Source: Anaerolineales bacterium
Lineage (GTDB): Bacteria > Chloroflexota > Anaerolineae > CG2-30-64-16
Assembly (NCBI GenBank): GCA_017882045.1
Contig: JADGQF010000002.1
Span: 1-63,826, forward strand
Length of the DNA: 63,826 nucleotides
Direction of reading: 5' to 3'
Positions 1-63,826 of this stretch are shown here, in pieces; position 1 is the stretch's first letter, and each line of letters starts with the position of its first letter. The notes under the pieces were generated by a model. The model saw nothing but the letters and a program-made list of their open reading frames with translations. It did no database searches and was not told the origin of the DNA. The translations under genes and the position numbers were made by a program.

Positions 1-1193
1 CGTCGGGCGGCACCATACCGAAATCACTCTTGAAGCGCTCGCGCCAGGCTTCGGGCAGGTCGCGTATCGCCAGCTTGTCTTCAAGCAGCGCTAGCTCGAG
101 GTCTAGCCGCAGCAGCACGTGCAGATTATAGGTGACTTCGTCCGCTTCGGTGCGTATCAGTGAACGTTCGACTTTGTTGATCGCCCGGTAGAATGTGTCG
201 AGCGGTACTGTATTTAACTGTTGGGGGAAGCTGGCCTGTAATTGCGGATAGAAGTACTCCCAGCAACCCCGGCTGCGTCCGACCAGGTTTTCCCACAGGC
301 GTGACTGGCTCTCGTGTACCCCGGCCGACGTGCCATGCCCCAGGGGAGTGGCCTCGTAATCCTGGCACACGCCCTGTTCGTACATACCGTGACCGGCCTC
401 GTGCAGCGTGCTGAACAAGCCCGATGCCAGGTTGTCTTCGTAGATGCGCGTCGTGATGCGCACGTCGCCGATAGAAAAGCTGGTGGTGAACGGGTGGTGG
501 GTGCTGTCCTGGCGGCCGCGCTGCAGGTCGTAGCCAAAGCGCTTGACCATTTCGAGCCCGAAAGACCATTGCGGGTCATGCGCGAAGTTCTGGCGCAAAC
601 AGGAATCATCGGCGGCCGGCTGTGCGCTGATCGCCTGCACCAAGGGTACAAGTTGCGCCCGTAGCTCGGCGAACAGCGGGCGAATCGTCGCGACTTTCAT
701 GCCATAGTCGGCCTCTGCAATTAGCGGATCGGCGATGTGCTCGCGCTCGGGGAAGCATTCGGCGTATTGGCGGCTGAGGTCGAGATTCTTCTCCAGGTAG
801 GGCCGCACCCGGGCATAGTCGTTCGCCGGGCGGGCCTCCGCCCACACCTGGTATGTCTCGGCCTGGTGGCTGATAATCTTTGCCACCAGGGGCGTGGGCA
901 CCTGCACGTCTCGCTCGTAGCGGCGGCGCGTGACGCGGATCAGGCTGGCGTCATCCGAGTCGTAGGGTAAACTCTCCTCGTAAGGCCTCAGCTCGTCGAG
1001 TAGCTTTCCCATAGCCGGAGCGGTGAGCTTTTCGTGGCACAGGCGGCCCAATGTCGCCTGCTGGCGGGCCCGCGCCGGCGCCCCGCCCGGCGGCATATAG
1101 GTGGCGAGGTCCCAGTTGAGCACGGCATTGGCCGCTCCCAAATCGTTGACTTCCGCCAGCGCGCGTTTCAGTTCTTCTAGCTGAACATTCACG
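1..1193 (-). CDS. Carboxypeptidase Taq (M32) family metallopeptidase, C-terminus cut by window edge
   Basis: Reverse strand is open from a GTG at 1193 (VNVQLEELKRALAEVNDLGAANAVLNWD) to the window edge; contains LFSTLHEAGHGMYEQG (HEXXH metal site typical of M32). Confidence 0.88.
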
Positions 1194-1201
1194 TGCTTCT
1201 C

Positions 1202-1822
1202 CTATCGCAATTGCTGCAGGATGCCGTCCAGCCGCGTCAGGTCCGCTGCCAGCAGGCGCGCCAACTCGCGCCCTGCCCCGACCAGGTAACTCTCCCGCTG
1301 ATCGGGTGGCCGCGCCTGGGCGGCCGTGCGCAGCGCGGCGGCCAGCAACTGGTCCGCCGGCGCGTCAGCGGCGGCCAGCACGGTCCGCAGCCAGTCGTGG
1401 CGTGCGCTGAAACGGACTAACTCGGCATTATTGCAGGCATAGATCCGATCGAGCGTGCCGGGCGGCTGGGGGGGCAGCCGGTGGAAGATATCAGTCCCCC
1501 GCCCGAAGCCCACCACCAGGACATCCACCACGATCGGAATCTGCCGGTTCTGGCGCTGATCTTCGATGTACTCTTCGTTGTCTACCCCGGCAGCCACGAG
1601 TTGGCGCACGAAGGCATCATCTTCGATGGTTTCGTTGTAGATCAGGCCGTAGGCCACGCTGCCGTCGCTGCTCAATGCCTTAACCAGCGCGCCAAACTCA
1701 GGCGCCATCTGGTTCTGTTCGGCAATCAAGCGCGTGCAGCCGATACTGAAGTTGGTGGTACTCGATCGCAGCACCCGGCCGACCATGATGGGCTGATCGC
1801 TCATTATCTCGCTCCGTTCCAT
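1202..1822 (-). CDS. Hypothetical protein next to NurA-like gene (possible HerA-associated HAS-barrel-like protein)
   Basis: ORF 206 aa; starts MERSEIMSDQPIMVGRVLRSSTTNFSIGC; position downstream of the NurA-like gene. Function is inferred from neighbourhood. Confidence 0.6.
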   Translation of the reverse strand: MERSEIMSDQPIMVGRVLRSSTTNFSIGCTRLIAEQNQMAPEFGALVKALSSDGSVAYGLIYNETIEDDAFVRQLVAAGVDNEEYIEDQRQNRQIPIVVDVLVVGFGRGTDIFHRLPPQPPGTLDRIYACNNAELVRFSARHDWLRTVLAAADAPADQLLAAALRTAAQARPPDQRESYLVGAGRELARLLAADLTRLDGILQQLR

Positions 1823-1853
1823 CTCACCCCGTTCCCTGCTTCTAGCGCCGTCG

Positions 1854-3101
1854 CTAGCGCCGCCGCGCCGCCATCAGCCGCTTGTACTCGGCTTTGGCCG
1901 AGGTAGCCGGCGTGATCCCGCAGCGTAGCATGGCCTGTCCGAGCATCGCTTCCAGGTTGGCACGTTCCACTGTGCCCACCACGGCCAGTTCATGGGCACG
2001 ACCCAGCACGTACGGGAAGCCGTTCAGCGCGCAATCCTGGTAGATGGCGTTTTGTGCGGTGTCGAGCGTGGACGGGTCTCTCGCTGCCCAGACCGGCATC
2101 TCGATGCGGGCAATGACTGCATTCTGCAGGCCCGGCCGGTGGCCCATGTTAGCGTAGAAAAACGCAACCCGCTGTCCCTGTTCACCGAACCGGTCGTTGA
2201 TCTCTGAGGTGGAGGCGAACATGCCGCTACGTTGGTTGGGAGCCAGTCCGGCAAACAACAGCCGGTCCGTGAGCAGGCGAAACTTGCCGCTACGTACCGT
2301 CTGTCTGTTGATTTGCTCGACGTTCTGACCGGCTAACTCCAGGGTGCGCAGCACATAGGCGCTGCCCGGTCGGTCCACGAAGCCGACGGGGATGGCGCGC
2401 GCCCGCTGCAACCGGGTGAACTGCCCGGCCAGGTAACCAACCTCCTGCCGCAGGGCGTCGTTGGCGGTGCGCTGCGGCATCCAGGGCAATAGCGGGCCAT
2501 CGCTCAGGGTCAGGATCGTCTGCGCAATGTCTCCGCCCAGGGCGCTACGTTCGGCCTCAGCCAGCTCAGCCAGGGCCGCCAGCTCGAGATGATCGCGCTG
2601 GCGGTTGATTTGCTCCGGATCGAGCAGACGGCCGGTTTCGTCGTACAGATCGCTGTCTTCGAAGAAGATCTGGGGGATGCTCTTAACGCTTGGCGCTTGC
2701 CCGCTGCCCTGGCGCAGCACTATGCTGCCCGTGTTGAGCAGATAATAGGTGGCGATGGCGTGACGGTCAGGATAGATCTGGCTGCCATCGGCGGCGATGA
2801 GGATGGCGGACGGCACGGCGCCCGCAGGCTGCACGGCGCCCGCCGGCGTGTGCCGCTCGTCCAGGCGCTCGCCCAACGGCTCGGCCCCGCGCCACGACTG
2901 GTCCACATCGTGCGCCTGGCGGATTTTGGCCCTGAGCTCGTCGGAGACCTGGGCATGCTCGGCCAGCATCGCCTGTGCCTGCTCGATCAACTGGCGGTGA
3001 CGGTTGAAACGTTCGGCTATGGCCTGACCCATCTGGTCAACCTGTCCGCTGAGTTTGTTGAGCTCCAGTGCCACCCTCGCCTCCCGAACAGATTTTCGCA
3101 C
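1854..3101 (-). CDS. NurA-domain DNA repair nuclease-like protein
   Basis: Contains AILIAADGSQIYPDRHAIATYYLLNTGSIVL (NurA-like DGSQI motif); probable GTG start at 3101 after a GGCGAGGA RBS. Confidence 0.72.
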   Translation of the reverse strand: MRKSVREARVALELNKLSGQVDQMGQAIAERFNRHRQLIEQAQAMLAEHAQVSDELRAKIRQAHDVDQSWRGAEPLGERLDERHTPAGAVQPAGAVPSAILIAADGSQIYPDRHAIATYYLLNTGSIVLRQGSGQAPSVKSIPQIFFEDSDLYDETGRLLDPEQINRQRDHLELAALAELAEAERSALGGDIAQTILTLSDGPLLPWMPQRTANDALRQEVGYLAGQFTRLQRARAIPVGFVDRPGSAYVLRTLELAGQNVEQINRQTVRSGKFRLLTDRLLFAGLAPNQRSGMFASTSEINDRFGEQGQRVAFFYANMGHRPGLQNAVIARIEMPVWAARDPSTLDTAQNAIYQDCALNGFPYVLGRAHELAVVGTVERANLEAMLGQAMLRCGITPATSAKAEYKRLMAARRR

Positions 3102-3144
3102 GTCCTCGCCGATTATAGTCCAAACTCCAGGCTGAAGCAAACGA

Positions 3145-3173
3145 TTGACAAAACACGCACGCTGGCATACAAT
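3145..3173 (+). promoter_or_regulatory. sigma70-type promoter (TTGACA-N17-TACAAT)
   Basis: TTGACA 3145-3150, 17-nt spacer, TACAAT 3168-3173, upstream of the CDS at 3218. Confidence 0.75.
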
Positions 3174-3217
3174 TCCTATTAACTTTTCTCGGCCATTCAT
3201 AAGGAGAGATCCTCCGC

Positions 3218-5392
3218 ATGCGCAACCCTTTTCGCACCACCATCGGCCAGTTCAGCAGCGCTGGCGGGCGCGCCCAGCCGCGGGCAGCCAATGTGCGTGC
3301 CGTGGAGCCTGCAGCGGATCTGAGCGGCGCCGAGCGCGGCAACCTGTATATGCTGGTGGAAGTCTCGGGCAGCGGCGGCGGGCACGCTGCCCTTTACCGG
3401 CAGTTGTTGAACGCAGCTCAAACGGCTTTTTATGAGGCCGAAGGCACATTGCCTTCGGCCCTTGTGCGGGCGGTGCGCAGCGCTCATTCCGCTCTCCGGC
3501 GTGCCAACGAAGAGCTGTCCGAGGCGGACTGGCGCGCGGGCATCACCTGTGCCGTTCTGCACGGCGAAGAGCTCACTATCGCCCAGGCCGGTCCCGCCTT
3601 GATTCTAGTCGCCCATCCTAAGACTGTGGATATGTTTCCCGACGGCCCAGAGGACTTCACGCCGCCCCTTGGCGGTGAAGAACGGCCGGATGTCCAGTTG
3701 CTTCGTACTCCCATTGAGCCGGGCAGCACCATCCTGATCGCGCAAAGTGCCTGGCTGGAGCGCGTCGCGCCGGACAGGTTGGCTTCGGCTACCACGCTCG
3801 ACAATGCCGGTCAGATCGTCGATTACCTGGTGCAACTCGCGGGAGACCTCGAGCTAAGTGCGCTGGTCGTGACGCTTACCAGCGCCTTGCCCGAGGTCCA
3901 CGATATTCCGGCCAATCCTGCCCTGACCTCTGCGCCCAAGGCCCCGGTCACTTCAACCCGCCCGCCTGCCACAGCCGCGCCCGCCGCGGGACGTTCCGAA
4001 GCGAGCGCCCGCGGCGGGGGGCGCCCGCGCCCGGCGCCCCCCGCCGAGCCATCGGCGCCGCCTGCCGGCACTGGTCTAGCCGCGTCTGCCGTTGAGGCAG
4101 CCGGCGGCGCCAGGCGCTGGACCCCTCCCAGCGCCGCAGTTGCAACCAAGCGCGCGCAGACGCCGGAGGCGCCCGGCGGAGCCGAAGACGAGGCGCTTGT
4201 CGAGGAAGAAGACGCACCGCGCCGCAGCGTGTGGCCTTTGATACTCGCGCTGGTGGTCATCCCGGTGCTGATCGTCCTTCTGGTTCTCGCCATGCTGTGG
4301 TGGCGCGGTCAGGCCAATGAAAAGACCTTCCAGAGTTACCTCCAGGGCGCGAACACGGCCATATCTGAAGCGCAAGGCTTGCCCGACGAAGCTGCGGCCC
4401 GCCTTCGCCTCGCAGCGGCTCGCGACTACCTGGATCGTGCGAGCGGCATGCGTAGCAATGACCCTGCCCTGGCGGCCGCCCAGGGCAAGTATGACGAGAT
4501 TATGGATCGCCTCAACAAGGTGACTCCGCTCTACGGTGTCATCTCTCTCTATCAGTTCAAGGGGACGGAACACAAGCTCGACCGGGTGGTGAGTAACGGT
4601 ATCGATCTTTTCGTGCTCGATCGCGGCGCGCAGGTGGTCGATCATTTTGCCCTGTCGGCAACTGGCGACAGTGTCACTCCTTACCCGAACTACGTCGTGA
4701 TCAGTAAGACCCAGCAGCTGAAGGATGGAGTAGTGGGAGACCTGGTCGATATTGCGTGGGCAGAGGCCGCCGTGACCAATCAGCACAGCCAGCTTCTCAC
4801 GCTCGACGCCAGCGTCGGTCTCGTTGGTTACGATTCGCGTCTCGGGGCAGCCCGGGTGCCGGTCACGGGGCGCGAGCAATGGAGTTATCCTGAGCTTATC
4901 ACCAGCTACAATGGTAACCTGTACATAGCCGATACCAAGGCTAACCAGCTCTGGCGCTATCGGCCCAGCGACAATGGCTACGAGAATGCCCCCGAACCGT
5001 ACTTCGCAAAAGGCAAAGAGGTCGATCTGACCGGGCTGCGCTCTTTGGCCATCGACGGCAACGTGTGGCTGCTTTTCGCGGATGGCCGCCTGCTCAAGTT
5101 CTTTGCCGGGGAAGCGCAGTCGTTTGAGCTCAACGGCCTGCCTGACAAGCTCAGATCGCCCGCGGCCGTGGTGGTCTCGCGAGAGGGCGATCAGCTCTAT
5201 ATCGCGGACGGCGCCAATGGGCGCATACTGGAGTTCAGTAAAGACGGCAAGTTCCAGCGCCAGTTCCGTGCGGCAGAGCCAACCGCGTTCAAAGACCTGC
5301 GCAGCCTTTACCTTGATGAAGGCACCCGCTTGTTCTATATCCTGGCCGGCGATCAGCTCTACAAGGCAGACCTGCCCCAAGCCGCCCAGTGA
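3218..5392 (+). CDS. PP2C-like N-terminal domain, Pro/Ala-rich linker, one TM helix and NHL/beta-propeller-like extracellular domain
   Basis: 724 aa ORF; N-terminal NLYMLVEVSGSGGGHAALYRQLLN and GSTILIAQSAWLERVAPD, TM segment VWPLILALVVIPVLIVLLVLAMLWW, C-terminal GDQLYIADGANGRILEFSKDGKFQRQF. Confidence 0.7.
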   Translation: MRNPFRTTIGQFSSAGGRAQPRAANVRAVEPAADLSGAERGNLYMLVEVSGSGGGHAALYRQLLNAAQTAFYEAEGTLPSALVRAVRSAHSALRRANEELSEADWRAGITCAVLHGEELTIAQAGPALILVAHPKTVDMFPDGPEDFTPPLGGEERPDVQLLRTPIEPGSTILIAQSAWLERVAPDRLASATTLDNAGQIVDYLVQLAGDLELSALVVTLTSALPEVHDIPANPALTSAPKAPVTSTRPPATAAPAAGRSEASARGGGRPRPAPPAEPSAPPAGTGLAASAVEAAGGARRWTPPSAAVATKRAQTPEAPGGAEDEALVEEEDAPRRSVWPLILALVVIPVLIVLLVLAMLWWRGQANEKTFQSYLQGANTAISEAQGLPDEAAARLRLAAARDYLDRASGMRSNDPALAAAQGKYDEIMDRLNKVTPLYGVISLYQFKGTEHKLDRVVSNGIDLFVLDRGAQVVDHFALSATGDSVTPYPNYVVISKTQQLKDGVVGDLVDIAWAEAAVTNQHSQLLTLDASVGLVGYDSRLGAARVPVTGREQWSYPELITSYNGNLYIADTKANQLWRYRPSDNGYENAPEPYFAKGKEVDLTGLRSLAIDGNVWLLFADGRLLKFFAGEAQSFELNGLPDKLRSPAAVVVSREGDQLYIADGANGRILEFSKDGKFQRQFRAAEPTAFKDLRSLYLDEGTRLFYILAGDQLYKADLPQAAQ

Positions 5393-5401
5393 GCGTCTAG
5401 T

Positions 5402-5430
5402 TTGTGCATCTTCGGTGTCGGGGTTATAAT
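5402..5430 (+). promoter_or_regulatory. Putative promoter TTGTGC-N17-TATAAT, 9 nt before the LCP start codon
   Basis: TATAAT at 5425-5430; ATG at 5440. Confidence 0.5.
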
Positions 5431-5439
5431 CTCGCCCCA

Positions 5440-6885
5440 ATGAAAAACATGCAAACCCGGCACCTGCAGTCCAGCGGGCGGCCAACGCGCCTGTGGCCCA
5501 GCCTCCTGCTGGGTTCTCTGCTTGCCCTCTTCCTGGTCGCTTTCCTATATTCGGGATATCTCTTCCTCGCGTGGGGACGAACGGTCGCCGCTTCAGTGCC
5601 CGATCTGCCCGCACTGTCCTTGCCCAGCCTGGTACGATCTGCGTCTGCCCGAGCGCCGGTCGCGAATCAGCCGGCCGACCTGTTCGTACAGGCGGCGCCG
5701 CCGCAAACTGGCAACCCCCGTCTGCCGGCCAGTGGACGCGTGACCATCATTATGATGGGGGTAGATAACCGGCCCGATGAGCCCGTCGCCCGCACGGACA
5801 GCATCTTGGTCTTGACGCTGAACCCAAAGAGCGGCGCCGCCGGCATGCTTTCCTTGCCGCGTGACATGCTGGTGCACGCCTCGCTCCTCGACCAGGACGT
5901 GAAGATTAATACCATTCATGTCCTGGGTGAGATCAACAACTACCCCGGCGGCGGGCCGGTCTTGCTCAGTCAGACCGTCTCCGAACTGCTTGGCTATCCG
6001 ATCGATTATTACGTGAGGGTGAATTTCGACGGCTTCCGCCAGATCATAGATCTCATCGGAGGCATCGACATCGACGTAGCCAAGGAGATCTGGGACGACA
6101 AATACCCGGACAACAATTACGGCTATGACCCGCTGTATATCCCTGCCGGACGCCAGCACATGGACGGCGCCCTCGCCCTCAAATATGCCCGCACCCGGCA
6201 CGGCGATAACGAGTACGAACGCGCAGCCCGGCAGCAGCAAGTCATACTGGCCGTCAAAGACAAGATCATGCAACCGGGGCAACTGGCATCATTGCTGCCG
6301 CGCATGCCTGGGTTGGTGCTGGCGCTCGGCAAAACCGTCCAGACGGACATGCCCATCGACAAGGTGCTTACCCTGGCGCGCAAGCTGGACCTGGTTAACC
6401 TGCAGAGCCCGACACGCGTTGTCATCGATCAGACCATGGGCCAGACCATCCCCGATGACCCGAAGTTCGGCTTCATCCTAATCCCTGATCTGAACAAACT
6501 GCACGCCGCGGCCGCGGCCGTCTTCGCCGACACTCCCGCGAGCGCAGGCGACGGCAACGCCGTGGCAGTTATTCCTCCCGACCAGCTCGCGCAGGTGCGC
6601 CTGACCGTATTGAACGGCAGCCCACAATCCGGCCTGGCCGCGACCGTGGCGACCGGCCTCGCCAATGCCGGCTTCAATTCAGTGACGGTAGGTAATGCCG
6701 AGCAAGCCGACTATCCGCAAAGCTGGCTGATCCTGCACGGCGATCAGCCGGCGCCCGTCCGTGACCTCCTGGCCTGGCGTTTCGGCATCCAGCCCGGCCA
6801 CATCCGCAACGATCCTTCGTCGCCCGATACCGACTTTACCCTGATTCTCGGCGCCGACCAGTCGACCGCCGCCGCTGGCCAGTAG
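5440..6885 (+). CDS. LytR-CpsA-Psr (LCP) family protein with LytR_C domain
   Basis: TM segment, then VTIIMMGVDNRPDEPVARTDSILVLTLNPKSGAAGMLSLPRDMLV; C-terminal VRLTVLNGSPQSGLAATVATGLANAGFNSVTVGNAE. Confidence 0.9.
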   Translation: MKNMQTRHLQSSGRPTRLWPSLLLGSLLALFLVAFLYSGYLFLAWGRTVAASVPDLPALSLPSLVRSASARAPVANQPADLFVQAAPPQTGNPRLPASGRVTIIMMGVDNRPDEPVARTDSILVLTLNPKSGAAGMLSLPRDMLVHASLLDQDVKINTIHVLGEINNYPGGGPVLLSQTVSELLGYPIDYYVRVNFDGFRQIIDLIGGIDIDVAKEIWDDKYPDNNYGYDPLYIPAGRQHMDGALALKYARTRHGDNEYERAARQQQVILAVKDKIMQPGQLASLLPRMPGLVLALGKTVQTDMPIDKVLTLARKLDLVNLQSPTRVVIDQTMGQTIPDDPKFGFILIPDLNKLHAAAAAVFADTPASAGDGNAVAVIPPDQLAQVRLTVLNGSPQSGLAATVATGLANAGFNSVTVGNAEQADYPQSWLILHGDQPAPVRDLLAWRFGIQPGHIRNDPSSPDTDFTLILGADQSTAAAGQ

Positions 6886-6963
6886 TAACGCGGCTCTTCA
6901 CCCAACCTTGCGCACGGGCCAATACCTGGGATTATGACACGCATCATAGTCCCTAAACAGCGA

Positions 6964-6980
6964 AAGTGATAGGGTTCACA
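6964..6980. promoter_or_regulatory. CRP/FNR- or Rex-like operator AAGTGATAGGGTTCACA (GTGA-N6-TCAC)
   Basis: Imperfect dyad upstream of nuoE at 7021; near-identical to the element at 16997-17013. Confidence 0.5.
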
Positions 6981-7020
6981 TACGATAACGGATAATTTCA
7001 TTGCGAGGACCGAAAGCTAC

Positions 7021-7494
7021 ATGATCAGCGAACTAACCACACTGGACCTTTCTCCGTTGGATGGCATTCTGGAGAAGTATGCCGGGCAAAAAGGCGCGAT
7101 CATTCCCATTTTGCAGCATGCCCAGGAAGTCTACGGATACTTGCCTCCCGAGGTGCTGAAGGAGATCTCCCAGCGTACCCACATCCCACTCAGCCGTATT
7201 TACGGCGTGGCGACCTTCTACGCGCAGTTCTACCTTACCCAGCGCGGCCGCCATGTGATTCGCGTTTGCGATGGGACGGCCTGCCATGTTCGTGGTGCGG
7301 CCAAGATCATCGATGAATTGGGGAATGATCTGCATATTCTGCCCGGCCAGACCACCGATGACTATCGAGTGACCTACGAGGTCGTTTACTGCCTGGGCTC
7401 GTGTGGCCTGGCGCCTGTCGCCGTGGTGGACGAACATGTAGAAGGCCGGTTGACGCCGGCGCATTTGATCGAAACGGCGCGTTCCCTGAAGTAA
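7021..7494 (+). CDS. nuoE: NuoE/HndA-like thioredoxin-like [2Fe-2S] NAD(P)H dehydrogenase subunit
   Basis: GAIIPILQHAQEVYGYLPPEVLKEIS, GVATFYAQFYLTQRGRHVIRVCDGTACHVRGA, YCLGSCGLAPVAVVDE. Confidence 0.92.
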   Translation: MISELTTLDLSPLDGILEKYAGQKGAIIPILQHAQEVYGYLPPEVLKEISQRTHIPLSRIYGVATFYAQFYLTQRGRHVIRVCDGTACHVRGAAKIIDELGNDLHILPGQTTDDYRVTYEVVYCLGSCGLAPVAVVDEHVEGRLTPAHLIETARSLK

Positions 7495-7520
7495 GCCAGT
7501 CGGTCACCCGTGATAAATCA

Positions 7521-7590
7521 GGGAGTGGGGGAGTGGGAGATTGGAGAGCGGGCAAGGACGTTGCCCTGCCTCCCAGTCCCTCACTCGCCC
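7521..7590. other. Intergenic inverted repeat / hairpin with core GGGCAA-ggacg-TTGCCC
   Basis: Perfect core 7550-7566 flanked by imperfect GGGAGTGGGGGAGTGGGAG / CTCCCAGTCCCTCACTCGCCC arms. Confidence 0.6.
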
Positions 7591-7625
7591 TTTCGTCATT
7601 TCCGCTCCGAACAGGAGGCGCAACC

Positions 7626-8183
7626 ATGTTGACGTTCAAGGCCGACCAGCCTGTCGCCGGCAATGCTCTGCTTAGGGCAATCCAGGAGCAGAGCGGGGCA
7701 CGCGTGCAAGATTGCTACCAGTGCGGCAAGTGTACGGCCGGCTGCCCGGTGTCGTCCTTCATGGATCTGATGCCCCGGCAGGTCATGCGTGCCGTGCAGT
7801 TGGGGCAAGCCGACCTGGCCCTGCATTCCTCGACCATCTGGCTGTGTGCGAGCTGCGAGACCTGTTCAGCGCGCTGTCCCATGGAGATCGATGTGGCGGG
7901 TGTCATGGACGCATTGCGTCACCTGGCTCTTGCGCGCGGCATCCAGCCGGCTGAGAAAAATGTCGTGCTGGCCCACCGCGTGTTCCTCGAATCTATCAAG
8001 CGCCTGGGGCGCGTCTATGAGGTCGGCGTTGTCGCCGGTCTCAACCTGGGTACCTTGCATCCGTTCGCTAACGTCGTCGACGTCGGCCTGCCCATGTTTC
8101 TGCGGGGCAAGCTCAACATCATCCCCGAGCGAGCGACGCGCGGCGAAGTGAAGCGCATTTTCGTCAATGTCAAGGGAACCTGA
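7626..8183 (+). CDS. hdrC: Heterodisulfide reductase subunit C-like (HdrC)
   Basis: VQDCYQCGKCTAGCPVSSFMDLMPRQVMRAVQLG and CASCETCSARCPMEIDVAGVMDALR: two 4Fe-4S motifs in HdrC layout. Confidence 0.9.
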   Translation: MLTFKADQPVAGNALLRAIQEQSGARVQDCYQCGKCTAGCPVSSFMDLMPRQVMRAVQLGQADLALHSSTIWLCASCETCSARCPMEIDVAGVMDALRHLALARGIQPAEKNVVLAHRVFLESIKRLGRVYEVGVVAGLNLGTLHPFANVVDVGLPMFLRGKLNIIPERATRGEVKRIFVNVKGT

Positions 8184-8186
8184 ACC

Positions 8187-9059
8187 ATGTACACCTACAG
8201 CTACTTTCCCGGCTGTTCGCTCCACGGCACGGCCAAGGAATATGACCACTCGCTCCGCCTGGTAGCCGGCAAGCTCGGCGTCGAGCTGCAGGAACTCGAG
8301 GATTGGAGTTGCTGCGGGGCAACTGCCGCACACAGCACAGACGAGTTGCTGGCCCTGGCTCTGCCCGCGCGCAACCTGCGCCTGGCTGCCATGACCGGTC
8401 GTCCGCTCCTGGCCCCGTGTGTCATGTGCTTCAACCGCATGCGCGTCACACAGCACCAGCTAGAGAACCCGGCCAGGCGCCAGGCCGTCGAGGCTATCCT
8501 GGCTGAGGCCGCCGGCCGGCCGGTCGGCGAACCGGCAACCGCACCATCCCAACCGCCCGTCGAGGTCCTCGGTCTTCTGCAAGCGTTCGGCAACGATGAG
8601 ATGCTCGCAGCCATCGAGGCTGCGGTCACCCGGCCGCTCAAGGGATTGAAGGCCGTTTGCTACTACGGATGCCTATCGGTGAGGCCGCCCGAGATCGTCC
8701 ACCCCGACAGCCTGGAGAATCCGCAAGTCATGGACCGCCTGATAGCGAAGCTGGGGGCGGAAGTCCTTGATTGGCCTTTCAAGACCGAATGCTGCGGCGG
8801 CAGCCTCGCGCTGGCGCGGATCGACATTGTCCTGGCCCTCGGGCGGCGCTTGCTGAGCATGGCACGCAGCGTCGGCGCCGATTGTGTCGTCACCGCTTGC
8901 CCGATGTGTCATAGCAACCTCGACACCCGCCAGAAGCAGATCAACGCAAAGTTCGGCGAGTCTTTCAAGCTGCCGATCTATTACGTGACCGAGCTGATGG
9001 GCCTGGCCTTCGGTTATTCTGCCAGCGACCTGTGGCTGAACAAGCATTTGACGGCCTGA
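8187..9059 (+). CDS. hdrB: Heterodisulfide reductase subunit B-like (HdrB), two CCG domains
   Basis: YFPGCSLHGTAKEYDHS, DWSCCGATAAHS, LLAPCVMCFNRM, TECCGGSLAL, VVTACPMCHSNLD. Confidence 0.92.
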   Translation: MYTYSYFPGCSLHGTAKEYDHSLRLVAGKLGVELQELEDWSCCGATAAHSTDELLALALPARNLRLAAMTGRPLLAPCVMCFNRMRVTQHQLENPARRQAVEAILAEAAGRPVGEPATAPSQPPVEVLGLLQAFGNDEMLAAIEAAVTRPLKGLKAVCYYGCLSVRPPEIVHPDSLENPQVMDRLIAKLGAEVLDWPFKTECCGGSLALARIDIVLALGRRLLSMARSVGADCVVTACPMCHSNLDTRQKQINAKFGESFKLPIYYVTELMGLAFGYSASDLWLNKHLTA

Positions 9060-9076
9060 AAGCCGGGAGTTAACCC

Positions 9077-11122
9077 ATGGCACGCATTGGTGTCTTCGTA
9101 TGTCGCTGCGGTTCGAATATCGGCGCTACAGTGGACGTGAAAAAGGTAGTTGAAGCGCTCGGGCAGACGCCCGACGTGGTCTTCGCGACCGACTACATGT
9201 TCATGTGCTCTGAACCGGGCCAAACACTGATTCAGGACGCCATCCGAGACCACAACCTGGACCGCGTGGTAGTGGCCGCCTGCTCGCCAACGATGCACTT
9301 CAGGACCTTCTCGAGCGCGATCCAACGCGCGGGCCTCAACCCCTACATGCTCGAGATGGCCAATATCCGCGAGCAATGCTCCTGGGTGCACCCGGACAAA
9401 GCCGTTGGCACGCCCAAGGCGACCGATATCGTGCGCATGGCCGCGGCCAAGACGCGCTGGTTTGAGCCGCTCTACCCGCGCGAGATCGGCGTCACGCGGC
9501 GCGCGTTGGTGATCGGCGGCGGCGTGGCCGGTATCCAGGCTGCCCTTGACATTGCCAATGCCGGCGTACCTGTCGTCCTGGTCGAGCGCAGCCCATCCAT
9601 CGGCGGGCGCATGGCGCAGCTTGACAAGACCTTTCCCACCCTGGACTGCTCGGGCTGCATCTTGACCCCGCGCATGACGGAGGTCTCGCAGCACCCGAAC
9701 ATCACGCTCCGCACCTGGTCTGAGGTGGCGACAGTGCGCGGCTTTGTCGGTAACTTTGAAGTTGATATCCTGCAGAAGCCACGCTACATCGACGAGAGCA
9801 AGTGCACTGGCTGCGGCGAGTGCCTCACACGCTGTCCGTGGAAGGGTTTCCCGTTGGAGTTTGACGAGGGCCTGGGCACCCGTTCGGCCGTTTACCGGCC
9901 CTTTCCGCAGGCCGTGCCTAACAAGCCGGTAATAGATCCCGAGACTTGCATGGCGCTCAAGTCGATCGCTGAGGACGCCGACCGCCGCCCTGACCCGCTG
10001 ACGGGCGCCGCGCCCAAGCGCAAGCCCAAGTGCGGATTGTGCCAGAAGACCTGCCCGCGCGAGGCCGTCGATTTCTTCCAACAACCTAAGATCATGACCG
10101 AGAAGTTCGGCGCGGTCGTGCTTGCCAACGGTTTCCGCCTGTTCGATCCCACCGTTTACGGTGAGTATGGCTACGGACGCTATCCCGATGTGATTACTTC
10201 GATCCAGATGGAGCGGCTGATGAACGCCGCCGGCCCGACGGGCGGCGAGATCCGCCGGCCTTCCGACGGCAAACACCCGCGTAGCGTGGTCTTCCTGGCC
10301 TGTGTCGGCTCGCGCGACGAGCATGTCGGCCGGCCCTATTGCTCGAAGATCTGCTGCATGTATACGGCCAAGCACGCGATCATGCTCAAGGAGCACGACC
10401 CGCATGTGCAAACCTACGTGTTCTATATGGATGTGCGGGCCGGCGGCAAGGGCTACGACGAGTTCGTTCGCCGGGCCCAGGAGGAGTACGGCGCCTGCTA
10501 CATCCGCGGCCGCGTGTCCAAGATTTACCCGGATGGCGATCATCTGGTGGTGATGGGCGAAGACACGCTGATGGGCATGCCGGTTCAGGTCGAGGCCGAT
10601 ATGGTGGTGCTGGCCACCGGTGTGCAGCCGCAGGCGGATGCCGGCGACATGGCCCGCAAGCTGGGCATTTCCTACGACGGTTACGGTTTCATCAACGAGT
10701 CGCATCCCAAGCTCAACCCGGTGGAAAGCAACACCGCCGGCATCTTCGTGGCCGGGATGACCATCGGACCGAAGGACATTCCGGAGAGCGTCAGCCAGGC
10801 CAGCGCGGCCGCAGCCAAGGTGCTGGGCTTGCTCAGCCAGCCGACCATGCTCGGCGAAGCGATGATTTCCGCCGTCAGCCAGGCGCGCTGCACCGGCTGC
10901 TTCACCTGCGAGCAGGTCTGTCCATATAACGCGGTCGAGAGAGTGACCTTGCGCGACGGGCGCCAGGTAGCGCAGATCAATGAGGGTCTGTGCAAAGGCT
11001 GCGGTGTCTGTGCCACAGCTTGCCCTGGCAAGGTGATCAATCTGCGCGGCTTCAGCGACCAGGCGCTGCTGGCGCAAATGAACGCGCTGTTCACCCTTCC
11101 CGAAGTCGTGGCCGTGGACTAG
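9077..11122 (+). CDS. hdrA: Heterodisulfide reductase subunit A-like flavoprotein (HdrA)
   Basis: MARIGVFVCRCGSNIGATVDVKKVVE, RALVIGGGVAGIQAALDIANAGVPVVLVE, several CxxCxxCxxxCP motifs including the C-terminal pair. Confidence 0.95.
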   Translation: MARIGVFVCRCGSNIGATVDVKKVVEALGQTPDVVFATDYMFMCSEPGQTLIQDAIRDHNLDRVVVAACSPTMHFRTFSSAIQRAGLNPYMLEMANIREQCSWVHPDKAVGTPKATDIVRMAAAKTRWFEPLYPREIGVTRRALVIGGGVAGIQAALDIANAGVPVVLVERSPSIGGRMAQLDKTFPTLDCSGCILTPRMTEVSQHPNITLRTWSEVATVRGFVGNFEVDILQKPRYIDESKCTGCGECLTRCPWKGFPLEFDEGLGTRSAVYRPFPQAVPNKPVIDPETCMALKSIAEDADRRPDPLTGAAPKRKPKCGLCQKTCPREAVDFFQQPKIMTEKFGAVVLANGFRLFDPTVYGEYGYGRYPDVITSIQMERLMNAAGPTGGEIRRPSDGKHPRSVVFLACVGSRDEHVGRPYCSKICCMYTAKHAIMLKEHDPHVQTYVFYMDVRAGGKGYDEFVRRAQEEYGACYIRGRVSKIYPDGDHLVVMGEDTLMGMPVQVEADMVVLATGVQPQADAGDMARKLGISYDGYGFINESHPKLNPVESNTAGIFVAGMTIGPKDIPESVSQASAAAAKVLGLLSQPTMLGEAMISAVSQARCTGCFTCEQVCPYNAVERVTLRDGRQVAQINEGLCKGCGVCATACPGKVINLRGFSDQALLAQMNALFTLPEVVAVD

Positions 11123-11135
11123 CGATCAGCGAGAG

Positions 11136-11579
11136 ATGATAACTATGCCTGATACACCGTTCGAGCCCCGCATCGTTGGCTTTCTGTGCAACTGGTGCAG
11201 CTATGCCGGAGCCAACCTGGCCGGTACCAGCCGCATCCAGTACGAGCCGAACATTCGCATCATCCGCGTCCCTTGCAGCGGGCGCGTTGACCCGCTCTTC
11301 GTGGCCCGCGCGTTCCAGGAGGGCGCGGACGGGGTGATGGTGCTCGGCTGCCATCCCGGAGACTGCCATTACCGCGACGGCAACTACTATGCCCGCCGCC
11401 GCTTCAACCTGATGCATGGCTTCCTGGACTTCCTGGGCATCGACGAACGGCGCCTGAAGATCGATTGGGTGTCGGCAGCCGAAGGAAAGCGCTTCGCTCA
11501 GGTGGTGAGCCAGTTCACGGACCAGGTGCGAGACCTCGGTCCGGCCACGGTCCGCCAGCCGGCGGTGTTGGGTGGCTAG
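11136..11579 (+). CDS. flxD: MvhD/FlxD-like hydrogenase iron-sulfur (electron transfer) subunit
   Basis: RIVGFLCNWCSYAGANLAGTSRIQYEPNIRIIRVPCSGRVDPLFV, GVMVLGCHPGDCHYRDGNYYA. Confidence 0.9.
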   Translation: MITMPDTPFEPRIVGFLCNWCSYAGANLAGTSRIQYEPNIRIIRVPCSGRVDPLFVARAFQEGADGVMVLGCHPGDCHYRDGNYYARRRFNLMHGFLDFLGIDERRLKIDWVSAAEGKRFAQVVSQFTDQVRDLGPATVRQPAVLGG

Positions 11580-12474
11580 TGGGGAGGCGCCTTTGATCGA
11601 GCAAATCTGCTCCATTGCCGAGCAAATCCTGGCAGACAAGACTGTGGATGTGGTGATCGGCTACGAGGCCGGCACCCGCGGCGCGGTGCGCCCGGCGTTC
11701 ATCCGCTCGGCTGCCGAAGCCGGACGCCTGGTCTGGAACGATGCTTGCACACATAACCTGGCCAACTACGTGCGCGAGAAACACGTGTCGCCCAAGAAGG
11801 GCGCCCCGCCGGCCAAAGTGGGCGTGATCCTGAAAGCCTGTGACGCGCGCGCTCTCAACGTCCTGCTGCGCGACAACCAGGCGCCGCGCGCCGACCTGTA
11901 CCTGATCGGCGTCGCCTGCCAGGGTATGCGCCAGAACAGCGGCTTCGCCGGGCGCGACCTGGGTGACCTGGAGCTGCGCTGCCAGGACTGCGCCGAGCGA
12001 GTGCCGGCCGGCTGCGACGTCGTCGTTGGTGAGGCCCCGGCCGCAGGAGTCGCGCCGGCTTCGGCGATCGCGCGTGAGCTCGATCGTCTCGCCGCGCTTT
12101 CGCCCGCCGAGCGTCAGGCCTTCTGGGATGCCGAGTTCGCGCGCTGCCTGCGCTGTTATGCCTGCCGCCAGGCCTGCCCGGCCTGCTACTGCGTCGAATG
12201 CACCGCCGAGCAACTGGAGCCAAGCTGGATCGGCGTCGCCATCCGCACTCCCGAGAAGCGCTTCTTCCATACGATGCGAGCCTATCACCTGGCCGGGCGC
12301 TGCGCCGGCTGTGACGAATGTGCCCGCGTCTGCCCGGTGGGCGTGCGCCTGGACCTGCTCAATGCCTGGTTCCGGCGTGAGATCGAGGGCACCTACGGCT
12401 ACCGGGCCGGCCAGGATGCTACCACGCCTGCGCCGCTGGCCAGCTTCGTGCCCAGCGAGAGCCTGGATCTCTAA
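11572..12474 (+). CDS. FlxC-like 4Fe-4S dicluster protein
   Basis: CLRCYACRQACPACYCVECT and CAGCDECARVCPVGVRLDLL; located between MvhD-like and AsrA/B-like genes as in flxABCD loci. Confidence 0.75.
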   Translation: MASGEAPLIEQICSIAEQILADKTVDVVIGYEAGTRGAVRPAFIRSAAEAGRLVWNDACTHNLANYVREKHVSPKKGAPPAKVGVILKACDARALNVLLRDNQAPRADLYLIGVACQGMRQNSGFAGRDLGDLELRCQDCAERVPAGCDVVVGEAPAAGVAPASAIARELDRLAALSPAERQAFWDAEFARCLRCYACRQACPACYCVECTAEQLEPSWIGVAIRTPEKRFFHTMRAYHLAGRCAGCDECARVCPVGVRLDLLNAWFRREIEGTYGYRAGQDATTPAPLASFVPSESLDL

Positions 12475-12484
12475 CGGAGTGACT

Positions 12485-13534
12485 ATGAACTTCATCACCG
12501 ACGCGCAGCTACGTGGCTGGTTGGCCCAACTGATCGCCGAAAGCACCGTCATCGCACCCCGCCGGGCCGGCGAGGATCTGCTGCTTTATCAGCCGGTTGA
12601 GGACCCGGATGCGATCTGCTACGATTTTGGTCGCAGCACCGTGTCACCCCGGGAATTCTTCCTGCCGGCCACAGAGGCGCTCCTGACGGTGGAACGCGTC
12701 CGGCAGGCGACCGCCGGGGACGGGGCGACCGCGGGAAACGCGACGGTGGCCGGGCAGTGGGAAGTGAAGCTCACGGAGCCTCATTTGCAGCATGACCAGG
12801 TCTTGTTCGCCGTGCGACCCTGCGACGTGCACGCGCTGACCGCCCTGGATGCGCTAATGCTGAAGGAGCCGGCGGACGCCTATTATGCAGAGCGCCGTGC
12901 CCGCACGACCCTGATCGGCCTGGCCTGCGAGCAGATGGGCCCCAGTTGCTTCTGCACCAGCCTGGGCCTCTCCCCCGACGACGGCGCCGGTATGGACGTG
13001 ATGCTTTACCGCGCCGACGGCGGATATATCCTGGAAATACTGACGGACAAGGGCCGGGTTGCCCTGGCAAGCCAGGCGCCGGTTGACTTCGAAGGATCCC
13101 GACCGCAGCGCGCGTGGCCGGAGGCCGCTTATCAGGTGCCGCCGCGGGCAGTCTGGACGGAGCGCTTCAACGATCCCTACTGGGCAAGCTTGGCCGAGCG
13201 CTGCTTGAGCTGCAAAATCTGTTCTTACATTTGCCCGACCTGCCGTTGCTTCGATGTCCGTGACTATACCGTCGCCCAGGCCGCCGGCTACCAAAAGATT
13301 GAGCGCCTGCGCTGCTGGGACTCGTGCATGGCTGAAGGCTACCGGCGCATTGCAGGCGGACACAACCCGCGTGCGGCCAAGGCCCAGCGCTTGCGCAACC
13401 GCTTCTACTGTAAATTCGACTATTACCCCGCCGACTTCGGGCCTTTGGCCTGTGTCGGCTGCGGTCGCTGCGTGGACCAGTGCCCGGTCAACGTGGACAT
13501 CACCGAGGTCTTGCAGGACGTTGCCGCGAGGTAG
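12485..13534 (+). CDS. FlxB / anaerobic sulfite reductase subunit A-like 4Fe-4S protein
   Basis: FAVRPCDVHALTALDALML, CLSCKICSYICPTCRCFDV, CVGCGRCVDQCPVNVDITEVL. Confidence 0.8.
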   Translation: MNFITDAQLRGWLAQLIAESTVIAPRRAGEDLLLYQPVEDPDAICYDFGRSTVSPREFFLPATEALLTVERVRQATAGDGATAGNATVAGQWEVKLTEPHLQHDQVLFAVRPCDVHALTALDALMLKEPADAYYAERRARTTLIGLACEQMGPSCFCTSLGLSPDDGAGMDVMLYRADGGYILEILTDKGRVALASQAPVDFEGSRPQRAWPEAAYQVPPRAVWTERFNDPYWASLAERCLSCKICSYICPTCRCFDVRDYTVAQAAGYQKIERLRCWDSCMAEGYRRIAGGHNPRAAKAQRLRNRFYCKFDYYPADFGPLACVGCGRCVDQCPVNVDITEVLQDVAAR

Positions 13535-13537
13535 AGC

Positions 13538-14371
13538 ATGATAGACAATCCGTATCTTCCCCATCTAGGACACCTGACCGCCGTCGAGCCGCTGGGTACG
13601 GGCATCAAGCTGTTCAAAGTGCAGTTCGATGACCCTGCGGTGGCCCGCCAGTTTGTGTACGAGCCGGGACAGTTCGGTTTTCTCTCGGCGTTCGGCGTCG
13701 GCGAGGCCCCATTCGGCATTACCTCGGTGGCCGGCATCGACCAGACCGTGGATTTTGCCGTAGCCAAGGTGGGCACCGTAACCCACGCCTTACACGAGAT
13801 GAACCCCGGCGACGTCGTGGGTGTGCGCGGGCCGATGGGCAACTGTTTTCCCATGCCAGAGATCAAGGGCAAGAACGTGATCGTGCTCGGCGGCGGCATC
13901 GGCGGTGCACCCCTGCGGCCCGTGATCACCTCCATCTTGAACGATCGTGATAACTACGGTAACCTCAGCATCCTATGGGCCGCGCGGAATCCCAGCCTGC
14001 TCGTCTTTACCGATGAATACGATGTCTGGCGCCAGGCGCCGCGGACCCAGTTGCATCTGACTGTCGACGAGGGCAACGCCAGTTGGTCAGGCCACGTCGG
14101 TCTGATCACGCAATTGCTGCAGAAGGTGGCCCCTTCGCCCGACAACGCTACGGTCATCATCTGCGGCCCGCCGATCATGATCCATTTTGCGATCATCGAG
14201 CTGCAAAAAATGGACTTTACATCCGAGCAGATCATCACGACCCTCGAAGCCAAGATGAAATGCGGCATAGGCAAGTGTGGCCGCTGCAATATGGGCGAGA
14301 AGTATGTCTGCCTTCACGGCCCCGTGTTCCGCCACTCGGAGATCAAGGACTTTCTGGAAAGCTTTGTTTGA
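13538..14371 (+). CDS. FlxA / AsrB-like FAD- and NAD(P)-binding oxidoreductase
   Basis: FVYEPGQFGFLSAFGVGEAPFGITS, NVIVLGGGIGGAPLRPVI, VIICGPPIMIHFAI, MKCGIGKCGRCNMGEKYVCLHGPVF. Confidence 0.87.
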   Translation: MIDNPYLPHLGHLTAVEPLGTGIKLFKVQFDDPAVARQFVYEPGQFGFLSAFGVGEAPFGITSVAGIDQTVDFAVAKVGTVTHALHEMNPGDVVGVRGPMGNCFPMPEIKGKNVIVLGGGIGGAPLRPVITSILNDRDNYGNLSILWAARNPSLLVFTDEYDVWRQAPRTQLHLTVDEGNASWSGHVGLITQLLQKVAPSPDNATVIICGPPIMIHFAIIELQKMDFTSEQIITTLEAKMKCGIGKCGRCNMGEKYVCLHGPVFRHSEIKDFLESFV

Positions 14372-14417
14372 CGGGCAGGTTGACGAAATATGCCGCAAAA
14401 CCTCGAAAGAAGTATGT

Positions 14418-14780
14418 ATGCGCCTGAGCGAAATCCTTGCTATCACGCAGGCCGAGTGCCTGTCGCCTGACGCCGACCTGGATCGGGAAGTCAATGGCGT
14501 CTTTGCGTCTGATCTCATGAGCGACGTGTTGCGCTATGATCTGGCCGAGGGACTGCTGATCACCGGCCTGGCGAACCCGCAGGCGATACGAACGGCCGAG
14601 ATGGCCGACGCGACTGCTGTCCTGCTGGCGCGCGGTAAGGTGCCCCCACCCGAGATGATGCAGTTGGCGGAAGAGACCGATATTCCGCTGCTGAGCACGC
14701 ACATCACCATGTTCGAGACCTGCGGCCGGCTGTACGTGGCCGGGCTGCCCGCCGCCATTCCGCATAACGGGCGCGCATGA
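14418..14780 (+). CDS. DRTGG-domain-like protein
   Basis: 121-codon ORF MRLSEILAITQAECLSPDADLDREVNGVFASDLMSDVL...; overlaps the next gene by ATGA; similar in layout to 15709-16047. Confidence 0.75.
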   Translation: MRLSEILAITQAECLSPDADLDREVNGVFASDLMSDVLRYDLAEGLLITGLANPQAIRTAEMADATAVLLARGKVPPPEMMQLAEETDIPLLSTHITMFETCGRLYVAGLPAAIPHNGRA

Positions 14781-15712
14781 CCTCTACCCCTGAAGTCTAT
14801 AAGGCCCAGGAACTGCTCTACGAGCTGAAGATTGGCGACGTGATGATCCGCCGTGTCATCACGGTCGAGCCGGGCACGCGCATGCGTGATTTCAAGAATT
14901 TGATGCGCGATAACCGTATCTCGGGCACGCCGGTGGTTGAAGACGGGAAGCTGGCCGGCATTGTCAGCATCGAGGACCTGATCCGGGCCTTAGAGCAGCG
15001 CGACATGGACGCGCCGGTCAGCCAGTTTATGACGACCCAGCTCCACACCGTCGACGAGCACGATTCGGTCGGCCGGGCCTTGAAGAAATTCGCCCAGACC
15101 CGGGTCGGCCGCCTGCCCGTTGTGGACGAGCAGGGTGGGCTGGTGGGCATCATCACGCCGGACGACGTCACGCGCGGCGTGCTCAAGGCGCTGCAGAACG
15201 CTTACCATGAGGAAGAGGTGCGCCGCTACCGGGCCAGCCACATCTTTGAGGATATCGCCTCCGACAAGACCAGCCTGGTGTTGCGCTACAATGTCCCGCT
15301 GCGCGATTTCGACCAGGCCGGGCGGGCTTCGAGCCAACTCAAACAAACGCTTAACCGCCTGGGCATCCATCCGCGCATCGTACGCCGGGTCGCGATCGTA
15401 TCGTATGAGGCTGAGATGAACATCGTCATCCACAGCACCACCGGCGGTACGTTGGTAGGCGAGGTGACGCCGACGGCCATCTCCTTGCTGGCCGTCGATC
15501 AGGGGCCCGGCATCCCCGACATCAAGCTGGCCCAGCAACCCGGTTTCTCTACCGCGCCGGATTGGATTCGCGAGATGGGGTTTGGCGCCGGGATGGGCCT
15601 GGCCAATATTAAATCCGTCGCCGACGATATGCACGTGACCTCGTTGGTCGGCGAGGGCACGAAATTGACTGCCGTCATCTACCTGAACCCATCAGAAGGG
15701 AAAGCCGAATGA
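14777..15712 (+). CDS. CBS-domain pair fused to HATPase (serine kinase/anti-sigma-like)
   Basis: DVMIRRVITVEPGTRMRDFKNLMRDNRISGTPVVEDGKLAGIVSIEDLIRA (CBS) and DQGPGIPDIKLAQQ...GFGAGMGLANIKSVADDMHVTSLVGEGTKLTAVIYL (HATPase). Confidence 0.85.
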   Translation: MTSTPEVYKAQELLYELKIGDVMIRRVITVEPGTRMRDFKNLMRDNRISGTPVVEDGKLAGIVSIEDLIRALEQRDMDAPVSQFMTTQLHTVDEHDSVGRALKKFAQTRVGRLPVVDEQGGLVGIITPDDVTRGVLKALQNAYHEEEVRRYRASHIFEDIASDKTSLVLRYNVPLRDFDQAGRASSQLKQTLNRLGIHPRIVRRVAIVSYEAEMNIVIHSTTGGTLVGEVTPTAISLLAVDQGPGIPDIKLAQQPGFSTAPDWIREMGFGAGMGLANIKSVADDMHVTSLVGEGTKLTAVIYLNPSEGKAE

Positions 15713-16047
15713 AGCTGAGCGAGATTGTGCGGAAACTGGACTTGAACGTGCAGGCCGGCGAGGACGCACTGGACATCGAGGTCACCGGTGGTTACGCCGC
15801 CGACCTGTTGAGTTGCGCCATGGCCGGCGCCCGCCGCGGTAACCTCTGGGTGACTCTGCAGGGCCATCTCAATGTGATCGCCATTGCCACCCTGGACGAA
15901 CTGGCCGGCGTGATCGTCAGCGAAAGCAAACCTGTTGCTCACGACGCGCTCGCCAAGGCGCAGGAAGAACACCTGCCCATCCTTACTACCTCGATGACGA
16001 CGTTTGAGGTGGCCGGCCGGCTCTGGGAGATCGGGATAAGGGTGTAG
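15709..16047 (+). CDS. DRTGG-domain-like protein
   Basis: MKLSEIVRKLDLNVQAGEDALDIEVTGGYAADLLSCAMAGARRGNLWVTLQGHLNVIAIA; ATGA overlap with preceding gene. Confidence 0.78.
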   Translation: MKLSEIVRKLDLNVQAGEDALDIEVTGGYAADLLSCAMAGARRGNLWVTLQGHLNVIAIATLDELAGVIVSESKPVAHDALAKAQEEHLPILTTSMTTFEVAGRLWEIGIRV

Positions 16048-16052
16048 GCCAC

Positions 16053-16868
16053 ATGTCTCCCAGGACGGACCCTGGGCCAGGACGGGCGGCGCCACTTGCC
16101 TCTGCGGCCGGTGCGCAGATCCAGGGTCCGGGTCCGGCCATACTGGCCGACCTCCACCTTCACACCGTTCTTTCGCCCTGTGCCGAGGTGGAGATGATCC
16201 CGCCGCTGATCGTCCGCCAGGCGCTGGCCCTGGGCCTGCGCCTGATCGCGGTCACCGACCATAACGCGGCCGGCAACTGCTCGGCGGTGATGCGCGCCGC
16301 GGCGGGGAGTGGACTGGCGGTCCTACCGGGCATGGAAGTACAGACCAGCGAAGAGATCCATGTCCTGTGCCTGTTCGATACGCTCGAGCAGGTCTTGACC
16401 TGGCAGGGCACTGTATTCGATCACCTGCCCGACCGGCCCAACCCGGAAGACGTGCTCGGCGCCCAGTACCTGGTCGACGCCGAGGGCGATTACCTGCGTA
16501 CTGAAACTCGTTTGCTTCTCACCTCCAGTGATCTGTCCCTGGACGAGGTGGTACGGCGGGTACGTGCCCTGGGCGGCCTCCCCATCCCGGCCCACATCGA
16601 CCGGCCTTCCTTCAGCCTGCTGGCCAACCTGGGTTTCGTGCCACCGGCCCTCGACGTTCCGGCGCTGGAGCTCTTCCGGCTTACCGACCCTGCGGCGGCC
16701 ATCACACGGCAGCCCGAGCTTGCCGGCTGGCCGCTTATCCGCGACAGCGATGCGCACCAACTGAACGAAATGGCCGCGCGCCTGCAGCTTACCCTTGCCG
16801 CTCCCACGGTTGGCGAACTGGCACTGGCCTTGGCCCATCGAAACGGCCGAGCGTTTTCACTGGTTTAG
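16053..16868 (+). CDS. PHP-domain metal-dependent phosphoesterase
   Basis: ILADLHLHTVLSPCAEVEM, LGLRLIAVTDHNAAGNC, ALGGLPIPAHIDRPSFSLL, LIRDSDAH. Confidence 0.87.
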   Translation: MSPRTDPGPGRAAPLASAAGAQIQGPGPAILADLHLHTVLSPCAEVEMIPPLIVRQALALGLRLIAVTDHNAAGNCSAVMRAAAGSGLAVLPGMEVQTSEEIHVLCLFDTLEQVLTWQGTVFDHLPDRPNPEDVLGAQYLVDAEGDYLRTETRLLLTSSDLSLDEVVRRVRALGGLPIPAHIDRPSFSLLANLGFVPPALDVPALELFRLTDPAAAITRQPELAGWPLIRDSDAHQLNEMAARLQLTLAAPTVGELALALAHRNGRAFSLV

Positions 16869-16971
16869 AAGCGGAGGTCAGGGCCTCTTCTGCGCCCGGT
16901 GCACTCGCCCGCGTTCCCATACACGTTCTTTGGCGCGGGATATGATTAGCATCATGGTCCCAGCTTACCCC

Positions 16972-17013
16972 AGGTGATATTGTTCGTGCCGATAGTAAGT
17001 GATATTGTTCACG
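16972..17013. promoter_or_regulatory. Pair of direct-repeat operators: AGGTGATATTGTTCGTG and AAGTGATATTGTTCACG
   Basis: GTGATATTGTTC at 16974-16985 and 16999-17010 (25-bp period); second copy is a GTGA-N6-TCAC dyad like 6964-6980. Confidence 0.55.
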
Positions 17014-17130
17014 GATATTGACCACACCCAGGCGGAGATCCGTGGGTGGACGGCAGGTCGTCCGGCGCCGGGTTGGCTTACCTTGCAGGCATGATGGGCC
17101 CACGAGCGCTGGCTGGAAACAGGTGCGACG

Positions 17131-17700
17131 GTGCGCGAGTTAGCCTTGCACGTGCTGGACATTTTAGAGAATGCGGTGGAGGCCGGCGCCACCCGGGTCG
17201 AGCTGACGATCGAAGAAGATCAGCCGGGGGGTTGGCTGACGATTACGATACGCGACAACGGCCGCGGCATGGACGCGGCTACTCTCGCGCAAGTCACCAG
17301 CCCGTTCTTTACCACGCGCAATACGCGCCATGTGGGGTTGGGCCTGCCGCTGTTCGCAGCCGCAGCCGAACGAGCCGGCGGCCAATTGGTTGTCGAATCC
17401 GCGCCCGGCCGGGGCACGACAGTGCTGGCGACCTTCGGCTGTTTTCATCCGGATCGCCAACCCCTGGGCGACCTGCCCGGCACGCTGTTGGCCTTCTTGC
17501 TGTCGCAGCAAGCACCAGATCTGCACTACCACCACCGGGTGGATGAAGACGCTTTTGACTTTGACACGGTTGATATCCGGACGGCCCTTGGCGACGTCCC
17601 GCTCTCGAACCCCACCGTCCGTTGGTGGCTGGCCGGCTTCCTTCAGGAAGGTGAGGCGGAGATGGCGGCGGCCCGTTGGGAGATCGCCGTCGGATTCTAA
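17131..17700 (+). CDS. HATPase-domain protein (histidine kinase/RsbW-like ATPase)
   Basis: VRELALHVLDILENAVEAGATRVELTIEED...ITIRDNGRGMDAATLAQVTSPFFTTRNTRHVGLGLPLFAAAAERAGGQL. Confidence 0.85.
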   Translation: MRELALHVLDILENAVEAGATRVELTIEEDQPGGWLTITIRDNGRGMDAATLAQVTSPFFTTRNTRHVGLGLPLFAAAAERAGGQLVVESAPGRGTTVLATFGCFHPDRQPLGDLPGTLLAFLLSQQAPDLHYHHRVDEDAFDFDTVDIRTALGDVPLSNPTVRWWLAGFLQEGEAEMAAARWEIAVGF

Positions 17701-17713
17701 GAGGAGTATTTGA

Positions 17714-18094
17714 ATGCCAAAACTGAAAACCCTTGACGATCTCAAGCGCGTGCGTGAAGAGGCGCAACAGTCCATGAAGGTCCGCATGGACACGGGCACG
17801 ACTATCACCGTCGGCATGGGGACCTGCGGCATTGCAGCAGGCGCACGCGAGACCATGCACGCCATCCTGGAAGAACTGGCCAAACGCAACATCGACGCCC
17901 ATGTGACTACCGTCGGTTGCATCGGCATGTGCGTGCGTGAGCCCCTGGTCGACATCGAGCAGGCCGGCCAACCCCGCATCACCTACGCCAATGTCAAGCC
18001 CGACATGATCCCGCACCTGATCGAGGAACACTTGATCAAGAACAAGCCGGTCGAGGAGTGGGTCATCGGGCGCATCGCGCAAGCGGGAGCATAA
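17714..18094 (+). CDS. HndB-like (2Fe-2S) ferredoxin domain protein
   Basis: VRMDTGTTITVGMGTCGIAAGARETMHAI...VTTVGCIGMCVREPLVDIE, thioredoxin-like [2Fe-2S] fold pattern. Confidence 0.82.
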   Translation: MPKLKTLDDLKRVREEAQQSMKVRMDTGTTITVGMGTCGIAAGARETMHAILEELAKRNIDAHVTTVGCIGMCVREPLVDIEQAGQPRITYANVKPDMIPHLIEEHLIKNKPVEEWVIGRIAQAGA

Positions 18095-18099
18095 TAACC

Positions 18100-18567
18100 A
18101 TGGCTACATTCGAATCTGTTGAGGCAGTCATCAAGCGGGCTATCATCCTGGAAGACGAGGCGGCGACCATGTACGCGAGCGCGGCTAAGGCTGCGAAGAA
18201 CGCCCCCATCCGCCAGCGTCTTGAGGAGATGGCCGCGCAAGAGCGCGGCCACAAGGCCAGGCTGGAGGAAGTGCTCAAGGGCAACGTGCGCTGGGCCATA
18301 CGCAAGTCCAAGTCTGAGCCTGTGACGGACCTGCGTCTGAGCGATCACCTGGAATCCAAGCCGCTTGACGCGGGCGCCGACTACCAGGACGTGCTGCTGT
18401 TTGCGGCACGGCGCGAGAAGGAGGCCTACGACTTTTACAAGGCAATGGCCGAACTGGTCGACGACAAATTCGTCAAAGACGTCTTCGAGATGCTGGCGAA
18501 CGAAGAACTGCGCCACAAATTCGAAGTCGAGAAGACGTACGAGGAGATCGTCTACCAGGCGTTCTAA
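18100..18567 (+). CDS. Rubrerythrin/ferritin-like diiron family protein
   Basis: AIILEDEAATMYASAAK...RLEEMAAQERGHKARLEEVL and EKEAYDFYKAMAEL...FEMLANEELRHKFEVEKTYEE (paired ExxH helices). Confidence 0.87.
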   Translation: MATFESVEAVIKRAIILEDEAATMYASAAKAAKNAPIRQRLEEMAAQERGHKARLEEVLKGNVRWAIRKSKSEPVTDLRLSDHLESKPLDAGADYQDVLLFAARREKEAYDFYKAMAELVDDKFVKDVFEMLANEELRHKFEVEKTYEEIVYQAF

Positions 18568-18580
18568 CGTGGTTGCGGCT

Positions 18581-18660
18581 GCGTGATACGTGCTGTGTGA
18601 TGCATGAGAAACTCATGGATCACGGCTTACGGTTCACGCATCACGCATCACGCATCACGA
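18581..18660. repeat. Hairpin plus heptamer repeats (GTGATgCATGAG-aaa-CTCATGgATCAC; TCACGCA x3)
   Basis: Stem-loop 18597-18623; TCACGCA at 18634-18640, 18641-18647, 18648-18654; inverse GCGTGAT at 18581. Confidence 0.75.
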
Positions 18661-18671
18661 GGATTTAGAGC

Positions 18672-21600
18672 ATGGATCAAACGAATCTGATAAGTATTCA
18701 ATCGCTTGAAACCCACTATCGCGCCGACGTGCTGGTCTGCGGTGGAACCGGATGTCACTCCTCAAATTCGCAGCTAGTGCTCGGCGCCCTTGAGTCGGAG
18801 GTCAGCCGGCGTGGCCTGAGCGGCGAAGTGCGGATTGTGCCCACCGGCTGCCGCGGCTTCTGCTCCATGGGCCCCGTCATGATGGTCTTCCCCGAAGGCA
18901 TCCTGTACTGCCAGGTGCAGCCCAGCGACGTGCCCGAACTGGTGGAGGAGACGCTTATCAAGGGCCGCGTCGTCCAGCGCCTCAGCTACCAGGAACCGGT
19001 CGACCAGAAGACGCTGCCCTTCTACCACGACATCCCGTTCTACGGCAAACAGATCCGCATCACCCTGCGCAACTGCGGCATGATCAACCCGGAGAACATC
19101 GACGAGTATATCGCCCATGACGGCTACCAGGCCCTGGGCAAGGCCCTCGCCACGATGACGCCGGATGATGTGATCCGCGAGATGAAGGATTCCGGCTTGC
19201 GCGGTCGGGGTGGTGCGGGCTTCTTGACCGGTCTGAAGTGGGAATTCTGCCGCAAGGCCCAGGGCGGTCCCAAGTACGTGATCTGCAATGCCGACGAAGG
19301 CGATCCGGGCGCGTTCATGGACCGCTCCATCCTCGAAGGTGACCCGCATTCCCTGGTCGAGGGCATGACGATCGCCGCGTATGCGATTGGCTCGCGCGAG
19401 GGCTATATCTACTGCCGCGCCGAGTACCCGCTGGCCATCGCCCGCCTGGAGACTGCCATCGCCCAGGCGCACGAATACGGCCTGCTGGGCGAGAACATTC
19501 TGGGCTCTGATTACTCTTTCGATTTGTACGTCAAGCAAGGCGCCGGGGCTTTTGTCTGCGGTGAGGAAACGGCTTTGATGGCTTCCATCGAGGGACGGCG
19601 CGGCGAGCCGCGTCCTCGCCCGCCCTTCCCGGCCGTCTCTGGCCTTTGGAACAAGCCTTCCAACGTCAATAACGTCAAGAGCTATGCCACGACGCCGCAG
19701 ATCATCCTGCGCGGCTCTGATTGGTTCAAGGGCATAGGGGCCCCCAAGTCACCCGGCACGGCCATCTTCGCCCTCACCGGCAAAATCCGCAACACGGGCC
19801 TGATCGAAGTGCCGATGGGCATGCCGCTGGGCGAGATCATCTTCGACATCGGCGGCGGCGTCCCCACGGGCAAGCAGTTCAAGGCAGTGCAGACCGGCGG
19901 CCCGTTGGGCGGTTGTCTGCCGGCCTCGGCCCTCAACACGCCCGTCGACTTTGACTCGCTGATCGCCGCCGGCGCCACCATGGGGTCGGGCGGCATGATC
20001 GTCGTCGACGAAGATACCTGTATGGTGGAGTTCGCCAAGTACTTCCTGGCCTTCGCCTCGGCGGAATCGTGCGGTAAGTGCGTGCCCTGCCGCGTCGGCG
20101 GCCAGCGCATGCTCGAGATTCTGACCCGCATCACCGAGGGCAAGGGCACGCGCGCCGATGTGGAGAAGATCAAGGAAATCTCGCGCAACATGCGGGAAGC
20201 CTCCTTGTGCGCTCTCGGCCAGGGTACGCCCGGCCCGGTGATGGCCGCCCTGCGCTTTTTCGAGGAAGAGTTCCTGGCCCACATCGACGAGCAGAAGTGC
20301 TCGGCCGGCCAGTGCAAGCCGCTTGTGCGTGCCAAGTGCATCAACGCCTGTCCGGCCGGCGTCGAGAGCCCGGCCTACCTGGCGCTGGTCAGCCAGGGCA
20401 AATACGCCGAGGGCCTGGCGATCCACCGCGAGCGCAACCCGTTTGCCCTCATCTGCGGCCGCGTCTGCCCCGCTTTCTGCGAGCAGAAGTGCCGCCGCGG
20501 CGATATCGACGACCCAATCGCCATCCGCCTCGTCAAGCGCTTCATGGCCGACTATGAGACCGGGCATCCCTGGACACCCGAGCGTCTTTCACCGGCCAAG
20601 TCCCAGCGGGTGGCAGTGGTCGGCGGCGGCCCGGCCGGCCTGACGGCCGCGCTGCGCCTGGCCCAGCGTGGCTACAAGGTCACCGTCTACGAGAAGCTGC
20701 CGGTGGCCGGTGGTATGATGACCGTGGGCATCCCCGAGTATCGTCTGCCGCGCGAACCACTCTTCGCTGAGATTGACAATATCAAGCGCGCGGGGGTCGA
20801 GATTCGCTGTGGCCAGGCGCTGGGCCGCGATTTCACGATCGACCAGCTTTTCCAGCAGGACGGCTTCAACGCCGTCGTTCTGGCCGTCGGCGCCCACAAG
20901 AGCCGCCGCCTGGGGATCCTGGGCCAGGAAAAGCAGGGTGTCCTGCCCGGCACCGATTTCTTGCGCGATGTGTCGCTGCGGCGCGCCGATCCCGCCGTAA
21001 CCGCCCCCATCGTGGGCAAGCGCGTGGCCGTGGTCGGTGGTGGTGACGTCGCCATCGACGCCGCCCGCACCGCCTGGCGGTTGGGCGCCAGCGAGGTCCA
21101 CGTCATCTATCGCCGGCAGTACCAGGATATGCCGGCCCATCCCGAAGAGCTCGAAGCAGCGGCCAAGGAAGGCATCCAGTTCCACTTCCTGGTCAATCCC
21201 GTGCGTTTGCTGGGCGCCGAACGCCTGGCCGGCGTCGTCATGCAGCGCCAACGCCTGGGCGACTTCGATAACAGCGGTCGCCGGCGACCCGTGCCGGTAG
21301 AAGGCGACGAGCTTACCCTCGACGTCGACGTGCTCATCCCGGCCATCGGCCAGACGACCGATCTGTCCTGGATGAAGGAGGATGGCATCGAGGTCACCCG
21401 CAGCAGCACCTTCGTGGTCAAGGACGCCTTCAACACCACCCGGACCGGCGTGTTCGCCGCCGGCGACGCGGTGAGTGGTCCGGCGACCGTGATCCAGGCC
21501 GTCGCACAGGGCAACCTGGTCGCCGTTGCCGTCGATCAGTGGCTACAAACCGGCCAGATGGTCAAGCCGCGCTACGAAACGGCTCGCCCTGACATCGTGC

Positions 21601-21812
21601 AGTTGACCAATCTGGACGACTACGCCAACGCGCGCCGTCCCGAAGCGCCAGAATTGCCGGTAACCGAGCGACGCGGCAACTTCTGCGAAGTTGAGCTTGG
21701 GTTCGACGAGGCCACAGTGCGCGAGGAAGCCAAACGCTGCCTGCGCTGCGACCTCGAATGGATGGATGTCATGGGCATTGCTAGGCCCCAGCTTGAGAAA
21801 GTTCAAGCGTAA
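18672..21812 (+). CDS. NuoF/HndC-like NADH dehydrogenase flavoprotein fused to GltD/NfnB-like FAD-NAD(P) oxidoreductase
   Basis: 1046 aa: LVCGGTGCHSSN; GLRGRGGAGFLTGLKWEF, CNADEGDPGAFMDRSILEGDPH, GAGAFVCGEETALMASIEGRRGEPRPRPPFP (NuoF); INACPAGVESPAYLAL, GRVCPAFCEQKCRRGDID, VAVVGGGPAGLTAALRLAQRGYKVTVYEK (GltD). Confidence 0.92.
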   Translation: MDQTNLISIQSLETHYRADVLVCGGTGCHSSNSQLVLGALESEVSRRGLSGEVRIVPTGCRGFCSMGPVMMVFPEGILYCQVQPSDVPELVEETLIKGRVVQRLSYQEPVDQKTLPFYHDIPFYGKQIRITLRNCGMINPENIDEYIAHDGYQALGKALATMTPDDVIREMKDSGLRGRGGAGFLTGLKWEFCRKAQGGPKYVICNADEGDPGAFMDRSILEGDPHSLVEGMTIAAYAIGSREGYIYCRAEYPLAIARLETAIAQAHEYGLLGENILGSDYSFDLYVKQGAGAFVCGEETALMASIEGRRGEPRPRPPFPAVSGLWNKPSNVNNVKSYATTPQIILRGSDWFKGIGAPKSPGTAIFALTGKIRNTGLIEVPMGMPLGEIIFDIGGGVPTGKQFKAVQTGGPLGGCLPASALNTPVDFDSLIAAGATMGSGGMIVVDEDTCMVEFAKYFLAFASAESCGKCVPCRVGGQRMLEILTRITEGKGTRADVEKIKEISRNMREASLCALGQGTPGPVMAALRFFEEEFLAHIDEQKCSAGQCKPLVRAKCINACPAGVESPAYLALVSQGKYAEGLAIHRERNPFALICGRVCPAFCEQKCRRGDIDDPIAIRLVKRFMADYETGHPWTPERLSPAKSQRVAVVGGGPAGLTAALRLAQRGYKVTVYEKLPVAGGMMTVGIPEYRLPREPLFAEIDNIKRAGVEIRCGQALGRDFTIDQLFQQDGFNAVVLAVGAHKSRRLGILGQEKQGVLPGTDFLRDVSLRRADPAVTAPIVGKRVAVVGGGDVAIDAARTAWRLGASEVHVIYRRQYQDMPAHPEELEAAAKEGIQFHFLVNPVRLLGAERLAGVVMQRQRLGDFDNSGRRRPVPVEGDELTLDVDVLIPAIGQTTDLSWMKEDGIEVTRSSTFVVKDAFNTTRTGVFAAGDAVSGPATVIQAVAQGNLVAVAVDQWLQTGQMVKPRYETARPDIVQLTNLDDYANARRPEAPELPVTERRGNFCEVELGFDEATVREEAKRCLRCDLEWMDVMGIARPQLEKVQA

Positions 21813-21846
21813 TACATCACATAGGAGAGAGGAGGCCGATGACCCG

Positions 21847-23583
21847 ATGGCTTGCCTGAATATCACAATCAACGGTCGCCAGATCGAGGCGCAAGCAGGG
21901 CAGACTGTCCTGCAAGCGGCAACTGCCAACGACATTGAGATACCGGTGCTCTGCAACCATCCGGCGTTGCAGCCCCAGGGCTCCTGCCGCATGTGTCTCG
22001 TCGAAATCGAGAAACAGCGCAGTCTCCAGCCCGCCTGTACCTTCCCGGTTACGGACGGCATGGTGATCAAGACCGAGTCGGAGAAAGTGCAGGCGGCACG
22101 CAAGTTCGTGCTCGAGCTCCTTTTCTCCGAGCGCATCCATTACTGCATGTACTGCCCGATGAGCGGCACCGACGAAAGCACAGACTGCGATCTGCAGCGC
22201 CTGGGCTATCGCTACGGGCTGACCCACTGGGAGTATGCACCAAACTACAAGAAGCGCTGGCCGGTCGATGCGTCCCGCACGTACTTCATCCTCGATCACA
22301 GCCGCTGCATCCTCTGTCGCTGCTGCGTGCGTGCTTGCGACGAGATCGCAGCCAACCACACCATCGGCGTGAAGGACCGCGGCGCTCGCACCATGATCAT
22401 AGCCGACATGGACGTGCCTTTCGGCGCCTCATCCTGCGTTTCGTGCGGCACCTGTCTGCAGGTCTGCCCGACCGGCGCTCTGATGGACCGGCGCAGTGCG
22501 TATATGGGCCTCCATACGGACGTGGAGCACGTCAAGACTACCTGTATGGCCTGTCCTGTTGGCTGTGGCATCGAAGCCATCACCCGGGACAGGCTGTTGC
22601 TGCGCGCCGAGGGCGACTGGGATGCCGCCAACGCGGGCTTGCTCTGCGTAACCGGCCGCTTCGAGGTCGTCGAGCCGCAGCCCGCGCGCATCCAACAGCC
22701 GATGATCAAGCGCAACGGCGATTGGGTCAATGTGACCCTGGACGAGGCGTTGGACGTCGTCGCCTCTCGCCTGAAAAGCGCCGGCCCGGTTGCCGGCCTG
22801 GTGACGCCACGCGCTACCGGCGAGACTATGACCGCCTTCCACCGCTTCTTCGAGGAAGTCCTGCGCAGCGACCAGGCCGGCTTGCTGTACGGCGAGATGC
22901 CTCCCACTGGCTTCGGCGCCCTGGCTACGCTGCAGGATCTCTCTAACGCCGACTGCGTGGTTGTCGTGAACGGCGAGCCGCTGCAGGACCAGAAGGTACT
23001 TGGCTACATCACCAAGCGGGCGGTGGATCACGGCGCGCGGCTAGTGGTTGTCAACGACGCACCCACCCAGCTCGATCCGTGGGCCGGTGTCACGTTGCCC
23101 CTGGCAACCATCGCCGAGATCGCGCCCATGGTGGATGCCGCGCAGCATCCGGTCGTCCTCTATGCCGGTGGCCTGGCTCCTGCCGCCTACGATGTTCTGC
23201 GAGCGCTCCCGGCGCAGACCCGCTTCCTGCCGCTTTACGAGGGCACGAACACCGCCGGAGCGGCCAGGCTCGGCCTCAGCGCCCGCCGGGTGCAAGGCTC
23301 GGCCCTGTTCCTGCTGGCCGGCGACGAGGCGAAGGCCGACCATGGCCTGACCTTGCCTGAGACGGCTTTCACGGTGGTGCAGGCCGCCTACCACACCGCC
23401 TGGACCGAAGCGGCTGACGTCGTACTGCCTGCCCCGGTCTGGACGGAGCAAACGGGCCACATCGTCAACGTCGAGGGCCGCGAGTTGCCTGTCAATCCGT
23501 CTACCACGGCCCCGCAGGGCATCGAGCCCGTCGAGAGCGTGTTGATCAAGCTTGCGGCGCACTTGGGCCATGGCCTGAACTGA
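21847..23583 (+). CDS. NuoG/HoxU-like iron-sulfur subunit with partial molybdopterin-oxidoreductase-type C-terminal domain
   Basis: LNITINGRQIEAQAGQTVLQAA...CNHPALQPQGSCRMCLVEIEK; CILCRCCVRACDEI; CVSCGTCLQVCPTGAL; TTCMACPVGCGIEAI; ends around 579 aa. Confidence 0.85.
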   Translation: MACLNITINGRQIEAQAGQTVLQAATANDIEIPVLCNHPALQPQGSCRMCLVEIEKQRSLQPACTFPVTDGMVIKTESEKVQAARKFVLELLFSERIHYCMYCPMSGTDESTDCDLQRLGYRYGLTHWEYAPNYKKRWPVDASRTYFILDHSRCILCRCCVRACDEIAANHTIGVKDRGARTMIIADMDVPFGASSCVSCGTCLQVCPTGALMDRRSAYMGLHTDVEHVKTTCMACPVGCGIEAITRDRLLLRAEGDWDAANAGLLCVTGRFEVVEPQPARIQQPMIKRNGDWVNVTLDEALDVVASRLKSAGPVAGLVTPRATGETMTAFHRFFEEVLRSDQAGLLYGEMPPTGFGALATLQDLSNADCVVVVNGEPLQDQKVLGYITKRAVDHGARLVVVNDAPTQLDPWAGVTLPLATIAEIAPMVDAAQHPVVLYAGGLAPAAYDVLRALPAQTRFLPLYEGTNTAGAARLGLSARRVQGSALFLLAGDEAKADHGLTLPETAFTVVQAAYHTAWTEAADVVLPAPVWTEQTGHIVNVEGRELPVNPSTTAPQGIEPVESVLIKLAAHLGHGLN

Positions 23584-23598
23584 CGGAAGGAGACCGAA

Positions 23599-24144
23599 AT
23601 GGCCGATCAGAAAGTAACGGTTGCGAGTGACTGGCTGGCCGGATGCGCCGGTTGCCATATGTCATTGTTGGATATCGACGAGCGCATCGTGGACCTGGTC
23701 CAGCTCGTGACGCTCACCTCCACCCCGGTGACCGACCTCAAGCACCCCGCCAAAGAAGGCGTTACGGTCGGCATTCTTGAGGGAGGGGTCAACAACTCGA
23801 CCACGGAGAGCGTCGCCAAGATGTTCCGTGAGCGCAGCAAGGTGCTTATCGCCCTGGGCGATTGCGCCGTCTTCGGCGGCGTGCCCACCATGCGCAACGC
23901 CTGCGGTATCAAGGAAGCCTTGCAGCGGGCTTATGTCGAGACCGAAAGCACCGTGGACGGACAGGTGCCGCACCACGAAGATATCGCCGTCATGCAAGAC
24001 TGTCGCGCAATCGACCAGGTTGTGCCCATCGACGTCTACTTGCCCGGCTGTCCTCCTTCTGCAGATGCGATCTGGTATGTGCTGACCGAGTTGTTGGCCG
24101 GTCGCATGCCTGAATTGAAGGGGAAGTACCTGGACTGGCACTAA
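23599..24144 (+). CDS. hoxY: [NiFe] hydrogenase small subunit (HoxY-like)
   Basis: DWLAGCAGCHMSLLDIDERIVDL, ALGDCAVFGGVPTMRN, PIDVYLPGCPPSADAIWYVLTELL. Confidence 0.92.
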   Translation: MADQKVTVASDWLAGCAGCHMSLLDIDERIVDLVQLVTLTSTPVTDLKHPAKEGVTVGILEGGVNNSTTESVAKMFRERSKVLIALGDCAVFGGVPTMRNACGIKEALQRAYVETESTVDGQVPHHEDIAVMQDCRAIDQVVPIDVYLPGCPPSADAIWYVLTELLAGRMPELKGKYLDWH

Positions 24145-24155
24145 GGAGGACTGAT

Positions 24156-25580
24156 ATGGCACAAAAAATCATGATCGAGCCCGTGACGCGTATCGAGGGC
24201 CACGCCAAAGTGGGCATCTACATCGATGATGCGGGCAAAGTTGAGCGGGCGATCTTCCACGTCAACGAGTTCCGCGGCTTCGAGAAGTTCTGCGAAGGCA
24301 GAATGTTCTTCGAGATGCCGCTGATCACCGAGCGCATCTGCGGTATCTGCCCGGTCAGCCACCACCTGGTCTCGGCCAAGGCGTGCGATCAGATCGTGGG
24401 CGTCGAGCCGCCGCGGCCGGCCAGCCTGCTGCGCGAGCTCATGCACATGGGCCAGATCATCCAGTCGCACTCGATGCACGTCTTCGAGCTTGGCGGACCT
24501 GACCTGTTATTAGGCTTCGACTGTGACCCGGCCGTGCGCAACGTCGTCGGCCTGTATGGCGCCAATCCCGAATTGACCGTCAAGGCCATTAAGCTGCGCA
24601 AGTACGGCCAGCAGATCATTGCCCGCCTGGGCGGGCGTCGCATTCATCCGACATTTGCCGTCCCCGGAGGGGTGAACGCGGCCCTCAAGCCTGCCGACCG
24701 CGAGGCAATGCTGGCCGAGCTAGACGAGATGCTGGGTTACGTGCAGGACGGCCTGGCTGTGATGCGCGACTGGGTCGAGGCCAACGGCGAGGACCTGGCC
24801 AAGTTCGGTGTCTTCCCGACCGGCTACCTGGGCATGGTTGACCAGGACAATGCCGTCCAGTTGTACGACGGCGACATCCGCCTGGTCGACCAGGGACGGC
24901 AGGAGCTCGAGCACTTCGACGGGCGCAAGTACCTGGACTATATTTCCGAGCACGTCGAGCCGTGGACCTATCTTAAGTTCCCGTATTACAAGAAGCTCGG
25001 CTGGCCTGACGGCGTCTACCGCGTCGGCCCCCTGGGGCGGCTCAACGCGGCTCAGAAGATGGCGACGTCACTGGCGCAGCAGGAGTACGAGCGCTTCCAG
25101 GCCCTGCGCGGCGGCGAGGTCATCGAGGGCACGCTGTACTATCACTATGCCCGCCTGATCGAGGATCTCTATGCCGTCGAGCACACCCGCGAGCTGTTGG
25201 AAGACCCGGACATCCTGTCTACCGACATCCAGATCAACCGCCCGGTGACCAATTTCGAGGGCGTAGGCGTCATCGAAGCCCCGCGCGGCACGCTCTGGCA
25301 TCACTACCAGGTCGACGAGAACGGCATGTTGACCAAGGTGAACCTGATCGTCGCCACCGGCAACAACAATTTCGCCATGAGCAAGGCCGTGGATTCGGTT
25401 GCCAAGACCTATATCGACGGCAATAACGTGACCGAGGGCGCGCTCAACCGGGTCGAAGCCGCTATCCGGGCGTATGACCCATGCCTCTCCTGCTCGACCC
25501 ACGCCATTGGCCAGATGCCGTTGGAGCTTATAGTTTACGATCGCTCGGGCAACGAGCTCAAGCGCATCGTCCGCGGCTGA
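24156..25580 (+). CDS. hoxH: [NiFe] hydrogenase large subunit (HoxH-like)
   Basis: L1 motif [20 protein letters not shown] and L2 motif [35 protein letters not shown]. Confidence 0.95.
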
Positions 25581-25613
25581 TCGCAAGACCGAATAGACCG
25601 AATAGGAAGTAGT

Positions 25614-25648
25614 GGACCAGGTAGCAAGTCTGTTACCTGGTCCTTTTT
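25614..25648 (+). terminator. Rho-independent terminator after hoxH
   Basis: GGACCAGGTA-gcaagtctgt-TACCTGGTCC followed by TTTTT. Confidence 0.95.
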
Positions 25649-25724
25649 GTATCTCTTTCCAGGGTTTATAATATCAGCAAGCCGTCACAGATGAAGATCG
25701 TCGCCATCTAACGAGGAGGTTCTT

Positions 25725-26929
25725 ATGCCCAAAGCAGTTGTTTTGGTTGGCGCCCTGGATACCAAAGGCGAAGAATTTCGCTTCGTCCGTGACCTGATCC
25801 AGGCACGCGGCGTCGAGACCGTCGTCGTGGACTTTGGCGTGCTGGACGACCCGCCGTTTCGGCCGGATATCAGCAGCGACGAGATCGCCCGCGCGGGCGG
25901 CAGCAGCATCGCCGAGCTCCGCTCGTCCAAGGACAAGGCCTGTGCCATGCAGGTCATGGCGGACGGCCTGGCTGCCGTCGTGAAGCGGCTGTTTGACGAG
26001 GGCCGCCTGGGCGGCATTCTCGGCATGGCAGGTGGCGGCGGCACGTCGATCGCCACCACTGCCATGCGCGAGCTGCCCGTTGGCGTGCCCAAGTTGATGG
26101 TGTCGACAGTTGGCGGCGGCGATGTGTCAGCGTACGTCGGGCCGAAGGACATCACGATGATGCCTTCGGTGGTGGATGTGGCGGGCACCAACTCGATCAG
26201 TCGCCGTATCTACGCTAACGCGGCCGGCGCAATCCCGGCATGGTCACCCAGGCCGTCCCGGAAGCAGCCGGCAGCAAGCCCCTCATCACAGCCAGCATGT
26301 TTGGCAACACGACGACTTGCCTCAACCGGGCGCGCGAGGCGCTGGAGAAGCAGGGCTACGAGGTGTTGGTCTTTCATGCCACCGGCACCGGCGGCAAGAC
26401 GATGGAGAGCCTGATCGCAAGTGGCTATATCACCGCCTCTTTCGACATCACCACGACCGAGTTAGCGGACGAAGTGTGTGGCGGCGTCTTCTCGGCCGGT
26501 CCGGATCGCCTGCTGGCCGCCTCGAGCGCTGGCATCCCGACTTTGCTGGTGCCCGGTTGCGTGGACATGTGCAATTTCTGGGGCATCGACACCGTCCCTG
26601 AGAAGTACCGGGGCCGCAATCTCTGCCAGTGGAATCCCAATGTCACCCTCATGCGCACCAACGTCGAGGAAAACGAGGTGATGGGCCGGATGATTGGGCG
26701 CGCCGCGAACGAGGCGCGCGGCCCGGTCACCGTTCTGCTCCCGCTAATGGGCGTCTCCATGCTCGACAGCCCAGCGAATATGTACTGGGACCCGCAGGCC
26801 GATGCTGCCTGCTTCAATGCGATCAAGGCGGGCCTAAAACCCGGCATCCCGGTGATCGAGCTGGACTGCAATATCAACGACCCGCAGTTCGCGGATCGGG
26901 CGGTCGAGCTATTGCTGGGAATGATGTGA
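25725..26929 (+). pseudogene. UPF0261/Tm-1-like ATP-binding protein, frameshifted near 26230
   Basis: N-part MPKAVVLVGALDTKGEEFRFVRDLIQARG...DVAGTNSISRRIYANAAGA in one frame; remainder MVTQAVPEAAGSKPLITASMFGNTTTCLNRARE... in another. Restoring one base at the CCC run (gcaatc-ccggcatggtc) joins them. Confidence 0.8.
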
Positions 26930-26943
26930 CTCAGGAGGTAACA

Positions 26944-27233
26944 ATGGCGTTCATTACTCGTTTACAGGCATTAGAAGCGCTGCGCGCGCAGGTCGCCGCC
27001 GGCAAACCGGTGGTGGGCTGCGGGGCCGGCACGGGCATCTCGGCCAAGTGCGCTGAGGCCGGCGGGGCCGACCTGAACATCATCTACAACTCGGGACGGT
27101 ACCGCATGGCCAGGCGCTGGCGCGTAGGCCGGGCATTGCCGGCTTCTTCGGCGCTACCAGCATCGAGCGTCTGCCCACCGAACGTGCGATCACCGGCCAG
27201 GTCAAGGCGTTCAAAGGCCTGCCGGTAGGCTGA
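26944..27233 (+). pseudogene. PEP-hydrolase-like TIM-barrel protein, internally deleted remnant
   Basis: N-terminal MAFITRLQALEALRAQVAAGKPVVGCGAGTGISAKCAEAGGADLNIIYNSGRYRMA joins out of frame to PGIAGFFGATSIERLPTERAITGQVKAFKGLPVG*; the barrel middle is missing. Confidence 0.7.
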
Positions 27234-27251
27234 GCAAACGAGGATCCCTGG

Positions 27252-27306
27252 GGGCCATGTGCCCGGCGGCGCTTCGTTGGCCGCCGGGCCTATGGCCCTC
27301 TCTTTT
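27252..27306 (+). terminator. Strong composite Rho-independent terminator
   Basis: GGGCCAT-gt-GCCCGGCGGC-loop-GCCGCCGGGC-ct-ATGGCCC then TCTCTTTT. Confidence 0.95.
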
Positions 27307-27326
27307 ATGTTCTGGACGGCACCAAT

Positions 27327-27344
27327 TATTAAGAATTCTTAATA
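27327..27344. promoter_or_regulatory. 18-bp perfect palindrome TATTAAGAATTCTTAATA
   Basis: Perfect dyad in an AT-rich island upstream of overlapping TATAAT boxes (27370-27380). Confidence 0.7.
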
Positions 27345-27403
27345 TCCTTAATAGCCAGATTTATGATATTATAATATAATCTGAACCCCGTGAGGAGGAT
27401 TGC

Positions 27404-28444
27404 ATGTTGCGCTCCCGCGTAGTTGCCATATTAGCAGTCATGCTCTCTTTGGCTGCGGTGATTGTGCCGCCAGCCGGGCCGGTCGCCGCCGCGGCGTCGC
27501 TCAGGGCAACGCGTCTCAATGACCTGGGGACGCTGGGTGGGAACTACAGCGAGGCTTTTGCCATCAACGCGCTCGGGCAGGTTGTGGGTGTCAGCACGAC
27601 GACTTCTGGGGAGCGGCATGCCTTCTTCTGGACGGCAGGGCGCGGCATGCGTGACCTGGGCACACTGGGCGGATCCAGCAGCACGGCCAGGGGCATCAAT
27701 CTGCGCGGACAGGTAGTAGGTTGGAGCACCAGCGCTGACGGGCAGGACCACGCCTTCATCTGGACCGCGACAGGCGGTATGCGCGATCTGGGGGCACTGG
27801 GACGCCCGCGCAGTTACGCTTATGGCATCAATGACCGCGGTCAGGTTGTCGGCTACACCGCGGCGCTGGCGCAGGATCCACCATTCAGTCGCATTTCCCA
27901 CGCGGCGTTCATCTGGACGGCTGCGGCCGGCATGCACGATCTCCGCGCGCCGGACGATCAGTGGAGCGAAGCCTGGGACATCAACAGGAGCGGGCAGGTC
28001 GTCGGCTCACGGGGCGGCCGGGCCTTCCGCTGGACGGCCAGGGACGGCATGCAGGACCTGGGAGTGCCGGACGGGCGGGCCCGGAGCTATGCAAACTCCA
28101 TCAACGATCGCGGCCAGATAGCCGGCTGGAGCGAGGGTCTGTCACCTACTCGGGATGCGCGCCATATCCTCACCTGGACGGCCGGACGTGGCCTGCGCGA
28201 CCTGGTCGCCACGCCTGATGTCGACGCGACGGCCCAGGACATCAACGCGCGCGGCCAGCTTATTGGCGAGACGCTGAACGGCCCGCTTTACTGGACCGAG
28301 AGGGACGGCTTGCAGCACGTGACGCTGGCCTCCCTGGGTGGCGCAGACTACGTCAACGCCATGAACAATCGCGGCCAGTTGGCCGGCTGGAGCAGCAACG
28401 CTACAGGCGAGCAGCACGCCTGTCTGTGGACGCTGAACGATTAG
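27404..28444 (+). CDS. Secreted HAF-repeat protein
   Basis: Signal-like N-terminus and repeated (M/L)xDLGxLGG...AxxINxxGQVVGxS...HAFxWT units. Confidence 0.87.
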   Translation: MLRSRVVAILAVMLSLAAVIVPPAGPVAAAASLRATRLNDLGTLGGNYSEAFAINALGQVVGVSTTTSGERHAFFWTAGRGMRDLGTLGGSSSTARGINLRGQVVGWSTSADGQDHAFIWTATGGMRDLGALGRPRSYAYGINDRGQVVGYTAALAQDPPFSRISHAAFIWTAAAGMHDLRAPDDQWSEAWDINRSGQVVGSRGGRAFRWTARDGMQDLGVPDGRARSYANSINDRGQIAGWSEGLSPTRDARHILTWTAGRGLRDLVATPDVDATAQDINARGQLIGETLNGPLYWTERDGLQHVTLASLGGADYVNAMNNRGQLAGWSSNATGEQHACLWTLND

Positions 28445-28487
28445 GCCGCTTCGCGTTCCCGGTCGTTCTGTGCTAAAATGTCCACTC

Positions 28488-28979
28488 ATGCGTACTCTTG
28501 TGATTGGTTACGGCAACCCCAGCCGGCGAGATGATGGCATCGGATTGGCAGTCGTCAACGGGCTGCGCAAGCGTTTGGGGCGCGCGCCCCTGGACGAGGG
28601 CGCCGACGGCTTCGACGAGCTGGGCCAGGCGCTCGATACGCTTTTCCTCCAGCAACTGGCGCCAGAACTTGCCGAAACCCTGGCTGACTACGACCAGGTG
28701 TTTTTCGTCGATGCGCATGCCGGCAACTACCCCGAGCTGGTCCACCGCGAGCCTATGCAGGCGCTAGCCGGCCCTTCCTTCGTTTCCCATCACATGAAAC
28801 CCGCCATGTTGTTAGCCCTCACGGCCCAGCTTTACGGCGCGCGCCCGGTGGCCGAGCTACTTTCGGTGCGCGGCTTCGACTTCGACTTCGGCTCGACGCT
28901 TTCTCCAGCCAGCGCCGCAGGAGTGGCCCAGGTGGTCGGCGAGTTGTGGCATATAGCACATAATGATGCGGGTCATTGA
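28488..28979 (+). CDS. Hydrogenase maturation protease (HoxW/HyaD-like)
   Basis: MRTLVIGYGNPSRRDDGIGLAVVNGLRKRL; VFFVDAHAGNYPELV; VSHHMKPAMLLALTAQLYG. Confidence 0.88.
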   Translation: MRTLVIGYGNPSRRDDGIGLAVVNGLRKRLGRAPLDEGADGFDELGQALDTLFLQQLAPELAETLADYDQVFFVDAHAGNYPELVHREPMQALAGPSFVSHHMKPAMLLALTAQLYGARPVAELLSVRGFDFDFGSTLSPASAAGVAQVVGELWHIAHNDAGH

Positions 28980-29064
28980 CCGCGGGCGGGCGCTCCTGTA
29001 AGCTTCCCGCGTACCTGCGCGTGCGGCTACTGCGCGCGCAACATCCGGCAAAGGAGTCTCCGGC

Positions 29065-29604
29065 ATGGGCGAAACCGGAACGGCGGTCGATCTGGCGTCG
29101 ATGGAGGTTGTGTTTTCCGAATACGAGGGCCAGCAGGGCGCGCTGATCCCAATCTTGCAGCGCGCGCAGGCTCTCTACGGCTATTTGCCGCCCGACGTCC
29201 TGCAGGGCATCGCCGACCGTCTGAACATCTCCCTGGGTAAGGTGTATGCCGTCGCGACATTCTACGCGCAGTTCTACCTGGAGCGACGCGGCCGGCACGT
29301 GCTCAAGGTCTGTGATGGCACCGCCTGTCACGTCAAGGGCGCACCTGCCCTGATGACCGCGATTGAGGATGAATATGGCGTTGGCGCCGACGCCACCACC
29401 GAGGACGGCCAACTGACGGTCGAAATTGTGTATTGCATGGGTTCCTGTGCCCTTGCCCCCGTGGCGGTCGTCGACGGCCACGTGATGGGCCGGATGCGCC
29501 GGGAGACGCTGCTGCGGCAAGTCAAGCGGCAGGTATCCGGGGGCACAGCAGCCGGCGGCTCAGTAGCCGGCGGGCCGGCAGGTGGGCCAGAGGCCGGTAG
29601 CTGA
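29065..29604 (+). CDS. nuoE: NuoE-like [2Fe-2S] subunit (second copy)
   Basis: GALIPILQRAQALYGYLPPDVLQGIADRLNISLGKVYAVATFYAQFYLERRGRHVLKVCDGTACHVKGA; YCMGSCALAPVAVVDGHV. Confidence 0.9.
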   Translation: MGETGTAVDLASMEVVFSEYEGQQGALIPILQRAQALYGYLPPDVLQGIADRLNISLGKVYAVATFYAQFYLERRGRHVLKVCDGTACHVKGAPALMTAIEDEYGVGADATTEDGQLTVEIVYCMGSCALAPVAVVDGHVMGRMRRETLLRQVKRQVSGGTAAGGSVAGGPAGGPEAGS

Positions 29605-32600
29605 GTGTCCAGAGGAGAACGCATGGGCGACATAGCAGAGCGTGTGGCGCTACGCCGGGCGGCGGCCAAAGACCTCTGGCAGGGGAAGGTCGGCGCAGAG
29701 CTGTATGTCACGGTCGGTATGGGGACCTGCGGGCTGGCAGCCGGCGCCCAGGATACAGTGGCCGCGGTCGAGGCCGAGCTGGCCCGCCGCGGCAAGCAGG
29801 CTGCGATCAGTCCCGTCGGTTGTGTGGGCATGTGCTCCTACGAGCCGATGCTTGAGCTGCAGTCCTCGGACCATGGGCGGATGAACTACGGCCAGGCCAG
29901 CGCCGAGAACGTCCCCGAGATCTTCGCCGCCTATTTTGACGGCGCCCCCCTGACCAACGCAGTGGTGGTCGGCGAAGTGGTCCCGGTCGCGACCATCGCG
30001 TCGGGACACACGTTGCAGTCCCTCAGCTTCGTTCACCCCAAGGAACACACGCGCATTCCCTTCCAGGAAAAACAACTGCGTGTGGTTCTGAGCAACTGCG
30101 GTTTGATCGACCCGGAGTCCATCGACGACTACCTGGCCATGGATGGCTATTCCGCCCTGGAGATCGTTCTGGCCTCAATGAGCCCCGAGGATGTGATCAA
30201 CGAGATGGTAGGCTCGGGGCTGCGCGGCCGCGGCGGTGGCGGATTCTCAACCGGCACGAAGTGGAAACTGGCCCGCCAGACGCAGCGCTGGCCGAAATAC
30301 GTTATCTGCAACGCCGACGAGGGAGACCCGGGCGCATTCATGGACCGCTCGGTCCTCGAGGGCGACCCGCACTCGCTGGTAGAGGGCATGATCATCGCCG
30401 GCTATGCGATCGGCGCCCAGACCGGTTATATCTATTGCCGGGCTGAATACCCGTTGGCTATCCGCCGTCTGCAGATCGCCCTGGCCCAGGCCCGCGCGTT
30501 GGGGCTGCTCGGCGAGCATATCCTGGGTTCCGACTTCAGCTTCGACATCCTGATCAAAGAAGGGGCCGGCGCCTTCGTCTGCGGCGAGGAGACGGCTCTC
30601 ATGAACTCGATCATGGGTGAGCGCGGCCAGCCCTGGCCGCGGCCGCCCTACCCGGCCGTCGCCGGCCTGTTCGGCCAGCCCAGCAACGTCAATAACGTCA
30701 AGAGCTACGCCTACGCGCCGCGCATCATCCGGTTGGGCGCAAAGTGGTTCAAGGGCCTGGGCACCGAAGGCAGCCCTGGCACAGCGGTCTTTGCCCTGAC
30801 CGGCATGGTCAATCGCACCGGCCTGATCGAGGTCCCTATGGGGGTCACCCTGGGCCAGATCATCTACGAGGTGGGGGGCGGCATTCCCGGGGGCCGCAAA
30901 TTCAAGGCCGTGCAGACCGGCGGGCCGCTGGGCGGTTCCCTGCCAGAAGCCTACCTTGACACCCCGGTCGACTTTGACTCCCTGCGTGCGGCGGGCGCGA
31001 CCATGGGTTCGGGCGGCATGATCGTCGCCGACGAGACGACCTGCATGGTCGAGTTCGCCACGTATTTCATGAAGTTCATTTGCGCCGAGAGTTGTGGCAA
31101 GTGCCCGCCCTGCCGCCTGGGCAGCACGCGTATGCTCGAGATCCTGGAGCGCATCACTGCGGGCAAAGGCGAGTTGGCGGACATCGAGCGCATCCGCCAC
31201 CTGGCCGAGGGCATGCAGAAGGGCTCGCTATGTGCGCTGGGGCAACTGGCCCCTTCGCCCGTGCTCTCCGCCCTACGCCACTTCGAGGACGAGTTCCTGA
31301 CGCACATCAAAGAGGCGCGTTGCCCGGCTGCCAGTTGTCAGATGCTGGTGCGCTCGCGCTGTGTCAGCGCCTGCCCTGCCGGCGTCGACGTCCCGGCGTA
31401 CCTGGCGCTCATCGCCCAGGGCCGCTATGCGGAGGCGCTGGCCGTCCATCGCGACTCCAATCCTTTTGCCCTCGTCTGCGGCCGCGTTTGCCCCGCTTTC
31501 TGCGAGAAGCGCTGCCGGCGAGGCGACATCGACGAACCGATCGCCATCCGCCAGGCCAAGCGGTTTATGGCCGATCATGAATTCGAGGTGCCCTGGCACC
31601 CGCCCAAGCTGGCGCCGGAGAAGAGCGTCAAAGTGGCGGTGGTGGGCGCCGGTCCGTGTGGGCTCACGGCAGCCCTGCGCCTGGCACAACGCGGTTACCA
31701 GGTGACGGTGTTCGAGCGCATGCCACTGCCCGGCGGCATGATGACGTATGGCATCCCCGCCTATCGGCTGCCGCGCGAGGCGCTCTTTGCCGAGATCGAC
31801 AATATCTGGCGGGCAGGCGTCCAGTTCCGCACAAATATGGAGCTGGGCACCGACTTCACCATCAAGAGCCTCAAAAACGAAGGCTACCAGGCAATCATTT
31901 TGGCGTTGGGCGCTCATCGCAGCCGCAACCTGGGCGTCCACGGCGAGGATCTGAAGGGTGTCTACCATGCCGTACAGATGCTGCGCGACATCGCTTCTGC
32001 CCAAACACCTGATCTGGCCGGTAAGCGCGTGGTGGTGATCGGCGGCGGTGACACAGCCATGGACGCAGCCCGTTCGGCCTGGCGTCTTGGCGCGCGCGAG
32101 GTTCACTTGGTCTATCGTCGCGAGCGGGCCGATATGCCGGCTACGCCTGAAGAGATCGAGGGAGCCGAAGAGGAGGGCGTTCGGTTCCACTTCTTGCTCA
32201 CTCCGGTGGCGGTCCTCGGCGACGAGCAAGTCGTGGGCGTGCGGCTCCAACGCCAGCGCCTGGGTGATTTTGACAGCAGCGGTCGCCGCAAGCCCGTCGG
32301 CGTTCCGGGCAGCGAATTCGACATGCCGTGTGACCTGCTGATACCGGCCATCGGCCAGATCACCTGGGTGGAGGACGAGAGCCTGGGTATCCATCGCCGG
32401 GCGACGTTTGAAGTAGGCAAGGCTTTCGATCTCAACGTGCCGGGTGTATTCGCCGCGGGCGACGCAGTGGGCGGCCCGGGCACAGTGGTGCAGTCGGTCG
32501 GCCACGGCAACCTGGTGGCGCAGGCGGTGGACGCCTACCTGGTCACGGGCGAGCTCAAAGAGGTCTACGCCCGGCCGGTCCGCCACGACATCCCACAGCT

Positions 32601-32793
32601 CTACGACCTGGACGACTATGCTGACGCCCGCCGCCCCCGGCCAGTCATGCTTTCGGCGGAGGAGCGCCACCGGCGTCAGCGCTTCGACGAGGTCGAAATG
32701 GTCATGGACGAGCGCACGATCCGCGAGGAGTGCAAGCGCTGCCTGCGCTGCGACCTGGAATGGCTCGAACGCATAGGAGAGCCACTTCCCTGA
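29605..32793 (+). CDS. NuoF-GltD fusion flavoprotein with N-terminal HndB-like domain (paralogue of 18672-21812)
   Basis: 1062 aa; VGMGTCGLAAGAQDTV...VGCVGMCSYEP, GLRGRGGGGFSTGTKWKLARQ, CNADEGDPGAFMDRSVLEGDPHS, SACPAGVDVPAYLAL, VAVVGAGPCGLTAALRLAQRGYQVTVFER. Confidence 0.92.
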   Translation: MSRGERMGDIAERVALRRAAAKDLWQGKVGAELYVTVGMGTCGLAAGAQDTVAAVEAELARRGKQAAISPVGCVGMCSYEPMLELQSSDHGRMNYGQASAENVPEIFAAYFDGAPLTNAVVVGEVVPVATIASGHTLQSLSFVHPKEHTRIPFQEKQLRVVLSNCGLIDPESIDDYLAMDGYSALEIVLASMSPEDVINEMVGSGLRGRGGGGFSTGTKWKLARQTQRWPKYVICNADEGDPGAFMDRSVLEGDPHSLVEGMIIAGYAIGAQTGYIYCRAEYPLAIRRLQIALAQARALGLLGEHILGSDFSFDILIKEGAGAFVCGEETALMNSIMGERGQPWPRPPYPAVAGLFGQPSNVNNVKSYAYAPRIIRLGAKWFKGLGTEGSPGTAVFALTGMVNRTGLIEVPMGVTLGQIIYEVGGGIPGGRKFKAVQTGGPLGGSLPEAYLDTPVDFDSLRAAGATMGSGGMIVADETTCMVEFATYFMKFICAESCGKCPPCRLGSTRMLEILERITAGKGELADIERIRHLAEGMQKGSLCALGQLAPSPVLSALRHFEDEFLTHIKEARCPAASCQMLVRSRCVSACPAGVDVPAYLALIAQGRYAEALAVHRDSNPFALVCGRVCPAFCEKRCRRGDIDEPIAIRQAKRFMADHEFEVPWHPPKLAPEKSVKVAVVGAGPCGLTAALRLAQRGYQVTVFERMPLPGGMMTYGIPAYRLPREALFAEIDNIWRAGVQFRTNMELGTDFTIKSLKNEGYQAIILALGAHRSRNLGVHGEDLKGVYHAVQMLRDIASAQTPDLAGKRVVVIGGGDTAMDAARSAWRLGAREVHLVYRRERADMPATPEEIEGAEEEGVRFHFLLTPVAVLGDEQVVGVRLQRQRLGDFDSSGRRKPVGVPGSEFDMPCDLLIPAIGQITWVEDESLGIHRRATFEVGKAFDLNVPGVFAAGDAVGGPGTVVQSVGHGNLVAQAVDAYLVTGELKEVYARPVRHDIPQLYDLDDYADARRPRPVMLSAEERHRRQRFDEVEMVMDERTIREECKRCLRCDLEWLERIGEPLP

Positions 32794-32805
32794 GTTTGCG
32801 CTATC

Positions 32806-32831
32806 TTGAGCACTTTGCTTGAGCACTTTGC
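32806..32831 (+). repeat. 13-bp perfect tandem duplication (TTGAGCACTTTGC x2)
   Basis: Two adjacent identical 13-mers in the gap between NuoF-GltD and fdhA. Confidence 0.9.
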
Positions 32832-32843
32832 CGGAGAGAATAC

Positions 32844-35777
32844 ATGGCGGTTACACTTACCATCAACGGCCAGCGAGTCTCGGCCTCTGAGGGCAGCACC
32901 ATCCTGGAAGCGGCGCGCGCGGCCGGTATCCGTATCCCCACGCTCTGCCATCATCCCGATCTCAGTAACGTCGGCGCCTGCCGTATGTGCGTCGTCTCGG
33001 TCGAGAAGGCGCGCGGCGTGCAGACGGCTTGCACCACGCCCATTTTTGAAGGCATGGTGGTCGATACCGAGTCCAAGGACGCACGTGCCACGCGCCGCTT
33101 TGTGCTGGAGATGCTGCTCGGCGATCATCCGAATGAATGCATGAAATGCGAGGTCAACGGCGATTGCGAGCTGCAAGACCTTGTCTACGAGTACGATGTG
33201 CCCTGGCCCGAGCATGCTGGGCGCCGCCACGCCTACCCGATCAATCCCGATCCCAGCCCGTTCATTTTTGTCGACCGCAATAAGTGCATCCTCTGTACCC
33301 GCTGCGTGCGGGCTTGCGCCGAGATCCAGAACCGGGATGTCTGGAATATCGCTCGGCGTGGGTTCGAGAGCAAACTGGTGGCGGGCGCCGACCAGTTCCT
33401 GCAGGAGGCGCGCTGCGAGAGTTGCGGCCAGTGCGTGGCATACTGTCCCGTTGGCGCCCTGTACGACAAGCTGAGCCTGGGGGCGGGCCGTCCCAACCAG
33501 ATTACCAAGGTGCGCACCACGTGTTCTTACTGCGGGGTCGGCTGTAATTTCGACCTGAACGTGCGCAACGGCAAGGTCGTGCGCGTGACCAGCGCGCCGG
33601 ACGCGCCTGTCAACGGGATGGCGATGTGCGTCAAAGGGCGTTACGGCTATGACTACGTCCACCATCCGGACCGGCTCACACAGCCGATGGTGCGCGCCCA
33701 ATACCTCGACTCCCAACAACTGCAAACACGCCTGGCCGCCGGCGAATGGCGCACTGTGACACCGGCGCCCTCTGCGCCCCGTGGCCTGGACGCGGCCGGC
33801 GAGGCACGACGCCGCCGCCGGACCGGGAACGGCGGTGACGCTGGCGCTGTGTCACAAGCGCGCGCTGTGGTCGACCACCGGCCCTCGGGTTGGGTTGAGG
33901 TCGATTGGGACACCGCCCTGGATGTGGTGGCCCGCAAGCTGACGCTGGTCAAGCGCGAGAGCGGCGGCGACGCGGTCGCCGTGCTCGCCTCGGCCAAGTG
34001 CACCAACGAGGAGAACTACCTGGTGAACAAGCTCACCAGGCAGGTGATCGGGACGCACAACATCGACCACTGCGCGCGCTTGTGACACAGCGCCACCATC
34101 ACCGGTCTGGTGACAAGCTTCGGCAGCGGCGCAATGACGAACTCGATCCGCGATATCACTGAACAGAGCCGGTCGATCTTTATCATCGGCAGCAACACGA
34201 CCGAGCAGCACCCGGTCCTCGGCATCAAGATCCGGCGCGCCAGGCGCCAGCGTGGGGCCAAGTTGATCGTCGCCGACCCGCGCCAGATTGACATCGCGAC
34301 CTACGCCGACCTGCACCTGCGCCACAAGCCCGGCACCGACATCGCCTTGATGAACGGTATCATGCACATCATACTGCGCGAGGGCTGGCAGGACGAGAAG
34401 TTCATCGCCGAGCGCACTGAGGGCTTTGAGGCCCTGCAGGTGGTGGTTGCCAAGTACACTCCCGAAGTAGCCAGCGAGATCACCGGCGTGCCGGTGGAGC
34501 AGTTAGAAGCTGCGGCGCGCATGCTGGCGGAAAACCGGCCGGGCGCCCTGCTTTACGCGATGGGTATCACGCAGCACACGGTGGGCGTTGCCAACGTCGT
34601 CACCTGCGCCAACCTGCAGATGCTGCTGGGCAATATGGGCGTGCCCGGCGGGGGAGTCAATCCCCTGCGCGGACAGAACAACGTCCAGGGTGCCTGCGAC
34701 ATGGGTGGGCTGCCGAACACCTACCCGGGCTATCAGTACGTCACCGACGCCACGGCGCAGCGGAAGTTTGAACAGGCGTGGGGTGTGCCGCTGTCGGACA
34801 AGGTCGGGCTGACCATCACTGAGATGCTCAAGGGCCTGTCGTTGGGCGAGGTACGCTGCCTGTATGTCATCGGCGAGAACCCGATGACCAGCGATCCCGA
34901 CCTCAATCACGTCCGCGAGGCGATGGCTAAGGCCGAGTTCATCGTGTTGCAGGAGATCTTTTACAGCGAGACGGCCCAATATGCCGACGTGATCTTCCCG
35001 GCGGCCAGCTTCGTCGAGAAGGAAGGCACCTTCACGAACACGGAGCGGCGCATCCAGCGCGTGCGCAAGGCGGTGGCGCCACCAGGACAGGCCCGCACCG
35101 ATAGCTGGATCGTCACCGAGTTAGCCAGGCGCATGCTCGCGCTGGGCGCGTCTACCCCTGCGGGCGATGCCCCCTGGGGCGGCTGGGAATATGCCAGCCC
35201 GTCTGCTATCATGAGCGAGATCAACGGCGTCACCCCAAGCTACGCTGGGGTCAACTACGAGCGGTTGGACGCGGGCGAGCCCCTCCAGTGGCCGGTGCCG
35301 AACGTGAACCATCCGGGAACACCCGTCTTACACGTCGGGAAATTCAGCCGCGGGCTGGGGCGCTTCGTGGCCGCTGAGCACGTGCCGCCCGCCGAGTTGC
35401 CCGACGAGGAATACCCGCTCATGCTGACCACCGGGCGCGTTATCTACCATTGGCACGGCGCCGAGATGACGCGGCGGGCGCGCGGCCTGTATGCGGCCTA
35501 CCCCGAAGCGCTGATCGAGATCAGCCCCAAAGACGCGCAGAACTCCGGTATATCTGACGGCGACCTGGTGCGCCTGTCGTCACGGCGCGGCGAAATCTTC
35601 GCCAAGGCGGAGGTGACGCAGCGGGTCGGGGCCGGGCTGGTCTTCGCCACCTTCCACTTCCCCGAATCGGCGGCCAACTTTTTGACCAATCCGGCCGTCG
35701 ATCCGCAGGCGAAGATCCCGGAATTCAAGGTCTGTGCGGTGAAGCTGGAAAAAGCACAGCGCGGGGCGGCTGACTGA
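32844..35777 (+). CDS. fdhA: Formate dehydrogenase alpha subunit, selenoprotein, with NuoG-like N-terminal Fe-S region (UGA at 34083-34085 read as Sec, residue 414)
   Basis: ORFs 32844-34085 and 34110-35777 are in the same frame; junction [35 protein letters not shown] matches the Sec/Cys site of FdhA/FdhF family; N-terminal LTINGQRVSASEGSTILEAARAAGIRIPTLCHH and C-terminal MLTTGRVIYHWHGAEMTRRA. Confidence 0.93.
33842..33874 (+). repeat. Inverted-repeat arm A: inverted copy of the Sec-codon region
   Basis: TGGCGCTGTGTCACAAGCGCGCGCTGTGGTCGA is the reverse complement of 34063-34095 with one mismatch in 33. Confidence 0.9.
34063..34095 (+). repeat. Inverted-repeat arm B, spans the UGA codon
   Basis: TCGACCACTGCGCGCGCTTGTGACACAGCGCCA; 188 nt from arm A. 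Confidence 0.9.
34086..34132 (+). promoter_or_regulatory. Putative bacterial SECIS element
   Basis: Apical hairpin TCACC-GGTCT-GGTGA (34099-34113); GGTCT loop begins 19 nt after UGA; lower stem GCGCC (34090-34094) / GGCGC (34128-34132). Confidence 0.75.
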
Positions 35778-35898
35778 GCAGAGAGTGGGGTCAAGCTCTT
35801 TCCCGGACAGGATAGACAGGATGATAGGCTGAATTGTTAGCGTCCATTTGTGAAAAACAGCACTCGTGGGTACACTATCCGTAACGAGGAGGATAAAT

Positions 35899-36855
35899 AT
35901 GGCAGACAGCGAATTCAGCATTGACGCGTTCATCCCACCGGAGATGGCCGATCGAGCCGAGGCGGTCGGCATCCGCAAAGCGCGCCTCGACTTCCTCTCT
36001 ACTTTCATCCTGGCGATCCTGGCCGGCGCCTTTATCGCCGCCGGCGCCATATTCGCCACCACGGTCACCGCGGGCGCCGGCACACAACTGACCTACGGTG
36101 TTACCCGCCTGTTGGCCGGTCTCGCCTTCTGCCTGGGTCTGATCATGGTTGTCGTCGCCGGCGCCGAGCTCTTCACGGGCAATAACCTGGTCGTCATGGC
36201 CTGGGCCAACGGCAAAGTTAGCTCGTTACAGCTCTTGCGCAACTGGATCATCGTTTACGTGGGCAACTTTGTGGGTTCGTTGGCCACGGTGGTCATCATG
36301 TTCTTCACACGCCAATACCTGTCGGGCGGCGCAGCGGTCGGCATCGCCGCAATCAACACTGCGGTCAGTAAGACCAGCCTGGGCTTTGTGCAGGCGCTCG
36401 CGCTGGGCATCATGTGCAACGCCCTGGTCTGCATGGCCGTCTGGTTGTGCTTCAGCGCCCGCAGCACTACCGACAAGATTCTCTCCATCATCTTCCCGAT
36501 CACGGCCTTTGTGGCCGCCGGTTTCGAACACAGCATCGCCAATATGTACTTCATCCCAATCGGCCTGTTCATCAAGGACTTCGCCGGTGACGGTTTCTGG
36601 AAGCTCGACGCGGTGCTGAAGGCCGGGATCGGCGCTGACAAGCTGGCGCACCTGACTTGGGGCAACTTCTTGCTGGTCAACCTCTTGCCCGTCACCATCG
36701 GCAACATCATCGGTGGCGCCGGCATGGTCGGACTGGTGTATTGGTTCGCCTACCTGCGCACCAAGGGCCGCCGCGCCGCCGCCCCGTTCGCGCCCGCCCC
36801 GCCGGTCAAGGCCTCGGGTAAGGCGGCAGGCAAGCTGGCGACCGCCAGGAAGTAG
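35899..36855 (+). CDS. focA: Formate/nitrite transporter (FNT/FocA family)
   Basis: FIAAGAIFATTVTAGAG, GLIMVVVAGAELFTGNNLVVMAWANGKVS, IVYVGNFVGSLATVVIM, GIMCNALVCMAVWLCFSARSTTDKIL, AFVAAGFEHSIANMYFIPIGLF. Confidence 0.92.
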   Translation: MADSEFSIDAFIPPEMADRAEAVGIRKARLDFLSTFILAILAGAFIAAGAIFATTVTAGAGTQLTYGVTRLLAGLAFCLGLIMVVVAGAELFTGNNLVVMAWANGKVSSLQLLRNWIIVYVGNFVGSLATVVIMFFTRQYLSGGAAVGIAAINTAVSKTSLGFVQALALGIMCNALVCMAVWLCFSARSTTDKILSIIFPITAFVAAGFEHSIANMYFIPIGLFIKDFAGDGFWKLDAVLKAGIGADKLAHLTWGNFLLVNLLPVTIGNIIGGAGMVGLVYWFAYLRTKGRRAAAPFAPAPPVKASGKAAGKLATARK

Positions 36856-36995
36856 CCTGGGCTAGTAGCCTGGGCCTCGGCTGCCGGTCGTCTTTCGCGA
36901 TTTCGCGTTCCTATTGACAAGCAGGCCGTGGGGCGCGATAAACAGGTAACAATGGGCGGGCCGATGACGGCTCACTGTCAGGCTTAGGAGGGAAT

Positions 36996-37433
36996 ATGAC
37001 CTTTGTACGGGAGCTACTGCAAGGCAAGCAGGCGGGCCTGTGGACGATCAAGCGCCAGGCCACGGTGTTCGAGGCGCTGCAGGAAATGGCCGGCAAAAAC
37101 ATTGGGGCCCTGCCGGTGGTGGACGACGGCGAGTTGGTCGGCATGTTCTCCGAGCGAGACTATGCGCGCAAGGTCATTCTCAAGGGCAAGTCCTCGCAGA
37201 ACACGACCGTGGGCGAGCTGATGAGCTCCCCGGTCTTCTGCGTGGGCCTGGACGAAACGATCGAGACCTGCATGCAGCTCATGTCGACGCAGCACATCCG
37301 CCACCTGCCGGTATGCGAAAATGATCAGTTGCTGGGGATGATCAGCATCGGCGATGTCCTGCAGTCAATCATTGCCAACCAACAGGTCCTGATAGCCGAC
37401 CTTGAGAATTTCATAAACGGCGCGCGCAGCTAA
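36996..37433 (+). CDS. CBS-domain pair protein
   Basis: ATVFEALQEMAGKNIGALPVVDDGELVGMFSERDYARKVILKGKS and VGLDETIETCMQLMSTQHIRHLPVCENDQLLGMISIGDVLQSII. Confidence 0.88.
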   Translation: MTFVRELLQGKQAGLWTIKRQATVFEALQEMAGKNIGALPVVDDGELVGMFSERDYARKVILKGKSSQNTTVGELMSSPVFCVGLDETIETCMQLMSTQHIRHLPVCENDQLLGMISIGDVLQSIIANQQVLIADLENFINGARS

Positions 37434-37535
37434 GACAAGAGGGCGCTAACGACCGCCGGCCAGGCGCCATTCAGACCGTCTCGCCTCTGGCATTCCTCAT
37501 GCGCGTGGCCTCCTCTATCCGCTTGCCCGCGTCGC

Positions 37536-37564
37536 TTGACAGAAAGTGTAACATAAGGCACAAT
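37536..37564 (+). promoter_or_regulatory. sigma70-type promoter (TTGACA-N17-CACAAT) upstream of hypF
   Basis: TTGACA 37536-37541 and CACAAT 37559-37564. Confidence 0.6.
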
Positions 37565-37592
37565 AGGGCCACGAGGGAGAATTCGCCACAAC

Positions 37593-40001
37593 ATGTTATA
37601 TACGGCCGCCATGCGGCTGCGCGTTGAAATCCACGGCGCCGTGCAAGGCGTCGGCTTCCGGCCTTTCGTTTACCGCCTGGCCACCGAGCTGGGCCTGAAC
37701 GGCTGGGTCATTAACGATAGCCAGGGCGTGTTTGTTGAGGTCGAAGGCTCGCAGCCGATTCTGCAGAGCTTTCTCGACCGGTTGCCGGCCGAAAGGCCGC
37801 CACGCGCCATCATCCAATCGCTGGAGGCCGGCTGGCTGGAACCGGTGGGCTACACCACCTTCGAGATACGGCATAGCGACAACCGTGGCGCCAAAACCGT
37901 CCTGGTCCTGCCGGATATCGCCACGTGCCCGGACTGCCTGGCCGAGGTGCTGGACCCGGCAAATCGTCGCTATCGCTACCCGTTCACCAACTGCACCAAC
38001 TGCGGGCCGCGCTTCACGATCGTCGAGTCCTTACCGTACGACCGGCCCAATACGAGCATGCGCCGTTTCAGGCTGTGTCCTGCCTGTCGCTCCGAGTACG
38101 AAGACCCGCGCGATCGCCGTTTCCATGCCCAGCCCAATGCCTGCGCGGTCTGCGGGCCGGCCCTGGCGCTCTACGAGCCCCGCCAGGATGGTCCGGACCG
38201 CCCCGCTCCGGAGGCGCCCCCGTCCGTCGGCGCCGGCAAGTGGGCGGTTACGTTTGAGGGGGATGCCGCTCTTCTCCAGGCCGCGGCTGCCCTGCGCGCG
38301 GGCCGCATCCTGGCCGTCAAGGGGCTGGGTGGGTTTCATTTGATGGTGGACGCGCGTAACGCGCTCGCCGTGACCCGCTTGCGCGAGCGCAAACAGCGCC
38401 CTGACAGGCCCTTTGCCTTGATGGCGCGTGACCTGGAGCAGGTCCGCTCTTGCTGTGAGGTGCCGCCGGCGGCTGAGAGCCTGCTGGCTTCGGCCGAGGC
38501 GCCCATCCTGCTGCTGCGGCGGCGGGCGGACGCGCCGGTGGCGGCCCAGGTGGCGCCCGATAATCCATACCTGGGCGTCATGCTCGCGTACACTCCCCTG
38601 CATCACTTGCTAACGCGTGAGCTCGACTTCCCGCTGGTCGCCACCAGCGGGAACCTCAGAGATGAACCCATCTGCATTGATAATGCCGAAGCGTTGGAGC
38701 GCCTGAGCGGCATCGCGGATCTGTTCCTGGTGCACGACCGGCCGATCCTCCGCCATGCCGATGACAGCCTGGCCTGGATCTTGCTGGATGAGCCGCGCCT
38801 CCTGCGGCGGGCGCGCGGATATGCGCCTCTGCCGGTCTTGCTCGATCATTCCTTGCCCACGGTTCTGGCGGTCGGCGCACACCTCAAGAACACCGTTGCG
38901 CTCAGCGTGGAGCGTCAGGTATTCATCAGCCAACATATCGGCGACCTGGAGACGCCCGAGGCTATGTCCGCCTTCGAACGGGTCATCGCCGATTTTCTGC
39001 GCCTTTACGAGGCCACTCCCGCCGCCATCGCGCACGACTTGCACCCGGACTACCTGTCGACCAGATGGGCGCGCGAGCAAACGGCGCAATTGATCCCCGT
39101 GCAGCACCATCACGCACACTTGGCGGCCTGCCTGGCCGAAAACCGCGTGCCCGGACCGGCGCTGGGTGTGATCTGGGATGGCACGGGGTACGGAACCGAC
39201 GGGACGATCTGGGGCGGCGAGTTCTTGCTGGGCGATGCGGCCGAATACACGCGCGTGGCGCACCTGCGACCCTTCCGCTTGCCCGGCGGCGAGGCGGCCA
39301 TTCGCGAGCCGGGACGAATCGCGCTGGCCTTGCTCTGGGAACTCTATGGCGAGGCGGGATTAGGCCACGAATATCTTCCAACGGTGCAGGCGTACCGCCC
39401 GGCCGAGCGCCGCCTGTTGGGCCAGATGCTAAGCCGTGGAGTTAATTCGCCGCTCACGACCAGCGCGGGCCGCCTGTTCGACGGTGTCGCGGCCCTGATT
39501 GGCCTGCACCAGCAGGTCAACTTCGAGGGCCAGGCGGCCATCGCGTTGGAGTTCGTCGCAGATGAGACGGTTGAGGATACCTACCCGTTTCCGCTCCTGG
39601 ACCGCCCGGCGAGCCCGGCCGCGGATATGGGAAGCGCCGCTCCTCTCCCGTTCGCTCCGCCGGCTGCCCCGCTCATCCTCGACTGGCAGCCCCTCGTCGA
39701 GTCCATCCTCGCCGACTTGCGCCGCGCTGTTCCGGCGAGTATCATGGCCGCGCGCTTTCATAATGCTCTGGTCGAAGCAATCGTGGCTGTCGCCCAAGCC
39801 GTCGCTCAGGCCGCCGGTCAACCGCGCGTGGCCCTCTCCGGCGGCTGTTTCCAGAACCGGCTGCTGACCGAACGCGCCGCGCTCCGCCTGCGGGCGGCCG
39901 GTTTTGAGGTGGTGCTCCACCGCCTGGTCCCACCAAACGATGGCTGCATCAGCCTGGGCCAGGTGGCAGTGGCCGCCGCACGCCTGATGAAAGGTACATG
40001 A
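37593..40001 (+). CDS. hypF: Carbamoyltransferase HypF (start may be 37611)
   Basis: Acylphosphatase domain VEIHGAVQGVGFRPFVYRLA; CPDCLAEVLDPANRRYRYPFTNCTNCGPRFTI; VQHHHAHLAACLAEN; VALSGGCFQNRLLTE. Confidence 0.96.
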   Translation: MLYTAAMRLRVEIHGAVQGVGFRPFVYRLATELGLNGWVINDSQGVFVEVEGSQPILQSFLDRLPAERPPRAIIQSLEAGWLEPVGYTTFEIRHSDNRGAKTVLVLPDIATCPDCLAEVLDPANRRYRYPFTNCTNCGPRFTIVESLPYDRPNTSMRRFRLCPACRSEYEDPRDRRFHAQPNACAVCGPALALYEPRQDGPDRPAPEAPPSVGAGKWAVTFEGDAALLQAAAALRAGRILAVKGLGGFHLMVDARNALAVTRLRERKQRPDRPFALMARDLEQVRSCCEVPPAAESLLASAEAPILLLRRRADAPVAAQVAPDNPYLGVMLAYTPLHHLLTRELDFPLVATSGNLRDEPICIDNAEALERLSGIADLFLVHDRPILRHADDSLAWILLDEPRLLRRARGYAPLPVLLDHSLPTVLAVGAHLKNTVALSVERQVFISQHIGDLETPEAMSAFERVIADFLRLYEATPAAIAHDLHPDYLSTRWAREQTAQLIPVQHHHAHLAACLAENRVPGPALGVIWDGTGYGTDGTIWGGEFLLGDAAEYTRVAHLRPFRLPGGEAAIREPGRIALALLWELYGEAGLGHEYLPTVQAYRPAERRLLGQMLSRGVNSPLTTSAGRLFDGVAALIGLHQQVNFEGQAAIALEFVADETVEDTYPFPLLDRPASPAADMGSAAPLPFAPPAAPLILDWQPLVESILADLRRAVPASIMAARFHNALVEAIVAVAQAVAQAAGQPRVALSGGCFQNRLLTERAALRLRAAGFEVVLHRLVPPNDGCISLGQVAVAAARLMKGT

Positions 40002-40004
40002 AAT

Positions 40005-40265
40005 ATGTGTCTCGGAGTGCCGGGAAAGATTACGCAGATTGAGCAGGGCTCTGCTCTCGGGCTAGTGATGGGCAAGGTCAGCTTCGGCGGCATCGCCAAG
40101 GACGTCTGCCTGGCTTACGTGCCGGAGGCGCAGGTTGGAGACTATGTCATCGTTCATGCCGGCTTTGCCCTCAATTGTATCGACGAGGCCGAGGCGATGG
40201 AAGTGTTCAAGCTGTTGCGCGAGATGGGCGCGCTGGACGAGCGTGACGAGCTTGGGGTGGAATAG
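40005..40265 (+). CDS. hypC: HypC/HybG hydrogenase assembly chaperone
   Basis: MCLGVPGKITQIEQ...GDYVIVHAGFALNCIDEAEA. Confidence 0.95.
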   Translation: MCLGVPGKITQIEQGSALGLVMGKVSFGGIAKDVCLAYVPEAQVGDYVIVHAGFALNCIDEAEAMEVFKLLREMGALDERDELGVE

Positions 40266-41350
40266 ATGCGTTTTGTTGACGAATACCGCAACGAGACCGA
40301 CGCACAGAAACTTTTGCGTGGCATTATGAGGACGGTGACCAGGCCGTGGACGATCATGGAGATCTGCGGCGGCCAGACGCACACGTTGATCAAGTCAGGC
40401 ATTGACCGCTTGCTGCCGCCGGAGATCACCCTTGTCCATGGTCCCGGCTGTCCCGTGTGTGTGACGCCGCTCGAATTGATCGACCGGGCCATCGCGATCG
40501 CGCGGCAGCCTGGGGTCATCTTCACTTCATTCGGTGATATGTTGCGCGTGCCCGGCTCGCAGACGGACTTGCTCAGAGTCAAGGCCCAGGGCGGCGACGT
40601 GCGCATGATCTACTCACCGTTGGACGCGCTGAAGCTGGCGCGGAAGCACCCGGACCACCAGGTCGTATTTTTCGCGGTGGGCTTTGAGACGACCGCGCCG
40701 GGCAATGCAATGGCCGTCTGGCAGGCGAAACAACTGGGACTGAGCAACTTCTCCATCCTTTGCTCGCACGTGCTGGTGCCGCCGGCCATGGAAGCGATTC
40801 TCAGTTCGCCGGCCAATACCGTTCAAGGCTTCCTGGCGGCCGGACACGTTTGCTCGGTGATGGGTTATTGGGAGTATGAGCCGATCGCCGCACGCTACCA
40901 TATACCGGTCGTGGTGACCGGTTTCGAGCCGCTTGATCTGCTGCAAGGGATCTATATGACCGTCCGGGCCCTGGAAGAGGGGCGGGTGGGCGTTGAGAAC
41001 CAATATAGCCGGGCTGTCTCGCGCGAGGGCAACCGGTCCGCCCAGCAGCTTATGGCGCAGGTCTTCCAGGTGTCGGACCGCAAGTGGCGCGGTATTGGCG
41101 CTATCCCGCAGAGTGGCTATAGTCTGCGTCCCGAGTTCGCCGCCTTCGACGCCGGGCAGCGCTTCGGCGTGGCCGGCATCGTGGCCGCGGAGTCGCCGGT
41201 GTGCATCGCCGGGCAGATCATGCAAGGTCTGAAGAAGCCCCACGATTGCCCCGCCTTCGGCACGCTTTGCACCCCCGAGCACCCGCTCGGCGCGCCCATG
41301 GTCTCATCCGAGGGGGCCTGCGCCGCGTATTATCAGTATGGGAGGGCAGG

Positions 41351-41354
<4 letters not shown>
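40266..41354 (+). CDS. hypD: Hydrogenase formation protein HypD
   Basis: [54 protein letters not shown]. Confidence 0.96.
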
Positions 41355-42441
<1,087 letters not shown>

Positions 42442-42445
<4 letters not shown>

Positions 42446-44145
42446 TCAGCCTTTTCTTTGATGACCGGTAGCCAGAATCGGAAGGTCGTGCCCTTGTTCA
42501 GCTCCGACTCGACCGTGATCTGCCCGCCGGCCCGCTCGATGATTTCCTTGACGATCGACAGCCCCAGTCCTGTACCCATGCGCGAGACTGCCTTGGCATT
42601 GTCTGCGCGGAAGAACTCGGAGAAGAGCCTGGGCATCACCTCCGCCGGGATACCGATGCCGGTGTCGCTGACGCGGGCCACCAGCCTGTCGTCGTCGCAG
42701 TGCAGCGTGATCTCGACCCGCCCCTCGTCGCAGTTGTATTTGATGGCATTGCTGATCAGGTTATTCCAGACGCTCTTCATCTGGTCCGGGTTGGCCATCA
42801 CCGGAGGCAGATCGACGCCAACGTCGGTGCTGATCGTGATGTTGCGCTCCTGAGCGCGTGCGGCCATCAGGTCGAGTTGCTCCAGCAGGGTCTGTTCCAG
42901 GTGGAGCGGCTGAACCAGGCCGCGTGCATCGGCCGATTGGATGCGTCCGAGCTCCAACAAGTCGGCGATCAGGGCGAGTTGCTCCATGGCCCGCCTCTCG
43001 GCCTTCTCCAGCGTCTCGCGAACCTTAGCTTCCGGCACGTAGCCTTCGATGATCAGTTTCAGATAGCTCTGGATGGCCGCCACTGGCGCCCGCAGCTCGT
43101 GCGTCACCAGCAAAGTGAAGCGCGCGCGTGCATCGTCCAGTTCGCCCAGCTTCATGTTAACCTGCGCCAATTGCGCGTTCAGGCGCGACAGTTCATCGCG
43201 CTGGCTCCGGCAGGCCTCGTTTGCAGCGCGCAGTTGTTCGTTGAGCTCGCGCATGTTCTCGTTGCGTGCTTCCAGCCTCCGGTATGCTTCTTGCAGCTTG
43301 CTGTTGACCTGGACCAATTCCTCGCGTCGTGCTTTGCACTCTGCATTGGCCGCCCGCAACTGCTCGTTCAGCTCGCTCATGTGCTGCGAGCGTATTTCCT
43401 GCCGGTCATAAGCGGCTTGCAGCTCCGCGTACAGGTCGTCCAGGTGTTCGCGACGATGGGCACATTCCTGATTGGCCGCCCGCAACTGGTCATTCAGTTC
43501 GCGCAGTTGAGTGGCGCGCGCCTCTGCGCGTCGGTTGCTCTCAGATAGCTGGTTGGCGCGCGCGCGCAGCCGGCCCATAAGCTGAGACGTCACCTCGCCG
43601 GAAGTGAAGCAGACCGCCGCCAGGGCCACGGCTTGCGCGAACAGGAAACTGCCGCGCAGATACAGCACGGGGTCTTGGATCTCGCGCAGATGCAGGTGGG
43701 GCAGCCAGCCCAGCGCCTCGCCGGCCAGCAGACCCGCATAGAGCAGGCTGCCCGCCACCGCGCAGCCGATCGCTACACGCCGGGTCAGCAATGCCGCCGC
43801 CAGGATCACCGGAAAGACGTAGAATGGGAAGAACGGGTTTTCAACCCCACCGGAGAGGTGTAACACCACCGTCAATCCCAGGATGTCGATCGCCAATTGC
43901 CCGATCATCAGCCTGCCGCGCATCGGCGGGAGCAGTTGCTCTTCGCGCTTGTTGTGCAGGTAGAGGGTGATGCCCCCCTCGAGAATCACCAGCACGGCCA
44001 GCGTAAGGAGCAGCGCCCCGAGAGCCAGGTTGGGGACCCACCAGGCAGCAATCAGGACGAGGACGGCGGTCGCGGCGAGGCCGAGCAAGTGTAGCCGTAC
44101 GATGAAACGCAGGCGCTGAAGGGAGACAAAGTCTTCCGGTAGCAA
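42442..44145 (-). CDS. Membrane sensor histidine kinase with long coiled-coil linker
   Basis: Hydrophobic N-terminus; three 42-aa ELN(D/E)QLRAAN... repeats; H-box LLVTHELRAPVAAIQSYLKL; N/G boxes NNLISNAIKYN, VSDTGIGIP, GTGLGLSIVKEII. Confidence 0.93.
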
Positions 44146-44166
44146 AGTCTTAGATCTTTTGTAGTC

Positions 44167-44643
44167 TCAAGGCTGCTCGAAGTACTCGTCGATGGCCGCA
44201 CGGGCGTCCTTGAGCTTGCTCAACTGAATGATGCAGGTGACGGTCGAGATGGAGGTGCTGATGGCCAGGATGTTGACCCCATGCTCGGCCAGGGCCCGGA
44301 ACATCTGCCCGGCTATTCCTGGCCGCTCCTTGAAGTCCGGCCCATAGATGGCCACCGACGCGACCTGCGAGTTGGCGATTATCGCCTCGGGCTGGACGCT
44401 GGGGCGGGTCGACTCAATCGCGGCCAGGCTCGCCGACAGGTCGTCGCGATCCACGCACAGCACCATCTGGTCCTGCTGATGATGGTCGATGACCTGCACG
44501 ACAAACAGGACGTTTATCCTTCGCTGGCCGAGAGCATCCAGGATGGCTGCCGCGATCCCTGGCTGATCCTTGACTGCCAGGACGCTGATGCTTGCCAGGC
44601 AGTCGCTCTTCATTACCCCGCCGACCTTGATTTTCTGGGGCAT
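44167..44643 (-). CDS. Tandem ACT-domain protein, aspartokinase-regulatory-domain-like
   Basis: SISVLAVKDQPGIAAAILDALGQRRINV and VAIYGPDFKERPGIAGQMFRALAEHGVNILAISTSISTVTCII; no kinase domain. Confidence 0.82.
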   Translation of the reverse strand: MPQKIKVGGVMKSDCLASISVLAVKDQPGIAAAILDALGQRRINVLFVVQVIDHHQQDQMVLCVDRDDLSASLAAIESTRPSVQPEAIIANSQVASVAIYGPDFKERPGIAGQMFRALAEHGVNILAISTSISTVTCIIQLSKLKDARAAIDEYFEQP

Positions 44644-44747
44644 TGCATCCTCCGCCGGCACGTTGAGCTTGAGCGTATTGTACACCCGCGCGACAGATTT
44701 TCTGGGCGCCGCACGCTACAGGATTAACGGTCTGGAGGGACGTTCGC

Positions 44748-45143
44748 TTAACCTGCAACGGATGCCGGCAGCAGTTTTCCCACCTGTCTGAGCAGTTCCC
44801 GTGGCGCGATCGGCTTGGTGATGAAAGCGTCAATATGGATGCTCTCGTCTGTCGGGAAAAGCGCCAGGTAATCGGTGTTGGCGATCGAGGTGACCATGAG
44901 GATCGGCACATGCCGATACATGACGTCCTCCGCCATGCGCTGGCTCATGCTCAACCCGTCGAGGACGCTCGACATGATCACGTCGAGGATGACCAGGTCC
45001 GGCTTCTCCTGGGCCAGGACGCGCAGTCCCTGGTCGCTGTTGCCCGCGCTGACCACCTCATAGCAGTCACTCTCGAGCACCGTGCGGGTGTACGCGACGA
45101 AGTCGGGATCGTCGTCGACGACGAGTATCTTACCTTTAGCCAT
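44748..45143 (-). CDS. Receiver-only response regulator
   Basis: KILVVDDDPDFVAYTRTVLE...LVILDVIMSSVLDGLSMSQ...DAFITKPIAPRELL. Confidence 0.9.
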   Translation of the reverse strand: MAKGKILVVDDDPDFVAYTRTVLESDCYEVVSAGNSDQGLRVLAQEKPDLVILDVIMSSVLDGLSMSQRMAEDVMYRHVPILMVTSIANTDYLALFPTDESIHIDAFITKPIAPRELLRQVGKLLPASVAG

Positions 45144-45175
45144 AATCGCCTCTCAATCAAGGATTGTCTTGCGGT

Positions 45176-46441
45176 TTATGCCATCACTGGTTGCGGCACG
45201 CGGGCGGCGAACTCGCCTCGGAAGAGCTTGAGCGCCGAGGAAATGGGTTCGCACATCCCGGTCCCCATCGGGCAGAAGGTGGGGCCGTAAATACCGCGCG
45301 CGAGAAACTCCAACTTCTCCAGGTCGTCCGGTTGGGCGCAATTGTTCGACATGCGCTCCAGGATTTCGAGCATGCGCGTCCCACCGATGCGGCACAGCAC
45401 GCAGTTGCCGCATGACTCGTGGACGAAAAAGCTGGTCGTGCGCCGGGTCACCTCGACCATATCGGTCGTCTCATCCATCACGATCACCGCGCCGGTGCCC
45501 AATGCCGAGCCCGCCGCTTGTAGCGTTTCAAAGGCCATTGGCACGTCCAGCTTGTCGGCCAACAACAGGGGCGTCGAGGCGCCGCCGGGGATAACCGCTT
45601 TCAGCGCCCGGTTCATGCGCACGCCGCCTGCATGCTCGTAGACGATCTCGCGCAGGCTGGTGCCCAGCGGTAGCTCGTAGTTGCCCGGCCGGTTGACATG
45701 GCCGCTGACACAGAAAATCTTGGGACCTTTGCTCTGCTCGGTGCCGATCGTCGCGTACCAGGCGGCGCCGCGCTGCACGATGTGCGGGATGTTGGCCAGG
45801 GTTTCGATATTCTGCACGAGAGTCGGTTTGCCCCACAGCCCCACCTGCGCCGGGTACGGTGGCTTCAGACGCGGCTCGCCACGCTTGCCTTCGAGCGATT
45901 CGATCATCGCGGTCTCTTCGCCGCAGATGTAAGCGCCGGCCCCGCGGTGCACGGAAACGTCCAGGTCAAAACCACTGTCGAGGATGTTCTTGCCCAGGTA
46001 GCCGTGCTGGTAGGCATCGGCAATCGCCTTGATCCAGCGTTTGACGCCCAGGAAGAATTCACCGCGAATGTAAACAAAGGCCCGATGGATGCCGACCGCG
46101 TAAGCCGCGATGATCACACCCTCCAGGATCGAGTGGGGGTCACGCTCCACGATCAGCCGATCCTTGAACGTGCCGGGCTCACCTTCGTCGGTGTTCACGG
46201 CCAGGTATTTCACAGGGGCATCCTTCGGCATGAAGCCCCATTTCACCCCGGTCGGGAAGCCGGCGCCGCCCCGCCCGCGCAGGCCGGAGGCTTTCACCTC
46301 CTGAATGATCTGCTCGGGCTGCATCGTCAGCGCTGTGCGCAGGGCCTGATAGCCGCCATGCCCAAGATAAGTGGTGATCTTCTCAGAGTTTGGGAGGTTT
46401 ACGTTTGCCAGCAAAATGGGTTTCCAGGCATCCATGTTCAC
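45176..46441 (-). CDS. nuoF: NADH dehydrogenase-like flavoprotein NuoF (third NuoF-type in window)
   Basis: GLRGRGGAGFPTGVKWGFMP, NTDEGEPGTFKDRLIVERDPHSILEG, GAGAYICGEETAMIESLEGKRGEPRLKPPYPA, ESCGNCVLCRIGGTRMLEIL. Confidence 0.94.
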   Translation of the reverse strand: MNMDAWKPILLANVNLPNSEKITTYLGHGGYQALRTALTMQPEQIIQEVKASGLRGRGGAGFPTGVKWGFMPKDAPVKYLAVNTDEGEPGTFKDRLIVERDPHSILEGVIIAAYAVGIHRAFVYIRGEFFLGVKRWIKAIADAYQHGYLGKNILDSGFDLDVSVHRGAGAYICGEETAMIESLEGKRGEPRLKPPYPAQVGLWGKPTLVQNIETLANIPHIVQRGAAWYATIGTEQSKGPKIFCVSGHVNRPGNYELPLGTSLREIVYEHAGGVRMNRALKAVIPGGASTPLLLADKLDVPMAFETLQAAGSALGTGAVIVMDETTDMVEVTRRTTSFFVHESCGNCVLCRIGGTRMLEILERMSNNCAQPDDLEKLEFLARGIYGPTFCPMGTGMCEPISSALKLFRGEFAARVPQPVMA

Positions 46442-46914
46442 ACCTCCCCCATCAGGCGTTCGAGGACCGCGTCGATGCCCGCGGCGGTCAGGTTTTCGTA
46501 GAGCTGATCATTGACACGCATTGCCGGCGCTGTGCCGCACGAAGCCAGGCATTGGACGGTTTCCAGCGTGAAGCGTCCGTCGGCGGTCGTTTCTCCCGGC
46601 TTGATGCCGAGCTTGGCGCTGATGTAGTCCACTACCCGTTCGGCGCCCTCCGACAGATAACATGACAAACCTTCGCAGACCTGGATGACAAACCGGCCCG
46701 CCGGTTTGGTGCGGAAGAGTGTGTAGAAGCTGGCGGTGCTGAATACCTGCCCAGGTGGCACACCCAGCCGGCGGGCGACTTTCTCCATCGCCTCGTGTGT
46801 CACGTAGCCTTGTTGTTCCTGGGCGATGTACAGTGCGGCCAGGACCATTGCTTGCTTGGCAGGGTCCATCACTGCTGAACCGGGGGGCGGTGCGGAAGAG
46901 GCTAACGGATTCAT
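46438..46914 (-). CDS. nuoE: NuoE-like [2Fe-2S] subunit (third copy)
   Basis: VLAALYIAQEQQGYVTHEAMEKVARRLGVPPGQVFSTASFYTLFRTKPAGRFVIQVCEGLSCYLSEGAERVVDY, QCLASCGTAPAMRVND; ATGA overlap with nuoF. Confidence 0.9.
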   Translation of the reverse strand: MNPLASSAPPPGSAVMDPAKQAMVLAALYIAQEQQGYVTHEAMEKVARRLGVPPGQVFSTASFYTLFRTKPAGRFVIQVCEGLSCYLSEGAERVVDYISAKLGIKPGETTADGRFTLETVQCLASCGTAPAMRVNDQLYENLTAAGIDAVLERLMGEV

Positions 46915-47327
46915 ACCATCTCCTTATGGCCGGGACGGGCATGACCGCTGAGGACGGCAGCAATCTCGACGAGTAGCACTTCAGGGCTGATCGGCTTGCT
47001 CAGGAAGCGATCGACCATGCTGCGCTCGCCGGCGGGTAGGAAGCGGTCTTCGTCGTCGCTGAGGACAGCGGAGATCAGGATCAAGGGCGTGTTGGCCACG
47101 GTCGGGTCTCCCCGGACCGTCTTGATGAGCCCGAGCCCTGCTAGTTCGTAGGACATCATCGCGTCCAGCAAGACGGCATCCGGATGTTGTTCCCGCATCA
47201 GCGCCAGCCCATCGCCAGCGTTGGCGGCCTCCAGCACCCGATAGCCGTGGCTTTCCAACACGATGCGCACAAACTCGCGAAAGTCCGCGTCGTCGTCAAC
47301 AATCAGAACGGTGGTCGGCGCTGACAC
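46911..47327 (-). CDS. Receiver-only response regulator
   Basis: TTVLIVDDDADFREFVRIVLESHGYRVLEAANAGDGL...AVLLDAMMSYELAGLGLI...VDRFLSKPISPEVLL. Confidence 0.88.
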   Translation of the reverse strand: MSAPTTVLIVDDDADFREFVRIVLESHGYRVLEAANAGDGLALMREQHPDAVLLDAMMSYELAGLGLIKTVRGDPTVANTPLILISAVLSDDEDRFLPAGERSMVDRFLSKPISPEVLLVEIAAVLSGHARPGHKEMV

Positions 47328-47355
47328 GAAACGCTCCTGTTGGCTTGATGGCCCT

Positions 47356-47736
47356 TTAGCCGAGCAACTCCTCCACCTTTTTGAGCAAGGTGGTTGGGTC
47401 GACGGGCTTCGAGAGCCAGGCATCCATATGGGGCTGTTCTTCCATGGGGAAGAGCCCGGCATGGGGCGTATCGGCGATCGAGGAAGCCATAATGACGGGC
47501 ATGAACTTGGCCTCAGGATCCCGAGACAGTTGCTCGCTGACGTTCAGCCCGTCCAGCACGGTGGACATCATGATGTCCAGCACCATAAGATCAGGGTGTT
47601 CGGCCTTCACGCGGGCGAGGGCTTGTTGCCCGTTGGATGCGGTAATAACACTGTAACCGTGCGACTCGAGGATCGTGCGCATGATTTCGACGAAGTCTGG
47701 ATCATCGTCGACGACAAGAATCTTGGCCGGTAGCAT
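47356..47736 (-). CDS. Receiver-only response regulator
   Basis: MLPAKILVVDDDPDFVEIMRTILESHGYSVI...LMVLDIMMSTVLDGLNVSEQL...MDAWLSKPVDPTTLL. Confidence 0.9.
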   Translation of the reverse strand: MLPAKILVVDDDPDFVEIMRTILESHGYSVITASNGQQALARVKAEHPDLMVLDIMMSTVLDGLNVSEQLSRDPEAKFMPVIMASSIADTPHAGLFPMEEQPHMDAWLSKPVDPTTLLKKVEELLG

Positions 47737-47985
47737 TGACGGTTGCCTCCTCGCGGTGGAGAGACAGATACGCTCGACTTTGAGCCACAAAGTACAAATG
47801 TAGGCTAGCACATTATAGGCCCTTTTGCAAGGCCCGCGCTATGACGGTGGTCACATAGGCCCGAGCACGAGGGGTTGCGCCCAAGGGATGCCGTAAGCTA
47901 TAATCAGCCCACTGCGAGCCCGATTGGGCGGACCCATGGCCGAGATCACGGCGCTGGACAGCGCGTGGAACCGAGGAGGCGTCCC

Positions 47986-48426
47986 GTGGTAAGGGTAGAA
48001 GAAGAAGACATCCTGGACTTGCTGGACCGGCATCTGCGCAGCATCTGGGATGGAGATCTGGAAACCTACCGGGCGACGACCGCGCCGGAGGTCACCTTCT
48101 TCGAATGGTATATCAGCACGCAGCGCATCGACGGCTTGGACTTCCACTTGCGGGAGATCGCGGCCACCGGCCGCGCCGCTGAAGCGCAGCAGCGGGCCGG
48201 CAAGCCGCGCTCGGTCGAGCACGAGGTGCTGGCCCCCAAGGTGCAACTCTATGGCGACATCGCCATTGTTACCTTCACCCTGCTGATGCGCTACACAGGC
48301 GAAGGCGGGGTGCAACACACCGAGCACAACGAAACGCGGGTGTTTGCCCGGCGCGGCGCGGGCTGGCAGTTAGTCCATTGCCACAAATCGCCGATGTGGC
48401 CGGCGCCGCATTCGCCGGTGAGTTGA
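47986..48426 (+). CDS. SnoaL/CaMKII-association-like NTF2-fold protein (start uncertain)
   Basis: VVRVEEEDILDLLDRHLRSIWDGDLETYRATTAPEVTFFEWYI...RVFARRGAGWQLVHCHKSPM. Confidence 0.65.
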   Translation: MVRVEEEDILDLLDRHLRSIWDGDLETYRATTAPEVTFFEWYISTQRIDGLDFHLREIAATGRAAEAQQRAGKPRSVEHEVLAPKVQLYGDIAIVTFTLLMRYTGEGGVQHTEHNETRVFARRGAGWQLVHCHKSPMWPAPHSPVS

Positions 48427-48459
48427 GGCCAGGCTCAGACCCGCACCGAGGGAGGCTCC

Positions 48460-49192
48460 ATGGCAAGCATCCGTATCCTCACCGCCGCCGATGTGAAGGC
48501 AGCCTTGTCCATCGCGGATGCCATCGAGGCGACGCGTATGGCCTTTGCGCAGCTTTTGTCTGGCCGGGCTGAGGTGCCCCTACGCACGCAATGGTCAGCG
48601 TCGAACGGCACGGCGCTGGTGATGCCGGCTTACTTGCCGGACAGCCAGGGGCTGGGCGCCAAGATTGTCTCGGTCTTCCCCGGCAATCCCGGGCGGGGTC
48701 TGCCGACTGTCAGCACCCTGGTTGCCCTGCTCGATACCGAGACGGGACAGCCGATCGCGCTCCTGGATGGGACCTACCTGACTGCGCTGCGCGCGGGGGC
48801 GGCCTCCGGCGTCGCGACCAGCCTGTTGGCTCTTCCCGGCGCCGCTACGGCAGCCATTTTCGGGGCAGGGGTCCAGGCCGCGCACGCTGTTGCTCGCGCT
48901 GTGCACTGTCCGGTCGATTCGCCGCGCCTGGGTGTATGACCGAAACACCGATCGGGCTAAGGCTTTGGTCGCGGAGATGGCCGGGCAAGACCCTATCCCT
49001 CAAGGTCTCCTGGCTCCCGAACAAGTGCATGAGATCGGCGAAGTGATCAACGGTCAGGTCGCCGGCAGAGAATCCGCCGACGAGGTCACATTATTCAAAT
49101 CTGTGGGCAATGCGGTGCAGGACATCGCCGCCGCCACTCGCGCCTTGCGCATTGCCCAGGAGCGCGGGTTGGGCACGATTGTCGAGCTATAG
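48460..49192 (+). pseudogene. Ornithine cyclodeaminase/mu-crystallin-like, frameshifted and internally deleted
   Basis: N-part ...LVALLDTETGQPIALLDGTYLTALRAGAASGVATSLLALPGAATAAIFGAGVQAAHAVARAV, then another frame CTVRSIRRAWVYDRNTDRAKALVAEMAGQ directly followed by the C-terminal LLAPEQVHEIGEVINGQVAGRESADEVTLFKSVGNAVQDIAAA. Confidence 0.8.
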
Positions 49193-49203
49193 GAGCGCGC
49201 TTT

Positions 49204-50358
49204 ATGTTACCGAACAAGGCCTCAGCCGTCATTATCGGCGGTGGAGTCATGGGAGTGAGCACAGCCTACCACCTGGCGGCGCGCGGTTGCCAGGATGTGG
49301 TATTGCTCGAGAAGGCTGCTTTTCTGGGCAGTGAGGCCACCGGCAAATGTGCGGGTGGGATACGCTACCAGTTCAGCACCGAGATCAACGTGCGGCTGTC
49401 GTTGCTTAGCTTGCCGATGCTCGTCAACTTCGAGGAAGAGCTAGGCCAGCAGATAGACCTGCGCTGGACCGGCTACTTGTTCTTATTGGACAACGATGCC
49501 GATGTGTGCGCGTATCAGGCGCAGGTGAGCATGCAGAACCGCCTGGGAGTACCGTCCCGGATGCTCTCGCACGATGAGGCCGCGCAGATGGTGCCGCTTC
49601 TCAACACCGCGGACATAATGGGCGGGGCCTACCACGCGCGCGACGGGCTGGCTGATCCGAGCGGGGTGGTACAGGGTTATGCAGCCGGGGCACGCCGGCG
49701 TGGCGTGCAACTGCTGACCGGCGTCGAGGTCACCGGGATACGCGTCCAGGCCGGCAAGGTGACGGGCGTGCAGACCTCCCAGGGCGCCATCGACGCGCCG
49801 GTGGTCGTCAATGCCGCCGGCCCGTGGGCCAGGCAGGTGGCGGCCATGGCCGGCGTACAGTTGCCGATCTCGCCGGTTCGCCGTCAGATCGCCGTGACCA
49901 CTCCCCTGCCGGACGTGCCGGCCGATTTTCCCTTCGTGATCGATTTCAGCCGCAACCTCTATTTTCACCGTGAAGGGCGGGGGGTCCTGACCGGCCAGTC
50001 GAACGTGAACGAACCGCCTGGCTTCAACCAATCGGTTGATCACAATTGGACCGAGCAGCACCTGGACAATGCTATCTTCCGGTTCCCGTTGCTCGCCAAA
50101 GCGGGCCTGCTGCGTGAGTGGGCGGGCCTTTACGAGGTTACACCCGATGCTCACCCGGTTATCGACCGGCTAGCTGACCCGCTCGGTTTCTACGTCGTAG
50201 CCGGTTTCAGCGGTCACGGTTTCATGCACGGGCCGGCAGCCGGGTTGCTGATGAGCGAGCTGATCCTGGACGGGCAGGCGCGCAGCCGGGACATTCAGCA
50301 GCTACGCTTGAGCCGCTTTGCCGAAGGCGACCTGGTCAAAGAACATAACGTCGTTTGA
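49204..50358 (+). CDS. FAD-dependent amino acid/glycine oxidase-like oxidoreductase (DadA family)
   Basis: SAVIIGGGVMGVSTAYHLAARGCQDVVLLEKAAFLGSEATGKCAGGIRYQF; GLYEVTPDAHPVIDRL; VVAGFSGHGFMHGPAAGLLMSELI. Confidence 0.9.
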   Translation: MLPNKASAVIIGGGVMGVSTAYHLAARGCQDVVLLEKAAFLGSEATGKCAGGIRYQFSTEINVRLSLLSLPMLVNFEEELGQQIDLRWTGYLFLLDNDADVCAYQAQVSMQNRLGVPSRMLSHDEAAQMVPLLNTADIMGGAYHARDGLADPSGVVQGYAAGARRRGVQLLTGVEVTGIRVQAGKVTGVQTSQGAIDAPVVVNAAGPWARQVAAMAGVQLPISPVRRQIAVTTPLPDVPADFPFVIDFSRNLYFHREGRGVLTGQSNVNEPPGFNQSVDHNWTEQHLDNAIFRFPLLAKAGLLREWAGLYEVTPDAHPVIDRLADPLGFYVVAGFSGHGFMHGPAAGLLMSELILDGQARSRDIQQLRLSRFAEGDLVKEHNVV

Positions 50359-50427
50359 TGTCGTTCGACCTTCGGCGGCCGGGCCTGGGTGGTTCAACCT
50401 GCTTAGCGCAATAAAGAGGAGGAATGC

Positions 50428-51936
50428 ATGGAGATTCGTGTCAAACAGGGCAGTATCACCGATGAAAGGGTTGATCTGATCGTCGTTAACCTGTTCCAGG
50501 GCGTGACTGAGCCGGGCGGAGCGACCGGGTCAGTCGACGCGGCGCTGGATGCCGCGGTCCGAGACGTGATCGCGGCGGGTGATTTCACCGGCAGGGCAGG
50601 CGAGACGTTGCTCCTTTACACCCATAGCGCCTTGCCGGCCGCACGCGTCCTGATCGTCGGGCTGGGCGAGCCGGGCAAGTTCGGACCGGCCGCGGCCCGC
50701 AACGCGGCGGCCACCTCCGTGCGCAAAGCGCGCGACCTGGGCGCCCGGACGATCGCCAGCGTGGTCCACGGCGCCGGGGCGGGTGGGCTCGCGACGGAGG
50801 CAGCAGCCCAGATGCTGGCTGAGGGAACGCTGTTGGGTACGTATCGTTTTCAGGGTTACAGGTCCACAGTGCCGCATGACTGGAAGCCAAACCCGGACAC
50901 CTTCACGGTGGTCGAAGCCAATGCCCAGCGTGTGGCTGCCTGCGAGACCGGTGTCGCGCGCGGCGTCGCGATCGCGACCGGCGTCCTGCTGGCGCGCGAC
51001 ATGGTTAATGAGCCGGCCAACCACATGACGCCGGCGATGGTCGCCGGACTGGCTACGGAACTGGCGGCTGAGCTCGGTCTTACGGTCCAGGTATTAGATC
51101 AGGAGCAAATGGCGGCGCTGGGCATGGGCATTCTGCTGGCTGTGGCCACGGCGTCCGAGCAGCCGCCCAGGTTCGTGATCCTGGAGCACAACGCCGGGCG
51201 CGAGGACTTGCCGGTAGTCGTTCTGGCGGGTAAGGGCGTGACTTTCGACTCGGGTGGTATTTCCATCAAGCAGTCCGAGGATATGTGGCGTATGAAGAGC
51301 GATATGGCAGGCGGCGCGGCGGTAATCGGGGCAATGGCCGTCGCCGCCAGGCTGGATCTGTCGCTTCACGTGGTCGGGCTGGTGCCCCTTGCCGAGAACC
51401 TGCCCGGTGGGCGCGCGCAGAAGCCCGGCGACGTGTTCACCGGCATGACGGGCAAAACCATGGAGGTCATCAGTACCGACGCCGAGGGCCGCATGCTGCT
51501 GGCCGATACCGTCGCCTATGCCGGCCGCTTCAAGCCCGCGGCTGTCGTGGACATCGCGACTCTGACCGGCGCACAGGCCGTTGCCCTGGGGCCGCAGGCT
51601 GCTGCTTTCTTCGCCAACGATGAGGACCTGGCCGCTAAGCTGGTTGCGGCGGCGGAGGCATCGGGCGAGCGTTTGTGGCGGATGCCCCTGTATGAGGAAT
51701 ACGCTGAGGCGGTCAAGAGCCAGGTGGCCGACGTGAAGAACTCGACCGGGCGCACCGCCGGTATCGGCACGAGCGCCAAGTTCATCGAGCACTTCACCGA
51801 GGGTTACCCCTGGGCCCACATCGACATGGCTTCGATGGCCTGGTCCGACGAGGACAAACCGGCCCAGCCGAAAGGGGCCACGGGTTACGGGGTGCGGCTG
51901 TTCACCGCTCTGTTGGAAGGATGGGGGCGGAAGTAG
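50428..51936 (+). CDS. pepA: Leucyl aminopeptidase (M17)
   Basis: VLAGKGVTFDSGGISIKQSEDMWRMKSDMAGGAAV; STDAEGRMLLADTVAYA. Confidence 0.95.
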   Translation: MEIRVKQGSITDERVDLIVVNLFQGVTEPGGATGSVDAALDAAVRDVIAAGDFTGRAGETLLLYTHSALPAARVLIVGLGEPGKFGPAAARNAAATSVRKARDLGARTIASVVHGAGAGGLATEAAAQMLAEGTLLGTYRFQGYRSTVPHDWKPNPDTFTVVEANAQRVAACETGVARGVAIATGVLLARDMVNEPANHMTPAMVAGLATELAAELGLTVQVLDQEQMAALGMGILLAVATASEQPPRFVILEHNAGREDLPVVVLAGKGVTFDSGGISIKQSEDMWRMKSDMAGGAAVIGAMAVAARLDLSLHVVGLVPLAENLPGGRAQKPGDVFTGMTGKTMEVISTDAEGRMLLADTVAYAGRFKPAAVVDIATLTGAQAVALGPQAAAFFANDEDLAAKLVAAAEASGERLWRMPLYEEYAEAVKSQVADVKNSTGRTAGIGTSAKFIEHFTEGYPWAHIDMASMAWSDEDKPAQPKGATGYGVRLFTALLEGWGRK

Positions 51937-51949
51937 GTCGATTCACTCC

Positions 51950-52483
51950 TCAGGCCGAAGCCGCCGGCCGGCCCCGGTGGCTCAGCACGTAAGCCAGGAT
52001 GCCGGCCAGGGAAACCGCCGAGCCAACCGCGGCAGCCCCAAGCACCCAGCGCCGGTCGACGTCCAGCGAGGCTGTTTCTTGTGTGATCCAGCCCGCCACC
52101 CGGTTCGGCAACGGTTGGGCCTCGGGGACGAATGGGCTACGGATGGGTTCGGGAAGGTCGAGCAGGCCCAACGCCTGCTGCCGCCGCGCCTGCTTGATGA
52201 GGCTGCGGTGCAGCGCGTGCCGATATTCCGCCCGTGGCGCCAGCGGTAGCAACATGGCCGCGATCTCTTGCGCGAGCAGGAGCAAGGGGGCGAGGGTGAG
52301 TGCGATATCGCCCAGGCCGGCAGGGTCAGCCCATGGCTGGGCCTCCGACCCACCGGCGCGCCCAGGCTTTTCCGAGGATCCCGCTGGGTTTGCCGGCCGG
52401 CCGGGGACAGCGCCAGAGGAGCGGCTATCACGCAGGGCCCGGCTCTGGGCGTCGAGCATATCTTCAAGCTGGTAGTCGTTCAT
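51950..52483 (-). CDS. Hypothetical single-TM protein following sigma factor gene (possible anti-sigma)
   Basis: MNDYQLEDMLDAQSRALRD...; C-terminal TM WVLGAAAVGSAVSLAGILAYVL; downstream of sigma-70 gene on same strand. Confidence 0.6.
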   Translation of the reverse strand: MNDYQLEDMLDAQSRALRDSRSSGAVPGRPANPAGSSEKPGRAGGSEAQPWADPAGLGDIALTLAPLLLLAQEIAAMLLPLAPRAEYRHALHRSLIKQARRQQALGLLDLPEPIRSPFVPEAQPLPNRVAGWITQETASLDVDRRWVLGAAAVGSAVSLAGILAYVLSHRGRPAASA

Positions 52484-52533
52484 GCCACATGTCTCCTCCC
52501 CGGTTAGATGCAGCTTCCGTACGAGCATCTTCC

Positions 52534-53100
52534 CTACCACCCTCGTGCTTCCAGGTCCGCCCGGAGCGCTTTGAGCGTCCGGAAGTACAATGATTTGATC
52601 GAGCTTTCGGTGCGGCCCATCAGCCGGCCGATCTCATCATTTGACAGGCAATCGGTGAACTTCAGGATGAGCAGTCGCTGCCGCTCTTCGGGTTGGCGCC
52701 GGATAGCCGCCCATAAAGCGCCCGCTCTCTCCTGAGTTTCCGCCGCCGGCTCGGGCGCATCGGCCGGCTTGCCGAGCAGTTCCTGGTCTTCCAGCGAGGC
52801 CGTTTGCCAGCGCTTGCCCGAGCGGTGATGATTGGCCACCAGGTTGTGGGCGATGCGGTACAGCCAGGCCGCAAAAGGCGCCCCGTGGTCAACGTAACGA
52901 GACATGCTGGCCAGCGCTTGATGGAACGTCCGGGCAGTCAGATCCTCGGCGTCGGCCTCATTGCCAACGCGGTAGTAGATGTATCTGTAGATGCGTTCGA
53001 CATTGCGCTCATAAAGCTCGCCAAAGGCCTCAGCCTCGGTTTTGGCCAGCTCGATCAGCTCTCGTTCGTCCAGGTCGGCGTACGTGTTTCGGTTGGACAC
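52534..53100 (-). CDS. ECF-type sigma-70 family factor
   Basis: AFGELYERNVERIYRYIYYRVGNEADAEDLTARTFHQAL...FAAWLYRIAHNLVANHHR; FTDCLSNDEIGRLMGRTESSIKSLYFRTLKAL; GTG start at 53100. Confidence 0.9.
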   Translation of the reverse strand: MSNRNTYADLDERELIELAKTEAEAFGELYERNVERIYRYIYYRVGNEADAEDLTARTFHQALASMSRYVDHGAPFAAWLYRIAHNLVANHHRSGKRWQTASLEDQELLGKPADAPEPAAETQERAGALWAAIRRQPEERQRLLILKFTDCLSNDEIGRLMGRTESSIKSLYFRTLKALRADLEARGW

Positions 53101-53195
53101 AGGATCTAGTTTTGACCCCCCGATGCCTGGCAGGATATAAAACACGTGTGTGGATGTGGGGACGCGCTGGGTCTTAGGACGCCATGGCCGGTTTA

Positions 53196-54041
53196 TCAAG
53201 ATCCCGGGTAGACCGCGGCGCCGATCGTGCCTAGCCCGACATGGACGCCCACCACGGGACCGAGGGTGCACGTGAAGACGTGCGGGGTGCGGAACTCCCT
53301 GGACAATGCTTGGGCCACCTGGGCGGCCTCGTCGGGGACTCCCGCCTGGGTGATGGCCAGCTTCACCTGCGGCCCACGCGCCTGGACCTCGTGTGACAGC
53401 ATCTCCAGCAGCTTGTCCAACGCTTTGCGCCGCGACCGCGCTCTCCCCACCGGCACTACCTCTCCGGCCTGGATGGCCAAGAGAGGCTTGAAATTGAGCA
53501 AGCTGCCGACGAGGGCCTGGGCTTTGCCAATGCGTCCCCCGCGTTGCAGGTACTCCAGGGTATCGAGGGCGAATGTAATGTGGATTTCGTCGCGCATCTG
53601 CAGCATTTGGGCCACGATCTGCGCGCGCGTCGCTCCCGCGGCTGCCATCTCCGCGGCTTTTTGCACCATCAGCCCCAGTCCCACGGACACACTGTAGGAG
53701 TCAACCACGTCGATTGGGCGGCCCGGCAATGCTGCCGTGGCCTGGATGGCAGAGTCATACGTGCCGCTCAGCTTGCTGGACAGGGTGACGGCCACGATCT
53801 CTTCCCCGGCGTCGGTCAGGCGCTTGAATGGTTCGAGAAAATCGGCCGGACTGCCCTGCGAGGTGGTCGGCAGCGGGTCTGCTTTCGGCAGCCGCTCCCA
53901 GAACTGCTCGCGCGTTATCTCGACCTCATCCTTCAGCGCCTCGCGCCCGAACACGACACTCAGTGGCACCACGGTCAGCGTCGACAGACGCATGACATCG
54001 GCCGGACCTTCACACGTCGAGTCGGTAACTATTTTGATCAT
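53196..54041 (-). CDS. DegV family protein
   Basis: MIKIVTDSTCEGPADVM; TTSQGSPADFLEPFKRL; ALDTLEYLQRGGRIGKAQALVGSLLNFKPLLAI. Confidence 0.93.
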   Translation of the reverse strand: MIKIVTDSTCEGPADVMRLSTLTVVPLSVVFGREALKDEVEITREQFWERLPKADPLPTTSQGSPADFLEPFKRLTDAGEEIVAVTLSSKLSGTYDSAIQATAALPGRPIDVVDSYSVSVGLGLMVQKAAEMAAAGATRAQIVAQMLQMRDEIHITFALDTLEYLQRGGRIGKAQALVGSLLNFKPLLAIQAGEVVPVGRARSRRKALDKLLEMLSHEVQARGPQVKLAITQAGVPDEAAQVAQALSREFRTPHVFTCTLGPVVGVHVGLGTIGAAVYPGS

Positions 54042-54210
54042 GGCTCTTCCTCCGTCCGCACATGATAATGGTACGGAGAGTGTTTTGTCAATCGAGGTTT
54101 GGCAGCCATCGACATTTTATGGTACACTAATGGCTTGTGAGTATGGCGCTGGAGGGAAAGGGCCTTTTTCCCGGGCCGCGCTGATCCCAAGCAAGGTGGT
54201 AGGAAGCGTT

Positions 54211-55071
54211 ATGAGGTGGTCATCTTTCCCGGTTGCGAGGCATAGCCCGCCGGCGGGACTTTTCCTGCGAGCGGCGCTTACGGTGGTTGTCCTGGCGGTC
54301 ATCGCGTTGAATTCATCCGTACCGGGTCTCGCTGCGCCACTCTTGCAGGACCAGCCGCCGGTTATTGCTCAGCCGCAACAGGACGCAGTGGTAAGGGGAG
54401 TGGTGCAGGTCGTCGGCACGGCCACCCATCCTGATTTTCAACGCTATGAACTCTATTATACGCCTTGGCCGGTAGCCAGTGATAACGCCTGGATTTTCAT
54501 CGGTCCTGATGCACATTATCAGCAGCAGCCGCTCGGCTTGTTGGGCACCTGGGACTCGCGTGCGGTTCCCGATGGCGTGTATGGCTTGCGGCTGCGGGTG
54601 GTCAGGAAAGATGGCAACTACTATGACAGCGAAGCGCGCCGGGTCACCGTTGCCAATGTGAAGGCGCCTGACACGCCGACACCCGAAGCTTCGCCCTCCG
54701 TCACCCCGGGTGGCGTGCCGACCCAGGAGCCGACCCAGGAGCCGACGCTGGAGCCGACCGCGACGATTATGGTGCAACTGCCGGGGCAGAAGACACCCCC
54801 TCCGGGGGCGACGCTGACGGTTACTGTGAAAGCGGGTGGCGGCACCCCGACGCCTGCGATCACGCCGATCCTGAGCAGCGGAAGCAGCGGAAGCAGCGGA
54901 AGCAGCGGTGGGACGAGCCTGGGTGATATCGCGCAGGGCCTCAGCCTCGACCAGGTTGGGTCGACCGCAAAACGCGCGGCCGTCTACACTGTGGGTGCTT
55001 TTGCCGTGGTCGGGCTGTTCTTCGGCGTAAAGGCGCTTCTCGTTTGGGCGTGGCACAGGATCAGGCCGTAG
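54211..55071 (+). CDS. Secreted/anchored protein with Ig-like region, Pro/Thr linker, Ser/Gly repeats and C-terminal TM
   Basis: Signal-like N-terminus; VVQVVGTATHPDFQRYELYYTP...GVYGLRLRVVRKDGNYYDSEARRVTV; (GSS)n coded by GGAAGCAGC repeats; C-terminal TM. Confidence 0.75.
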   Translation: MRWSSFPVARHSPPAGLFLRAALTVVVLAVIALNSSVPGLAAPLLQDQPPVIAQPQQDAVVRGVVQVVGTATHPDFQRYELYYTPWPVASDNAWIFIGPDAHYQQQPLGLLGTWDSRAVPDGVYGLRLRVVRKDGNYYDSEARRVTVANVKAPDTPTPEASPSVTPGGVPTQEPTQEPTLEPTATIMVQLPGQKTPPPGATLTVTVKAGGGTPTPAITPILSSGSSGSSGSSGGTSLGDIAQGLSLDQVGSTAKRAAVYTVGAFAVVGLFFGVKALLVWAWHRIRP

Positions 55072-55153
55072 ACAGAAATGGCTTTTCTCACCGACGGTTC
55101 GCGAGGGGCTGGTCCGCTGGGACAGCCCCTTGTGCCGTTTGAAGGAAGACGAC

Positions 55154-55798
55154 ATGCAAGCCGTGCGCTCTATTTTTCAGCGCCGTGCGCCTGCCGAGGG
55201 CAGCGGCCCGGCCAAGATGATCGTGGGGTTGGGCAATCCCGGCCCCGAGCATGCCCGTAACCGGCACAATGCCGGCTTTCAGGTGATCGAGCTATGGGCG
55301 CAGCGCCACGGGCTGGAATTCGACAAGCACCAGAAGCGCGCTCGGCTGGCCATCGGGCGCATTGAGCTCCCGGGGGGCAAGGCAGAGCGTGTGTTGTTGG
55401 CCAAGCCGCTGACCTTCATGAACGCTGCCGGCGAGTCGGTGGGCCAACTGAGGGCCTTTTATAAGATCGAGCCTGCCGGCATCCTGGTCGTCTCGGACGA
55501 CCTTGACCTGCCCGTGGGGCGTATCCGTTTGCGTTCGGGCGGGGGCGCGGGCGGCCAGAAGGGCGTGAAGTCGATCATACAGCACCTGGGCACAGAAGAG
55601 TTCCCGCGCTTGCGGGTAGGGATCGGCCGGCCACCGGGGAGAATGGATCCGGTCGATTACGTGCTGCAGAATTTCTCGGCGGCAGACGAAGAGACGATGG
55701 CAATCGCACGCGTCCGGGCTGCCGATACCCTCGACACCTGGCTGGCGTCCGGTATTGGCGAAGCCATGAATCAGTTCAACCAGAAAAATGAAACTTAA
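55154..55798 (+). CDS. pth: Peptidyl-tRNA hydrolase
   Basis: MIVGLGNPGPEHARNRHNAGFQVIE; KPLTFMNAAGESV; VSDDLDLPVGRIRLRSGGGAGGQKGVKSIIQHLGTEEFPRLRVGIGRP. Confidence 0.95.
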   Translation: MQAVRSIFQRRAPAEGSGPAKMIVGLGNPGPEHARNRHNAGFQVIELWAQRHGLEFDKHQKRARLAIGRIELPGGKAERVLLAKPLTFMNAAGESVGQLRAFYKIEPAGILVVSDDLDLPVGRIRLRSGGGAGGQKGVKSIIQHLGTEEFPRLRVGIGRPPGRMDPVDYVLQNFSAADEETMAIARVRAADTLDTWLASGIGEAMNQFNQKNET

Positions 55799-58700
55799 CG
55801 GATTACTCGAACTAGGCCAGGATATCCCGGGCTATGAGGATTTGCTGGCTGCGCTGAGGGCCGGGGAGCGCGTTGCGACCCCTCTGGCCGTGTATCACGC
55901 GGCTCGGCCATACCTTGTGAGCCTGTTGGCGCGCGCGCTGCAACGGCCGATCCTGATCGTGACGGCGCGCAGCGGCCGGGCCCGGCAGTGGGTGGATGAG
56001 TTGCGCATCTGGCTGCCCGATGAGATACCGGTGCAACTGCTCGCCGATCCCGACGCGCTGCCGTACGAGCGCATGGCCTGGGCGTCGGAGACGCGCCAGC
56101 GCCGCCTCGAGGCCCTGGTTGGGCTTCTGGCGGCGGGCGATACATCGCGCCGGGGCGACGTCATGAGCGCGCCGGTCGAGATGATGGGCGCTTCCTCGGG
56201 CGTGGCGCCGATCATCGTCACCTCTGCACGCGCCCTGATGCAGATGACCCTACCGGTGCGGGAGATGCGCGCGGCCCTGCGCCCCATCCGCAAGGGACAG
56301 CGCTTTGACCTGGATATGATGCTGCTTTCGTGGGTCGGCCTGGGCTATGAGAGCATGCCGGTGGTCGAGAGCCCCGGCGAGTTCAGCCGGCGCGGTGGCA
56401 TCGTCGACATCTGGCCGCCCAACCTGCGCCGGCCACTGCGCATCGAGCTGTACGGCGACGAAATCGATAGCCTGCGCACCTTCGACCCTTCGACCCAGCG
56501 CACCCTCGTCCAGGCGCCCCAGGCGTTGGTCGGTCCGGCCAGCGAAGCCCTGCCCAAGCTGGGCGAACGGGCAGCCGGCGCGCTGCAGGCGTTGGACCTT
56601 TCGAACTGCCATCCACCGGCGCGCATCGAATTCGAGCGCGAGATCGCGCGACTAGCGGAAGGCAGCGGCTTTCGCGACCTGGAATGGTATATCCCATATC
56701 TTTACAGCCAGCCGGCCAGCATCCTCGATTACTTGCCCGGCAACGGTTATTTGTTCCTTGACGACGCGGCCGAGATCGCGGCTACCCTTGCCGATCTGAG
56801 CGGCCAGGCCGAACAGGTGGCCCGCGACCTGGCGACGGCCGGCGACGTCCCGCGCGATCTGGCGGTCCCGTATTTCGGCGCCGACGCCCTGCGCGAGAAG
56901 TTCAGCGCACGCCCGGCGCTGTTGCTTGGCCCAACCACGCTGGAAGGTTGGGCGGCATCCACCCCCGCTGGCGAAGAGAGCGACTCAGCCGTAACGCAGG
57001 CCTTCTGCGCCGGGCCGCGCTACGGCGGCCAGGTGCGCAAGATGACCGGTGATCTGCAGAACAGCCTTGCGGCCGGCGCACAGATCGTCATGGTCACGCG
57101 CCAGGCGACACGCCTGGCCGAGATGCTGGGCGAGGCGGGCTACACCGTCACGCCGGTGGAGGAATTGACAGCCCCGCCGCCTGAGCTCGCGCTGGTGCAG
57201 GGGGTGATGGAAGAGGGCTTTCTGCTGCGTCGCGACGGCCGCGGCTCGGATCTGTGGTTCCTGACGGATGCCGAGTTGTTCGGCTGGGGAAAGCCACGGG
57301 CGCGGCGCGCCCAGCAGTCCCGTGCCCTGGCTCCCGAGGTTTTCTTTGCGGATATCACGCCGGGCGATTACGTGGTCCACATGGAACACGGGATCGGGCA
57401 ATTCCAGGGCCTGATCAAGATGAGCTTCGAGGGCGTGGAACGGGAATACCTGCAGCTCGAGTACGCCCAGGGTGACAAGCTGTACGTGCCCGTGCACCAG
57501 GCCGACCGGCTGGCCCGTTATGTCGGCGTCGGCGACGGGTCGCCGGGCCTGCACCGTTTGGGCACGTCGGATTGGGAGCAGGTCAAGGCGCGCACCAAGA
57601 AAGCCGTGGCCGAGATCGCCGACGATCTGCTCGAGCTTTACGCCGCGCGTGAGGTCGTCCAGGGGCATGCTTTCAGCCCGGACGCACCCTGGCAGGCCGA
57701 GCTGGAAGCCAGTTTTCCCTACACCGAGACGGAAGACCAGTTGGTGGCCATCGAGGCGGTCAAGCATGATATGGAACAACCGCAGCCGATGGATCGCTTG
57801 ATCTGCGGCGACGTGGGCTACGGCAAGACTGAGGTGGCCTTGCGCGCCGCGTTCAAAGCCATCATGGACGACAAGCAAGTCGCCGTGCTGGTGCCGACAA
57901 CCATTCTCGCGCAGCAACACTTCACGAACTTCAGCCGCCGGCTGGCTTCCTTCCCGGTCAACGTCGCCATGCTCTCGCGCTTCCAGGGCCCGGCCGAACA
58001 GGAGAAGACCCTGGAGGGTCTGGCCAACGGCAGTGTCGATCTGGTCATCGGCACGCATCGCTTGCTCAGCAAGGACGTGGCGTTCAAGGACCTGGGGCTG
58101 CTGATAGTAGACGAGGAGCAGCGTTTCGGCGTTACCCACAAGGAGCGTATCAAGCAAATGCGCACTGAGGTGGACGTCCTCACGCTGACTGCCACGCCGA
58201 TCCCGCGCACGCTGCATATGAGCCTGACCGGCGTGCGCGATCTGAGCACCATCGATACCCCACCTGAAGAGCGGCTCCCGATCAAGACCATCGTGGCCGA
58301 GTTCGACGAGACCATGATCCGCCAGGCCATTCTGCGGGAAATTGACCGGAACGGGCAGGTCTACTTCGTGCATAACCGTGTCCAGGGCATCGAGCAGATG
58401 GCTGCGCACGTCCAGAAGATTGTGCCTGAGGTGCGCCTTGCCATCGCCCACGGGCAGATGCCGGAGAAAGAGCTTTCGTCGGTCATGCTGGCATTTGCCG
58501 AGGGGGAGTACGACGTACTCGTCTGTACCAGCATCATCGAGAGCGGGCTTGACATACCCAACGTCAATACCATCTTCATCAATCGTGCCGACCAATTCGG
58601 GCTGGCGCAGCTTTACCAGTTGCGCGGCCGCGTCGGCCGGTCGGCAGTGCGAGCCTATGCTTACCTGGTGGTTGACAAATACAAAACCCTCACAAGCGAC

Positions 58701-59450
58701 GCCCGGCGCCGGCTGGAAGCGATTGAAGAGGCGAGCGAGTTGGGGGCCGGGTTCCGCATTGCCATGCACGATCTGGAGATCCGCGGCGCCGGAGAGTTGC
58801 TGGGCGCGCGCCAACACGGGCACATCGTCGCCGTCGGGTTCGATCTTTATACGCGTCTGCTTGCCCAGGCAGTGCACGAGGCGCGCGAAGTCGAGCGGGA
58901 AGAGGCACGCCGTGACACCGCCGAGCGCAGGGCGCAGACGGGCGGGGGCGCAGCAGCAGCCGGCGACGCAGGTCGAACCACGCCCACTCAAGACGGCGGC
59001 GTTCTCCAGGACCCACTGACCCCCGCAGTCACTCTGGACCTCAACATCCCGGCCAGCATCCCTGAGGGCTACGTGCCGGAAACGGGGCTGCGGCTGCAGC
59101 TCTACCGGCGCCTCGCCGGCCTCAACAGCCTGCAAGCCATCGAGGACATCCGGCAGGAGTTTCTCGATCGCTTCGGCCCGCTGCCCGGGGAGATCGAAAA
59201 CCTGCTGTACGTGGTTAAGGTGAAAGTGCTGGCAATTATGGCAGGCGCGGAGGTGATCAGCCAGGAGGATGGGCAACTCGTCATAAAGAGCGCCCGGCTG
59301 GAATCAGCCGACCGGCCCGCCGGCCTGCAAGAACGGCTGCGGGCCCAGGCCGTGCCGGCCCGCCTGACCCGCCGCGCTATCTGGCTGCCGATGCGCGAGG
59401 CTGACGGGTGGCGTCGTGACCTGGTGGTGACTCTCGAATCGATGCGCTAG
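55788..59450 (+). CDS. mfd: Transcription-repair coupling factor Mfd
   Basis: [97 protein letters not shown]. Confidence 0.97.
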
Positions 59451-59462
59451 GCGCGTGCTGTC

Positions 59463-59517
59463 GGGCGGGAACGAGGAGAGCGGGCGACAATTTCGCCCGC
59501 TCTCCTCGTTCCTGCCC
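59463..59517. terminator. Long hairpin between convergent mfd and epimerase genes
   Basis: GGGCGGGAACGAGGAGAGCGGGCG-acaattt-CGCCCGCTCTCCTCGTTCCTGCCC, 24-bp stem with one G/T position; no obvious U-tract. Confidence 0.75.
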
Positions 59518-59529
59518 CCGTTCCGGGCT

Positions 59530-59573
59530 GTGGGAATGATGTGGGATAAATGTGGGAAAGATGTGGGATATTT
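59530..59573. repeat. 11-bp degenerate tandem repeat, 4 units
   Basis: gtgggaatgat gtgggataaat gtgggaaagat gtgggatattt. Confidence 0.85.
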
Positions 59574-60529
59574 CACCCGGACTTGTGCCCGGCTTCCCAC
59601 TCCTGCGACCATGCCACTGCCTGCTGGATTCCCTCCCGCAGGGAGGTGGTGGGGTTATAGCCCAGCAGCGAATGAGCCTTGCCGATGTTCGCGACGTAAT
59701 GAGTCACTTCTCCTACGCGTGATGGCTGGATGATAATCTCGGGCTGAACTCCGAGCGCCTCGCCGATATACTCCGCCGCCGCAATGAGGGTGTTACCCTG
59801 GCCGTAAGCGAGGTTGATCGTATGATTGTCGCCGCGGCCGCTCACGAGCAGATCGATGCCCCGGCAAATGCCACTGACGCAATCGTCCACGTACGTAAAG
59901 TCCAGGACCTTATCCTTGCCGAACACCGTCACCGGTTCGCCGCAGGCGATCTTGCGGACGAAAAGCGGCAACACCCGTTCCATCCGCTCGATATCGTTGT
60001 CGTAGCGCCCATAGACGTTACTGAAGCGGAATACCAGGTAGCGCAGCTTGTAGCATTGAGCATAGGAATAGATCAGCGCCTCACCGGCGATCTTGCTCGC
60101 CGAATAGGGACTCTCCGTGAAGCTGAAGTCGGCATAGGACTCTTCCGTGATATAACGGTGAATATCGCCGTACACCTCGCGCGAGCTGCTGAAGATGAGC
60201 GGCAGATTGTTATGCCGGCAGAACTCCAGCACATTGTAGGTCATGATCATATTGTCAAGCGCGCGGTCCGGGTGCTGGACCAGTTCGTGAACCTTGGCAT
60301 TGGCAGCCAGGTGCACGACCAAATCCAGGCCACGCGGGTATTCGACGGTGCCGATCCCCTTGTCGAAATCCCGGTACGGCACACTCAAATCCTGTAGCAA
60401 CGTCTCGATCTCGTCTGTCCACGTATTGCAGCGCTTGTCAATACCGAGAACGAAGTGTCCCTGGCTCTGTAGCGCGAGAGCGAGGTTGGTGCCGATCTGC
60501 CCGCTGGAACCCGTAATCAAAATACGCAT
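59573..60529 (-). CDS. NAD-dependent epimerase/dehydratase (SDR)
   Basis: MRILITGSSGQIGTNLALALQSQGHFVLGID; Y-x3-K-like YSASKIAGEALIYSYAQCYKLRYLVFRFSNVYGR. Confidence 0.92.
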   Translation of the reverse strand: MRILITGSSGQIGTNLALALQSQGHFVLGIDKRCNTWTDEIETLLQDLSVPYRDFDKGIGTVEYPRGLDLVVHLAANAKVHELVQHPDRALDNMIMTYNVLEFCRHNNLPLIFSSSREVYGDIHRYITEESYADFSFTESPYSASKIAGEALIYSYAQCYKLRYLVFRFSNVYGRYDNDIERMERVLPLFVRKIACGEPVTVFGKDKVLDFTYVDDCVSGICRGIDLLVSGRGDNHTINLAYGQGNTLIAAAEYIGEALGVQPEIIIQPSRVGEVTHYVANIGKAHSLLGYNPTTSLREGIQQAVAWSQEWEAGHKSG

Positions 60530-60685
60530 ATTATCCTTCTCTGTGTCCAAAGTCCGAAGTTGCACCGGCTATCCAGGCGCCTGCCGCGGCCGGACCTGCC
60601 TGTGCCCTGGACCCACCAGGGCGCGAAAAGTGTCCGACGCGTAGTGCCAGAACGCTGTAGTCACGCGCTCAAAGCAAGCCGGTCT

Positions 60686-61259
60686 TCACTGCTCACCTTC
60701 GGCATAGCCGCGGCACACCGGCTCTGCCGCAGGCGAGACATACAGGCATGCCAGGGTCCAGCCGTCGGCAAAGCGGGCCGTCACTATGGCCTGGTTCTCA
60801 TAGGTGGTGGCCGGACGCCGGATACCGAACCAGTCGAGGTTGCGATGGGTCCAATCCAGCCGATAGGTCCCACGCGCGTGCCGGCGGAAGTTACCCACCT
60901 CGCGGGCCTGCAGGGTATGGGGCAGGCAGCCTGCATCAGGCGCGTGCAATCCTGACTGCACCATGGCGTTGGCGTTGGCCAGCATGGCACGCGCCTCGGG
61001 TCCCAGCATCGAGAAGCCGCCAGCAGACCCAGCGCGCCTCCCCAGAGAACGCTGAGAGGATATCGTCCAGTGGTCCGAGAGGCGGCGCGAAATACGGGAT
61101 GCCGGACAAGGCCAGGCCATTGGCCGCCTCGGCTGCGCCCTCGTAAGCCAGGCCCAGACCGCCGCCCAACAGGGCGCCCAGCAGGCGGCGCCTCTGCGTG
61201 CCGGTGATTGCCGAGGTCTGGATGCGGGATGGGTCCCGGTCAGTCAGTAAGGGTCGCAT
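60686..61259 (-). pseudogene. Hypothetical membrane protein, apparently frameshifted
   Basis: N-part MRPLLTDRDPSRIQTSAITGTQRRRLLGALLGGGLGLAYEGAAEAAN... and C-part ...FGIRRPATTYENQAIVTARFADGWTLACLYVSPAAEPVCRGYAEGEQ lie in different frames. Confidence 0.4.
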
Positions 61260-61815
61260 CCGAGGTCTCTTTAAGCAGCTTGACGCTGCCGATCCGCCGC
61301 CATGCCGGATCATCCGGTCCTCGCTGCATCAGCCACAACTCGCCGATCGGCGCGACCCGCAGGCCCTTGTGCCACTCACTCGTTCGCAGTTCTTCCACGA
61401 CCGCTTGGGCTTGATCGGCGGTCAGGCGCATGGCCAGTGTCAGATGGGGCACGAACCGGGCGTGCTTGTCCGTGCCTGCCACTTCCAACAGCGCAGCACG
61501 GGCTGCCTGCATTTGCGGCGTCGACTGCACGCCCAGGTATATCACCGGACGCCCAGCCGGGGGAAAGGTATGCACTTCGCCAAGCAGCAGGGGGAAGGCC
61601 GGAATCTGTCCCTGGATGGCTTGCAATCGCCCGATGAGCGCCGCCTCATTCTCGGGGACCGGCGGCCCACTTCGCCAGTACGTCCCCGCCAGCGTCACGT
61701 GGGGCGCGGTGATCCGGGCGGTTTTCGGATCAAGGCGTTCACGAACTGCCTGGATGCGCGTCGCGATCTCACCCTGGGGAAAGGCGCCCACGAAAATCCG
61801 GTAATCGCTACTCAT
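61240..61815 (-). CDS. thpR: RNA 2',3'-cyclic phosphodiesterase / 2'-5' RNA ligase family
   Basis: RIFVGAFPQGEIATRIQAVRERL; HVTLAGTYW and HLTLAMRL (two HxTx motifs). Confidence 0.88.
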   Translation of the reverse strand: MSSDYRIFVGAFPQGEIATRIQAVRERLDPKTARITAPHVTLAGTYWRSGPPVPENEAALIGRLQAIQGQIPAFPLLLGEVHTFPPAGRPVIYLGVQSTPQMQAARAALLEVAGTDKHARFVPHLTLAMRLTADQAQAVVEELRTSEWHKGLRVAPIGELWLMQRGPDDPAWRRIGSVKLLKETSDATLTD

Positions 61816-61880
61816 GCCGGTATTCTAGCGCCTCTCATAGAGCAGCGCAACCGCCCGAAGCGATCGTTCGCGTGGAGCGC

Positions 61881-63278
61881 TCACTTCAGTATGTAGTAGG
61901 TGGCCTTGCGGTCCCCGACCTTCATGATCAAGCCCTGGTCCACCAGGTCGGCCAGGTCGCGGCGGATCGTCTCGTCGCTGACGTCCGGGACCAGTTCGTG
62001 GAATTCACGGTTGGTGATACGCCCGTGCTGCGCCACGTATGCCAGGGCCTGCTCCTGGCGTGAGGTCAACACCCGGTTCCCCCAGCGGGGCGCAGGCTCG
62101 CTGCTCACCAACTCCTCGCCGCGCCCGCGCAGAATCACCCGAAAACCGGCGACGGTTTCCTCAAAGACCGGGGCAGGCAGCCCCGCCTCGGCCATGATCG
62201 CCACCATGCGGTCGATGCCGTAGCCCAGTTGCTCCACGAAGCCCATGTCGGACAGCACCTGCACGATCGCTTCGTTGCGCGAGAAACGCTCGCTGACCAG
62301 GTTGTCCAGGGTAATATGGCCGGGTAAGCGCCCCGGGCTGTAGATCTGCATGTGGTCGCTGAACATCAGCAGCCGGATCCCCTCGCCGCGTACCGCGTAG
62401 TCGCGGTGGGCGATCGAATTGACGATGGCCTCGCGCACCACGGGCATCGGATATTCCATGGTTTCCTCGCGTACCAGGCCCCGCAAACGCATGCCCCGGC
62501 GCATGTTAGCAGATACGAAAGCCTCGGCCTGGCGGATCTGTTCCGGCAAGGTCCCGGATGCTTCCTGGCGCAGGAACTCATCGCCCATTTGCTGGCCGGC
62601 ATAACGCACCAGGATGGTCTTGGCATTGTGTAAGAAACGCTGCGGCTGGCGCCCGAACAGCAACATACCCGCGTAGGTGGGCGAGGCAGCGCCTGCAGGT
62701 TGGGCCAGGCAACCGCGCGCGAGCAGCGCTTTCTGCCATTCAGCGCCGGTCAGCCCCTCCACGCCGTCCAGGTAGCTTTCTATGCGGCCCGGGTCCAGGT
62801 CGTCCAGCGAGGCGCCGGATACTATGCGGGCTTCAAAGCCCGCTTCGCTGCGCTCCAGGAGCAGGCCGCTCAACTCGGTTGTCGTCAAGAGCCGGTTACG
62901 CATACCTGCGCGCGTCAGATAACGCCCGTTCAGGGCGTACACGTGCGGCAAGCCCGGCGGCACCTCAACCACGCAGACCGCTTTGTCCTCGAGTTGCACC
63001 ATTTCGGGCATCGGCAGGATCAACGGCGGAGAGGGCAGTAGCTCGGCCGCTTGCACCGTTTCCCGCTCCTGATCGACGTCTTCGATGCCCACCACGCGCC
63101 CCCCGGCGGACACACCGATCAGCACGTTCCCACCGTGGCTGTTAGCCATAGCGGCCAGAGTTTCGGCCAGCTTCGACGGGCCGGCGCGCGCAGGGACGAA
63201 GGCAAGCCGGTCGCCGGCGCCGGTGGCAAGCAGGGCTGTCAGGCTAGCCTGGGAAAGACGAGGACGCGAGATGAACAT
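61881..63278 (-). CDS. AlbA_2/Schlafen-type DNA-binding, RecG-like transcriptional regulator with C-terminal winged helix
   Basis: LAETLAAMANSHGGNVLIGVSAGGRVVGIED; PMPVVREAIVNSIAHRDYAVRGEGIRLLMFSDHMQIYSPGRLPG; GRITNREFHELVPDVSDETIRRDLADLVDQGLI. Confidence 0.88.
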   Translation of the reverse strand: MFISRPRLSQASLTALLATGAGDRLAFVPARAGPSKLAETLAAMANSHGGNVLIGVSAGGRVVGIEDVDQERETVQAAELLPSPPLILPMPEMVQLEDKAVCVVEVPPGLPHVYALNGRYLTRAGMRNRLLTTTELSGLLLERSEAGFEARIVSGASLDDLDPGRIESYLDGVEGLTGAEWQKALLARGCLAQPAGAASPTYAGMLLFGRQPQRFLHNAKTILVRYAGQQMGDEFLRQEASGTLPEQIRQAEAFVSANMRRGMRLRGLVREETMEYPMPVVREAIVNSIAHRDYAVRGEGIRLLMFSDHMQIYSPGRLPGHITLDNLVSERFSRNEAIVQVLSDMGFVEQLGYGIDRMVAIMAEAGLPAPVFEETVAGFRVILRGRGEELVSSEPAPRWGNRVLTSRQEQALAYVAQHGRITNREFHELVPDVSDETIRRDLADLVDQGLIMKVGDRKATYYILK

Positions 63279-63299
63279 TGGGTTGCATACGCCTGCCGG

Positions 63300-63826
63300 T
63301 CAGCGGAGGGTGACGCGCTCGATACGCCAGTGCATGTCGGCGGCCTTGAGCTCGTTAGCCACGCTGACTACCTCCCATGCCACACTGCGCGTTCCGCTGT
63401 CCAGCACCACAGTCGTCGTGATCGCGACCCGTTCCTGGCTCCAGACCCAGTACTGGTTCGTCAGCGTATCGCTGATAACTGTGCCGGCGGCCGGGTAGGC
63501 GGTCAACGCAGCCGGGTTCTCGACCGAAAGCACGCGGAAGCCGTCGCGCTTTGGGTCCTTGAGGCGGTTCAGTTCTCCGGGCAGGCTGTTGGTGGCAACC
63601 TGGGTCCAAAAGCTGTTGCCGGTCGGCGTTGCGTTGTTACCGCCGTCGTTGGGATTGGCACCGCGCAGGTCCGCCAGGACCGCTCCTTCGGGATAGGCCG
63701 GGTCCAGGGGCGCATCGAAACAGAATCCAATTGTCACCCGGTCTGGATCTTTAACAAAGTTCAGTATGTCCGTCGTAGTCCGTTTGTAGTCATGCAGCTC
63801 GCAGAGCTGGCTGCGGTCGTTCAGCC
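63300..63826 (-). CDS. Hypothetical protein, N-terminus outside window
   Basis: Reverse frame open from window edge: ...TIGFCFDAPLDPAYPEGAVLADLRG...VAWEVVSVANELKAADMHWRIERVTLR. Confidence 0.6.
   Translation of the reverse strand, partial: LNDRSQLCELHDYKRTTTDILNFVKDPDRVTIGFCFDAPLDPAYPEGAVLADLRGANPNDGGNNATPTGNSFWTQVATNSLPGELNRLKDPKRDGFRVLSVENPAALTAYPAAGTVISDTLTNQYWVWSQERVAITTTVVLDSGTRSVAWEVVSVANELKAADMHWRIERVTLR

Follow-up and report, generated by a model that had tools for sequence, protein, structure and literature searches.

In short-range template-switch mutations some tens of bases are copied from close by in reverse-complement orientation, which can create a long perfect or near-perfect stem in a single event and can change coding sequence (PMC8794818, PMC7954356, PMC8604942). 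New stems and reverse-complement repeats arise from them in one event (PMC8794818), and in yeast genes, where they alter the coding sequence, the spacers studied were no longer than 70 bp (PMC8604942). The inverted repeat described here, in the formate dehydrogenase gene fdhA of an Anaerolineales bacterium, resembles these cases in that a nearby segment of tens of bases stands as a reverse complement. It differs from them in that the source is a selenocysteine (Sec) codon with its SECIS element, the host is a bacterium, the spacer of 188 nt is longer than those studied in yeast, and none of the relatives compared has alignable flanks from which breakpoints could be read. In the bacterial fdhA/fdhF SECIS family (Rfam RF01989, SECIS_3), as here, a UGA in a Sec-containing Fdh-alpha gene is followed immediately by a hairpin with a GGUCU loop; compared with that family, the present element scores 35 bits, where the gathering score is 63, lacks one G-C pair of the apical stem, and has an inverted partner 188 nt upstream. 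Long inverted repeats in coding sequence, with both arms translated, are also described for nematomorph mitochondrial genes; those palindromes are reported to be numerous and perfect (PMC6649704), whereas here there is one imperfect pair, with separated arms, in one gene. The literature searched contained no report of an inverted repeat that covers a bacterial SECIS.

The gene encoding the alpha subunit of a selenocysteine-containing formate dehydrogenase, fdhA, occupies positions 32844-35777 on the plus strand of the window, by which we mean the whole stretch of 63,826 nucleotides analysed (contig JADGQF010000002.1). It consists of a NuoG-like N-terminus and an Fdh-alpha portion read through a UGA codon. 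The two open reading frames that compose it, 32844-34085 and 34110-35777, share one frame that is intact across 977 amino acids, and the protein scores 818 bits against the Fdh-alpha model TIGR01591 (cut-off 666). The only in-frame TGA, at 34083-34085 on the plus strand, stands at the active-site position and is aligned to Sec or Cys in homologues. Because selA (556 bits), selB (311 bits) and tRNA-Sec (66.8 bits) are all present in the genome with scores above their cut-offs, this UGA is very probably decoded as selenocysteine. The SECIS_3-like element lies at 34080-34138 on the plus strand and matches RF01989 with 35.3 bits (E 1.6e-5), and four Chloroflexota relatives score similarly, at 30-39 bits (L035, L042, L060 and L064); the Rfam model may be too narrow for the fdhA SECIS elements of this phylum. 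G stands at position 34098 in 64 of 65 Sec-fdhA homologues; the present element carries A there, and the closing G-C pair of the apical hairpin is lost.

The neighbours of fdhA are NuoE-like and NuoF/GltD-like genes together with a formate transporter of the FocA type; judged by these gene families, this is an ordinary NAD(P)-linked formate-metabolising locus. The window holds two long fusion genes of the NuoF/GltD type, at 18672-21812 and 29605-32793, which share approximately 1.8 kb at 73% DNA identity and are each followed by a NuoG-like gene. Elsewhere in the window, a near-perfect 55-bp palindrome at 59463-59517, just past the end of a long open reading frame at 59450, is probably a terminator hairpin.

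A comparison of the window with itself (blastn, E = 8e-10) showed that 33833-33874 matches the reverse complement of 34063-34104, with 39 of 42 positions identical and 188 nt between the arms. The downstream segment, arm B, lies on the plus strand and is the source; it is conserved FdhA sequence and takes in the codons around the UGA together with the 5' half of the SECIS. Arm A, the upstream segment, is its inverted copy (minus strand), and the sense strand there reads as FdhA residues in the frame GDAGAVSQARAVV. The original prediction had paired 33842-33874 with 34063-34095 at 32 of 33 positions and had placed arm B over the UGA and the 5' side of the SECIS; this core was confirmed and proved to be part of the longer match. 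Its antisense translation of arm A, 16 residues resembling a diverged FdhA Sec site, could likewise be reproduced from the sequence, but the weak similarity that it saw continuing into the SECIS loop (GACCGG onward) gave no continuous alignment and was not counted.

As a background we used 965 kb of stretches from the same genome, about 20% of its 4.85 Mb. Among inverted pairs with arms 50-1500 bp apart in this set, the pair formed by arms A and B ranks first, at 64 bits, and the runner-up reaches 41 bits. The genome has many close hairpins (palindromes) of comparable strength, and so what is unusual about the pair is its spacing and its place, not its length. It is striking, and unlikely by area alone, that the strongest separated inverted pair in approximately 1 Mb should cover a Sec codon; this coincidence sits uneasily with a mere copying accident, but no probability can be attached to it because the finding was selected for exactly that location.

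Arm A lies within a hypervariable loop of FdhA encoded at 33759-33890 on the plus strand, approximately residues 94-137 of the segment that was modelled. In the nearest clade this loop lies between DRLTxP and xVETDWDTAL, is about 40-85 amino acids long and is hardly alignable; it is shorter in most other FdhA proteins. In the present protein it is flanked by DRLTQP and WVEVDWDTAL, its length fits the clade, arm A is in the FdhA reading frame, and the loop sequence, flanks of arm A included, could be aligned to that of none of the relatives. Arm A may have been inserted or may have replaced earlier sequence. Candidate microhomology is visible at the two junctions of arm A, CGGTGA on the left and the palindrome GTGGTCGACCAC on the right.

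A structure prediction made with 23 aligned sequences, moderate overall (mean pLDDT 73.6, pTM 0.53), gave the blocks of residues 101-130 a mean pLDDT of 40-49 and placed segments 99-104 and 115-132 below 50; arm A encodes approximately residues 119-132. Solved formate dehydrogenases align on either side of the loop and not across it. The loop is probably disordered. In other members of the family it is filled with other sequence, namely 52-bp internal repeats in L036 and, in L082, an interspersed repeat that is also present in the flanks; for this reason we conclude that the loop tolerates odd DNA, and that arm A is one more case. An inverted match was also seen in the same loop of L059, and to judge by these three loci (L036, L082, L059) small repeats seem to have landed in this loop repeatedly.

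The inverted copy is confined to one genome in the sets that we searched. Local alignment of the loop to the reverse-complemented Sec region, carried out for the 104 homologues whose loop could be scored, gave a best score of 33 for the present gene and at most 12 for any other, about the level of shuffled loops; complementarity between loop and UGA region was thus found in 0 of the 103 other homologues. A scan of the whole locus in 64 other Sec-fdhA loci revealed no comparable inverted copy of the Sec region, the next best match being 16 bp. The nearest FdhA relative, at 72% amino acid identity, is without arm A, and no other member of the same genus was found among the 10 genomes of the family that were compared. 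Judged from these comparisons of sequence, arm A is derived in one lineage.

The differences between the arms carry information on their history. Among the 104 homologues, the reverse complement of arm A is closest to the gene's own arm B (39 of 42 positions), followed by L042 (37 of 42). At two of the three positions at which the arms differ, it is arm A that has changed: T and C are invariant across the 65 Sec genes, and the equivalents in arm A are A and G. The third difference, at 34098, belongs to arm B, which has A, and arm A keeps the complement of the G that 64 of 65 Sec genes share. Compared with the inferred ancestor, arm A matches at 40 of 42 positions.

We consider it likely that arm A is a recent templated inverted duplication, produced by a template switch and tolerated in a disordered loop, with no evolved switch. 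A reverse-complement copy of tens of bases, lying a few hundred bases from its source and made in one step, is the signature of template switching during replication; templated end repair would look identical. The repeat, its uniqueness, the loop that surrounds it and the ancestral base are observed, and from them we infer the mutational mechanism, neutrality and any effect on decoding as follows. A DNA copying error, either replication template switching or templated repair, would have copied approximately 42 bp around the Sec codon, and the reverse-complement copy would have landed roughly 230 bp farther upstream within fdhA, at a site that encodes a long, variable and probably disordered loop. 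By chance the copy would have been in frame and free of stops on the sense strand, so that FdhA remained full length and the change could be tolerated, and later drift would have altered arm A at two sites and arm B at one. In the mRNA, arm A folded on arm B may briefly cover the SECIS until a ribosome comes, and this might reduce Sec insertion to a modest extent or attract RNase III; such pairing would be a side effect and no evolved device. As a separate matter, the proposal that arm B forms an exceptionally strong quasi-palindrome in DNA, a hot spot for stalling, was rejected, since it ranks only 11th of 65.

A local copy is not the only conceivable source. The original prediction had also suggested the insertion of a piece of another fdhA. 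The donor would be a paralogue or a foreign allele, with the piece inserted in reverse, and the 3 differences in 42 positions from the gene's own arm B, among them a GTC where arm B has ATC and other fdhA genes agree with arm A, fit such an origin. A local copy is nevertheless the likelier source, because the gene's own arm B is the best match among the 104 homologues, and arm A also has the arm B bases GCGCGCGCTTG, which are missing in the others. No second copy of arm A was found in the organism's own genome, and a plasmid search returned ordinary fdhF matches at the Sec site only, none of which covers most of the query. The difference at the conserved Cys codon does not distinguish a donor either: only Cys is found there in all FdhA of the set, and so this change is arm A's own drift regardless. 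We therefore regard a fragment of another fdhA as improbable.

A second possibility is that the repeat is an evolved RNA switch: base pairing of arm A to the UGA and SECIS of the fdhA transcript would control Sec insertion, for instance by denying SelB access to the SECIS for as long as no ribosome has opened the helix. The predicted pairing is strong. In thermodynamic models, which are without proteins or kinetics, the duplex of the two arms has an energy of -79.9 kcal/mol, and a 321-nt segment folds 6.7 SD below shuffled sequences (z = -6.7), with 37.5 pairs expected between the arms and a probability of 0.01 for the SECIS apical stem. The duplex could therefore occlude the SECIS in naked mRNA, as these models have it. 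It has been argued that SelB can already be bound to the SECIS when the ribosome arrives, and that the ribosome's reaching the UGA leads to unwinding of the lower SECIS (Kotini et al., PMC4513850); on that proposal hiding the SECIS could matter, and early occlusion could lower Sec insertion. It also speaks for a switch that the top inverted pair of the 965 kb sits on the Sec site.

Several results nevertheless argue against it. Arm A is present in one genome only, and the pairing is neither conserved nor compensated in relatives; all three differences between the arms (U.U, C.C and A.C) break pairs, with no wobble and no compensation. When a ribosome footprint was modelled at the UGA, pairing between the arms fell to 0. 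Blocking arm A did not restore the apical SECIS hairpin in the prediction, and sequence nearer to the element masks it: it takes a fold that begins at the UGA for the hairpin to form, with a probability of 0.82 like that in relatives, and in folds that include sequence upstream of the UGA it is nearly absent, whereas the relatives have median probabilities of 0.86-0.98. The nearer stretch that competes with the hairpin in these predictions is 34033-34056 on the plus strand, 79% complementary to 34090-34113. These two segments make up a second, weaker inverted pair, 33 nt apart, that straddles the UGA, and its sequence, TCACC-AGGCA-GGTGAT, resembles the SECIS apical hairpin with which it competes in folds. 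Of the earlier proposal that the arms pair over the 188-nt loop and hide the UGA and SECIS, the strong pairing in naked RNA stands as a prediction; the switch on Sec insertion that was built upon it finds no evolutionary support, given that no homologue has the arm, that the differences break pairs and that blocking arm A does not bring back the SECIS. We hold an evolved switch to be very unlikely. It is about as unlikely that one template switch gave rise to a cis antisense arm that masks the UGA and SECIS and makes Sec insertion depend on ribosome traffic or RNA remodelling, which would be a SECIS-occluding attenuator produced by one mutation.

An assembly chimera, which the original prediction had listed as well, or a library chimera, with a false inverted join, is likewise very unlikely: the source is a draft MAG of 462 contigs with 6% contamination, and the call rests on the assembled sequence, but a false join would copy the present arm B and not its past, giving identity to the source and one junction, whereas arm A has two junctions within an intact frame, differs at 3 of 42 positions, two of them drifted in arm A itself, lies in a loop whose length fits the clade, and holds the ancestral base at 34098 that the present arm B has lost, this single base being modest evidence.

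Arm A, which we read as a templated inverted duplication, is a new instance of a known mutational class and a well-documented curiosity. Were its pairing regulatory, it would represent a new mode of control of selenoprotein synthesis, although the evidence points elsewhere. As a copy tolerated by way of a disordered loop, it would offer a clear bacterial case of templated inverted duplication within a conserved gene, and would illustrate that a single mutation is enough to bring a recoding signal into strong long-range RNA pairing. The gene may serve as a natural test of how well Sec decoding withstands occlusion of the SECIS.
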